Origin: Conoideocrella luteorostrata
Taxonomy: Eukaryota > Ascomycota > Sordariomycetes > Hypocreales > Clavicipitaceae
Assembly (NCBI GenBank): GCA_032433595.1
Contig: JASWJB010000171.1
Span: 26,908-90,907, forward strand
Direction of reading: 5' to 3'
DNA: 64,000 bases
Position 1 is the first letter of the stretch. Every line of letters starts with the position of its first letter. Of this stretch, positions 1 to 64,000 are shown in pieces. The notes below the pieces were generated by a model that saw only the letters and a list, made by a program, of their open reading frames with translations, had not been told where the DNA came from and ran no database searches. The position numbers and the translations under genes are program-made.

Positions 1-1512
1 TTCGATGCTTCTGCGTCGTGGTGGACCCAGGGCCTCGGTCACTCCAACCCCAAGCTCACTCTCGCAGCTGCATACGCCGCTGGTCGCTACGGCCACGTTA
101 TGTTTGCTTCTGCCATTCACCAACCCGCCATGTCTCTTGCGGAAACGCTCCTCAAGGGCATGAAAAACCCCCGTCTGAACCGGGTCTTTTATTCGGATAA
201 CGGTAGCACGGGCACGGAGGTGGCTGTCAAGATGGGTCTGCGTGCAGCGCGCAAGCGTTACGGCTGGGATGCGAACCAGAAGCTGGGGATTCTTGGTCTG
301 AAAGGTGCTTACCATGGCGATACCATGGGTGCTATGGACTGTGCAGAGCCTGGGATCTACAATGAGAAGATTGAGTGGTACGAGGGTAAAGGGTACTGGT
401 TGGATTATCCGACTGTTTTGTGCAAGGACGGCAAATGGAGCGTGACGGTGGCGGATGGGCTCCAGGAGAGTTTCGGCCAAGAGCGAGCATATGCCTCCCT
501 GGCGGATATTTTCGATGTCGAAGCTCGTGAAGCCTCAGGCGAGCATAAATTATACGAGGAGTATATCACCTCCACGCTACAAACTTTGAAAGATCGAGGA
601 CGCAAATTTGGAGCTTTGATGCTGGAGCCCATCATCCTCGGGGCCGGCGGTATGGAATTCGTGTAAGTAGTCTCGACCTTTGCCAACCCGCGTCTCCCCG
701 TCTATCTCTCATCGCGGCTAACGAACAACCATCCCAGTGACCCTCTTTTCCAACGCACATTGGTCAACGTGGTCCGCAAATCATCCCATCTGTTCGGAAC
801 ATCCACCCAATCCGCCGCCCAACTCACGCAAGACCCCAATGAATGGACCGGCCTACCCGTCGTTTTTGATGAAGTCTTCACCGGCCTGTATCGCCTCGGC
901 CGCTTCACACCCTCCTCGTTCCTAGGAGTTCATCCTGATATATCCGTCCACGCGAAGCTCCTCACCGGTGGTTTGGTGCCGCTCTGCACGACGCTCGCCT
1001 CAGAAAACATCTTCAAGATCTTCCTCAGCCCCGATAAGACGGATGCACTTCTGCATGGCCACAGTTACACCGCACACCCCATCGGGTGTCAGGTGGCCCT
1101 GGAGTCTGTGCATGAGATGCAGGCTATGGAGGACAGGGGAGAGTGGGACTGGGCGAAAGCGCAGGGGTGGGCTGGCCAGCAAGAGCAAACTCTCGATGTG
1201 TGGTCTACATGGCCACGCGGGTTCGTGGAAGACATCTCCCGCTTGACGGACAGGGTTATTGGTGTTTGGGCGCTGGGCAGCGTGCTGGCCATTCACCTGA
1301 AAGATGCGGCTGGCTCGGGATACAGTAGTAACGCCGCGGTCGGTTTGCGGGAGAGCTTGAACAAGGGAAGCCTGCATGGTGAGGGAGGGCCGTGGAACGT
1401 GCACAGTCGGGTGTTGGGGAATGTGTTGTACGTGATGGCCAGTCAGGTTACGTCGGAGACGAGTGTGAAGCAGCTTTCGGAGCTGTTGATGGAGGGTATT
1501 AGGAAGAGCTAG
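1..1512 (+). CDS. bioDA: Adenosylmethionine-8-amino-7-oxononanoate (DAPA) aminotransferase part of the biotin gene, 5' end off window
   Basis: This is the C-terminal part of a PLP enzyme that makes 7,8-diaminopelargonate in biotin synthesis. Exons are 1-662 and 738-1512; the 75-nt GT-AG intron has a GTAAGT donor. The first visible codons read FDASASWWTQGLGHSNP, typical of the plant/fungal BIO3-BIO1 aminotransferase half. Other class III aminotransferase marks are SDNGSTGTEVA (PLP phosphate region), YHGDTMGAM, the FDEVFTGLYRLGR block with its Asp, the AKLLTGG lysine that forms the Schiff base, and HGHSYTAHPIGC. In ascomycetes this domain is normally fused behind dethiobiotin synthetase, and the fused enzyme is usually mitochondrial. 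That half would lie left of position 1, so the fusion and the symbol are inference. It converges on the next gene with 349 bp between the stops. Confidence 0.9.
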
Positions 1513-1861
1513 GGGGTTTGTTATCTCGCTAGATGTGATAGACATGCCCAGACGGGCCACAATGTTTTACTTTGGAGTTCCTTTTGCCATCTTATTGCTG
1601 CAGATTGTACGGAGTACCGCTCGTGATATGCAAATGAAATCGGAGGTATCATGAATACTACAGGACATAGATGAACGCCTCCAGCATTTACATCTACATG
1701 TAGGGGAATAGTATCTCTCTAAGCGATATAAAAGTGTCTCTGGAGCCCGCTGCCGTCATTTCCAAAAACAAGGGTGATGTAGAACATCCAAAAATGCTAC
1801 AAAACTAACTCGCCAAGAAATAAAACGCCCAAACTCCCTGCACAGCTTGCAATCCAAGAGA
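1513..1861. other. Intergenic, convergent 3' ends
   Basis: There are 349 bp between two stop codons. The stretch holds the 3' ends of both genes and one GTACGGAGTAC copy at 1607-1617, a member of the recurrent motif described in the findings. I see nothing else. Confidence 0.6.
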
Positions 1862-4271
1862 TCAAAGGGCCAACGCAGCAAGCGCAATCATAACCCAAAT
1901 AGCTCCTGGCACAAGCTCACCGGCCCCATTACCCTTCGTACTCGGCGTCGCTCGCGCGTCACCAGTTGATACGGTCCCGCTAGGTGTTCCAGTGATCTTA
2001 CAATCAACCGCCGTCTGGGTGGATCCGTGTGCGGCAGAGGAAGAAGAAGAAGATGATGATGATAATACGGGCTCCGCTCTTTTTACAATCGGTTGAACCT
2101 TTCCCCCAACCTCCAAGAACCTCTCCTGTACCATCTCGAGCATATCCTCTCTTCGAACTAGAGCGCTCAGCCACTCTGCCGAGACGGACACGCCGCACTC
2201 GTCATGTTGGCCGTGGTTGTGGTCTGTTGCGTCACGTTTGGAGAAGTTGACTCCGGGCTTGGGCTTCCAGCAATTATCCTGGCTACGGGCAGCGCGGAGA
2301 GCACATATCTCTTCCTTCATGCAGTGACCTCGACACTTCTTCTTGTCTTTCCAGCCGCGGCTTTTGCGAGACATGTATTGGTCAAAGACGGTTTCGTTCT
2401 TCTCCAATGCGACGGTGACGTTGTGCCAGAATGCAGGGGACAGCTCGGCCTTGGAGTCGATGAGCTGAGGGCTGGTCGCATGTCCGTAGACATCCTTTGC
2501 GGAGTAGTATCTCTTCCAGAGCGGGCCGGAAGGCTGAAAGCCTTTGTCTTCCATGTCGGCGATGTAGGTGTGTGCGTCGATAACGGCAAACGTCTCCGGG
2601 TCGACGTCGTAGACTCTGAAAGACGGATTGCCGGAAGTGGGCGTCAGTGACGGACATATGTATGAAACAGCCAGGGCGTTTGCGTGACTTCGCTCGGCGT
2701 AGTTGGAGTAGCTGATTTCAAAGTGATCGACGTGGGTATGACCAAAAAACATGGCCTTGATTGTTGAAGAGTACCGCTTGACAATCTGGTCAAAATAGTT
2801 GGAGCTGTTGGGCAGCGTGTCCGAGACGCCAAACGACATGTGCCCGATGATGTACACATTCTCCCCGGCCTTCTCGGCAGCGTCAAGCTCCTTGACGAGC
2901 CAGGCAAACTGGCCGTTGGGGTCCTTCTCGAGAGCCCTTTGGTAGAGAATGAAGTTGAAACGGTAGTACATGTTGGTGTTGAGCGAGATGACGCGCAGAT
3001 TACCTTTGGGGTACTTTGTTGAGTAGGCGCCGACGGCTTTTGCTTCCACCAGCGAGGAGTTGCTAACCCACCGCGACCACTCCTTGGCGAGGCTGTCGTA
3101 CACCCATTGGGTGTCGTTTCCGACAGATTGGGGCTCAAAGATATTGGGAGGATGGGCTTCGTGGTTTCCAGCGGTACCGTAGACGACATCTACGTGTTCA
3201 TGCATCATGCCGTACGTGTGTTTGACTTTCGCGGTGTTAGACGGCATCGGGATTACCTGGGGATGATTATGTGTATTTCGCCACGGATAGTAGACTTACT
3301 GAGGTCTTCATTATATGACTTGCTTGTATTGTACAGGCCGTGATCGACAATATCTCCAGTAAATAGAGCGAAGGCCGCTTTCGGGAATTCGCTCTTGATG
3401 AACTCATACATACTCTTCTCCAGGGTCACAGGCGTGTCGCATTTGTGGTCTCCGAAAGGTCCGGCAGGGCTCCTTTCGTGGCCGGCCTTTTTGCCTTTCT
3501 TGGATGGCCTGTAAACAAAGCAGTCAGCCATAATTCGGCCAACCAACATGGAGCGTTCGGGCTCAAACAAACCTGCAGCAGGTAGGCTTCTTGCACTTGG
3601 TGCTGGCGCCCTCCTCGTACAAGGGATCGATATGTATATCGGAATACTGGATGACCTGCAGCGGCTTCTTGCCGCTTACCGCCTTACCCTCAGCGGCGCA
3701 AGACTCCTTAGCCGGCAAGGACACAGACCACTCGTCCACCTTGGGTACATCGCAGACGCCGAGGAACGACACGCAGAACTGGATCGAGGACGGCGATCCA
3801 GCCTCCATTGTGCGCACAATGGAGGCGATTGTGGGGGCCTCGCGCTCGACAACCCCGTCGCAGAATTGCTCGTCATAGTCCTGGGGGGATGTGGTGAGCG
3901 GTGAGTAAAACGAAGGTAATCCATACGGGGGATCAATGAGTGCGGGTTAGCACGAACAGTACCAGACTGGCAGAGCTGCTTTCCGAGACTGATAAAGGTC
4001 TCGTCGCCACCGGCGACAATGCCCTTGAGCACTCCCAAGATATTCTACGAGTTGTTAGAGGTTTTGCCCCGCCGGGCCACAAACGATTGAGACTGACCTG
4101 GCATCCATCGCACGTTTTCAACATTTCCGCTATGTCTCCCAGGCCAGAGCGCGTCTCGTGGGCCCACGTCCGCGCCTCCAAGGACCTTTGGATCTCCTGG
4201 TGGTCCAGGTCAGCGGCCGCGATACCAAGCAGGCACGCGGCAAGTGCTGACGACGTGATAGGCAGACGCAT
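1862..4271 (-). CDS. GPI-anchored acid sphingomyelinase-like phosphodiesterase
   Basis: This is a secreted calcineurin-fold phosphoesterase of the acid sphingomyelinase family, 713 aa. Exons: 4271-4098, 4044-3958, 3880-3573, 3508-3300, 3225-1862. It has a signal peptide (MRLPITSSALAACLLGIAAA) and a saposin-B-like region with paired cysteines (CDGCQ, GKQLCQSG, DEQFCDG). Metal ligands appear in family order: SDIHID (D168, H170), LFTGDIVDH (D242), GTAGNHE, IIGHMS and FFGHTHVDH. The C-terminus has a Ser-rich stretch, then a hydrophobic tail (WVMIALAALAL), as in GPI-anchored proteins. The last intron uses the acceptor CGAAAG just after a CTAAC branch site; the nearer CCCCAG would break the frame. 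The likely role is cleavage of sphingomyelin-type or related phosphodiesters at the cell surface; the substrate is not proven. A TCATCATC microsatellite at about 2041-2065 encodes the poly-Ser run. Confidence 0.9.
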
Positions 4272-5411
4272 TTTCCTTGTTGCTCATACAAGGCTATACA
4301 GACAGCTGGCGGCGATGGTAGAAAAGACAACGAGGCAAGACAGGCAGATCCGGGTTTGGATCGCTGATAATAGTACAGAGTAGATGGCCAGCCCTACCAC
4401 GAAACTTTCCCTGCACGTCACAACTTTAAAATATATAACAAATCAGAGCATCCCAGCCAGCCGCGGTCAATGCAAACCTTGGCAGCGGCGCAGCGCATTA
4501 TCTGGATTCTGGACAGTCCGTAAAGGAACTGCTTACCCCGGATCGTTGTAGAATTCTCCGTCATGAACCCCAGGAAGCCTCCGCAATAGACTGATGCTTG
4601 CAGGATCTTCAGGGGGTGCGTGGGCCCCGAGTGGTCAATTCGTCTGTTCGTTTTACCACTGGTGCCTGTATCTAGTCCATACTAGCATCTAGTTAGGTGT
4701 CCTTCCTTGCTGGGACGCCCCTGAGCCGCTAGTAGGCACGACATCGGCCTGTGACAGCTTCGCTGCCGGGGAGCGTACGAATGCGCCAACCAAAATTCGC
4801 CGCAGCAGAGATGGGACCCGCCTAGAGATGTCGTGAAGTCGAGCAGTAGTTCACCGCAAGCGACCGGCGAACACGGCGGAAGCCGCACTGAGTTTCCACT
4901 TTCTACGGAGCAACCTACTTAATACCCACAGTTGTACGCAGTAGAGATGGTGAGATGCACCTCGCTTCCAGGCCGATGCCGCAATCAATTAGTTCTCAGT
5001 TACTTCCGTACATTCATAGCTCATGTTTAGCAGACCCATTAATAGCACTCTGGCCGTGGCTAGTCTTTCATTGCGTTCAAAACCTATAAGAAACATTAAT
5101 GCTCAACTGATCCCTCCCAGCCCGTATCATCCATGTTCTGCGTTGGCAGCGCCTCGGCACAACATCTGAATATTCCTCTTGTACAACTTCAATGCCCGCC
5201 GCCCGGCCAATTGGTTACATGACGCGGTCCCAGACGCTCTGAACAGTCAGAGGCGCCGCTAGCCTTTCTTTGCAGCCCCATGTCTTGTGGGCTTGATGTC
5301 AAAAAAAAGAGCCTGACTCTTCATGTGATATATTTTGAATAATTTTTCGGAGCCGTTTCGTTTTCTAGTACGCCCGGTTCCGAGAAGCTGCTTCGATACT
5401 CGGGCGTTTGG
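4272..5411. other. Intergenic region
   Basis: This 1.14-kb stretch lies between the sphingomyelinase start and the transcription-factor stop. An AT-rich TATATTTTAA-like sequence about 160 nt upstream of the sphingomyelinase start is a possible core promoter. The small ORFs, such as 4682-4888 minus, show no family features. Confidence 0.5.
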
Positions 5412-7236
5412 TCAGTCAAGCTCCTCTTGCAGCCATCCGCATTCCATCTCATAACCTATGTTCAAGTAGGTGACCTCTGGGCCGGTATGAACTGCAACTC
5501 GCCGCACCCTGGCCACATCATCAATCTCATTGCTGGATTTGACCGTGAACTCTCCTTCTTCCAGCGCAATGACTCTTTGCGCTACCTTAGCCGCCATCTT
5601 GCTGTTCCAGATACCTTCCTGGATGTGGTTTGATTGCATGATTTCGATTGCTCGACGGCGAACCTGGGGATCCCGACATTTGGCGCAGAGGAAGAAGAGT
5701 GCAGGAAGTATGCCAATCTCCATATAGAATTGTGGTTGCTGATTACACTGACTTTGTCCAGTTTCAAGTCCTCCGGCTTCTGTCGCATAATCAATCATTT
5801 CGCGAAACTGTTCCGTCCACTGATCCCACATGGATGGGTCTTCCCGATCAACCTGGTTCAACGCGGCAATGTTGATGTACAAGTATCGCTTGTGTAGCTC
5901 TAAAAGAGCCATTCCCCTTTTCTCTATTTTACTGAGACTTCTACGATGGAAGGTTTCCCGAAACATATCAAAAGCCTCGGCCCAGGTGTCAAATCGACCA
6001 CTCAGAGCCTGGGAATCAGTCATGCTCAAATTACTCCGGTATTGCAACGCCAGTTTGAGCAACGAGTCTCTGGCTTCTGGTATCGACGACAAAGTCAGCT
6101 TTGACGTCATGGTTACCGCGCGAAGGTTCAGCATGGGTGAGATGATATCGGCAAGCTTATGGTCAATATCCCCTCCAATTGCCTGCCGTTGCGTCAGAAG
6201 TTGAAACACAGGATGGATGAAGAATATAACACTCCCACAGGATCAATCTTACCAGAAACACTTGGGTGGAGATGCGAGCAAAGAACGCCTCTACTAGTCG
6301 CAGAATGGGCTCTATCGAAATGCCCGTAGCACTGCCAATATAGCCGCCCTTCTTCAGCTGCTTCATGGCCCCCTGGATCATTCGACAGCCATATTTAAAG
6401 AGATATATGGCATTATTAATGTTTCTTCTCAGTATCTGAAGATGGCATTAGTATATACCCACATGGAGCTTGGTAGGACAACCCGGGAGCTTGTCACCTC
6501 AATACAGATGAAAATTGTGCAAGAGACCAGTTGGATATGTAGAAAGGACGGCCTATCCGCACCAGCTTTCACTAGCTCTTTGATGGCCAGGTTGTACTGC
6601 CGTAAGCCATACGTGGTTTCACTGCCAACATCACGACTCCAGTACTGTTCATGATATGATGACAGCGCGACCAGCGCATGCCGAATGCAGCTATTGGAGT
6701 GTGCCAGTTGCAGTACCCGGTTGCTCCACAGGTCATCAGGCATGAAGGTGCCAAACTGTACGGCAGTGCGCTCTACGAAGAATTGCAATGCTCTCACCTC
6801 TTGTGAGGTGGTTGATGAATTCGCGATGCGAACCAGAGTCGGGGATGGATTTTTCACTATCTGCGATGGTTCAATATCGTAACCATCACAAATGCGACCA
6901 GTTCGAGAACCTATTGGTGTTGTGTCAATCAATCCATTGCAGTCACATCGCGTATTCTGTCAGGCGGGGAAACTAACATCTATCACAGGCTGGACGAGCC
7001 TCATCGCATTTGATTCTCCGAACTACCCACGCGTGTAGTGTTAGCATGTCGGCTAATTCTTGAAAGGGAATAGCTGGAGTCGTTTCACGGACTTCTGTTG
7101 TACGATATGTTAGCGCTTCGTGTCTCATTATCAACTGGGAACTGACGTAGACCGTAACTGACTTGCATGTCTTGCAACCTGTTCTCACTTTGGGCGCCAT
7201 CACCCGTTGGCGCTCACCCGGTTTTACTCGTGGCAT
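5412..7236 (-). CDS. Zn2Cys6 fungal transcription factor, with a 2-nt micro-exon
   Basis: A fungal-specific regulator of 495 aa. Exons: 7236-7163, 7094-7093, 7022-6978, 6910-6498, 6435-6253, 6182-5412. The N-terminal binuclear zinc cluster is C21-x2-C24-x6-C31-x6-C38-x2-C41-x6-C48. The rest looks like the Fungal_trans_2 type regulatory domain (RALQFFVERTAVQFG, NSCIRHALVALSSYHEQY). The zinc cluster can be read only if two bases, AA at 7094-7093, form their own exon between introns of 68 and 70 nt. Both introns are GT-AG with GCTAAC branch sites. That gives CKTCKIRRIKC; skipping the two bases hits a stop at once. M1 at 7236 or M13 at 7200 could be the start. The target genes are unknown; the CYP53 gene lies 2 kb away in divergent orientation, which is a weak hint only. 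Confidence 0.85.
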
Positions 7237-8527
7237 GATGTTAACGAGGCTGCGGTCATCGAGGCCCTTTGTCTCAACAACATGTATCTTGTAGGCAGTG
7301 CGAACTTAATTCTTGTCCGACCAATTTTTGATTGTACACATGCCATACAGAATCCTACACCGGGGGACAGCAACCCATCAATAGGTTAGGGAGTGAATGT
7401 TGTTCCGGAGATTGATTGTTCGCAGTGGTAAGCAACCTGGCCTCTCTTCTCCACCCAATTCCCGTCAGTTATTGGGGAGAACCCTGCCATTGCTGTTCCT
7501 CTCCACTTCACGTGTCGAACTACGGCGCGCTCCGGCCGGTGCGGAAGTTCTCAGAATCTGCAAGCATCTTTACTAGTACGAGTTTTTCCTTTGTACGAAG
7601 CCTCGTTCTTGAACTACCCCCACGCGTGATTGGCTCAGAGCGGCGACTAACGAATTCTAGAAGGTTTTGAAGATGCCATCTTGTCTCAACCTTCACCATT
7701 GGGTCCCGCCACTCTGCTCTGTACCTCAATAGCTAGTAGTCGCTGTGGTTGTGTCGGCTGTGGCGCAGTACATTCGGGCATGCTGTTGTTGGGAAAATTC
7801 CGAAACGAAACAGCGTCCTGCCGGTGACGGGGTGTTATTTAATTGTATGATTCGACAAGGAATGGTGATGGGTCCAGGCTGAGGCACAGAAAATCAGGCG
7901 ATGGCTGCGACGGAGGCCGTTGAGCTTGCATATGGCATATGGTTTCGCAATGCTAGATGAAGTTCTTCAGATCGTTATTAGGGGTCATCACGTGCTGCTA
8001 TAATACGTCAGTTCGGCGATTTTTGACCACACACGCGTTATTAAATTCAGGTACGGGCGGGCCAGTATGACGGATTTCTAACAGCATCCGGCACGGCATC
8101 TAGCACGGCATTCGAGACAGCGTGATCGGAAGATTTAAACTGTCTCTCATGGAGCTGGCTATAGTTGAGCATAACAAATAAGCTGGAAGGCGTGTAAATG
8201 CAAGGACACGAAGCCGAACCGAACCATGTGCCGTGTGCTACTGCACGTCACTTATTCGAGCCAGACGCGAGAACAGTCGGCTCGCCCAATGGGAGTACGG
8301 AATATCGAATGATGTATGAAGTACTCCGCGGTCAGCCCGTTGTGCCTGCCAGTTGACAGGTACTATAGGGTATAGGTAATGGGCGCGGTCTTGGAAGTGC
8401 CGTTGAATGTCGCCGTGTGTATTTGAAGCTGCTCTCGCCATCGGATGAATGGTCCACCAATAAGAGGATTAGACGGCTCGCCGCCACTAGGGCAAGGTTG
8501 GGCTTGCCGATTCGCATTCCCGGCCAT

Positions 8528-8582
8528 CCAACCCTTCCGCCAACCCTTCCGCCAACCCTTCCGCCAACCCTTCCGCCAACCC
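8528..8582. repeat. 12-bp tandem repeat (CCAACCCTTCCG)n
   Basis: There are about 4.6 perfect head-to-tail copies of CCAACCCTTCCG. The unit is a multiple of three, so both strands stay open through it, which creates false ORFs. It lies in the regulator/P450 intergenic region. Confidence 0.95.
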
Positions 8583-9122
8583 AGTACGTTATTTGCATTC
8601 CCCGCATTACACCATTACACAGCATGCTCATGTGGACCTAAAACAAGAACTAGCTGCAACAAATTATCCTGCCAACTGCCAACAGACTCGCACGGAGCAG
8701 TTACGGCGCGGATTTCTTACGGCGTAGTTGGGTCAGCCGATTGTTGCGATCAGGTGGCGGCCTAGTGACAGACACTGTGCAACTGCCCAACGCTTGCTTG
8801 CCTGGCAGCTTGGCTGTCCGGGACACTGCCAACACGTAATTACTCCGTAGTTGGGGGAAAAGCGCGGCGATGTGACGACTAGCTACCGAGCTGTGGGCCG
8901 ACACAGCGGAAATCTGCGCTTGCGGGGTCAAGTTGGTAAATGGAAAGCCACGATTTGCTAGTGGCAATGGGTAATCGGCAATAATAAGAATGCTGCTATT
9001 GTTGATGCATTGAATTGGCCAGGGTTGCTGATAAGAATCTTCCGAGTATGGTGGCGTTTCCATCACAAGTTTGCCTGTCTATGTGAGTCTCAGCGTCTTT
9101 CTTGGAGAAGCCGCAGCAGACA

Positions 9123-9128
9123 TATAAA
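9123..9128 (+). promoter_or_regulatory. TATA box of the CYP53 gene
   Basis: TATAAA lies 79 nt upstream of the P450 ATG. It is a plausible core promoter position by sequence only. Confidence 0.5.
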
Positions 9129-9201
9129 GTCCAGTCGCAATCTAGCCTGCCTGCTAGTCTATCCAACAACTATCTCACCATCACAATCACACCACTTCAG
9201 C

Positions 9202-10844
9202 ATGGCGTTGATAGAGTACGCTTTGTCACCCTGGGCGGTCCTACCCCTTCTTTGCCTCGTGTTGTCCTCGTACCTGTTTGATTACTTTGTCACAAATGCA
9301 CATCTCCGAGAGATTCCATCTCCATTCGGCGCGCAATTCACAAACTTCTGGCTGCTATCGGTCTGTCGGCGTGGGCATCGCTACAAAACTGTGGACGAAT
9401 ACCACGCCAAGCTGGGAAAGGTGATTCGCATCCAACCTAATCATGTTAGCATCGCAGACGAAACAGCTATTCCTGTCGTGTACGGTCATGGCAATGGCTT
9501 TCTGAAATCGTGAGTCTGCCTTGCTCTGCCTTGCTCTGCCTTGCTCCGCCTTGCGTTCTTTTGCCTCATTCGAAGTCTTCTTCCCTTGATTGCTCACCAT
9601 CATTTTGCAGCGAATTCTACGATGCATTCGTCTCCATTCGTCGTGGTCTGTTCAATACAAGGGACAGGGCGGAGCACACCCGCAAGAGAAAGATGGTATC
9701 GCACACCTTTTCGACCAAATCTGTTGTCCAATTTGAGCCGTACATCCACGAAAACCTCGTTTTGTTTGCAAAACAGCTGGACAGGTTGATTGAGCAGAGT
9801 CCCCACCGCACCAAGTATGGCAAGAATGAAGCCCATATTGACTCACTACTATGGTTCAACTTTCTCGCGTTTGACGTGATTGGCGACTTGGCTTTTGGTG
9901 CACCTTTTGGAATGCTTGAGAAGGGCGCCGACGTAGCCGAGATCAGGTCTTCACCGAGCAGTCCACCCGAGTACGCCCCTGCAATTGAGATCCTTAACCG
10001 AAGAGGAGAAGTCAGCGCAACGCTTGGGTGTTATCCGCAGCTCAAGCCGTATGCGAAATGGCTCCCCGATGCTTTTTTCAGCAAGGGGCTGGAAGCCGTT
10101 CAGAATCTTGCCGGCATTGCCATTGCCCGCGTAAAGAGTCGAATTGATAACCCGCCGGATGTGGCTCGCAAGGATCTTCTTGCTCGATTAATGGAGGGCA
10201 AGGATGACAAAGGAGAGCCGCTTGGACGTGAGGAGTTGACCGCTGAAGCCTTGACGCAGCTCATTGCAGGAAGTGATACGACTTCTAATTCATCGTGCGC
10301 TATCATGAATTATCTCGTTCGTAATCCGCGTGTCCTGAAGAAGCTGCAAGAAGAGGTAGACGCCGCGATTCCTGAAAACTTTGCGGTACCTACATATGAC
10401 ATGGTCCGTGACCTTCAGTACCTCACATGGGTCATTGACGAGGCACTTCGCCACCATTGCACCTCAGGTATCGGCCTACCTCGCCAGATACCACCGGGAT
10501 CCTCAGGCGTCACTATCCGAGATCACTATTTCCCGGCCGGTACCGTCCTTAGCGTACCTACCTATACCATGCACCACTCAAAGGAGATTTGGGGAGATGA
10601 CGCGGAGGAATACAAGCCGGAGAGGTGGGAAAACGCCACCAATCGCCAGAAGAATGCCTTCATCCCGTTTAGCCATGGCCCGAGAGCTTGCGTGGGGCGT
10701 AACGTGGCCGAGATGGAACTGAAATTGATTGTAGCTACCTGGGTGAGGAGATATGCAGTGACTCTCAGACAGGGAGAGATGGAGACCAGGGAAGGTTTCT
10801 TACGGAAGCCATTGAGTTTGCTTGTTGGTCTGTCACGAAGGTAG
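9202..10844 (+). CDS. bphA: CYP53-family cytochrome P450 (benzoate 4-monooxygenase type)
   Basis: A membrane-anchored P450 of 513 aa. Exons: 9202-9509 and 9611-10844. It has an N-terminal hydrophobic anchor (WAVLPLLCLVLSSYLF), the I-helix motif AGSDTTS, the ExxR motif in DEALRHH, and the heme loop FSHGPRACVGR with ligand C463. The block GRVIRIQPNHVS-like/YGHGNGF followed by YDAFVSIRRGLFNTRDR and EHTRKRKMVSHTFS is characteristic of CYP53. These enzymes para-hydroxylate benzoate in the ER, feeding the protocatechuate/beta-ketoadipate route and detoxifying benzoates. The 101-nt intron carries a 10-bp tandem repeat. The quinate-permease-like gene at 30.7 kb would feed the same pathway but is not adjacent. 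Confidence 0.88.
9516..9554. repeat. 10-bp tandem repeat inside the P450 intron
   Basis: There are just under four copies of a 10-bp unit (TTGCTCTGCC, with one T-to-C change), starting six bases after the donor. They fill much of the 5' half of the 101-nt intron. Confidence 0.9.
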
Positions 10845-11002
10845 TGGCACTCGTGTTCTAAAAATTGCGCACCTACTTGCCTCTTACAGGTGGTTGCTAT
10901 TATTGTAAAATGTCTATATCTAGATCCTGGTGATCCACACACTGCATAAAGTCGTGATCTTTTGTTGGTTGTAGTCTGAAGCTATCGTTTTTATTTATTT
11001 CT

Positions 11003-12535
11003 CTATTCGTCAGAGCCGTCTAGCGGGTGATTAGAAGCAGAAATCCATCTTGCTTTCAAGTTCGGCTTGTCCTTAAATGTCTTGTCAAACGGCCACATCG
11101 GCCGCCGAATTCTATGATGTCCCAGTCTCTCCAAATCCTGATCCACGCCACCAGGGGTCAGAGCCAACATCCACCCCTTAGACATATCGTACAGCTCTGG
11201 TTCTAGGTATCCGATCTTGACAATCACAATATCAGCTTCTCTAGGTTTGAGATCCAGTGCCGTGAAATCTCGTTCCTTGTGGTACGGTTTCCGCAATTTA
11301 GTAAGGATAGCGTATACAGCGCCTACTCGCAAAACTACCTCTGTCTCGGCGTCTCGGTCACCGTGCTTGATGGAGTGAACCACACCGGTCATAGTGAGAG
11401 GTGGCGCATGGAGGTTATCCACAGCACCGCCAGCCGTGACAGTGACGGTTGCGCCGATCCCAGCCTCTACGGCTGTGGCGATCGCCTCGGGACCAGGAAT
11501 ACTAGCATATATAACCGTCTGTCCGGAATCAAGTGCTTTGAACTCTGGACGGTTAAGAAGCTGCGTCAGGCCCCATGTTACATCGCCGGAACCACCTGCT
11601 GTAGGATTATCGCCAGAGTCTGAGATGAAGAACGGGCGGTTTTGTGGTGGAGACCCGACGGCCTGGTCGAGACACTCGGCATAGGAGCCCGTTGGCGCGA
11701 CGAATTCAAAGTCAGCGTGGGCATCCCAGAACAGCGTCGCAAGGTGCTCTGCACCTTTGGTCAGGGCATCTTCATCCCAGCCTGTCGCCATGACAATAGC
11801 GCGATTCCGTCGTTCGTCTGCCCAAGCATAGCCAACCCAGATGGCTGCATCGATGACCCCATCTAGGGCTTCTACTTCCGGTACCGCCGCGTAAATGTGC
11901 TTCGCGGGCTCCATCCTCGTGGAAGTCTGCTCTCCGGGAAGCAAGATGGGAATCGGGATCCAGGCTTTCAGCGGCCGAGTGCCAGCCGGCTTGGACTGCA
12001 GCAAATCAATAAGATTACGGCATGCGCGCTCTTTGGTCTCCATGGTATCTTCGTGAGGCGCCATTCGGTAGCAGGTGATCAGGTCACACATATGTGCCAG
12101 TTCCCTAGATACATTGCCGTGGAGATCCATGGATGCCGAGACCATGACATCCGGGCCAATCACTGAGCGAATTCGTCGCAGCAATTCCGCCTCTACGTCT
12201 TCCAAGCCTTCCACGACCATTGCGCCATGGATGTCGAACCAGAGCCCATCGAGCTTTGTTTGAGAAGCGATCTCTTGGAGGCGTGTCAAGATCTCGGTTG
12301 CGAGGGTCTCGAAGGCATCGCGGGTGACGACACCGCCGGGGAGGGCGTGGCCGATTAGGGCGCCTTTCCAATCTGCATTTTGGCCGACTGGTTGGTCCGG
12401 ATGGAGGAATTGGTAGCGCTGGATGATTTCGTGGCCGCGCTTTGGGTGGAAGGCGGGTGCGAGGGTGCGTGATGGGGTGAAGGTTGAGGTTTCGCAAGCA
12501 AGGCCAGCGACTGCGATGACGGGACGACGGAGCAT
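11003..12535 (-). CDS. M81 family metallopeptidase (MlrC-like)
   Basis: A single-exon gene for a 510-aa protein with the two-part MlrC architecture. The N-terminal domain has GLACETSTFTP near the start, LWFDIHGAMVVEG near residue 105 and SMDLHGNVS near 137. The C-terminal domain begins around ISDSGDNPTAGGSGD, and GAVDNLHAPPL follows. The His and Asp residues in the DIHGAM and DLHGN motifs are the likely zinc ligands. Bacterial MlrC cleaves linear peptide products during microcystin breakdown. The fungal relatives are of unknown substrate, so a general peptide or amide hydrolase role is inferred. No signal peptide is seen, so it is probably cytosolic. It converges on the P450 gene with 158 bp between stops. 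Confidence 0.88.
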   Translation of the reverse strand: MLRRPVIAVAGLACETSTFTPSRTLAPAFHPKRGHEIIQRYQFLHPDQPVGQNADWKGALIGHALPGGVVTRDAFETLATEILTRLQEIASQTKLDGLWFDIHGAMVVEGLEDVEAELLRRIRSVIGPDVMVSASMDLHGNVSRELAHMCDLITCYRMAPHEDTMETKERACRNLIDLLQSKPAGTRPLKAWIPIPILLPGEQTSTRMEPAKHIYAAVPEVEALDGVIDAAIWVGYAWADERRNRAIVMATGWDEDALTKGAEHLATLFWDAHADFEFVAPTGSYAECLDQAVGSPPQNRPFFISDSGDNPTAGGSGDVTWGLTQLLNRPEFKALDSGQTVIYASIPGPEAIATAVEAGIGATVTVTAGGAVDNLHAPPLTMTGVVHSIKHGDRDAETEVVLRVGAVYAILTKLRKPYHKERDFTALDLKPREADIVIVKIGYLEPELYDMSKGWMLALTPGGVDQDLERLGHHRIRRPMWPFDKTFKDKPNLKARWISASNHPLDGSDE

Positions 12536-13541
12536 GGTTTCAGGTTATTATTGGTGGGAGAGAAAGGCAGTTTGTAGCTTCGTACTGTAGTATCCAGCAT
12601 GAGCTAGGTTGTTAATATAATTATTTGCTGACTTATTAGGGTGGCATGCAGATATGTCTTCGCAGCTCCGACTGTCGGCTGTTACATTGGAGAGTCTAAT
12701 TACATGCTTACTATGGACTAGCTATAGGTACGTACGGAGTAATAAGTAACTGTGTAGGTAGTTACAAGATAAATTCCCGACGGGTGTTTTGGGGCGTTTG
12801 ATGTGTTTTGGTCGGCCCTTGTGGGAATTCATGCTACCCTCGAGACTGCGGGGTTTGGCATACAATTCAAATGCGGAGTAGATTTGATAACGAAATTGCC
12901 TTTTCACCAAACTCGATAAGGAATGATCATCTCACTGATGAGTGGGATCCCTTGAACACTCACCATCAACAGTATGAAAAGATGCATCACCTGCCGTTGA
13001 CCATCATGACTGCCTCTAAATTCCCCACATCGTCAACCCCCAACTAGGCGCCGCGCCGGCAGGCATTTCCGCGCCACCACAGTTCTTTCCACGCCTTTCA
13101 GCATGAGATACGCGCTATTACCGAGGGATAGGACGATGCAGACCATGAAAATCGGCTCATCGCTTCAATATCCGTGGGGGTGTAGGCGAGTCGGCAAGCA
13201 AGACAGTCAGATAGCACCAAGTTTTATCTGTCCTAGCTAGTTTGACCCCGCGCTCGACATATCACGGTTGTAATCACCAACCTGGCGTGGCCGGTTAACT
13301 TACCAGCAAGCAGCTGACATGGTTACATCGATCCATGCAATATAGATAATCCATGGCTTCCCCCAGAATTGAATCTCTATTTTTGACTTTGGCTACTGCG
13401 AGAGCCCGAGGACAGAGCTACCTCTAGAGTTAACTTAACATCGTGCCGGCTCTGGGCTTCGAGAACGCTTAAGCGGCTGGTCGCTTCCCTTATCTTTCGA
13501 ACAAATTCTTGATTTCAGACCGTGCTCGTCACATCTTCATC
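12536..13541. other. Divergent intergenic region
   Basis: About 1 kb of shared upstream sequence between the M81 gene and the sugar transporter. It has one TACGGAGTA motif at 12733-12741. No coding feature is supported. Confidence 0.5.
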
Positions 13542-15332
13542 ATGCTGCGATCCACGCCGTCGGGGACGTGGCTTCCCTCTTGGATCCCCGAAAGCACCAG
13601 CACGCTGTCTGTCCTCCTCATGCTGTGCTCCGTGGTGCAATCCACTACGGGTGGTTATGACGGATCCATGCTCAACGGTCTCAACATTTTGCCTTCTTAC
13701 ACAGATTATTTCCGCCTCACCTCCGCGACCAAAGGTCTTAATACGGCCTCTGTCTTCATTGGCGGCGCGTTTGGCCCCTTCGTCGGCGGCATCATGTCTG
13801 ATAAGTTCGGGCGACGAGTCACCATCTTCTGGGCGAGTGTCACTACGATCATCGGCGTCATTCTGCAAGGCGCCGCGCAGAACGTCGCCATGTTTGTCGT
13901 TGCTCGCATCATCCTCGGATTTGGAAACGGCATCAGCAACGTTGCTGCTCCGGTGTACCTCAGCGAAACTTTCCCCAGCCGCTGGCGAGCATGGGGTGTC
14001 GGCGTACGTATTTCTTTCATCGCACGCTTAGTTGATAACTAAATGCTGAGTAAACTAGCTCCTAAACAACTTCTACTATGTCGGCGCATTGATCGCAGCA
14101 GGCGTCACTCTTGGCACCGGAAAATGGGAGTCTACATGGGCATGGCGCTGTCCGTCGCTGATCCAAGGCGTCTTCTCCCTTGTGTGCATTGCGATCCTTC
14201 CATATGTACCCGAGTCTCCGCGATGGCTTATCCGTCAGGACAGATATGAGGATGCTCGATTGGTGGTTGCGCAAACCAATGCAAATGGAAATCTGACGGA
14301 TCCAGTGGTCATGGCCGTGTACAAGGAGATTGTTGACAGTCTCGAGTGGGAAAAGAAAGAGGGCCGAACTATGAGTCCAAAGGAAATTTTCAAGAATCCC
14401 GTCTCTCGCAAGCGAGTCCTTATCGGTGGCTCGGCGGGTCCATTTTCATGCATTGCAGGAAACATCATTGCGTCGTATTATCTGGGAAACGAGTTGGATA
14501 CTGCCGGTGTTACAAGCTCTGACGACCAACTCAAGGCTGTAAGTCTTTTCATGCATTTATTTTTCTTCCTTCATGTGCGCGCGCGAAGTTATTAGCCGTG
14601 TCTAATGTGTTCGTAGAACGTTGTGTTGAATGTGTGGTGTTTGGGCTGCTGCCTGGTTGGCACTCACCTCGCTGCTGCTTGGGGCCGGAAGTCAACTGCT
14701 TTGCTTTCACAAACGTTGCTCATTGCCTGCCTCTTCATAATCGGGGGTCTTTCCAAGATATACGCCGATAACCCGGACGGTGCATCAAAGGGCCTCATCT
14801 ATGGCGATGTTGCCGTCATGTTTCTGTTTCAGGGGTTTTATTCCATTGCCTGGACTCCACTGCTTACCTTGTATCCGCCCGAGGTTATCGACTATCCTGC
14901 CCGAGCGAATGGCGTCGCCTTTTCGCAGTATACTCTAAACGCACTTGCGTAGGTTGCCGTCGCGGCTCACCATCCATGAAAATTGCGCGCAATTGCTGAC
15001 TAAAGTACAGAATGGTTCTGGTGTTTGTTATGCCCATTGGATTAGAAAATATTGGTTGGAAGATGTACATGATCAACGGGTCTTGGGACATCATCACTCT
15101 ATTGCTCATTGTAAGTGCCTTTTACCTTATCTAATTCTGATGATGTGGCCATGCTGACTGAGCTCAGGCAGTTTTTTGGGTGGAAACAAAAGGGAAAACA
15201 TTGGAAGAGATTGACGCCATGTTTGAAGGCGGACGACAGCTGTCGGTACCAAATGTTGAGGATGTCAGGAAAGGTATCAAGACTGTGGATGTTGTTCAAA
15301 TTGAGAAGCAGTTGCAGCATCGAGATGAGTAG
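13542..15332 (+). CDS. MFS sugar transporter (hexose/lactose-permease type)
   Basis: A 12-helix sugar porter, 512 aa. Exons: 13542-14003, 14059-14538, 14617-14948, 15011-15110, 15168-15332; all junctions keep frame. Family marks are GGYDGSMLNGL in helix 1, MSDKFGRR between helices 2 and 3, AAPVYLSETFPSRWRAWGVG, the PESPRWLIRQDRYEDA motif after helix 6, and VFWVETKGKTLEEID near the end. It is a plasma-membrane proton-coupled sugar importer by family; the substrate cannot be told. The ATG at 13542 is chosen because the short open extension upstream lacks its own ATG and precedes the usual family start. Stops of this gene and the cation exchanger face each other. Confidence 0.92.
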
Positions 15333-15655
15333 ACAGGGTGTTCGTCGTGTCATCTTGTTGGTTCACAACTTGACAACTGATAGTTTATGATTATAATTGA
15401 CATCTAATTTTTACTTGGATGAAGAACTGGGTGGCACAAAATGTATGAATTGAATGACAGCTGGCCAAGAAATACGTATCGGAACCGAGCCTCTACACTC
15501 GGTTTCATCACTATATTTCCACAGAGCTCAAAGGGATACAACCCCCCCCCCCCAACACCCCCTCACCCCTCCCCCTAATTATTAACAACCAAATACATAA
15601 CAGGAAATCACCTCAGGCGATTACAAAATAACAAATAATCCAACTAGATAAAGTT
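15333..15655. other. Convergent intergenic region with C/G-rich tract
   Basis: There are 323 bp between two stops. The notable content is the C-rich tract at 15542-15575 described separately. Confidence 0.6.
15542..15575 (-). repeat. G-run tract, potential G-quadruplex
   Basis: On the minus strand the tract has four G runs of 5, 4, 5 and 12 separated by 1-4 nt, which satisfies the usual quadruplex pattern. It lies 80-115 nt past the exchanger stop, in the sense orientation of that gene's likely 3' UTR. Confidence 0.7.
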
Positions 15656-17916
15656 TCACGTTTCCTCTGGTGCAAAAAAGGCACCCAGTCTGCAAAGACC
15701 AACATGTTAGACAAGCAACAAGTATATGATAGGTGAGATCGGCACTACTCACCCAATGATACAGTAGCAAACGCACATCAAAGCACCCTTCAAGCCACTA
15801 GTTTCGAGCACGCTGCTCGTATTATTAAGAACCAACAAGTTCACAAGCAGCACCGTCCCAAAAAGAATGACCATCTCAAACACATTAAATGTCAATGCAA
15901 AGTCAACCTTGAGGGCCCAGCCCGCGATGACGACCAGTGGCGCCACACACAGCGCGATTTGGATGGAGGATCCCACGGCAACTGCAATGGCGAGATCTAG
16001 CTTATCGTTGACCGCAACAGCGACAACCGTGACATATTCAGATATATTGCCTACGATGGGGAGGATGATGAGACCAATGAAAGCCTTGGACAAGCCGATT
16101 TGCTGCGTTACCTCGTCGATAGTCGACACGAGCAGATCCGCGTTCATGGACATGAGAACCGAGGCTATTACGAGCACAAACAGCGAGATTAGTAGTTCTA
16201 CTCTGGAGCTGATGCGCCTGGGAGGTTGATCGTGGTCATAATCATGCTGCAAACGATTATTTCTTATGAGGTGCAAGGATGCCAAACCAGATCTGGCAAA
16301 AGTCCGCTCACCACTGATGGAGGAATCGCGACTCAGGGGCCGTATGCTTGACGTCAATGATATTGAACGGGAATGAGCACGTGGTTGCATCGATGCTTGG
16401 TGATAACCTGACGTGGATCGAGATGTTTCTGATCCAGAGCTAAGACGGCGCCCACGACCATGACCTACGGAACTGTCTTGTTCTTCGTCATCGGTACCTT
16501 CATCGTCGGCTTTAGTTGTGGCAGAGCCGAGTTCGAAGCGGTCGGCTTGCTGAGTTGCCGACTCTTCGGCCAAGTCAGCCGAGTCTTCATCTGCGAAACG
16601 GATCGTTCGAGGAGGAAGTACGATCGAATTAGTGCGGTAGCCCGCGCCGAGTCCTCGCCGAGGTTCGCTGTGCTGATTTCTCTCTACATCCGACTGTGCT
16701 CTGGTGTACTCATCCTCGGATGGAGCCTTGTTGTGCCGTATCTCGTAGATGAAATATACCACATATATGCAGAGGATTAGAAGGGACGACAATCTCGTCA
16801 TTTTCAGCACAACGCGGGCAGTTTCTGCATTGTTACCGAAGGCTCGATCAAATGCGCTCTGGATGAGGCTGTTAGAGACAACAAAAACAATAACACAGCC
16901 GGAAAGGTCTTACGGGCATGATGAACGTAAATACCGATACGAACAACAGGCACGCCAAAAGCTGCGCCTCCGTGGTGTTGTAAAGCGTGAGAGACTTGCT
17001 GGCGCTGGCTGCCAATAGAGCAGAACCAAGGATCAACATCAAATTGACGAGAACTGAGCCTAGGAGAGAGGCTTGAACGACCCGAAATTGATTGTCTGCC
17101 AGCGCGACGCTATTGTATAGTCAGCGGCAGGAGCCTCTACACACCGGGTCGTCGTATGCAAACTCACATCCTAGGCGCGAACGAGTCAGCAAATATGTAC
17201 TATCGTAATGCTTCACATATTTTGTCTTACAATAGTATGAGCTCTACTATATTACCGAGTGTGATGTTCAGCAAGGCTCCTAGTGAATCTCCAGAGTGGG
17301 CGGCAATGCGCTCCGTTGCATCCGTCAACAGTGATGACAGAGGTACAATGGCAATTCCGTTCACAATGAAACTTGCCAGTGGAGTTGTTTCCACGAAGTA
17401 GCAAGCTAGACCTATGGGAACAAATACCAGTAGCAGGTTTAGGCGAGACGACGCAAGCATTCCGCAGGAGGTGTTGACGGTCTCTCTGTACCACGTGATA
17501 TTTGGTACAGGCTCAAACTCGTCAAAGTTCTCGAGCGTATGAACCGCGGGGGCAGGCTCATACTGTATCTTCGCGAGTTTTTTGTTACGGATCATCGATA
17601 TAGGTTTGAAGTACAGGCGATTGATGCCTTTGAAAGTTTGTTTGAAGACATGTTAGGCTAGCGTATAGTGTCTGGCCATCAACGATAAGGTTTGTACAAA
17701 AGATGACGAACCTTTCCAAAACTTATTCAAGGAAGAATCCGCTCGCTTTTTTTGATCTGTGACAAAGGTTGAGTAATGCAAATCGTTGGATGCTCCCAGC
17801 ACAGCGCGGGTCGTACTCCCCCCAAAGACGTCGTCATCATGTCGGTCGCTGGGACCCCAGCCATTGTTGCTGCTGCAGCCATCCGTGCGAGGAACTCGAT
17901 ACCCATTATCGTCCAT
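15656..17916 (-). CDS. Vacuolar-type cation (Ca2+)/H+ exchanger, CAX family, divergent, with a 3-nt micro-exon
   Basis: A cation/proton antiporter of 646 aa. Exons: 17916-17712, 17627-17231, 17170-17168, 17109-16914, 16858-15753, 15689-15656. The first half has LLTDATERIAAHSGDSLGALLNITLGNIVELI; the second has GLIILPIVGNISEYVTVVAVA and LAIAVAVGSSIQIAL, the two CAX alpha-repeat regions. A 3-nt exon (GAT) is needed to keep the family's 11-residue spacing between VELI and RVVQ. Without it the frame survives but a helix loses one residue. Odd points: the usual GNAxEH of the second repeat is GNISEY, the YLEG-like stretch near the end is SGLKG, and a Ser/Asp/Arg-rich insert of about 170 residues splits the halves. 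Ion choice may therefore differ from Vcx1. Vacuolar location is inferred. Confidence 0.85.
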
Positions 17917-19167
17917 AAATAAAGGGCCAGGTGTTATGAGCCAGGCACAGTTGAAGTGGCCTCCAAGTCGCTGGGAACTGCTGGGTCACGATAAGTAAGT
18001 GTGATAACAAAAGAACACACGACGCCCATGCGCAAAACGGGTGTGGTGCTCAGTTATAAGTAATCAAATTTCTATACACCTTTATTGCTACTTGTGAAGG
18101 CCTTGCTAGTACGTTTTACCCGTGCGAACCCGCTATACCCAGCAAGCGGCCACGTCCTGAGAGAGGTTTGGAGATGGCGACACAGGTATCGCGCATTTTT
18201 AGTCAGTTGTTCCACCCTGCCGCTCTTGGTTTAATTGAAGGTGGGCATATGACGTATTTAAATGCTATTGAAGGTCTGTAGTGGAGGAAAACTATGGAGG
18301 AGAATTGTGTCGTGAGGGTGACGCGGGGGCCGGACGAGGGGTGCCGGCCGGGCGGCCGCTTCGAATTGCGAAATATACATGTGCGAGGAATCCATGGCAC
18401 TGTTAACCTTAAATTCAAAATGCTATAGCTAACTGAATATAGTTACAAGATTCTAACTGACTGCTTAACTACTAAGTTAAAAAGACTTAAAAAATGGTCC
18501 TAACCTGCTATAAGCTGAAGAGAAAATTTTCTTAGGAGTATAATAGTCTTTGGACTAATTTCATATCTATATACATATGTACTAGTTGTCTTATGCCTTA
18601 AACGAGTCCAAATGGTTGGCAGTGGTTGCGGGTGGCATTAATCAACTGCTGCAATCCAGCAATTTCTTCCTAATCGCGCATTTTGCAGCTTTTCGCATTT
18701 CGCAAATTTCCGTCATGCCAGCATTTGACGGACCTTTAAAGATGTGTCACCGGACTTTGTCGACCCAAAACACAAATCCACAACTCTCATAAAATGGTGT
18801 CTAACACACAACCAGCAACGGAACTTCAATTGGATGGTAGGTCATACTAGAGACCTGAATCAATTCGTAGAGAGGTTACATAACAGAAGATCAGATGGTT
18901 CAATTGCCCAAATGAAGATTACCGGGCAGCTATGCACTTCAGTAAAGCAATTCAATTATGATAGGCACTAGAGCAGGGCTCCGAACAAAGACATAATTCA
19001 AGTACGAAGGGAAACTTGTTGATCTTCTTGAACAGCCGGGCTGGAACCCTTCTTATAGCTAATGTAATTGACTCGGCCACATTGGTCAAGTCTATATCTC
19101 ACGTGAGAATAATCCCTTCAGCAAAGGAGGCTCTTTCCCGTCCATACAGTACCTAATAAATGCATCA
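17917..19167. other. Intergenic region with AT-rich island
   Basis: 1.25 kb. The stretch 18413-18600 is strikingly AT-rich compared with the window and rich in TA and TTAA steps. It may be a decayed, RIP-mutated repeat. Short open frames nearby (18586-18971) show no recognisable domain. Confidence 0.5.
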
Positions 19168-21843
19168 TCAACCCGGTAATCGAAAAGCCAATGAAATGAG
19201 ACTAAGAATATACAAGGGTCTTGCATCTGGGTCGTCTTCCCACATGAGCTTTGGGGAAAGTATTCTTAGCCCGTTTCGATCCCGGCATATATGCTCCAGA
19301 AGGCGTCCCATGCCTCTTGTACTCCGTAACCGCCGTTCCTTTGACCGATCAAGCCACTGACGTTTCTGTTCTGGTGACCATGTACTCGTTGTGTTGAGAA
19401 ACGCTAGAATCATGGCAGCCATCCCTACAGCAATAGGTGTTGCTACTGATGTGCCGCTCATTGGGCGAAATCCGCCGCCTAATTTCGTAGGCCACTGGCT
19501 CCATACATCTTCGCCGTGAGTGATAAAGACGGGTAGAGTTTTGTTACCGCTGGGAGCGAAACGAGAAAGGTTGCCAAGTTCATCACCCGATGTAACGCAA
19601 ATTGCCAAGTCTCGGTCTCGAGCTGGCCACGCTATTGCCTCTCGATTGCTGTGGTTAGCAGCTGCAGCAAAGACTATGATGCCCTTGTGATTCGCTTCTT
19701 CCAAGGTATTCGTCAGGTCGTATGAGCTTTCATAAGAAAACCCTAGCGAGAGATTGATGATATCAACACCTTGCTCTATGGCCCATTGCAGTGCCTATTT
19801 GCAGTCTTGTTAGAAGGGCACATACTTAAAAAGAAGTTGCTCTTAAAATGAAAATGAAAATAAATACAATAAAAATATAAGGACTGAGAAAAGAAGAGAA
19901 GAAAGAGAAAACTTGGATTCAAAAATAGCGGACGATCCACTCAGCCTACCTCTTGTACAGGGCGTCTAGTCTTTCTTCTAACACCTTCTTCCGTGTGGCT
20001 GCCTTGTTTCGTCCGTTGTTGGTCTTCTCCTAAGCTCGTTTTGGCAATATACAACTCGGCGCGCGGGACGGTGCTCAGAATGATGCCCGCAATATGCGTA
20101 CCATGGCCGACTAAATCACTCACATCTTCTTCTTCTCCAGGGCCGCCGACAAAGTTTCTGTATGCTTTGATCCTTTTCCTTTGTGGCACTTCAGGCAGTC
20201 TCTTGACAGCAGCATTTCCGAGCTTCGATGTACGCCTCGCTGGGCGCTGGAAGTCTTCGTGCTCAAGGTCTATGCCTGTGTCAAGGATGGCAATTTTTAC
20301 GGGACCAGACCAATCGGGACCATGGCTCTTTCTGCGGTCATCTTCGGGACTCCATTGGATTTTCTCGTACCATGTGCGCTCTAAATCCGAAAAAAGCTTC
20401 TTTACGTGTTGCGCGCTTCACAGGAGTGAGCATGACGTCGTCAAAAGGAGCAGCTGGGGCTAACTAACTTCTTGGGAGAGGGGTTGGAAGCTTCACCCCT
20501 TGTTGCGTCGCTCAGAGCGTAGAGTTCACCTGCTAATTTAAGCACAGGCTATTTCAGATATCCATAATTGACGTACCTTCTGGCTCGGCGTTCCACCCTG
20601 GAGATGGCGCTCGATCATTCTTGGAACCGTCTGGAACCGGCAATTTCTTACCATTATCGACGGGTTTATCGTTGAGTCTAGGGACTTGATCACTGGGGAC
20701 GTGACGAAAAGTAGGTAGTAATCCAGGAATCGAGAGGCCAGACTTCATTGCCAGCAGTGCCGCACTGTTGCCATCTTTGTTCTTCAACATGACGTTTGCT
20801 TTGCATTGCAACAACGTACGAACAGCATCGCCATGACCGTGCTCCGCAGCAAGCATCAGAGGCGTCCAGTCCCTTCTAGCCTTGCAATTGACCTCGGCAC
20901 CATGGTTAACAAGTATCAATATTTGTTCAGTGAGGCCGAGTTTGGCCGCAACGTGTAGTGGGCGATACAGACCCCCGGGGCTTTTAGCCTCTCTCAAATA
21001 TGGATCCATATGCAAAAGATATATGACGGCTCCTCTTAAGTCCTTCTCTACAGCCCTGTGGATGGCTCTGGGAAGGTCCGGGTTGTTTTTGTCACCATCA
21101 ATACAGGTGATGAACTGTTGATTGGCGTCGGGTACCCAGCAATTGAGATGATGCTTAAACATTCCCTCTCCTGCATTTAGAAGCTCATATATAAGATCAC
21201 GCGGCGACTCTCCGTTTCGATTCGTGACATACATCGACGCACCGTGGAAGCGAAGGAATGAAATTGCAGCGCCGCAACGGGCCTTGACTGCACAATGTAG
21301 GGGCGTGTCACCATCGGCTGTGGCGACATCAACTCTGGCACCATGCCATAAAAGCTGCAAGAGAGTGGCCGGAGATTTTAATTCTGCCGCAACATGAATG
21401 GCAGCTAATCCTGCCCTATCCCCGTCTCTAGCGATCTCAGCCTGCGCGTCAATGGCGACATTATGCTTCAGGAGGATCTTGACGGTTTCGGCTTGGCCAG
21501 CTTGGGAAGCGAGAATAAGAGCGGTCCATTTTGCTTTCGTTTTAGCATTCACGTCTGCACCACTTTCGAGAAGGGTGGTGACGATGGCGTTGAAGCCAAG
21601 CTGCGCGGCATTTTGCAGTGGTGTGCGGTTTTTTTTCTTCCCAGCTTTGTCCCTTGCATTGAGACAATCTTCGCGATACAAAGCCAGGAGTTCTGCAACA
21701 GCGCCATGCTTTTCTTCCAAGACGGCGAGGTGGATTGCTGTTCCCCTGTCATCGCGCCTCTTATCGGGGTCCAATTTGTTTTGTTTGAGAAAGTCCGACA
21801 AGGCTTGAGAGACCGGCCTTGCTTTTAGGTCCGGTTCAGGCAT
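19168..21843 (-). CDS. Ankyrin-repeat subtilisin-like serine protease (S8), candidate activator of the neighbouring gasdermin-like protein
   Basis: 807 aa, no signal peptide, so probably intracellular. Exons: 21843-20577, 20532-20469, 20415-19950, 19794-19168. Residues about 35-400 carry eight or nine ankyrin repeats (TPLQNAAQLGF, WTALILASQAGQ, DTPLHCAVKA, RPLHVAAKLGL, WTPLMLAAEHGHGDA). A linker leads to an S8 domain with D489 (AILDTGID), H548 (GHGTHIAG), oxyanion N646 (AAAANHSN) and S715 (SGTSVATP), so it should be active. The third intron is long for this gene (155 nt) and AT-rich; reading through it gives a stop after two codons, leaving ankyrins plus half a protease. It is divergent from the gasdermin-like ORF with 406 bp between the starts. 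Fungal gasdermins are commonly paired with such proteases. The ankyrins would act as sensor or scaffold, which is inference. Confidence 0.88.
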
Positions 21844-22249
21844 GATGTCTGTCTGGCCCAGCTTGCGTCAGTGTGTTGACAAGCCGCAGGCGTCTGCGCA
21901 CTCGCTATCTGCGCAGACAAGACGTTTTTAATCGTCGACTGATGATGGAAGACACCGATCGCCAAAATTGGCCAATGATGGATGCGAGCTCATGTAAGAG
22001 TCTGTTTCTATTCCTTGGCTAACTAGTTTTCGGTTGCAGGGGGGTTTGGAACCCCGCATGGTGAGGCTGACATGCATATCTCCGGATCAGCCCAGCAACT
22101 GATGCAAGTTCGAGACAAATTTTTTTAACGGTCAGTAAATGAGCTGTTTGCAGGGAATCATTCCGAAACCCTTGGTCAAAAGAGGTGTATTTTGCGCCTA
22201 AAATAGCTCGGCCCGCACCAATCGCTGCGAAAATTGCGCAACAAGGAAG
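21844..22249. promoter_or_regulatory. Shared divergent promoter of the protease/gasdermin-like pair
   Basis: There are 406 bp between the two start codons, transcribed outward. Any regulation here is likely to hit both genes together, as expected for an effector and its activator. I see no clear TATA box or repeated site in it. Confidence 0.6.
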
Positions 22250-23107
22250 ATGCCGTTCGGGAACAAGTCCAAAAAGTACTGGATTGTTCCGCAAGAAGCT
22301 CTTTCTCCGGATGATCTCCAGCTCGGGAGTCTTTTAAAACGACCAAATGACCCGATCGACCTGCTCAACAGAAATGCTGTGGAGCAAATCGAGGCCAAGA
22401 ACATTGTTAAGGAACGCGAGCAAGTCACCAAAAGCCTAAATGATGCCATATCGAATGGATTCGGCATCAATTTTGAAGCTTCGTCCATATTGGCTGCCGT
22501 TTTGGGAGCATCACCAGACGTAGGCGCTGAGCTGTCAAGAAATAAAGGAGACACCATCGAAGCAACAAGAGTCAGAGCGCAGCACTTCATCCCCCCAGAA
22601 GAATATATGAACAAGGCACTTTCTACGCAGCAGGTTGTCGAATATACCAGGCAATCATTCTTCACTGCTCCGGTTTACATGGTTGTCGGTGTAGCTGTCG
22701 CTAGGACGTTGGTCAGAACAGCGAATAATTCTCGCAACACGGAACTCAAGGGTGGGTTTGGGCTTGGCCCCCCGGGCACTGGGATCGAGATATCTGCGAA
22801 CATATCCGGGAATCATGGAAAGGAGTCGGTCTATCAGGATTCGGTAGATGAAGATGTAGTTCTGGCGTATCGTTTGCGGCGCTTTCGCTACTCCAAAGTC
22901 CGCGGTCGACATATCAAGAAAAAGACAGACGAAACCGGTCACGCAATGTACCGTTACATCTCAGAGGATGTCAGCTCTGATGAGGAGAAAGAGGATCCAG
23001 AATATAATCCCGTCTTTTCGTACTTTGAAGACGACGATGTTGCTGCAAGAGATGTAGGCATGGAAGGCTTTGTCGAGGCCGGTGAAGAGGAGGAAGAGGA
23101 CGAATAG
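22250..23107 (+). CDS. Gasdermin-like protein (HET-Q1/RCD-1 type), candidate cell-death effector
   Basis: A single-exon gene for 285 aa with no signal peptide. Sequence marks that read as fungal gasdermin-like are the N-terminal strand and loop (YWIVPQEAL, then LQLGSLLKRPNDPIDLLNR), a central predicted strand (APVYMVVGVAVARTL), a Gly-rich loop (GGFGLGPPGTGIEIS), and the strand VVLAYRLRRFRYSK followed by a Lys-rich stretch. The last 45 or so residues are very acidic and probably flexible (SSDEEKED, EAGEEEEEDE). In known fungal gasdermins a short C-terminal part is removed by a partner protease and the N-terminal part then permeabilises membranes. Its divergent neighbour is an ankyrin-S8 protease, as in HET-Q1/HET-Q2. 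The family call is from pattern and context, not a search; it could instead be an unrelated partner of the protease. Confidence 0.6.
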   Translation: MPFGNKSKKYWIVPQEALSPDDLQLGSLLKRPNDPIDLLNRNAVEQIEAKNIVKEREQVTKSLNDAISNGFGINFEASSILAAVLGASPDVGAELSRNKGDTIEATRVRAQHFIPPEEYMNKALSTQQVVEYTRQSFFTAPVYMVVGVAVARTLVRTANNSRNTELKGGFGLGPPGTGIEISANISGNHGKESVYQDSVDEDVVLAYRLRRFRYSKVRGRHIKKKTDETGHAMYRYISEDVSSDEEKEDPEYNPVFSYFEDDDVAARDVGMEGFVEAGEEEEEDE

Positions 23108-23510
23108 TTTCGCGAACTTGATTACCTAGGACTATTGAGAGACGCTTAGAAAAATAAGAAATGAAATTGAGGACAGAAAGGAACACCCGATTGCTGGGGT
23201 TGCATCTGCTACACGCTACCCGACAAGTGTATCTTTCCGGTGAGCTGGTTGCAGTTGGAGCGCACTCATAAGCCTTATTATTTATTATCGCTTTTTATTG
23301 TTATTGTCCATTGTGTCACTTCTTTGTTTATCCTATGGCTCTACTAACACCATAGTCCGACACTCACGCCGCGCCACACGCTGCTGCCACACAACGCAAA
23401 TCTGTAAATTACCGACACGGTCTTATCTGTGAACCCTCATTCAATTCACGTCAAATAATCTGCTGGTTGGCGGCCTAAAACCTACCGCGTCTACTTAAGC
23501 ATCACGGTTC
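23108..23510. other. Convergent intergenic region
   Basis: 403 bp between the gasdermin-like stop and the transporter stop; partly AT-rich (TTATTTATTATCG near 23280). No other feature. Confidence 0.5.
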
Positions 23511-25750
23511 TTACTTCTGAAGTGCACTTAATGCCCCCTCGCCGTGATGCGTTGCAGGTTCCGTCTTTTCACTCGCATGCAGCTCATCCTCCGCAAATTG
23601 GTATAATGGGGGGAATGGGCTGACGTCTCGGCGCAAGATGTGCTTGTTGAGATACCAAGGTAGCTTCCGGAGATAGTAGGCGCTGTGGTCGCGGTTCTTC
23701 ATGCTGAACACACTGTCGAGCTCCTCAAGTGTGAGGTTCTTCGTCTCGGGCAGCATGAAGTAGCAGAAGACCCAGCCGAACAAATTCCAAGCAGCATACC
23801 AGCAGAACGCTCCAGTGTTCCCGTATGCTTTCAACAGGGGAGGCCAACTCAAGCTGATGATGAAATTGAATCCCCAGGTGATGGCCGTGCTGGAAGACAT
23901 ACCGATGTCGCGAATGTGCAACGGAAATGCTTCAGCGCTGTACGTGAATGGCACAGGACCCTCGCCTGGTGAGTAGACAACCATGAAAAGGTACAAGCCG
24001 GTGGTGACGCAAGCCAGCTGCGCACTGCCAGGAACGAAAAACGAAAACCCGGTGAACAGCATGCAGAGAGCCATGAGCGGGAAGCTGGTCAGCAAAAGGT
24101 TGCGTCGGCCGAAAGTATCAATGGTGTAGATGGCTGGAATGGCAAAAACCCAGTTGATCAGACCGCCGCCCATGGATGCCAGCAGAGCCTGGGAGCGGCT
24201 ATAACCGGCACTTTCGAAAATGCTGGTTGAGTAATACGCAATCACGTTGACTAAATGAACTGCTTAGCTATTGCTATCTCATACTCGGATGCTTGAAGGA
24301 AGCAGGAAACGACTTACCTCCACAAAATTGCTGCATAAACTATGATGATAAACGGCATTTAGCTTACAGATGCCAACGAGATAAAACGTATCGCTGTCAA
24401 GTGTACTCACCATGGTGAACCATGCGCTCTGGGCAGCACGTCGATTTCGACGCACGGTGAAAAACTCCTTCAAAAGATTTCGACCTTCTCGTTCCTTTTG
24501 CTCAACATGAAGAAGTTTGTATGCGTAGTACATGTCGCGCGTGGCCTGTATGGGATGGTGACGAAGACGTAGAAGGGATCGGAGCGCCCTGTCATACTTG
24601 CCCTTCTCCATATACCATCTAGGGCTTTCGGGACAAAGGTAGACTTGCAGCATGACAAACAAAGGCGGAATTGAGGTCGAGCCCAGCATCCATCTCCACT
24701 GAGAGTGTTCTCCCAAGAAGTTTGTATTCTGGAAAGCTACCGAGGCCACGAAACCAAGGACGATTCCGAACGCTGTCCACATCTACAAATGTCATGTTAG
24801 CGGAAAGCCGATGTTGACTCTTCGATCGTCGTGCTTCTTTACACACCTGCCACATCATGGTGAGCGCTCCTCGGATAGTCTTGGGAGTGCACTCGGCAGC
24901 GTACACTGGAGTTGTGCTAGATTTGGCTCCAACAGCGAAGCCGAGCATGAATCGAGCGGCAAGCAAGTTGCCGTATCTAGACGCGGGGTTAGATCTTCGT
25001 AATTGTTATTGCATGTAGACGAAATGGTTAGCTTACGAATCTGCAACCGCCATCCATATGCCAGTGACTACAGAAATGAAACAAGAGATGAAAATTGTGA
25101 ACCTTCGGCCTCCGATCTTGTTCAGAAATGGATTTGTCCAACAGCCGATGAGTGCAGAGCATAGATAGGGGGCACCATTCATGAGGCCCTGCATGATAGG
25201 ATCTGTTATGTGAAACTCCTGATAGTAGAACACCTGAGATGAAACATTAGCTTCTACTCTCCAGTGTGGAGTGAAAGGGATTTGGTATTAATTCGATCAG
25301 TCATGTGCTTACCTGTGCGCCATTGACAGCAGTCTGATCCATTCCCTGGACAATAGCAGATCCAGCACACAGTGTGCAAAGAAAGTACAGCATAAATGGC
25401 TGGCTCCAGCGATGAGTTACCTCACGCCGAAGAATGGCCTTTTCGTCTTCATCCAGTGTGTCGACCTGTTCGAATCCATTTTTGGAATTCATCACCTGTG
25501 CAACGACAGCTCCTTTGCGGAAATGCTCACGATGGTCGGCGAGCCCTTTCTCATCCACAAATGCGTCCACATCAGCAATCAATTGCTCTCTGGTTAGTCC
25601 AGAGAGAGGATTCCGCAGTAAAGCAGCTGTGGATTGTTTTCGCTCATTGGTGTAGTTTTCTGACTCGTCACCATTGCTAGAAGAGTTGCGATGGAATGCA
25701 GCCCTTTCGCCGGCGTTGGGAGATTCTATGTCTTCCCTTGGAGGAGGCAT
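23511..25750 (-). CDS. MFS sugar transporter
   Basis: A sugar porter of 632 aa. Exons: 25750-25313, 25233-25037, 24976-24847, 24782-24411, 24339-24318, 24250-23511. The fifth exon is only 22 nt and encodes FMQQFCG, completing the helix-7 motif FCGVNVIAYYS. Other marks are GMDQTAVNGAQ, GGRRFTIFISC, RFMLGFAVGAKSSTTPVYAAECTPKTIRGAL, CPESPRWYMEKGKYDRAL, GRRNLLL and LPETKNLTLEELD. The cytosolic N-terminal tail is long (about 120 residues) with acidic and Lys-rich parts, unusual for simple hexose carriers. It sits tail-to-tail with the gasdermin-like gene. Substrate unknown. Confidence 0.9.
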
Positions 25751-26359
25751 CGTGCTTATCAGCTATCCCTTTTGCGAAAGGGGGAATTATAAAGACTCGT
25801 GGCCCGTTGACTAGGTATCGAAAATTGGTATATCGACATACAAGAGTCACAACAGGTTGTAATATCGGCACCGCAGAACCTGGCGTCCTTTAAAGACAAT
25901 GACTGTTAATTCGGAAAAATTATGAAGTATTGCATTTTTTCCAAGTATGGGGATGACGCTCCAATTATCTACTTGGCAAGACCATGGGGCATTTTCCGGA
26001 GAGAGTATGGGGAAGTGGACGGAGCAACTCGTGCCAAGACGACGGACGATTCTCATCATATTCTACAAAAAGGTAAAATTGATCTACCCAGAGGCCAAGA
26101 AGTGGAGATTGAAGCGTCATGTGGATAATCAAAGTCTCGGCACTGAAGGAAAAATATCAAGATAGGTGAGCTTCATAGTGGTGAGAGACGCCAAGACTTG
26201 GCTGAGATGAAAGGGCAGTTGTCGATCCTTGAACCAGTGAAGCCAACTGTGGGAGGGCCACAGCACAATGATGTAAGGAAGCATAGCCAAGACGCTGCAG
26301 CCTAATTCATAAGATAATTTGAAAAGAAAAAAAAAAGGCGGGGTGGAGGAAAAGAAATG

Positions 26360-26390
26360 AAGAAGAAGAAGAAGAAGAAAAAAAAAAGGA
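26360..26390. repeat. (GAA)n and poly-A low-complexity tract
   Basis: There are about seven GAA units followed by an A run. Confidence 0.9.
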
Positions 26391-28390
26391 CTTCAAGTCA
26401 ATTGCAGATGGTTTGGCCCTCCTGTCAGTTGTCGAGGCAGGACAAGCTGACGGCACGGATAACTATATGCCACATTTTATTTGCGGCAGCGATATAAACG
26501 ACATCTTCTTAAAACGCCAAAACGGCATGAAAAGAAGGAGTGCGGTTGATGGCGCCGAAGAGAAACGAATCTGTCTACCAAGGCCGCAAGACGACTCGGC
26601 GCCGAAAAACACGACTCACGCTGGCAAGTTGACCGCCGGTTCGGTCGTGCCTCGATGATGAATGCCAAGCAGCACGTCTCCAGGATGCCAAGTAACTTGC
26701 CAACAGCCACGGTCGCAGGGCCCTCATAATATAGTTGAATTGGGAAATCCTGCTGCCTGCCAGTCCAGAACCTTGAACGAATTAAGCTTATTCGTCGCGC
26801 ACGGTCGAACAACTCCACTGCCGAGCATCTTGGCCAGAGCCTCGGATTCTCCAAAGCTCGGCGCCGCCTCAGTCACTGTGGCAGAGGAAACAGGCCCTGT
26901 TTTCATCGACGATGCAAATTATGACGGCGCTGTGACAGTAGATTCATCGATCTACAGGCCGTGGCTGTCGCCCTGTTTAAGCCTTGTCAAGGCTAGTGGT
27001 CTCATTGGCATTGTTTTATGCAGCCAGAGATCCGCTCGCTAATGCCAAGCATGATACTAGCTGTGGTGTCGCTTCGTCCAGCTAGCAAGAGTATGACTGC
27101 CTTGATCAGGGCGTTCTAGAAAAATTCCTCAATAAGCGTGGATCGTCGCATGGTATGTTTCATGAACGGGCTTGCAGTAACAATAAGGCTGACTTGGGAT
27201 AAGAGCTGAAGATAGAGGGACTTGGGCGCCACCTCAATTAGTGAGCGCATTGGTGCTGGCAACTGTATCAATTACAGAGATAGATGTTTTAGTATAATGA
27301 AGTCTAACTATGCTAAGCGATGAAATGTATTGTTTCGGAGCAAGGAAGACAAGACTCAATCAACTTGGCCGACCAGACGGCTGTTTCTCCGCCGGCCAGT
27401 TCTACCTGCTGTCATAGAAGAAGAATTTTCAACGGCTACTCCCGCTGATGGTGACCCCCTTTTTTCCCTTGTCGTATTTATATAAATAGCTTTATTTAAT
27501 TTATAGCTGCATGCCAGTGACTTTACTAATGCGACGAAAACTGCTATGGCAATCTTTTTCTTATGAACCGACGATAATATTCGTTGTTATTGCTATGATC
27601 CCAACCAGCCCGGCGGATATGTTCTGATCATCCTATCTACAACGTCTCGGTTTAAGGTACGGTTATTGCGTCATATCATGAAGGTGGGTGAGAGGAAGGC
27701 TGATCCGAGCGGCAGCATGGAACTCCAACTCAATCACAGCAATTCGCTGAATCATCATTGGCATGTCCACGTTTCATACTCGCGGCCCCTTGCAGCGTCC
27801 TTGCATCCCATCCGGATTTCGAATCAGCGGAAACCCCGCCATACCAGTCACTTTTCCGCAGCGTGTAGCCAGCCGACGCATCATGTGCCCGGCGTTGCCA
27901 GCAAAAAATGGACTTTGTCTCGTCACCCGGTGAATTGCCTGCCTCTTTCCATCGAATTTGCCATGAACTGGTGAATCACTGGCAGAAGTATCCATATTCA
28001 CAGGTTGGGGAGGGCAGGGGCCAAGAATTACCAATCGTTGACTTGTGCGCTGTTGACAGTCTGTGAATTTCCACAGGATCTAGGTAACGTCTATCATGTG
28101 CAACAAGCCAAACTGCATGCTCTACCCATGAACATCCACAATCTCATCGGCATTCGCCTTGTTTGTCGTGATTTTCTCAGCATTCCTGTCTCCTATAATG
28201 ACTCGCTATGTGACGGCAAATTACCACCAGCAAAACACACAAACGGATCACTCGACGGCAAGCGATGATCAAATTTCCACAGGTGTAACCAGAAAAATTT
28301 ACATGACAAGATCGACGAGACAACTTACGAAGGTGCGAGCAGATATGCTTTCACACTCTCTGCCGGTACAGTAGCACAAAGTACGACACA

Positions 28391-28419
28391 CAAGCCAAGC
28401 AGGCAAGCAAGCAAGCAAA
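28391..28419. repeat. (CAAG)n imperfect tetranucleotide repeat
   Basis: Imperfect copies of CAAG/CAAGC run through this stretch, 280 nt upstream of the next gene start. Confidence 0.8.
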
Positions 28420-28602
28420 CCCTGCCGGAGCTTCTGTCCCTTTTATCTGAGTTCTCACCCCCAACAAATTACTCTTCACTGCAGCTACGCCACATCTTCC
28501 CAGAACAAACTACATCACCGACAGTAGATAGTCACTCTCTCATATGACAAGAGCGTTTCAGTTTCCAACAGCACCGACAATCCCATCACTCGAGGTAACA
28601 AT

Positions 28603-28610
28603 TATAAATA
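28603..28610 (+). promoter_or_regulatory. TATA box of the 28698 gene
   Basis: TATAAATA lies 88 nt upstream of the ATG, a consensus match in a plausible position. Confidence 0.55.
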
Positions 28611-28697
28611 GAGGCAGGACACCAGCATAAAAAATCCTCTCAGAAACGCCGATACAAATAGTGGGAAAACCATGCAAACTCATCTCACTCTCGCATC

Positions 28698-29498
28698 ATG
28701 GAGCAACAGTCGGAGCAGCAGGAGGACTTTCAAGATGATCCTACTCCCCTGAGCGATGTTACCAAGGTCATTCACTTACGGTTAGACAGAGCGGCAAGGG
28801 CGGGCTCGAAACGGTTGACACGAAGAGCAGTTTTTGAGAGAGACTGGCTTTTCGGCAGGCCCGATCATGCACCGGTCATTTCGTCACCATTGAGGCAACC
28901 TAGCTGGGATCAGAGTGCAGTTCCGGCATCTACAACGCCACATGCTGCAAGCCTTGAATATGATGATCGGCCTTTGCTTTCGCGGGGCTTGGATGATGAG
29001 CCCGTCGTTTTGCATCCCCCCGGGTTGGAGAGAGTATCTCCCGAGATATGGGCGAATTGGTATCTTGATGATCTGCAATCTAATGCTGCGGGTCCGGAGA
29101 CAGAGCCCGACGAAGAACAACAGCCTTCGTTACGGGAGCTCTCTGAGGCTGCAGATCCGGATTACTCGAGCAGCGCATATCCGCTGAGCATCTTACAGGA
29201 TCCGGTGGGTTCGGCTCGAGTTTCTCGGAGTGGCGGCCCATCATCCTCACAAGATCCGATGTCGTCCAATTTCTCGACGCCTGATCTGCCCAGGCCCCCG
29301 TCAGGATACCCTTTTAGCGCGCCAACTCCATCGCGATCTAGAGGTCATTCAAAAACCCCTTTAGCAACAGAGTTGTATCATTCGCAAGGTGCGAGTATAG
29401 TTCGGCCGGGGACTCCGCGACAACGCACTTCAAGTAGTCGATCTGAAGGGATATCTGCGGAAGGCAGCGTTCAGCCCTTCTCGTACGACGTGAAATGA
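28698..29498 (+). CDS. Hypothetical disordered protein
   Basis: A single-exon ORF of 266 codons that I do not recognise. The N-terminal 70 residues are charged and could form a helix (VTKVIHLRLDRAARAG, RRAVFERDWLFG). A short, possibly structured stretch follows (LERVSPEIWANWYLDDLQ). The rest is rich in Ser, Pro, Gly and Asp/Glu and looks disordered, with many potential phosphorylation sites near the end (RQRTSSSRSEG). There is no signal peptide or membrane helix. The TATA box and the lack of an equally long frame on the other strand support a real gene. Function unknown. Confidence 0.7.
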   Translation: MEQQSEQQEDFQDDPTPLSDVTKVIHLRLDRAARAGSKRLTRRAVFERDWLFGRPDHAPVISSPLRQPSWDQSAVPASTTPHAASLEYDDRPLLSRGLDDEPVVLHPPGLERVSPEIWANWYLDDLQSNAAGPETEPDEEQQPSLRELSEAADPDYSSSAYPLSILQDPVGSARVSRSGGPSSSQDPMSSNFSTPDLPRPPSGYPFSAPTPSRSRGHSKTPLATELYHSQGASIVRPGTPRQRTSSSRSEGISAEGSVQPFSYDVK

Positions 29499-30689
29499 CG
29501 ATGATATGGGTGACGTTCTCCAACCGAATCGAATTATATAGAACAAATTTGAGCTTCTCACCCAATTATTTCTTTATTTATTTATTTTGAGAAAAAGAAA
29601 GTCCTGGAAATGGCAAGGTCTCTGTTGATAGGGATATATTCGGCCTGTTCATAGTCATTAGCGATAACTGAATGAATACCACAATGAAATCAGAAAGAAA
29701 CTGCCTGCAGGTGTCCGGATCGTCCTACCTCTGAGTCCATATCAGCAAGGGTTTTGTCGAGACAGCAGTCCGCAAAACTTTCTTCGCTGTACCATAAGCA
29801 GAGCAGTCAGTCTTCTAGGTTGCATGTTCCACCTCAAATTTTGCTTTCTTCATAACGTTTCAAGACTTTAGACCCAAACGACAATGGTGAAGTGAGTCAC
29901 AATTAAAATTTTAAAGACAACAACCCCTCTTCAAACGCACGTAATCGTCCAGAAAAACAAATGCATGATACCCTCCAAATCCTGCATATACACGTCTCCA
30001 TCACTCCTCAAAACTCACCCACCTGGGCACCAACACCCTCCCTCGTATTACCAAACATCCAAAACGTCCACTACGGCCTCGTATCTCCTTTGAATTCCGA
30101 GGCCATCTCCGAGCGCCCAGCCCGACCAGCCCGCGTGGCTAACACGATTCCCCTGAAGCCTAGAAAGCGCCGTTTAACGCCTCGCTGAGTGCCCGGTTTG
30201 ACCCGGACTCCAGCTTTCTAGCTTAGGTCCCGGTCGGTGCTAATTACCCCGGAGCTATTACCCCGGCTGGGGTAAATATGTGGGGGATTGCAGTGCTGAT
30301 ATGTATGGGAGGTTTGTTGGTAGAGACCCTGCAAGTGCGTGCATACGCCCCTTTGTGTAAGACATGGGGAAGACGTACACTGCCGCAGATCCGGCAGAGT
30401 TTAAGGTTGGAGATTAGTATGTATGCCGGGTGGAGGTGCAGGATTGGTGTTCTTCGCAAGAGAGGGGAATCTGGAGCTTATTGTTTGGTGGTGTCTGGTC
30501 GCCAATCACGATGAATACAATGTGTCTAGTTTGGTTCTCGCCGTGTTCTGTGGACGTTTACTGTCCTAAGCTGGCGTTTTTCATAGCTCAAGGCAATTGA
30601 TAATACGCAAAATGACATATGACATTTCATTCATAATTCAATTCGTAGCATACTAAGCTTTTCTAACAAAATCGTGATATCAAGTTCAA
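29499..30689. other. Convergent intergenic region with hairpin
   Basis: 1.19 kb. It holds a perfect hairpin at 30258-30275. A 75-codon open frame at 29961-30188 lacks supporting features. Nothing else seen. Confidence 0.5.
30258..30275. repeat. Perfect 7-bp inverted repeat hairpin
   Basis: TTACCCC and GGGGTAA are separated by the loop GGCT. A second copy of ATTACCCCGG lies 14 nt upstream. The right arm includes CTGGGG, which fits the CreA consensus SYGGRG, but the site is between two 3' ends. Confidence 0.7.
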
Positions 30690-32762
30690 TCACACATGTA
30701 TTTCCTTCCTTTCAACATGCTGACCCGTACCCTGGGTCTCTTCCGCAAGCCGCTGCTTCTCATCATACGCCATATCCTGCTGCTCGGCATCCTTATTGCC
30801 GTAAAGGCCGATCTTGTACCAAGGCAGATCAAAGAGACGATCCATGCTTTCCAGACTGCGTCCACTGGTCTCGGGGACAGAAAGCCAAACCCAAGCACCG
30901 CCAAGAATAGTGACGGCAGCGAAACACCAGAAAGTGCCTTTGGGGGAAATACCACCATCGGCAGCAGGTAGAAGCATGTTGGGGACAGCTCGCGTGTTGC
31001 CGTACTGATTGGCAAAGTGAAGTGTCATGGCCCACGACGTTGCAAGGGCACGGATTCGGAGAGGAAACAGCTCAGCAGTGAGCAGGTACTGCATGGAGTT
31101 CCAGCCCATGGCCCAGCCGCAGCCAGAGACGTAGATCATGGCAATGGCGCCACGGCTGGCACCGACTTGAGACTGGGGTAGAACAAATTTCTTGACCGTG
31201 CCCAGCTGAGGAACGGCCGTGAGGAACGCAGCAACGTAGATCATGGAGATGGCCTGCAGCGTGATGCCGGTAAGAAGAGCGCGCTTCCGGCCAATGACAT
31301 CGACCAGGAAGAGAGCGCAGACAAGAGCCGATACGAGCTTGACGATGCCAAATACAGCAGTGACAAGAAGGCCTTCTTCTTCGCCACCAACGCCCAGGAT
31401 CTTGAACAAATCAGGCGCGTACAGGGTGATGGAGCCGGCGCCAGACCATTGCGACAGAAGCTGAACCATGGTGGCCATGTAGACTCGGTAAAGGTTGCTC
31501 TTATTGAGGAACATCTCCTTGAGCTTGCCGAGAAAGCCAACTCCCCTAGTAGCTTCAAGCTCGTGGTCTAAAGCAGCCTGAATGGTGAAAATTTCTCGAA
31601 CAATATACTCGCTGTCTGCAGGCTGCTTGCGCAAACGAGCCATGACCTGGGAGGCTTTCTCGCTCCTACCTTGTTTCACCAGGAATCGCGGTGACTCGTA
31701 CTGTGCAAACATGAGAACGAAGATAAGACCAGCCATGATGAGGTGCAAGCTGGTGGGCACAAGCCACTGCTTGTGGCTGGTGTTTGCTATGTGAATCTTG
31801 GCGCCATAATTTGTGAAGTACGCCAAGACGATGCCAATGTACACTGCACCGGTGAAAAAGCAGGTGCAGAGACCTCGAATGGACGCGGGCGCAACTTCGG
31901 CGATGTACACGGGCCTGTGTAAGCGAGGGGGAAACTGTCAGCGAACGAGAATTCCTCCGCAACAATCAATGTTGGCGTGTTGGCCTTCAAACACATCAAA
32001 CAACAAGCTCAAGCCCAGGCTCAAGGAACCTTTGGCTCGGCCGGATCTGTCTGTGCGCTTGGCATGGCCAAAACAGAAGCACCAAGCCGGGACAAGAGAT
32101 GGAAACTTACCCCACGACAGGGGTCTGGCCCACGCCAAGACCTGCAATGAACCTCCCCGCATAGATGGCACCCAGATTTCCTTTGACGCCGCCGACCATG
32201 AAGATGATGATACCGACAATCCAGAGGACGCAGAGAAATCGTGTCGCCATGATACGACCGATGCGATCACAGACGAAGAAGGCTCTGTATTGGCCCCAAA
32301 AAGTCAGCGCAGGAACACATTAGCAGCCAAAATACTAATCAAGAAATCATCCAGCTTGATTGACCCCAGCTCCCACCACCAGCTCACGCGGACGCTGGCA
32401 GCGGCTGACGTAGCATTGCAGAAAAGTGTCAGGTGGAGACGCAAGAAAAAACTGATTCATGCCAAACATCCGCAGCTTACTTACATGAGCGCACCACCAA
32501 CTGAGCCAATCTGAACCATGGCTGACACGTTGGCCTTGATGTTGGCTTTTGCCACGTCAGAGTAGCTGCCATAATGAATAGACTTCTGGAAGTCTTCGGA
32601 GTTGAAGGCACCGGATATGAGACCTTCATCGATGCCACGAGCTGCTCCCAGAAGACCGAAGGAAATAACGGCAAACCAAAGACGCCAATTGAAAGCGCCT
32701 TCGGGCTCGCCAAGGTTCTTGAGACGGAAGATGTTGACCGGCTTCTTAACACCGCCCGCCAT
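30690..32762 (-). CDS. Quinate-permease-like MFS transporter
   Basis: 558 aa. Exons: 32762-32485, 32284-32111, 31914-30690; the two introns are about 200 nt each, longer than most in the window. The N-terminus (MAGGVKKPVNIFRLKNL, then GAARGIDEGLISGAFN) and QTPVVGPVYIAEVAPASIRG match Hypocreales transporters annotated as quinate permeases. Sugar-porter marks are FVCDRIGRIMATRF, QYESPRFLVKQGR, DVIGRKRALLTG and VPETSGRSLESMD. It would import quinate or a related polyol acid, feeding protocatechuate catabolism; substrate inferred. The frame is open without a stop for 112 codons upstream of the chosen ATG. The family start at MAGG and a GT-rich repeat in that leader argue it is 5' UTR. Confidence 0.88.
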
Positions 32763-35700
32763 GGCGACTGATTGCGGAGATGTGCGTTTGTGTGTGCGTT
32801 TGTGTGTGCTTGTTGTGATAGGAAATGTTCGTAATGTACGAGTTGAGATCTGGTAGGAGACGAAATAGGAAGCAAACCACACGCGAAAGCACTCTCTAGT
32901 GCGCGACACATACAAAAAAAAAGAATCTTGGAGAGGAGGGCGGGTTTTGGCCAGTTTAATATACTTAATTTTTTTTTTGGTTTTTGTTGGTCTGGCGATT
33001 CCTGGGGTCTGGGGATAACAAAACAGCCCGAAGCCCGAAGCCGGACACCACCAGGAGATGCAAGGTCCAGAGTGGGCATATCGTCTCCAACTCAACATCG
33101 ACTGCGCCTAGTTTGCTCACATCAACTAACAAAAAAACACGAGTCCATCATATCCACCAACCACCAACGGCATACGACCAATAACCGGGCCGGCAACTGG
33201 CTTGAGCCTTCAGATGTGGAGGAGCAGAACATGGAGAAGCCAGACTACGGACCAGGGTTGGGATGGCAGAGAGCGCGGGGTGGGTGAGGCGACCGCGGGT
33301 TCGACGACGCCATGCTTGACCTCAATCTTGTGTGCTTCCTACGTCAGGCTGTTTTTGTCACTCTGCAGGCCGCTCACGCCGCCAACCACAGGGAACCAGG
33401 ATGTCGTGCCGTCTGTGTTCGGTTGAATATCTGGAGGAGCCAACAAAAGACGGCCACCCCCAACCTGCCGATCAGCTGCCATTGGATGCCGTGCCGGCTC
33501 CTAGCTGCTTACTGGCATTAACTTTTTGCTGAACACCTCCACAGGACAAAAGAGCGGACAGAAGAGCTCACAGTATCCGAAGCAAAGCCGGGCATTTCGT
33601 GGCGCCGCCTCTTGCGATTGTCCAGCATGGTGCTTGATCCATCTTTGCGCCACGAGTATGGAGTAAAGGACGGAACTATTTACCCAGTACTTATTTACCC
33701 AGTAGTTAGTTAGCTGCTCTCTGTTCCGTAATTACCCACCATGGCTTCCATAGCTGTGGGAGGGTTTCCCAACAAGGCAATGCCCAGCTGCTTTACCCCG
33801 GGAACAACTCGTGGAGAGAGTCAAGGCCAGCCGGTCAGCGCGAAGCACACCAGCCATCAAGGGCGGACAACCCTCCGAGCGGCAAGGGTCAGCGGGATGT
33901 GGTCCTCTTTTCCCTTATTCGTTATTATGTGAGTGCGGAGTATTGATATATATTGTACTCCGTATTATCAGCTTGCAACAGGGTGGTACTGGCGGACAGA
34001 TTCGGGTTCGGGTTCAACTGAGAATGTAACTAAATTTGTACTTTTCGCAGCAGTGCTGCAGTTAGTCGTAGGCCTGGAATTGTGGGCTTCCACGCGACAG
34101 AACCGCGGGCGATGTGACTTTGAGGATTTCAGACATCGGACGTCAAAGTGGATGAAGAGCCACTGAATGGGGGGAGTTGACATACCTGTGCGGCTGTATG
34201 AACCCCATATTTAACACGGACAATAAACCAAGTCCCCATGTTGAGACTTGTCGTTGCCCACGCGCGGATCCTCCACTTTCCCACCGAGGCTTCACCTTTT
34301 ACGCTGGTGGATCTCGCGTTTTCGCACTACCGCTCTGCCTACGAAAAATGACAAACATTGACACCAATACGGCCTCGTGTCAGGCTCACCGTCATAACGT
34401 AGCACGGCAAGTACTCACGTCGTGACTCTTCGTTTGTGGAAGAGACTTGCCCATGCAAAGGGTGATCAATCAGACGCTGAGCCACCCGCAGCCATTAACC
34501 CCACATCGCGGTTGGCTTTACCCCGCGGTCCACAGACTGGTCAGGTCACTCATCGTGAGGAACTGGCAACTAAGTAACTAACCCACAAGCCATTTCCTTT
34601 CTTTGTGGAGATGGGACGCACGACCCATTGAACATAGGATTTTCTCGTTTACAAATGATCGGGTTTTGGCCGAACGGTCGCTTCGTTGGCAACCGCCACG
34701 CGCTGCGGCTTGCGATGCCAAGATGTTTTTCCGTCGGTTAGGTCGAGAGATCCCACTCGCGAACCGAAAGCATGGATGGATTTTGGAGACACCAGTGGGG
34801 TGTCGAGCCGGCAATATGATCTGATTTCAGGAAATTTTGAACTTTAGCATTTGCCCGCCGCCAGCAAGGTTGCATGCAGATGCAAGAGAGGAAACTGCAA
34901 ATCATTACACTCGCAAATCGCAAGTCGTCTGATCAAATAGTTGGTACGTTTCAAACTATCGAAATTAAACTTAATTACCATAAACTGTAAAAGATATGTA
35001 ACAGAAGATGCTTGTCTAATACCCTTGCCTTTAGAACTGGCACGAAAGCGAGAATTGCGCCTTTCCGTCTCCGCAGGGAAATGAAGCGATGTCAAGATTA
35101 ATTAAGCTGTCAACTCCAATTGTCCAATTGGAAGCAACTGACCATTCGAGATACAACACTTGAAGTCCTTCGTTCAAAGTGATCCACGGCTGGAGAGCAG
35201 CTTTACGCTGGATCTACTATGGGTTCCCCGGAGATCTGTGGAGGGGCCGGGTCCGTCCAAATGGCTTGAATAACCGTCAGGCTGATGGTCCCATAGATTA
35301 AGAATCGAGGGTTTAGTGTGCATTGTAAGTAGCAGCCGATCTCCTAGTATATGCATGAGTATTATTATTGCACAACTGAATAACACTGTTGCAAGTTGTT
35401 CATGAACTACATCCGCGTTGGAGATGTCATATATTGAAAAGAAGCCAAGCTACGTAGAGATAGATATTCAAGACTACTTCGCGCATCCCCATCACAGCAA
35501 AGATCCAGATCAGACATACCGCTCATGCACAAAAGGGGCTTTGCAATAAGCATTCGCAACCAACATGACGCCCCAAGACTTTGGTGGCTGCTTGGCACGA
35601 CTGTGCAGGTCTCAGAGTTCATAAATGCAAAACACCAGTTGGCGTTAGCTGACTGACTTTGTTGCCACCGTCACTTGGCGATCCCCCACGGTTTGTTGGC

Positions 35701-36056
35701 TATGGGACCAGACATGGCGCCTGGATGCCCACTTGTTGGCGACGCCACAGAGCTATGAGTCGCCTCATGTGGTAACAGCTACACCGAAGGTGTCCGATTC
35801 ATTTTCGCCGGTTTGCACTATTGGACTACCTCGATGCCTTTTGCCTATTGGCTGTCGAATTATTCCTTGTCCCTTGCTTGTGACAACATGAACAGCCAGA
35901 TATTTACAAGACCGTTACTCAGCTGAACATGCATACGGCTACGGCCTGGTCAGCAAGACCAGAAGATCCTTACGGTGTTGTTTGTTCTATAATATCTCTT
36001 CTATTGCGTATTATGCCGACTCTCCGCCATTACGTATCTTAGTCTCCCAACCCAAA
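32763..36056. other. Gene-free region of 3.3 kb
   Basis: This holds the leader and promoter of the quinate-permease-like gene and then 2.5 kb with no supported gene. Visible items are a 12-bp duplication in the leader (32781-32809), an A-rich/T-rich stretch near 32910-32985, and one TACTCCGTA motif (33956-33964). Overlapping CCAAT/ATTGG boxes occur near 35115-35133. Confidence 0.5.
32781..32809. repeat. GT-rich 12-bp tandem duplication in the transporter leader
   Basis: Two adjacent copies of a 12-bp unit (TGTGCGTTTGTG) lie 20-50 nt before the start codon. Confidence 0.85.
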
Positions 36057-37561
36057 TTATATCCAATACCGAGCCCATGTGTCGTACTCTTCCTTGGATC
36101 CCCGAAATTTGAACTCAAACTCCATTATGTCTTGAAAGCCTTCTTTCAAATGAGGTTCTTTGTATCTTGAGGCGAAGCCCGTAAAAGCCAACTTTGGTAA
36201 CACTTGTCTTGATTCTGGATTTAGAGACTTGTTGTGAGCTCGAGCCGCGTCATTGTGTTCACATATGTAGAGTGGTGTTCGAAACCACACGCATCGAATG
36301 GGAACTGTTGCCTTCTTGGCGACTTCAACCCACAAAGCTCGGGTGTCGGTGTCGGCATTCGTGTTATCTGGATTTTATCAGATGTTTGTTTATCAAGTTT
36401 TTCATTGTGGACTCTCAACCTACCAATTGCAACTGAACTACCGTCCGCCAGGAGTTCCTTAGCGACTTGAATACACTTATCCCGACTCTTTAGAGTGTCC
36501 TGATTCACTCGCTCATATCCGAGGGGTTTGAGATACTTCCAAAAGAAGGTACTCTTGCCAGCTCCGGGCGGCCCGCAGAAAACAACAATATCTTTGGCGT
36601 TCTTCTTTTCAAATACAAGGTCAGGCTGGTCCGATGCGTCCGCATCTTCAAATGGGAAATCTGCGACGTCAAAATCTCGAGCAAAATCCCTGGGCTTCTC
36701 GCCCAAAAAATATTCTTCTGGAGTTTTATAAGAGATTCCGGCGTTGTGGGCGAAATTCCTGTCCGAGCAGCTGAAGTCTTTGGCCGCGGCGACAACTCCT
36801 TGACTTGAGCGTCCTAGCCCGGCGACTCGACCTCCAGCATCCCCCACAAAGAAACTATTTTCTAAATCGACTTCATTCTGTAAGATATCGTAGTCATCGC
36901 AGACTTCTTTCCACATTCCTATTCTTGGTTTTCGATAGCAATCCCTCTCTGTTGCAGCGTAGACTGTTGTGGGAATATCGAGATTGTTGAGTACCGCATT
37001 GCATTTCTGTTTAAACTCCGTGACTCGCTTCTGAGCATTTCCTTTGGGGCCCTTATACGAAGGATCAAAATGTAATGTCATGCCAGCTTGATTAGATAGG
37101 ATGACGACTTGGTAATCCTTTTCTTGGTACAAGGCTCGTAATACACCTGGAACCTGAGGATTCCACCACTTCCAATCAGTCGCGCCACCTGCGTGCTTTT
37201 TTCCAGAATTTGTTGTAATTAGTGTCGAGTCTAAATCAAAGGCCGCAATTTTCTTCTTTGGAGGTTGCTTCGGGTCGTGGACCTCTGGTACGTAGCGACC
37301 AACCAACAGGGTAGCGGGAACATCGTCGCTGGGTCCTCGTTCAGACCAGGTCGTTCGATCTTTCGGTTTTTGCGAAGTTGGCGTGAAAAAATTGGCTACC
37401 GCGGACTCTTATGGGCTCAGTCAGTTTATTCAAGTAGCGCAAACTCGAGAAATTTGCGAACACTAACTAGTCGTGGAGCTTTGAAGGGACCGCTTGACGG
37501 GTGGTGGCGATACCACGGAGTCAGTAGTCTTCCGTTTGTTGGTAGGGTGTGGAGGCGCCAT
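36057..37561 (-). CDS. pnk1: Bifunctional polynucleotide 3'-phosphatase/5'-kinase
   Basis: A DNA end-repair enzyme of 458 aa acting in the nucleus. Exons: 37561-37468, 37395-36424, 36367-36057. A basic N-terminus (HPTNKRKTTD) and a Lys/Ser linker precede the HAD phosphatase with FDLDSTLI (D85, D87), ILSNQAG, the YRKPRIGMW lysine and FFVGDAGGR. The kinase follows with P-loop GPPGAGKST (306-314) and the splice-spanning NTNAD segment, which matches the family. As in fungal orthologues there is no FHA domain. It removes 3'-phosphates and phosphorylates 5'-hydroxyls at strand breaks. It is divergent from Med18 across 466 bp. Confidence 0.95.
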
Positions 37562-38027
37562 GTCTGCCAGATCTTATTCAGGAAGAGCATCCGACGCTAT
37601 TTCAAGCTGTAGAGCTCTTCAGTTTTTCAATGCAGGATCCGGCGAGAAGTTGCCTTTCTTGCTCAATTGCTTTTGAAATAGTGGCACCGAGAGACGCGAG
37701 TCCAGGTAGGTGCTTAACGCGAGGTCACGTGGGAAACAGTGACCATCCAGTCTGCCGTGGTAGGCAACCCCCACCGCAGCTCAGTTAAGCTACAAATGCC
37801 AGGTACAACATATTGAAGACCTGGGCCTGTTGGGGAACTCAGAATGCAGTTCCGCAAGTCGCCCTTTACTAGCATAATTCATTGCAGCATATCACAACCC
37901 GCTTGAGGATTGTATTGCTTCACTGACAGACTGTATCAAGAAGAGGAAGATTTCGGACAAAACATCACACATTAAGACGGCAACATTTCTCTTAAACGCC
38001 ATTTAAAAGTGGCTGCTTTCCCACACC
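37562..38027. promoter_or_regulatory. Shared divergent promoter pnk1/med18
   Basis: 466 bp between two start codons transcribed outward. No clear TATA box is seen, as is usual for housekeeping genes. Confidence 0.55.
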
Positions 38028-38934
38028 ATGTACGAATTATTCCTCACGGCCTTGGTTGAGGAAAGGGACTTCAACGCAGCCTGCGCCGTCTTAAGCGGGT
38101 TCTGTGCTATGTCGCCATGGGAGACATTGAATCGGGTGCTCTATTTCCAAGGCCCTCCCCGACCAACCGGCATAACAAATCAAACCTCTATTGAGAAACC
38201 AATGCGGAAGGATGCGGCATTTTTGTGGAAGGATCTCCATCAAAGTCTCAGCCGACAATCATTCATTCTCCAGGCTAAATATGAGATTGTGAAGGATCGC
38301 GACATGAGCCCATCCGCAGCGGCGATCGATCTCGATGGCACCGCGGGATTGTTGCGATGGACAGATTTTCCCGATCCCCCTCATGGCCGTCCTTTGATCA
38401 CCCAGAGGAAAATAGTCGAAATTTGGGAACAAAAAAAGCTTCCTTCCATTTTGAGAGACAACAATTTTCGGTATGTTTGGCCATCACCTGATGCTCTCGA
38501 CATACATGTCCCACTGACTGACCTTTAATAGATTCAAAACAGAGACCATAGAAGAAATGTATCGCTTCTTCCAGGATGACATTGAATTCTGCCTTACGCG
38601 GCAGTATTTTGTTAAGAACATTGGCGAATACACTCCATTAGAGTCCAGAGGCGACCAACAACCCAGCCCTTTGGAAACATTGCCAACTTGGGACTCCGCC
38701 ACACCAGTTGACATGGAAAATCGCTGGATTCTTTTGGTTAAATCACATGTCCTACAGGACAATAAACCAGATGAGATTCGGAAGGCTCAGGATCGGCTCA
38801 TATCCCTTCGCGGGGAGTTGGAAGGTGCCTTTGACTTTAAAACGATCGATCGCAAAGTTCACGATACGCGAATAGCACAGCAACAGCAGGGAATTAAGGC
38901 CTTACCTCAGAAAGTTGTCCTCGGTAAAACTTGA
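38028..38934 (+). CDS. med18: Mediator complex subunit 18
   Basis: A subunit of the Mediator head module (Srb5), 281 aa, nuclear. Exons: 38028-38470 and 38532-38934; the 61-nt intron splits an Arg codon. The start MYELFLTALVE and the block AACAVLSGFCAMSPWETLNRVLYFQGPPRPTG, broken here for length, are typical of Sordariomycete Med18. Conserved downstream stretches include RWTDFPDPP and the C-terminal half FFQDDIEFCLTRQYFV, which forms the Med18 beta-barrel with Med20. Length fits the family. Confidence 0.92.
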
Positions 38935-40582
38935 GACACGTCGCGTGCGACCTAAGCTCGACTATGGGTCACTCTCATGTTGTCGCATTCGCGGGGCGGC
39001 AGCCGATGCTGGAACTTGGAACACAGCCCGTTGAATAACCTTTTAAGTCTGAACGAATCCTATGAATGGCTAGTAGTGCCGTGATTTTAAGTTAGACTGG
39101 AAAAATCAAGTGTATCATGTGTTGCAGAATTGGTTCTGACAAGCTCAGACATTGGAGGCTGGTGCAATTTTGTACAATCCACGACAGTAGTGCCGCCTTC
39201 CGTTCACCAAGCGAAGCACAACAGATATCATCAATGGGATAAAAGGCTGCTTTACGTCGTTTACACTGTTTCAGTCAGCTTTGTCTCGAGATTACTGGGA
39301 GGCGTCATGTAGAAACCTTCATCTCCACAGAGCAGAGCCACTGGCAATATGGAAGCGGCAACACATTGTTCTACGAGGTCTAATGCGCGTGAGGATACAC
39401 ATTCTATACACAGGACATTATATATAGCCAATAGATTCAAGATAAATAGCGCTTTAGTAGAGCCTCAGCACGCCTTCTACCCACCACATCGAGCGTGTAA
39501 TATCTGGACATGAAAGAGCATAGAATGTTGGTAAGAGGTGTTAAAGCACTGCCGAATGGAGCACATAAGACTATTCACACATGCGTCATGGGACATCTGC
39601 ACATTTCGTCATGGTTAGCTTTCGCAATCTGGGTTTCGATACAGCAATCGTACTGCAGTTAACCCAACAAAGATAATTGATCCAGCATCTAGGTTTTGCG
39701 GAAACGGACAAATGTTTACATCGGCTCCAACCTGCATCCTGGTTTTGGTCCTCTGGTGGTAACGCGTCATTCAAACTGAAAGAATTTTCTACCTCACCGG
39801 CCCCAACAGGAACTAGAAAACCGGACCGGAGAATCAGGATGTCGTTTCCAGAATCTCGCAGTGATTTGTACTTGGCAACGACTTCGCCAAACTAATGCAC
39901 CCTGTTAGTAAGGTCTTCTTATTACGTCAGGTAATAGACTCGCAAAGTTGACCCCATTGATACCAGATTCGGGCCCAGGGAACAAGCGTGGTGCTCGGCT
40001 TCAGCCGCAACACGTCGGTGATCGAAACAGGACGGCAAAACTAACTATCTCCTAGATGCATCGGGGGACGGCGGTAAAAACAGGAGAGGGGAATGAAGGA
40101 AAGAAAAACCCACTAGCACTGCCGGCCGAGAGTATTCGCCGGTCTTCTCTAATCATTTGGATGCGTCGCAGAACGTGGCTTGTCTGGTTACGCTGGAGGT
40201 AGGTGATTTAACCTGCGTGCCAAGGCAATTAGGGAACAAAAACTGCGCAGGGTAGGATTATGACGTTGCAAGGCACGAGCTGAACCTGCGTTCCCTCAGC
40301 GCCTTCGGCAGTTAGCGCCCGCAGCGGACCAATTGATTACCCAGAGTCAACAATGGCCCTCCGAATCGGTGCATCTATCGCCACCCTCTACGGTGAATTG
40401 TGGTGTTGAATCCGGAGTAATTGACTGGATGGGGATGGGGGCAAAAATAAGCATAAACAACTTACATCCGAATCCGACTATAAATATACACATGCACTGG
40501 CATGTAGCTCAACCCAAGTGCCACTCTTCACAATCCAATTCGACCACCACAGTCCCAGCGAGGAACGACAAGAACACACATC
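38935..40582. other. Intergenic region of 1.6 kb
   Basis: No supported gene. The last 100 nt hold the TATA box of the secreted peptidase gene. Several short frames exist but share no family features. Confidence 0.5.
40479..40486 (+). promoter_or_regulatory. TATA box of the M15-like peptidase gene
   Basis: TATAAATA lies 97 nt upstream of the ATG at 40583. Confidence 0.6.
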
Positions 40583-41170
40583 ATGAAGGTCTGCATTCCT
40601 CCCTCTGGCTTTATTTCGCTCTAGATTGAGGAACACGGTTGTTTGCTGACTCTTCCCCGTTGAAGAACATCTTTGCCATCACCACCGCCGTTCTGGCCGC
40701 CTCTGCCGCCAATGCAGCCAAACTGAGCCAAGCCGAAGCCGAAGCCCGCCTCAAGCCAAATGGCATCACGGCCTCGTCTTCTGGTGGCTGCACCAATCGC
40801 CAGAACAAGAGCTGCACCTCCTACGACCAGATCAACTCCAGCACTGTTGACGGTGTCCTCACCCTGAAGAGGGCCAGTGGCTGCTCGTCATTGATCATCA
40901 CCGGTGGTACTGAAATCGGCCACGCTGGTGGAACTTACTCTCACTACAATGGATACAAGGTCGACTTGAGACATCAGGCTTGTCTTGACAACTACATTAA
41001 AAATACTTTTACGAAAATCGCCGATCGTTCCGATGGCTATCCGCAGTGGAGAGCTGCATCTGGGAACCTCTATTGTGTAAGTTGTGCACTGAAATAGCAC
41101 TCTAGATATGTTCCGACGCTAATTGGCTGTGTAGGACGAGGGCAATCACTGGGATATCACATACTTTTAA
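40583..41170 (+). CDS. Small secreted M15/LAS-type zinc peptidase-like protein
   Basis: 150 aa. Exons: 40583-40588 (ATGAAG only), 40666-41076, 41135-41170. The 6-nt first exon joins to a signal peptide, MKNIFAITTAVLAASAANA. The mature part has GGCTNRQNKSCTSYDQI, LIITGGTEIGHAGG, SHYNGYKVDLR and a final NHWDITYF. The spacing His-x6-Asp (SHYNGYKVDL) plus a later His in NHWD resembles the zinc ligands of LAS/M15 D-Ala-D-Ala peptidases. Such enzymes cut peptidoglycan, which fungi lack, so the protein may act on bacterial walls; that is inference. Six cysteines suggest disulfides. A TATA box lies 97 nt upstream. Confidence 0.8.
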
Positions 41171-41758
41171 TTGCAGTGTTGCAGTTGCCTCCAGAGTCAA
41201 GGATATCGTAAAAAGGGAGCGAGAAAGAGGCAATTACCCAATAGGACCAAGCGAATTATGCAGTGGGCTGTGTGGACAATAGAAGGTGCAAGTTGGCTCT
41301 TATCTTAAGTGGATTGATGGCAGTTAATATATGAGTAAATACATGCAACATATTAGTAACAAAAACTTTTACTATATTGCGCACATCATCCCGGTAAGAG
41401 TAAAGCGAAGGCTGGTTTGAGAAGCCCCCAACGTCTTTGTCCAGACGCAGGGCCAGGTTGCTAGGCATAATGAACACTATGAGCATTGTAATGTTCCATA
41501 AGCAGTGAAGTTTGAATCTACTTCCAATGGAAACTCGGTGGCGAGGTACCTGCACTGACATACAATTGATCACACCAAATTTAGCCAGACTAATGCGCAA
41601 CAACAAAGAATACCGCAGCGGCGCACAGATATGCATGTGTTGCCCCCCAAAACCAGGCTAATTTGAAGAAATAAGAATTTAATATCGAAAAGAAGTGCCG
41701 TCACAACGCTTTAATCATTGATCCCACGTTATAACTCGCTACATGAACGTTCTTTCGT
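41171..41758. other. Convergent intergenic region
   Basis: 588 bp between two 3' ends. A 126-codon open frame on the minus strand (41256-41636) has no supporting features. Nothing else seen. Confidence 0.5.
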
Positions 41759-42263
41759 TTATAGGATATTGTTTGTAACACCATTGGCCATGTTGGTGAC
41801 GCCGCCCAAGATGCCGACGAGATCGCTGGTGCCCAGGGTCTGCTCAAGGTCGGAGACGGTACCGCCAGTAACAGAGTTGAGGTAGCTGTTCACGGTGTTG
41901 ATTGGGACACCCTGCTGGACCATGACGAGAGCCTCACCGATGGCTTGAGTAGCCATGGGCTTAACGCCGCTGTGAACAAGCTCCATGAGCTTGTTGGCCA
42001 GGGGGACGCCGCCGAGAGCCTGCTCAACCTGTTGACGAGAATTAATGTGCTGTTCAAGGCAAATTGGGCTGGCACTATGTTGAACATACCTTGGCAAGAG
42101 TACCACCAAGAGCGCCCTGGAGCTCAGACTCAAGTCCCTCAACACCGGTGCCACCAGTAACGCCACCCAGAATTCCGCTGACCTCTCCGATAAGAGATCG
42201 CTTGTAGGGAGCAGCAAAAGTAGTGCCCGCAAGAGCAGCAACGACGACGGTGATGAACTTCAT
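41759..42263 (-). CDS. Small secreted cysteine-free protein, unknown function
   Basis: 147 aa. Exons: 42263-42090 and 42028-41759, phase-0 intron with GTATGT donor. The N-terminus (MKFITVVVAALAGTTFA) is a clear signal peptide, followed by APYKR, which could be a Kex2-type KR site. The mature part has no cysteine. It is rich in Gly, Val and Leu and repeats GILGGVT near both ends (GEVSGILGGVTGG and LVGILGGVTNMANGVTN). The middle (LANKLMELVHSGVKPMATQAIGEAL, given in parts) may be helical. A TATAAG sequence lies about 190 nt upstream. It could be a surface or effector protein; no family recognised. Confidence 0.8.
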
Positions 42264-45200
42264 TTTTCCGACTGAAACTTTATTATTAGGAGAAAAAGAG
42301 ATTTGGGGATGGATGAAATATTTTGAGCGGAAAAAAAAAAGGGTGTTTAGCTTTGAGAGTGTCTGAAAGGAGTGACTTGGTAAGGAACGACTGTAGCTTG
42401 TGAAGAAAGAGGAAAGTCTTCTCGCTCTTTGACGAAGAGATACGCCTCACTTATACTGCTGGGGGAGAGAATCTCAAGTGGACCGTGCTGGACGGGGGAA
42501 CTGTCTAGTTTCTTTCATGACATAATTGGTAAACATGAGCCAAATGTAGTTTGCAACGATCGACGCATACAAGCGACTGTGCGGTGTGTTTGAGGTAGTT
42601 GAATTAGCGCTAATCTTCATATAACTACGGGTGTAGTGAAGGGAGCTTTGACTAATACGTTGAATGGAGTAGGTTCATCTCCAACGAGAGGCTAACAGTT
42701 CGTCCTGCGGCAAGCACAGATGCGATGATCCCAAAGGGGGGACTATGTGGTCGGTCCGTCGGCCATTCTTTGGTGACAACCAGCCATTCTGAACTTGATA
42801 ATCGTTACAATCTTCGAGCCCTGGGGGAACTAATGCACGGAAAACACCTCTGTTGATCCAACTGAATTTGGCCTGGTGCTCCGGTCCTTGGTCTCAGGAT
42901 GGATAAGTCTGCTTGTTGCCGGTCCCACGCGACTTGTCCAAGCGTGGACCATCCACCCTCCCTTGATATTCATACAGCAGCGTATGACCACCATCAAAGA
43001 CACAGGAGTGCTTCAACTTAGTGGATATAACCGTGAAGGCCAACCGGCCAACTGAACTGCCGCATTGACCGCGTGCTGTGCAGCGTCAGGACGGGTTTAG
43101 TGCCCTCTCTATCCACTCCGTGTAGTAGCGATCGCCCATGCAATGCCCCGCCTTCGAGATGATGATGAACGATCTAGCTTGCTTTTTCCCCTGGGGAACA
43201 ACAAGACCTGGTGTCCAGCCTGCAACGAACTGGTCTGTGCAAATACCCATCTCTTAAGCCAATTCGTGGTCCTGATTCATGCTATTGTGCCTGGTGACAT
43301 GACAGATTGATATTGCCATGTCGTCACTCCTTCAAGGTTTTATTATGTGGCGACCTTCGCCTCCGGACCTGGGATGACGGGGAGAGCCGCGGTAGACGTT
43401 AAGAACAGACCAGGCTTGTAAATTAAAGCAAAGTTCGGAGGCTACCTAATGCTAGCATGGATAATTTTGGAGTTCTTTCCTGAGAATCGTCAGGCACAAT
43501 TACCGTTTTTGGAGAGTATGTGTTCCCTCCTCAGCATCGTCCTGTGCCGTTGGGTTGCTGTAGCTCTTGAGCTGTAGTGAAAGCTACTTCATTTTGCAAA
43601 TGACTCTGTCGAGAATGATAAACAGCACATTTTCGTTCCGAGCACAATTCCATGCTCCTACACAAAGTGATACCGAATACTGTTCAACAGAAAATTTACG
43701 TCGCAGGTCAGGCTTGAACCCGTATCGCCTAACTGGGTCCTAGGAAGTTCTGGGTGACCAGCTTTTTCGTCTCAAGGCGCGTAAGTCAGGCACTTCATCG
43801 TTTTCACCTACCCAGAGGACCGGCAAGATATACCATGCTCTTCGGCAGGTAGAGATCTGCGCACTGTTGGACCGAGCTGTCATCTCGGAGCAAGGATGGA
43901 GGTTGTAGAACTCAGCTGCCAATTTCTATAACCCACAATTGAGAGAATGCTCATTTCACTACGAAACTCAAGATCACGGCCCTCGCGGCTGGCGGCAGCG
44001 AGAACTGCCACCATTCACAAAACCTACGGAGATGCATCCCTTAAACGGGATACCTACCCAGCTGCCAGAGCGCCACATGGATTAACATGGGGTTGACCGA
44101 GTCAGACAACGAGAAATTACCCATTTTGGTAGGTCGGGGGGGCGCCACTTACTCGAGGAGCGCGCTCAGTCGTACTAGTAGTCCACAGTCCACAGTCCTC
44201 TTCTCGTAGTTACTAGTAGTACCCCTTTGCATACGTTGGATTGAGAGCCGGCAAGTCACTTGCTCGTCGTTAAATTGTTAACCCGCCTTATCTTTTTCAA
44301 AAGGGGCCGACGCTACGTCTTTGCGTATCCGATCACTAGAGCACACCTCTCCAATTCAACGCGGTAGGAGAAGTACGGCGCAATCCGTAGGAATAGGTTC
44401 ATAGCTTATCTACATCACATCGGCGGGCGTTCGCTAACGCATGCCACGCATTTCCTTAAGCGAGCCTGTGCCGAAAGCCACCATCACAGCTAGTTACTAG
44501 ATTGTTCTTCGCAGCTAGTAATCGCGGGGAATTCCATCGTTTTGTGTCAGCCACTTCCGCCGTTACGGACGGTATCCCTGGGTCCACGGGCAATGAACTG
44601 AAACAACCCGATCGCGCTCTCTGGCACGCTCATCTGGAGAAAACGCCGACTGGCGGAAATCTTTTGTCTTCGCTAGGCGGCATATTGGATCTTCCCCAAT
44701 ATACTACCAAGTCGTTACAAAACAGACGAACGTGCGTACGCCTGATGCTCCAAATGGCGAGTGTCATGATTGATGAAAAGTACGTGTTGCTGTAGCTTGA
44801 CTGATTCCTGACCATATCTCCGCAGCATGATCCTAGCAGCCGCAATTTCTATTCAGTGCAAGACATCCGTTTAACCATTTCCCCATGCCTTTATACATAT
44901 GTAGGTAAAGATGAGTGACTTCAGATTCGATTCAGAGATGCTACTGGAGACTTTGCTGACCTGTCAGCCGCGTAGACTTATATCCAGGCCGAAGCAAAGT
45001 CCGGCGTCTCCGTCCGAAGCACCGAGACCAATGCCCACACCAGCTTCCGCTGCGTCCCCGCAAGCATTCAATGTCCACCACCCGTGAAGAGCTTTTCCTG
45101 TTTGAAACGCAAGTATTCACACATTTTTAAACGGTATGTTCATTGTCTTAGGCAACATATCCCCGCAAACCCCACACAATCTTACCCCGATTACTGACCT

Positions 45201-45471
45201 ACAACTCCACCATGTCAGATATTAGAGGTTTTCTCGCATAAGTCCGCAATGGTTGCCTACGTCGCGCCATCAGATAAGATGATCTGATAACTCGGTCGGT
45301 AATCTGAGTCATCGCCAGATACTCGGATTACTATAAGGCCACTCGCAGACTTCCCTTCACCCGTCTTCTCTATTCTCAATTTCTCCTTCACCTTAGCAGT
45401 CTTTAGCTGTATATATTCCCATCTCAACAATCTCGCTGGGACCAGATCTCCCTCAATTAACATTATCCACT
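42264..45471. other. Gene-free region of 3.2 kb
   Basis: Shared upstream region of the small secreted protein and the MFS antiporter. Open frames at 43740-43922 (minus) and 44502-44795 (plus) are short and carry no recognisable domain. No repeat or RNA gene is visible. Confidence 0.5.
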
Positions 45472-47056
45472 ATGACAACAACGTCCCCTGAATCGGACAC
45501 AATAGCCACCGGAGACCCCCGACCGCCCATTGATGTCGAACTAGCACAACTAGCCGTATCAGACTACAAAGGGCAAGATCCGTTCCTCGTAAGTTTTGCT
45601 GCAAACGACCCCGACAATCCCATCAATTGGCGCAGCAGCAAGAAATGGGCCGTCACGGATGTGCTCTCAGCCACGGGCTTCAACCGCATCATGGTGTCCA
45701 CCATCATGGCACCCGCGCTGCCCACCATAGCCAGAGAATTCAACATGAACAGCGCAGAGGCAGTCATGGCTCTGTCCATCTACCTACTAGCCACTGCAAT
45801 TGGCCCGCTCGTACTGGGGCCTTTGTCTGAAGTATACGGAAGGACACCAATACTTCATGCGTCCAACATCTGGTTTCTTGTCTGGAACATTGCGTGCGGG
45901 TTTTCCAAGACAAGAGGCACACTGATTGCCGCGCGTTTCATGGCCGGGTTTGGAGCCAGTGCTATTTATTCGCTGGCTGGTGGAGTTCTCGGCGATGTAT
46001 GGCGTCCGGAGCAGCGTGGAAAGTCCCTGGGCATCTATCTTCTCATTCCGCTCCTTGGCGCCGCTGTCGGTGAGTTCCCTTTTCTCCTACCCCGTGATTT
46101 GATGCAAAATATCATGAGGGGCATTGAGCTGATATAAACTCCCCTTAGGCCCGATAATCGGCGGCTTCATCGCCGCCCACACAGACTGGCGATGGTCTTT
46201 CTGGGCAACGTCTGCCTTCCAAGGCGTCATGATCATCGCATCATATCTCACGTTTGAAGAAACCTTTGCGCCTGTAATTCTTAAAAAGCGCGCTGAAAAA
46301 CTCAGGAAAACTACAGGAGACACCCGCTACTACGCTGCCTTCGAGAGGCTCGAGCAAGGCAAGCACCTGGCCTCTATTTTGGGCAGAGCTGTCTCTCGCC
46401 CAATGCGTCTACTTGCACTTCACCCCATCATCCAGGTAGCCGCCATAATATCCGCCTTTGAGTACGGACTCCTGTATATTGTCCTGGCAACATTCGCAGA
46501 GCTATGGATCGAGCACTACGGCCAGCCCATCGAACTTAGCGGTCTTCACTACCTAGCCTGCGCATTGGGTGAGATTGCAGGATCGCAGCTCGGCGGGCCC
46601 CTCATGGACTTTCTCTACAAGAAGGCCGCGGGGAAGGCCAACGGGCCGCCCAGGCCAGAGTCTCGCATCCCCCTCATGTTTGCTTCGTACGTATTCGTCC
46701 CAGTCGGCCTAGTCATCTACGGCTGGACAGCAGAGCATCGCGTCTCGTGGGTCGCCGTCGACGCGGGCATCTTCATCGTCATGTTCGCAGGGCAAGTTGC
46801 CGGCATGCCCATCCAGGCATACGTCATGGATGTGTATTCGGAGCATACGAGCTCTGCCCTGGCGGCTATGCAGTTCCTACGCAGCCTCACAGCGTTTTTG
46901 TTCCCTCTGTTTGCGCCGGCAATGTACTCTGGCTTGGGGTACGGTTGGGGCAATAGTGTGATTGCTCTGGCTGCGTTGTGCGTGGGGGTGCCCGCGCCGC
47001 TGATACTTTGGAAGCTTGGAAGGCGTTTCCGCGATAGACTCGTGTCGACTTACTAG
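45472..47056 (+). CDS. MFS drug:H+ antiporter (DHA1-like)
   Basis: 501 aa. Exons: 45472-46069 and 46149-47056; the 79-nt intron splits the Gly of AAVGPIIGG. DHA1 marks are DPDNPINWRSSKKW before helix 1, LVLGPLSEVYGRTP (motif A), RFMAGFGASAIYSLAGGVLGD, the PEQRGKSLGIY motif, and LGAAVGPIIGGFI (motif C, antiporter signature) followed by DWRWSFW. Loop 6-7 is charged (KKRAEKLRKTTGD). It is a plasma-membrane exporter of toxic compounds or metabolites by family; substrate unknown. A TATATATT sequence lies about 60 nt upstream. Confidence 0.92.
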
Positions 47057-49730
47057 CGACAATTTTGCAGAGTCATTGCCTCGTGTGAACAGACGCGCAC
47101 TTGAAGAGGAGGATGAACACCGCTTGCAGAGTGATGCGAGACGAGTAGCAGATTCGATGACATCGTCTGTCATCACGCAAAAGCACTCTGTCTATTTCTG
47201 TTTCAGCTTCTTGATTTTTAATTTACGAAGTCGACCGCCCCTGCCTGGAAAGGCCATGCTTTTCTACCTGTGTTCAGGTCTCCGAACCAGTGCCTCTGAC
47301 CACCGCATAAGTGTGATTTGGCAGCCTCACCATTGCACGCACGCATACCTGAATTGCCTCCGAAGACCTGCTCGAGGCCATAAGGCTCCTTCCTTAGTTA
47401 GAGAATATCATCATCTTTCTCCCTTCAACAGCATGCACGTTCTAGAAATTCTACGACAACTCCTTAGCCAAATCGTGTAACCCAAACTGCTCCTCGCAGA
47501 CATCGCAGACATCGTAGCCCCCACCCCAGTCCCAATTACATACCAAGAACATCACCATCCCACCATCCCACCATCCCACCATCCCAACCAACAAAGGCAT
47601 CCCTCAACTTTTGACCGCCTCATCATGGCTTCCACGCGACGAGTGGAACCTTTCACCCAACGGCAACAGCGGGTAGCTCCCGCACCAGCCCTTTCGTCCA
47701 CGTAACTTCTAGTAGTCGGTCCACCTTTTCATTTCACAGCGTGACCGGATATCTCCATGCTGCCATATACTCACGCCCAGGATAGGGTTTGACCAAAAAA
47801 CTGGCCGGTCAAACGCAACTTTTCACGTTCCAAGCCTTTCACGTCAATGGCGCTCCACGCAGCACGGAATCATCCAGCAGCAGCCACACAAGAGACAAAA
47901 CAGTAAGTATAAGCGAATATGCACCGGGGGCCCGCAATCCCATCTGACCTCCGTCTCCCGCACCAGCATGAGTTGAGACTGTTTGTGTAGTAAGCCGCCT
48001 GCATGGGCTCAGTAATGTCTGACAATGCAGAGGGGCGGCAGCATTACGGCGTAGAATTGGACACCCGCATGCTGTGTAGCATGCTGCTTGGGTAGATGCA
48101 TGTGGTTGCGGAAGCCGATGGTGGAGGAGAAAGGGGGGGTACGGGAGTGTTTTCTTCTCTCCACTTTGAATGCTTTTCACGATCGGGGTTGTTTGCGTAG
48201 TGCTGAGACATTGCGAGACCGCCGCTACGATCCGTACATATATACATGTTTTGCTGCTGACAATACTCCAATAACATCTCAGCACATGTCTCAAACCGAC
48301 CACGAAGAAAAAGAAACAAGCAGTGCCACAAAACCAAGCCACGCTCACCCCTCTCCTCATCATGGCAGCACAACATATCTTCACCTGGTCTTCTCTCCCG
48401 TATCATGCCACTTGCACTGCCTACCCGTCGTCTACCCGTGCCCCTTCTACCCGAAGTCCAATTCTAACCAACCACCCACTCAGTCTCGTCCCGTGTTCTC
48501 CGACGTCCAGATGAAACATGAATGTGTGTTCTCTGTATGCCCTTCAGCTCGTTTTCGTGTCCCCTGCCACGTGGTTGTTCTACCTCCTTCCCCTTAATGA
48601 CCTGTTCCTTGGAACGGGTGCCGGAACAGGTCGTGTTCCTCCTTGCTTTTTTTTTTGTTCGCTGTCGGAAAGATGCGCCAACACGCATTGTGAGCTGTTC
48701 AGCGCAGACGCCGGGGAGGAGGGATGATAACTTGCTCACATTCCCCCAGTCTGATGTTGCGTTGCACGAGAATGACTGATCATGTAGCACCGCGGCCGGG
48801 AGAGATGGTTAGTGTCCAAGTTGTGTGCAAGGTAACTTACTGTATAGCGGTGCGATCGCAAACAAATGGCCCGGTGTAGGTCGGAATGGTGCTTGCTGTG
48901 CAGGAGCTCTCATGTAGCGAACGTTTCAGAGTCAGTCTGGGCCTTTTCTTTCGGCACTACGGTAATTCATCCAAAGTAGACCTTTACTTAGAACGGGCCG
49001 AGCCTGGAAGCCTCCTATGCTGTGATGTATGCAAGTACATATTGGGCTACGATGTGCTTCATCCCACTTGTGGGACTTCACTCACCGCCAACCTGTTACA
49101 TTGGATGCGACAAACGGACCATTTGACTGACAATTCTCTGATTGTCTCATTCTGATCATCTAACACACGACCACTGACAACGCGAGCACCATTGGCCCAC
49201 GTGTTCAAAGCCTTTCTACCTACTCCGTACATCCAACGTCCACGTCAAACACCGCCCCCCCTTCTCCTGTCATCGCTGGTCTTGACCAATTCCGTCCTTC
49301 AATAAGATATTACTGTCAGCAAACCATATCCTTTTTCCTGGCCCCCGCCACCATAATTATAATAAAAAATAAAGCTTTTGATTCCATTTGCATCGTACTC
49401 TTTATATGTAAACGCCTCTTCCCATCATATACAATTCCCATTTTTGGATCAAGTAGATCAAAGCCTGTGAAGTCTCATTTCTAATTCAATTCCGGCGCCA
49501 TGAAGGTCGCTCTGTCTGTTTCTTTCATGTGAAAAGGAGTGACTATAGTCGGGGTATCTCTGAAAATCGCTACCAATTATGACAAAACAAAGAAAAAAGA
49601 GAAAATGTATGGAAACACAAGCGTAGAAAGAAAGTGCAAAGTCTAGTCGTAGCTGCGATAGAAAACAGGTTCAGGTCGCAAGCAGAGTATAGATAGGGCT
49701 TGGCACAGGGCGTGGAACATTTGAGCCACA
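47057..49730. other. Convergent gene-free region of 2.7 kb
   Basis: It holds an 8-bp tandem repeat (47553-47588) and one TACTCCGTA (49221-49229). Both strands have overlapping open frames around 47.8-48.8 kb with no domain, which I treat as chance. The last 300 nt are the likely 3' UTR of the minus-strand gene. Confidence 0.5.
47553..47588. repeat. 8-bp tandem repeat (CCACCATC)n
   Basis: About four copies of an 8-bp CCACCATC unit. Confidence 0.9.
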
Positions 49731-51511
49731 TTACTTGCGTAGCCCTACCTTGTCTGCAAGGCTTTTCCAGAACCGTCCTTTTGCATCTTCGCTGCGTGCA
49801 CGAGCCATAACTGCATCTCGCTGCATAGGGCCGACAATGTCTTCATCGCCGCGGCCGGGGAACTTTCCGTCTGCATTGAGTGATTCGAGCATCTGTGGCA
49901 CAGCGCTGGGAAGGCAGTCGTCCATGCGTCTCCACTCGAGATCGGCGATAAGATCATCTTGGGCAGGAAGACGGGCGAGGGCAGCAGCATTGGAGCTGCT
50001 GGACCGTCCGCGCCCGCGCCCGCGGCTCTGGTTGCGCGATGCTGCGACAGATCCCGGGGCTGAATAGCAAGTATTCTTGACTGCTTCCTCGAATGTCGCC
50101 TTCCATCGTCCCTCTATCTCGGCCCATTTGGCTTCGGTGAAGACATATATCTTGCTTGTCTGCCCATAGTTTTCGCCTGTTCTGACTAAATGTTTCGTGT
50201 AATTGATGCGCGCTAGCTCCCAATCGCTACGGAACTTAACAATTGTTTCAGGTTCAAAATTCTCCAACTCGTATGGTTGTGGTGAAATGGTGAAATTAGC
50301 ATGTCCAAGTCGGTCAGACCACCCATCATGCTCCTGTAGAATGGCTGGTAAGGCAAACGGGAGCTCTGTGCTGCTGGAAACCTTGCGTAGGGATGAGGTA
50401 GATGGCCTAGTGCTCAAAGGTGGCCGCACGAACTGGGAGGGGGCAGGAAGTGTAGGTGAGAGAGGAACATCCGGAGTTGGACTTGACTCAACCTTGGGTG
50501 ACTGCAGCGGAGATTCTCTTGGTGGCGATGCCAGGGCGCTGGTGAGGAGGGGGGGGAGCAGCGGGGTGGTGGCCATGGCTCGATCGCGTTCCAGACTAGT
50601 ATGGTCTTCGGGTGTCATGTCGATACCAAGTCCACAGTGCACATCATCACTGAGGTCGTAAAATGACATTGAAGGATTTGAAGAAACCGGTGGTGTCGTC
50701 TCTGAAAACCGATCAGGGTGGTGGCGGTTCGAAGCAGACACTGATGAGGACCGACTACTTGGTGCGCCATGAGACAGGACATTCTCTAGGCTCAAGCATG
50801 TAGCGGGTGATGATATTATTGGTGCACGCTTGGTTGATCGCCATCGCCTGATGGTAGGCATCCGAGAGCCTAGTCTTGACGTGAATTCAGAAAAGGCCGT
50901 TTCGGCGGCGCTGCGTTTTTTCCGGGGATAGCGAGAATCTGCGGTCAGGTCACCGTCGCTGAGAAACCCCATGTCATAATCAATGTCAATGTCAAAGTCG
51001 GAAACAAAATGTCCAGGGTACACTGCTTCCGAGCTGTTACGATGGCTGCAGGGCTGGTCACCTGCGGGACAGCATTGTTAGCCAGGCGCATATTGAGAAG
51101 CCGGTCTGGGAAATAGAGGATGGGATGGGGCGTACATAGACAACTATACACATCGGAAAGTGTTGCAGTATCCTCCTCTCGTTGAATTGGCTCCTCCTCG
51201 ACATCAGCCAGGTGTCGCACACTGGACAGGGTGCTTGATGTCGGTGACGGAGAGGCTGGACATTCTAGTGGGGGTTGCTGCATTGGTAATTCCAAAGAAG
51301 AGGTCGAACTCGGGAATCGCTGGTGGCTCTTCGGGGAAAAGATTGGTGTCACGGGCGAAGTGATATCCGAGGACGACGAGTTTGTTGTGTAGTAGACGTA
51401 AGATAAATCTACGGGGTCGGGGCTTGAAACTACAGCGGACGATACTGCGTCAGCCGTTTGTCGATGTCGCACCAACTGCGGCAGCAGTAACGGCTTCAGT
51501 TTTGGCGACAT
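49731..51511 (-). CDS. Conserved-looking hypothetical protein, mostly disordered
   Basis: 568 aa. Exons: 51511-51136 and 51061-49731; the 74-nt intron has a GGCTAAC branch site. I do not recognise a named family. The first 350 residues are rich in Ser, Pro and Thr with acidic patches (DFDIDIDYDMGFLSDGD) and many SP sites, so phosphorylation is likely. Residues about 380-460 look folded and helical (YELENFEPETIVKFRSDW, ELARINYTKHLVRTG, EAKWAEIEGRWKATFEEAV). A basic RGRGRGR stretch follows, then a last helical segment. No signal peptide or membrane helix. The ATG at 51511 (MSPKLKPLLLPQL) is preferred over an earlier start in the same frame at 51748 because the upstream residues look non-coding. 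Confidence 0.75.
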
Positions 51512-54500
51512 GCCTGCACAGCGTAGAGGCTGTGAGGGCACAGCGATGGCCGACGGCTCTCCAAACTTGCTGGAATATCGGCAAATGTCGATGTAATGTT
51601 TGGATCGTACACGGCGTAGAAGTTGGTGAGAAATTGGGAAAGGATCGTTGGGACCGTGGACGGAGAGGGAGATATGGGAGGCAGGTACTTTAGTGCGCGA
51701 CTGTCCCAGACGGCGAGTGGTAGTTGTGCACGTACAGTGCCCGGGCAAATAGAGCGTGCGTGCTTGCTGGCGTCTTGTGCGTTGCGGTGGGTGCGATGCG
51801 GTGCGTGTGTTGTAACTAATGTACTGTTCAATGCAGTTAAGTACACTGGGCCTGCCCTGCTCTAATGTTAGCCTCTAGAAGAGTCTCAGGCGGCATTGGC
51901 ATGGACCTCAATGGTGAGCCTGGTGGGGACTGGGCTCGGTGGGTACCTCCTCGTTGTCCACCTGCCGTGGAGCTAGTCGTCAGCCCGGAGTGCCTGTTGT
52001 CGGAAGACTTTCCGTTCTATCTGTCGAGGCTTTTTGTCGAGGGCTGTGCTCCACCCCGGCGCCAGCGACTCAGTCCCTTCCAGCCTTCAGGTTTGGGTTT
52101 CGTGGTTGTGCGGGTGGCGAGCGACGGTTCCTCTCCGCTAGTAGGCCTGCGTAGTCGTGAGGCGGCTGTGGACGGACTTGGCACCAGGTTTAGAAGTGCA
52201 AAGGAAAGAAAAAGTGGATATCAAGCTAGGGCCAGAGGAGTCGTGGGTCAACGGCGGCTTGAAGAATTTTTTTTTTTGGTTACTTATTTTTAATTGTTGT
52301 CCGCGGCTGTCTGGGTCGTTGGACAATGGACGCAGGATGGTTGTGGATGATGGTGTTTGTAGGTGGAGCGGTAGAAGCAGACGCTGCAACAAGAATGAAC
52401 AGACCAGAGAGAAACTTATTTTTAAAGTTGGGGTGGAGGCAGATGCTATTGATATATATGGACGTGAATACGGACTGTAACGACAAACAACAACGGGATG
52501 GCGGATGTCTCGCGGCCTTGATCAGTGAACAAGCGGGAACAGCAAACGCACGCCCAATACGCGCAATAACGACCGGGGTCGCAGTTCCACGTGTTGGCGT
52601 GAGGCGATTGGGAAACAAGAGGAGCCCGCTTCTCCTCCCGCGATCTGAATGGTTTGGCCCGTTTTTGGCGTCGCAGCCGGCGCAAACAAACAGGTTGGTA
52701 CCTCCAACAAATGCTCATATATTCACTCTAAACTATTTAACTCTCAATTGGAGCTGGCTGTTTTTCAGGTTGGGTGTTGGCCGGGTACTCACTCTGGCTC
52801 GCACAGCAGGTTTGTCACCTGCAGCTGTCGAATCAGACGGACCAACTAAACAGCTGCTTTACCAGCAAGCAAGTAGCCGCACGCATAGGCAAGCCTTCGA
52901 CGCAGCCAGCCTGCCGGCGTATCAGCGTGTCGCTGAGTCGATCCCAACCCTGGCCTCACAGGCACTTCGCTCAATCCGGTCAGACGGCGATGTTGAAGCT
53001 GTGGATGTGGAGGCGGATGTGACGATGCGCGACCAGGGGCACGTGAGAGTCGACACCGAGGTAGGCTGGCAGCCAGTCTGACGTGGTGCGCTGCACTTTG
53101 CTTTGCCAAAGCAATCGTGGTGAACCCTCGGCCAGCCGATTACTGTGGTGCCAGCAATCCGTTGTCTTAGTCTGTGGCAGACTTTCAAAAGTGTGCACCT
53201 TGTGACTGACTCTTTTCGTTTCCTCACGTCCTCGTAGTGTTCAATTGTAGATGCAGGCGGTGGGCTGACCTGACCAGAAGCGGTGTCAGGATGTGGGACA
53301 CCGAGACAACAAAGAGCTTGACTGGTGCTTCTTGGATGATGAGCCGAGGGGGCTTGGTGCACGGGTAAGATGAGATGAGAATCAGTCGACTTTTGCCCTC
53401 GTCGAAAATGATGTTGTTTTTAATAGGACAGTTGACCCGCTCAAAGACATATTGTGATGCAGAGTGCTCGTCTCATTGAACCAATGCGATGGCAATGAAT
53501 ATTATCAAGATACTGGCATGGAAGGCACATTCGGAAATAAGCCAAAGGCAGCCAGAAAGCTACGAGATGAGAGCCATACACAATAATGCGTCGAGATAAA
53601 TTATGTCGACCTTATGATGACACAGGCCAGGCAAGCACAGTCATGAAAGAGAAGAAGGTCAGGAAATGGCATGGAGATGCCTACAACATTCTTGATTTGG
53701 TCATCTCTCTGCTCGACTAGGACGTTGGACCCAAGGCGACGGCTACTATGTGTGAAACAAACCACCTTGGGCACGGACATGCTGGGGTACGGCAGTGTCA
53801 GGGCAGATGAGCGGAGAGCGGGAGGATAAGCTTCGACCATCTTGCGGAAGCCCGCCTTGGCCGCCTGCACCCAAGCGACATCTATCAGTCGGGTACCTGG
53901 GTACGTACTGCAAGTACGGAGTACAATGGCAAGCCTCCTTGGGACGCCTCTACCTCGCTGCCCTCTGGCCCCCCTCCCCAAGACGAAGACTGGAAGGGTA
54001 ATCCTTGCGCCATCAAGGACAGGCTTCTGGACCGCCAACAAAGCACTCAATCTCATACCTGCTGGCTGCGTAGTCCCTTCCCGGACAACGCTTCTACATT
54101 CCTTTCCAACACGTCGGTGACAACTGGCTTCCCTTGGGCCGCTTTAGTGCGTCTTTTTCGAGGGCTCCCTGTTTGGGGAGAATTCGCCCAAACTCCCATG
54201 TTCCGTTAGCCCAACCATCACGATTGGCCCGGCATCTGGATCCACCAACCACGCTTCTCAATTGATGCCCTTGCGCGTCCAGTCCTGATCCTTTTGCCCG
54301 TTACGGCGGAACTCTTCCTCGTACCCTGCCTTCCCCCGGCTCCGTTTTGCTCGAAGAGACAACCTTGTTCCGCGGAGGAGAGTTTCGTCCACCAGGTCTA
54401 AAATTTGTACTCAAGGTGACGATATTGACCGTAGAGAGCTGGGCGGACCTGTTTGACAATCCCGCTAACTGTACCGAGTAGGATTGGGCTTGCGGAGACA

Positions 54501-57500
54501 ACTTTTGCTCATTGTGCCTCGAATAAGACAGTCAAAGCGGCAATGGAAACACTACAGTATATGGAAGGAGTCCTTCACGGAAGGTGATCCGCGCCTAGCC
54601 TCCGTCCTCTCAGTATACCGACCAGTATCACTCACTTAAGACGCTCTCTTATCTGTACGTGTGCTGGTCATGGTCCTGGAGGTCAAAAGCAGACTAGGCT
54701 ACGACCTCGGAGGGTTGTGGTGCCGAATGTGATATTGCTGAAGAACAAATTGAGACCGCACGATTTGCTTCTGAGGAAGCCGTTGACGTAAGGAGAATGA
54801 TATTGTTTGCTGTACCAGTACGGAGTACAATCGACAAAATATTTAGAGCTTGGATTAATCCTTGCTCTTGTTCTTCCACATACTTGCCATCATCTTTGCC
54901 CATTGACAAAAGGGCAGAGACAATTTGCGATCACAATCACAATTGTTTCCATCCCAAGTCTTGGCTTTACGCCGATACTAGGCACCTAAGAACGCTGTTC
55001 TTTGCTTCGAATATGTCATATTTCTTCATCTCTCCCCTTACGATCACCAGAGAATCTACAAATAGTTAAAATTACGCACGGCCATGTCATTTTTGGAAAG
55101 CCTGTCAACTACAACACCGCTCGATGGGGATACTTGCTCATCATAGGTGGCTAAGTCCCAATAGAGCAACTTACAGGTCATTAAATTGAGCAGACCGAGA
55201 GGCATCCACAGACAATCGTGGACATAATTTCGGCTGAGTTGTCTGTCATTCGGGTTTTCCTCATTAGGATGACCGTCGCCGTCCCAAACGAGTGTGGCTT
55301 GTCGGCCATTCGTTTGGGGCAATAGCAGCCAGTTGCTTACCGACATGATACCACTCAGCACGTCTTGTGTTTAGTTACTCCCGTGATTGATTCAACCATT
55401 CCGCTATTGACACGGCTCAACTCAATTCTCAATATTTAGCGAAAGGCGCGCTGGCCGACCAGGGTAGATATTTGTAACGATGACGACATGGCCGTCGGTC
55501 GCAATCGGGCACCATCGAGATGGAGGGGTGGCACGGCGTCTCTGGTTCGCGCCACTATCCAGGCCAGGAACCAACGAGCAGTGGTGGGCAGTCGTCCACG
55601 AATTGTGCAAGTTTGCAGGCGCTTATTACTGTACACTGTGCGTGCCCCATTTTGTTAACCCCCGAAGCTTCACAGAAAATACAACAACCACCCCAAAAAT
55701 TGAGTTCCAGTATCAGATGCTCCCACAGTCACCCTACTCCGCTCCCTCCACGCGGTAACTGCGAACTCTGACGCCTCCGCAGATACAACAAATTCTCCCT
55801 CGTCTATCATCAACTAATCCAGCTCAGTCCACTTACCTGAAGCGTTGTACCAGTATCATTATCACCGTTCGGCATGCTCATATAGTGCCGGGGTTTGCAT
55901 GTAGCGGATGTTGCCGTGTCTCTCCATGCCAGGCTTTTCGTTGGTTGTGTTGTACAGCGTCAAGGTGTCGACAAATTAATCGAGACATTCAGGGCAGCGG
56001 CACAGTGGCCCTGATGTGTCGACTAATCTGTCAGGCGCGTGAGCGTACAGCTTTGACAACCGCAGTGTGTTTTCGGCAATGCACTTGTCACTCCAACTCC
56101 ATTCATTACGTGGTATAAATAGACTGCCATTGGTCAAATTCATCAATAATTGCTACCTGCTCAGCCGCTTCACACTTGACTGCGCGGAAAGGTGGGTGGT
56201 TTGCATGTCTGTCTCAGCCGTTCGAGGCGCAGTTGTCCTCCATGGACGTACTGGCGGTTTGGCCCTGGTGCGTGCGGCATCAACAATAGAATACAGCAAG
56301 GTCTTTCTCTCTTCTCCACTTAGACATTTACTCCTGTAAATAGATTGGAGCATAGCCGGGCCGCCTCGTATGGTCCTTAAATAGTGATGGGCTGGCCAAT
56401 GCCAGGCCAGCTGCAGCTACGAATACGTATTTCATCGGCAAGTGTACAGTGCCTATCTAGACGTCCATTCAGCTGCGGGCAGTTGGTGCACCCTTTTGGT
56501 AAATAAAAAAAGATGGCTAGAGTCGCCGGGCGAGACTCAACCGGGCGAACATATGTAATTTGGTTGTGATCTGGTTGGTGCAACGAGTCGGTGGAGATGC
56601 TACAAATATTCCTACCTTGTCGGTATTATATCGAGTTCCGACAGCTGCATCTGCCAGGTACGACCCGTCCTCTGACGGAGGGACCATGGCTTCTCCGTGA
56701 TACTGCAGTTGTCATATTGTTGTTGTTGCTATTCTCCTAGTATTGTACTTGTTTGCATCAATCCATCAATAGAAGCTCAGGTTGAATCCGGAGCACGAAC
56801 TAGGAATTTTTAGCATCATAATGCACCTGAAAAGTATAGGTAGCGCAGCTCCCTTCAGTTGTCAGCCTGGAAATAGAAACACAAGTGCTATGATTAATGC
56901 TCTTCCTAATTTTCGGATGCAGCGGATCAACCGCATATTGTCGATGGTACAGCCGCAGATGCAGGCGTCTGCTATAATCCCACAGTAAGCAATAATGCCA
57001 GGCATTACTAGTACATGCAGACAGCTTGATAGAAAAGGTTGGATCTCCATCGAATCATTGCAACACCTTTCAATTGCTCATTCGACCATGGCGCGGCATG
57101 TTCGTGCTACCTCCATGGTAAGACTGGTGAGTGACAGTGTGAGTTGCCAGTTACGGCTTGCAAGGTACATTACTCCGTACCTCGACGTGCTGTGCTCCAA
57201 AGCATTGTTCTCGGATGAACTCAATTGTGGAGCTCTTATCTCTTGTTCCCACGGTCGCGAGGATGCAAAAGACAAGCAATATTTACCGAGTATCGCGAAT
57301 ATTCAAAACGCTTCCGTCACTTTCTAGTGGCCCCTTGCTGCGTAGGGCTCCTCCCCCGGACGGTTGTACAACTCCATACAGCGAGCAACATGAACACATG
57401 ATCGTAGATCTGTGTGGCCGCGAAGATATAACATTCGAAGTATAGGTCAATACTGATATTTTCTGCAGCACCACTCGTTATGCATTATTCTCGGGGTCGC

Positions 57501-59149
57501 GAGGCATTTTCTGGAGCTGTCAGCATGTATATATGTCCGTCTGTCTGTCGAGTTTTGTGCCTTGCATTAGCCAGACCCAACGGAAACGTTCCAAGCGTCG
57601 CGATTTGCCAATTCCACAGCTTTGACCCATTTTGCTGCCTGTACATGTAAGACCGGGACAATGACCTCAGAACCAACATTGCACCCTTGTTTGGGTGTTT
57701 TCGAGACGGCCCGTATGGTAAGCCATCTGCAAGATATTTTCAATCAACTTGGGACGGCTGCGGGAAATGTCTTATCAACCTTTCTTCCTACCTACAATAC
57801 GTGATAAAGACGTGCTCAGCGTACCCAGAAACCTAATTCATGCATGACATTGCAGATGACAGGTGCCAATCCCTATCCACAATTTACAGATACAAGCCGT
57901 GTTTGGCGGGTCAAGGAGCAACGTTGGGAATAGCTGGAAGAAACGGGGGATCACATGCTCTATCCTGGGGCAGACTTTTGGTCATTAATAATTCTCTCCC
58001 GGTATCGTGGAGCTGTTTGCCTTGTTTGGCTGTCCACCGGCTGCGTGGCTGTCTCCTCTGCAGTGGACCGCGATGACTGACTGACTGATTGCATCACAAG
58101 CCAGAGCAACGACAGAAGTGAAGGTCGGACCAACAAGTGAGGAGGGCGTGTGCCGGGCGGAGGATTTTGACCATCACTCCGGTAGGACCCCACCAGACCT
58201 GAAGAATTGGGCCTTCTTGGCTCCGTGGAATATAGGTTGTTCCGTGTTCTGGATCTGGATGACACGGCGGGTGAAAACTCTTCACGTTGAGGCGAGGAGC
58301 GAGCGACTGAGCGAGCATGTACTGCGTAAGCAAGCAAGCCTCAAAGCCGTGCCTTGGCCCCACCACAGGGTAACCAGAAGAGGTAGCTCCTCCGGCCAAT
58401 CCTCGTCGAGGCCGCGCGCCGGTTGGGTTGGATAAATGTTGTTTGTTGATTGCATTGCAGGGAATCATGATTACAGTATCTAGAAGAATCCATGCACGGG
58501 GATTCCTCGGCTTTAGGTTGGTTGGACTGGCTTACAGCTGTAGCGCGTGCGACAGATGACAACATCAACACACACACAGTGTCGACATGCGCAAACCACA
58601 TACTGTATGTAGCTTCTAATCACGCCATCAAACAGCTCCTTGCGAGATTGATAGGCCCTGAAGGGCCTGTATTCGTCCGTAAATTACTTAGGGTTCTCTC
58701 CTTCCCAATCCGCAACAGCCAAACGCCAGTGCCTTAACGCCTCGAGGGGAATAAGATGTCACCAATGGCCCAAGAGTCATTCCTGTGGCGCATTGCTATT
58801 CGCCGACACTACGGAGTACTCTGTCAAGCCGACCTCGGATAATCTGACCTTAAGGCCACTTCCTTCTCATAGAAGATGGCCACTGTCAAGCGTAACGGTT
58901 CAAAGCGCATGAGAAAGGGGGCCCGGCAATGAGACCCATTGGTAGGTTTGCTTGGTACAGCGGGATTTGTGAGGGAGGTTCTAGATCGCGGGTATTGGGA
59001 TGCGGATGCAGGTACGCGGAGCATTAGGACGCAAGGGTAGCTTGGCGGTGAATTGCCCGAGTTTATAGAGCTGAAGAAATGGCGCAGTATGGATACTTGG
59101 TGGATGTGTGCCGGGTGTCAAGGGAGTTTGGGTAGGTAGATATGCGGCC

Positions 59150-59168
59150 TTTTTTTTTTCTTTTTTTT
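59150..59168. repeat. Poly-T tract
   Basis: Two T runs broken by a single C. Confidence 0.9.
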
Positions 59169-62100
59169 GTGTAGACTCTTTTTGAATGCATGTGTGCGTT
59201 GTAGATGTACTGAGTGATATTTAGGAGATCATGAGACCTACCTAATGTTTGGTGGATAGCCTTGCTACACGTGGTGACGTGTGGTTTGGTGGATTGGGAG
59301 CGGTGTAGTGCAAGCTCAACAACGGTGAATGCGGTGGAAGATGCTCATAGGATGGAGGAATTGGACTCAACACGACGTGAAAGATTCTTGGGCATGTCTG
59401 TAGCAGGAGCAATATGCTGATCTGAAGGGCTTCTCAGTAAGTGGTGACGATGAGGGTGAATGTTGAATATTTGAATGGGACCATAGCTACATTGCACAGA
59501 CTGACCACATTTGAATGGACGCACTGCTGCACATGAAAATAAAAAAACAACTTCCGTCATTGCACTTAAATTATGATGATGCCAGTTTGGTATGTCTGTA
59601 AAGTTGCTTTGGAGAAAACTGAGCTCTACTGAGAATGACGTGTTTTGAAGATAGGAGACCTTGATAGCAAGATTTTCGTCATTGAGACGAATTGCCATCT
59701 CACAACGTTGTTTGCGGATGTAAACGTCCTCCAACGAACTCTTTTGTCATTTCGATACGCCAAAATCGTTCTATAAAGGACCACTGGCCTCTCTCTTAAA
59801 TGTATCTCGAATGGATTTGGAATAGCCGTTGAATCACTGCTCGTTTGTATATTCGCCGTATTGGTCTTCGCACCATACGCGAGACTCTTGGAAAGTCGAG
59901 CTGAGACAATTCAACAATACAGACAGAGCCTGCAACATGTAAGCAAAGATTACTTTAGAGGACAATAGATTCGTCTCCTTCGAATCGTATTTTCCGGTGT
60001 TTCAAGGCTCAATCGTGTTCGAACATCATAGTTGGGTATTCATGCTGCGGAGAGGGAGTCGGACATCCAAGTTAACGGATAGAGGTACTCAGCTCTTGGC
60101 AGTCACTTGAGCCTTAGAGCTGTTGAATCATGGAACATATGTCAGTAATCTGTGATTAGGGAAGAAACCTCGAATTGGTTCAAAAGGAGACCGAAAGGGT
60201 GGACTTCGTAGTCCCTGGAGTACGTTTAGGAAGCCGTATGGCCGAGTACAAATGGAGGAAAGAAGTAAATGAACCCGGGACTTTCGATCGGGATTTAGGC
60301 ACTGTAACGTTGTTGAAACCTTCATGACTATCATTTAACGAGTCGCTGCAGAGGTTAGCCAAATTCCTGCGCTATGATACGCGTTGAAGCCAATAACCAC
60401 TCCAGTTGTTGCACTTGTGATGGTAATATTGCTAAATTTGGTGCCACGCACTAACACAGCGAGGTGGAAATATACTAACTGATGATTATAAAGATACCAA
60501 GGCGAGGAAAGGAAACCACGTCAGATTTAGCTAGGCAGTTCTCCACGGGTATATATCTATCTTGATGACACGTAATACAACCGGCACGCTCTGTACTCCC
60601 ATCGTAAACTATAGGCAGATGGCCATATTATTCTTTCCTCAACCAGTTCCGCTATTCATAGCAAATAATGCATATCATTTGATGATCGTTACGGACAATG
60701 GCAGTGAAATTCCAAATATAACCTCCTCTTGTGTGAGTGTGTCCGTGTTTGCGATTCATGTCTCGCCGCAGCATCGCTCGATCAATAAAGTCAACCTGTT
60801 ACTTGTCAAGTCCATTTTGCAATCTACATCGCTGACGGTTTTACTGCTATGCCGGTTTCAATATATTGATACCGACCAACTGCGAAAACCGAATGGGCTC
60901 AAGACGACAAGCACCACATGTTGACCTATCTCACTAGGCAAAGCCACGGCGCACAAAGCCCCTCCATCCAAGATATAATGACTCTTGACTAACAATATAG
61001 TCTGGAACCTTGAAATAATATGTAGGGACTAGCAGGAAATCAGTCAAGTAACTCGCTCTCTCCTGACACAGATTCACCTTGCTTCCCATTCTTTACAAAC
61101 GTGTTGATCGATAGATGCAGAGTGCTCTAATCCAATTTCTGGAGCAGCGACATCTCGCGCCGGCGACAGTATCGTATTTGAGGGTAAATACAGCTATAAA
61201 TAGCCTCGTTCTGACTTGAATATGATATTGCTGGTACTGTCGGTAGAACTAGCATGAAGGTATGTCGACAATGCGGCCTCATAAGTGTGATTCCTCGTTG
61301 CAGGCCCTTTCAGCTAGCAAGCTATCTTTTCTTTAATGACTGAATGACCATCAATAGTAAACCAGAGAATGGGGATTGGCGTATTAACCGTCCAATCCGT
61401 TCCCGGCAGGGATGTAACTAGCTGGTGGTGGTGTTAATCCGGCGCAATTGACTTGCGACGAGGCCAAGTCGGAGACCGGTTTGGAAATGAAAAAATAAAA
61501 GCATATGTAACTTCGTTTCTCAGGATATTAAATCACAGCAGAAATGGAATGGATGTCTTTTTCATGATGCTGGAGCACTTGTACGTCTTCTACGAACGGG
61601 AGGCTTGTCCCGCAGTGGCACTGTAAGTTTCTTCACAGCATGCACTGGGCAACGCATAGATGCCAGTGTGGTTAACCGAGAAAGATGAAAACCACTGTAG
61701 TGCTACTTATTGCTGCTTCAATACACACTGTCTCAATTGAGTGTGCATGGTGTCTTCATAAATAATTGCAGCTTACTAGCATGAGTGATACATCAGGTTC
61801 AAACCAACCTGTAAGACCTCCCCTAACAAACGCTACAAATTTTAGGTGTTTGGCAAAAGAATACTGCTCATGGTGCTCCCTTTGTTCAGTAAGATCCGTA
61901 AATCAGCGATCTGGTGGCATCTTTCCATGCTCTACCATAGCCGAGACCTCCATCGTCAAGTTACACTTCAGCTGGAGTCAGGCAACAGAGCCAGCAAGAC
62001 TCTTTCTGCACCTTTGCAATTCCGACTCTTCATTGATAAGGCTACAATCTTGAGCCAATTGGATGTCACGTTTTATCACAATTCATTTCCTTGAGGCAGC

Positions 62101-63975
62101 AAGTGTACCACCCATTGTGTAGGTTTGTTCAAACTCAGTCCTTAAGCCCTCTTATCCATGTCAACGCCAGCAAGCCACCATTTAGCATGTCACTGCAGAA
62201 TTCCCATTCATGGGTATTATGGCGCTTGGAAGTCCATATCGCGGCAGAATGAAACTCAAATGACCCTATCGCCGACATCACGCTCCTCGAATAACTTATC
62301 TGGGTTGTACAACAAGCCCATCACCGCACGGAAATACAACCGCCAAGCTTACCATCCAATGCTAGCAGTTCAAGTGCTTCAGTGCCACCGCCTAAGCCCA
62401 TACCATTCAGCATATCCAAATTTGTGGGAAATGGTGGACCTCTGTGCAACTTTGTCTGCGACAAACTTTGCGCCGTTGAGGAGAATTGCGGACACCGGCT
62501 TTAGGGGACGCCGGGAATCCTGTGAGAAAGTGTATTCTGAGTTACGAAAGACGGCACTAGAATCAGGGATGGTAAATCGTTTTGTGGAATATGTCTGTTC
62601 GTTCTATCGTTCGTGGACATGTCCACGCGGGGTTTCGGCAGTGGATGGAAGAGCGCGCATCGTTCTAGCTTCTATCTTCTAGCTTCTAGCTGGATGGCAT
62701 TCATGCTTAGTGTGGCCTATTTCCATGGCTATTTTCAAGCTATCTGTGGTTTACGACCGATTTCCTAAAACGGTGTACGCATGATGGCAAGGCTATCCAG
62801 GTGCATCGTGTGTTTTCCAATGCTCGCAGAAACGCAAACCCCTCAAGCCAAGGGGATTTGAGTTCAGCCCCAGGGGTTTAAAAAAAAAAGAGCCTTACGT
62901 TTCTATTCTGCCTTTGCCAACATTCTTTCACACGTACATCGCGAGTACCATTCCATTCGTAACCAATGACGTCTTGAGTTGGGATCGCACTGCCGCCGTG
63001 GCGTGATGTGGCGTGATGTGGCGTTGGAGCACGGTAACCTCCTTCGTAGTCACGAAGGCAACATCAGCATTGTGGTTATGGAGTAGTGTTGCACGATGAG
63101 GTGGTGCCCATAGGACATAAAGCCTGTTATTTTAGAATTCTGTTTTCGCTAGTGCTTGAATGCGACTCCTTCTCCTATGGGCGCATGATTGGACGTTATG
63201 CTCATGCACGAAGCAAGGATTGCGGGTGGGTTCATGCGTATCATCTGGCCCATCCAGTTGCCACCATGGCATTGAAATTGCAGTGGTGATCCGTTTCTAG
63301 GATCAAGGCCGGGCAAGGACTGATATTTCGACGACTATGCTTCGAAAAGCCCACACCGACATCTAGCTGTATCGACTCGCCGTACAAAGTACACGAAACA
63401 CAAAAATCTAGAAATTCATGTCCGTGGATTGTCATGAGATTAGCACCTTTCGCCGTGGGAGGTTCCCCAACGCTACTGTGTCGTGCGTCCTGTCCGGATT
63501 TGGTCCTTCTCACCTTCGGCCGTAACGGTGCCTTTCGGAGCCGGTGTGGCCAGAAAATGCAAAGGTGAGGCGATGGTAGTATTGATCACTCGTTAGAACC
63601 AGCGATGGACGCCATAGCAAATTGGGTTTGATGCAAGAAGGTGTCGTACGGTAAATCTGAAAGAATGATACATAGAAAGAAGGAATGGAAACGGTGAGTG
63701 TGAGAGGAGATCTCACACTAATAATTTACGCAAGAGCCGCTGAGTGGATCGGGTGAACCCAGATCCTTGCCTAAATCTAGATGAATATGTCAATCAATCG
63801 GAGAGATATTTTTTTAATCCTCTTAACTCACTCTAGACTTCAATTCAATGTACTCATGTATTTCTTGTGGGTGTAACAATATTAGGCAGCCATGCGCACC
63901 CTTTGTGGCTGTGCTACTCCAAACGACGAGCGCTGAACTGTGAAATACAAGCCAGCAGAGTGAGGTATCTCGGCG

Positions 63976-63999
63976 TTTTTTTTGTTTTTTTTTTTTTTT
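63976..63999. repeat. Poly-T tract at the right edge
   Basis: T runs interrupted once by G, ending one base before the edge of the window. Confidence 0.9.
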
Positions 64000-64000
64000 G

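What the first reader, a model, noticed from the sequence alone, without database searches (positions are those of the whole stretch)
19168..23107. Divergent ankyrin-subtilase and gasdermin-like gene pair, a candidate regulated-cell-death module
A protease with ankyrin repeats and an intact S8 triad (D489, H548, S715; oxyanion N646) shares a 406-bp promoter with a 285-aa protein whose strands and loops read like fungal gasdermins and whose C-terminal tail is acidic. Fungal gasdermins such as HET-Q1 are activated by a neighbouring subtilisin-like protease (HET-Q2). Here the sensor part would be ankyrin repeats fused to the protease in one polypeptide. The architecture and pairing are seen or inferred here; the activation mechanism is known only for the family.
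Basis: partly seen in the sequence, partly recalled or inferred. Interest (0 to 1): 0.87.

Follow-up and report, generated by a model that had tools for sequence, protein, structure and literature searches.

The report
Fungal gasdermin with its ankyrin-protease partner
An insect-killing fungus carries, side by side, a gene for a pore-forming self-destruct protein and a gene for the protease that most likely switches it on; such pairs are already known from many fungi, and this one is a clear additional example.

The parts
22250..23107 (+). Fungal gasdermin gene, 285 aa, single open frame
   Evidence: profile of 37 homologues vs PDB: HET-Q1 1.5e-23, RCD-1-2 6.1e-9; AF2 model matches RCD-1 and other gasdermins first
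22250..22951 (+). Residues 1-234: predicted pore-forming domain up to the near-invariant aromatic residue 234
   Evidence: HET-Q1 alignment covers residues 9-233; residue 234 is Y in 34, F in 2, G in 1 of 37
22952..23008 (+). Residues 235-253: variable acidic linker, proposed region of cleavage
   Evidence: length 15-60 aa in 37 homologues, highest mean entropy of the protein segments compared
23009..23071 (+). Residues 254-274: conserved C-terminal motif FSYF...D...GF, proposed inhibitory peptide
   Evidence: F259, D263, G273, F274 in 37 of 37; F256 35, S257 36, Y258 34 of 37; strand 254-259 in the AF2 model
21844..22249 (.). 406-bp intergenic stretch between the two divergent start codons (promoter function inferred)
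   Evidence: sequence
20577..21843 (-). Protease exon 1, ankyrin repeats (about residues 30-370)
   Evidence: gene model; Pfam Ank_2 five stretches; helical pairs 13-367 in the AF2 model
20469..20529 (-). Protease exon 2 (acceptor ambiguous by 3 bases, NAGNAG; deposited model starts at 20532)
19950..20415 (-). Protease exon 3: S8 domain with D489 and H548
19168..19794 (-). Protease exon 4: S8 domain with N646 and S715, stop codon at 19168

Best explanation
This is a two-gene fungal regulated-cell-death module. The 285-aa protein is a gasdermin kept inactive by a short acidic C-terminal tail. The neighbouring cytosolic protein joins an ankyrin-repeat solenoid (putative sensor) to an S8 subtilisin-like protease. 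On an unknown trigger bound or sensed by the ankyrin part, the protease cuts the gasdermin in or just before the acidic linker (around residues 234-253); the pore-forming domain then inserts into the plasma membrane as an oligomer and kills the cell, walling off an incompatible, infected or damaged hyphal compartment. Shown here: gasdermin family and fold, protease architecture and intact catalytic residues, pairing beyond chance, conservation of both genes in Hypocreales. Inferred from HET-Q1/HET-Q2: cleavage, pore formation, death. Unknown: trigger and biological occasion.
For: Gasdermin by profile vs PDB sequences and fold. ANK plus S8 in one deposited protein with D/N/S in 18 of 18 and H in 17 of 18 aligned proteins. 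12 of 14 gasdermin loci of the assembly within 7 kb of an S8 match, 10 of 14 within 3 kb, binomial 2.3e-16. The S8-region matches of the protease elsewhere in the genome (8 rows, 7 loci, E<=0.001; only 56 of 292 candidates were scored) all lie at gasdermin loci. Pair on one contig in 8 of 37 homologue rows, own included, consecutive locus tags in two. Modular acidic tail with a conserved end motif. HET-Q1 loses about 5 kDa by HET-Q2 cleavage, likely at F238 (passages of PMC12881547 and PMC10989679).
Against: No cleavage, pore or killing data. Fold confidence is modest (pLDDT 63.7, pTM 0.57; Foldseek TM 0.44/0.52 at best). RCD-1, the closest fold match, works without cleavage, so kinship alone does not prove proteolytic control. 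Two gasdermin loci of this assembly, C71 and C204, have no S8 match, and at C492 and C5 the S8 gene is 5.7 and 7.0 kb away with other open frames between. 29 of 37 homologue rows could not be paired from the listings.
Confidence: 0.78

Rival explanations
1. The pair is an allorecognition (heterokaryon incompatibility) locus: allelic variants of protease or gasdermin cut across strains and kill fusion cells, as het-Q1/het-Q2 do in Podospora.
For: Closest characterised sequence is HET-Q1. Same class of two genes.
Against: Homologues at 44-64% identity are spread through Hypocreales, which suits an old shared function; a review states that most fungal gasdermins are not allorecognition genes (passage of PMC12881547). 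No population data were available.
Confidence: 0.15
2. The gasdermin works like RCD-1, by meeting another gasdermin variant, and the protease next door has other substrates.
For: RCD-1 chains are the best fold matches; the genome has other gasdermins to partner with.
Against: The acidic tail with a conserved end motif and the genome-wide tie of gasdermins to S8 proteases are unexplained by it.
Confidence: 0.06
3. The pores serve secretion or another non-lethal process rather than death.
For: A review raises secretion as an open role for these two-gene clusters (passages of PMC12881547).
Against: No direct evidence either way here; characterised fungal gasdermins kill cells.
Confidence: 0.08
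4. Chance neighbours: two unrelated genes that happen to be divergent.
For: The fungus has 88 S8 loci after merging, so subtilases are common.
Against: 10 of 14 gasdermin loci within 3 kb of an S8 match, binomial 2.3e-16; conserved pairing in relatives.
Confidence: 0.01

Closest known systems
HET-Q1 / HET-Q2 of Podospora anserina (fungal gasdermin and S8 protease)
   Same: Gasdermin of similar length (278 vs 285 aa) with a short C-terminal tail, next to a subtilisin-like S8 protease; sequence match E 5.1e-14 single, 1.5e-23 profile; lengths and cleavage from passages.
   Different: HET-Q2 is a 388-aa protease; here the protease is fused to an ankyrin solenoid. Allorecognition role untested. 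The position of F238 could not be aligned because the PDB chain ends at 232.
Q2-L (HET-Q2-like) multidomain proteases with ANK, TPR or WD40 repeats clustered with fungal gasdermins (Clave et al. 2022, seen only through reviews)
   Same: S8 protease plus ANK repeats, adjacent to a gasdermin gene.
   Different: No difference of kind found; this pair is one instance. Whether this very pair is in the published catalogue was not checked.
RCD-1 of Neurospora crassa
   Different: RCD-1 is reported to act by meeting of two allelic variants, not by cleavage; no acidic conserved tail was compared.
Bacterial gasdermins with neighbouring proteases
   Different: Bacterial, with a buried lipid and short peptide inhibition; no sequence match in the profile search of PDB chains.

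Membership tests
Fungal gasdermin (fGSDM) | Sequence kinship to HET-Q1 / RCD-1 | tested here: met
   HET-Q1 1.5e-23, RCD-1-2 6.1e-9, RCD-1-1 9.2e-4
Fungal gasdermin (fGSDM) | Gasdermin pore-forming-domain fold | tested here: met
   Foldseek ranks 1-7 and VIA ranks 1-10 are gasdermins; model confidence modest. 9uv9 (HET-Q1) is not among the rows listed.
Fungal gasdermin (fGSDM) | Short C-terminal tail that inhibits | tested here: inconclusive
   Tail present, acidic, with conserved end motif; inhibition itself cannot be tested here
Fungal gasdermin (fGSDM) | Membrane pores and cell death | not testable with these tools
   needs expression
Q2-L protease (HET-Q2-like) | S8 domain with catalytic D, H, S and oxyanion N | tested here: met
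   Peptidase_S8 1.1e-27; D 18/18, H 17/18, N 18/18, S 18/18
Q2-L protease (HET-Q2-like) | Within 10 kb of a gasdermin gene | tested here: met
   406 bp between start codons
Q2-L protease (HET-Q2-like) | Additional repeat or sensor region | tested here: met
   Ank_2, five stretches
Q2-L protease (HET-Q2-like) | Cleaves the neighbouring gasdermin | not testable with these tools
   needs co-expression
Fungal NLR (NOD-like receptor) | Nucleotide-binding NACHT or NB-ARC domain | tested here: not met
   Pfam scan of the spliced protein lists only ankyrin models and Peptidase_S8 at E<=0.001
Allorecognition (het) locus | Incompatible alleles between strains | not tested
   no population data held

The most novel reading that the evidence does not exclude
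The tail of this orthologous group is a dedicated lock for its own protease: aromatic residue 234 is the P1 site, the acidic linker is a free hinge, and the conserved FSYF...D...GF motif is the inhibitory peptide. The dozen or so gasdermin-protease pairs of this genome, with tails that differ from locus to locus, would then run as insulated parallel death circuits, each with its own sensor (one ankyrin, nine with DUF7580).
Probability: 0.25. Interest if true: 0.55.

Novelty: new member of a known kind. Interest (0 to 1): 0.33.

Why it matters
Which signals the repeat-bearing proteases sense is named as an open question in a review (passage of PMC12881547). This pair is small (two genes), conserved across Hypocreales, and offers a defined tail motif and candidate cleavage region, so it is a convenient case for testing how a short fungal tail inhibits a gasdermin and what an ankyrin sensor detects. 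It does not change the picture of fungal gasdermins.

Tried and rejected
Rejected: chance neighbourhood. Rejected: NLR, since no NACHT or NB-ARC was found in the spliced protein. Rejected as an identification: Pfam DUF3822, E 0.11, below its cut-off. Not found by Pfam as a gasdermin: the family is missed by that library for this protein.

Led nowhere: a homologue search with the C88 paralogue found only itself, so it did not bring in full-length HET-Q1, and residue 234 could not be aligned with HET-Q1 F238 (PDB chain 9uv9 ends at 232; HET-Q1 231 aligns with 233 here, so F238 would fall near 240 without gaps, not exactly at 234). Synteny in other fungi could be read only from contig lengths and locus tags, since no fungal genome collection was on hand. 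A Mantel test of gasdermin against protease distances over 8 pairs gave r 0.923, 1 of 10000 permutations as high; species history explains this as well, so I give it no weight. The original Clave et al. 2022 paper is not held; three reviews were read in passages only. For C. luteorostrata I saw only a search listing.

Full report
What is there. On the + strand, 22250-23107 encodes a 285-aa protein in one frame; on the - strand, starting 406 bp away at 21843, lies a gene with four exons (21843-20577, 20529-20469, 20415-19950, 19794-19168) that encodes 806 aa. The deposited protein is 807 aa, P0038, Conoideocrella luteorostrata QQS21_007927, on a contig of 90,907 bases, the length of the contig that holds the window. 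The one-residue difference is a NAGNAG acceptor at the exon 1/2 junction. The window's species is therefore taken to be C. luteorostrata; a genome announcement for strain ARSEF 14590, a pathogen of scale insects, appears in the search listing (listing and abstract start only), and that strain is not proven to be this one.

The protease. Pfam finds ankyrin repeats and Peptidase_S8 (482-750, E 1.1e-27) and nothing else at E<=0.001. AlphaFold2 of P0038 with 17 relatives gives pLDDT 71.3, pTM 0.46: helical repeats up to residue 367, a low-confidence stretch 373-439, then the protease part. D489, N646 and S715 are kept in 18 of 18 and H548 in 17 of 18 (P0043 has R). Of 120 listed homologues (236 found), 20 carry both ANK and S8 models; I aligned 18 of those 20. 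The N-terminus reads as hydrophilic, so the protein is probably cytosolic; no signal-peptide program was run.

Pairing. The assembly was first searched with the gasdermin alone (7 loci), then with four paralogues, giving 14 loci; S8 matches were taken from an independent Pfam search (111 matches, 88 loci after merging). 12 of 14 gasdermin loci lie within 7 kb of an S8 match and 10 of 14 within 3 kb; the background fractions are 4.0% for 10 kb and 1.4% for 3 kb, binomial 1.5e-15 and 2.3e-16. For the seven loci of the first search the counts are 7 of 7 within 10 kb and 6 of 7 within 3 kb. The misses are C71 (a partial frame) and C204 (a degenerate copy with stops). At C492 (5.7 kb) and C5 (7.0 kb) other open frames lie between. 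A home-made profile on the fetched loci supports the loci and adds one more on C23 near another S8 match; it was not counted, because it was found in a stretch fetched for its S8 neighbour. Partner architecture: ankyrin-S8 at C171 only; DUF7580 frames with S8 at nine loci (C88, C30, C269, C23, C291; C492, C5, C221, C203); none seen in the frames tested at C105 and C4. With P0038 as query, the S8-part matches elsewhere in the genome are 8 rows at 7 loci (C88, C105, C492, C291, C30, C269, C221), each a gasdermin locus; only 56 of 292 candidates were scored, so others may be missing.

Relatives. By equal contig length, 8 of 37 gasdermin rows (own included) share a contig with an ankyrin-S8 row: C. 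luteorostrata, Purpureocillium lavendulum, Fusarium torreyae, Stachybotrys elegans, F. lateritium, Fusarium sp. MPI-SDFR-AT-0072, F. austroafricanum and Moelleriella libera. Locus tags are consecutive in F. torreyae (NW762_003432/003433) and F. lateritium (ACHAP5_006279/006280). The other 29 rows could not be judged: many are from short or unnamed contigs, or the database shows one representative strain.

The tail. In the 37-sequence alignment the part after residue 217 splits into a stretch that ends in an aromatic residue at 234 (Y 34, F 2, G 1), a linker of 15-60 aa that is acidic and the most variable segment compared (mean entropy 2.3 bits against 1.09 for residues 10-217), and a conserved motif (mean 1.29 bits; F259, D263, G273 and F274 in 37 of 37). 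Net charge after 234 is -8 to -26 in 37 of 37, against -2 to +8 before it. Of the ten paralogues examined, the script measured a tail in six (58-78 aa, net charge -6 to -19, this one included); for four its motif search failed and only the ends were printed, and those look mixed. The tails differ in sequence from locus to locus.

How it most likely works. By analogy with HET-Q1, which loses about 5 kDa when HET-Q2 cuts, likely at F238 (passages), the ankyrin-S8 protein cuts the gasdermin in or before the linker, which releases the motif and lets the pore-forming domain assemble. Residue 234 as P1 is a guess from conservation; by simple offset F238 of HET-Q1 would fall near 240. The trigger is unknown.

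Known or new. Reviews state that about 80% of fungal gasdermin genes lie near protease genes, about 60% of these S8, and that ANK, TPR and WD40 repeats are common in these proteases (passages of PMC10989679, PMC10197012, PMC12881547). One also mentions kinase-like domains; whether DUF7580 is that was not tested. This pair is a new, well-supported member of that class. Searches behind 'already described'; none of their listings names this pair, but the original catalogue was not held.

Noticed in passing
G000 contigs C88, C30, C269, C23, C291, C492, C5, C221, C203: Nine further gasdermin loci of the same genome sit near S8 proteases with a DUF7580 (PF24476) domain instead of ankyrin repeats.
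   Followed up: partly
G000:C204:59536-60256: A degenerate gasdermin copy, 62-69% identical in pieces to the C492 gasdermin, with stop codons in two of three pieces and no S8 match on the contig.
   Followed up: partly
G000:C71:126748-128277 and 130336-130761: A partial gasdermin frame (142 aa) lies about 2 kb from a 510-aa frame of strong ankyrin repeats, with no S8 match on the contig: possibly a decayed or protease-less relative of the arrangement.
   Followed up: partly
G000:C23:62311-65434: A second gasdermin-like frame on C23 (64727-65434) follows an S8 frame (62311-64068); found only by the home-made profile.
   Followed up: no
G000:C30:73487-74413: A CHAT protease domain in a 1427-aa frame lies about 8 kb from the C30 gasdermin, which also has an S8 protease beside it.
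   Followed up: no
G000:C88:58558-59364: The C88 gasdermin (QQS21_005362) found no relative but itself in the protein search, which needs shared 5-residue words.
   Followed up: no
window 20529-20532: NAGNAG acceptor at protease exon 2: the deposited protein has one residue more than the alternative, which a Moelleriella orthologue fits better.
   Followed up: partly
window 15752-16810 and 23514-24245: Flanking genes are ordinary: a sodium/calcium exchanger and a sugar transporter.
   Followed up: yes
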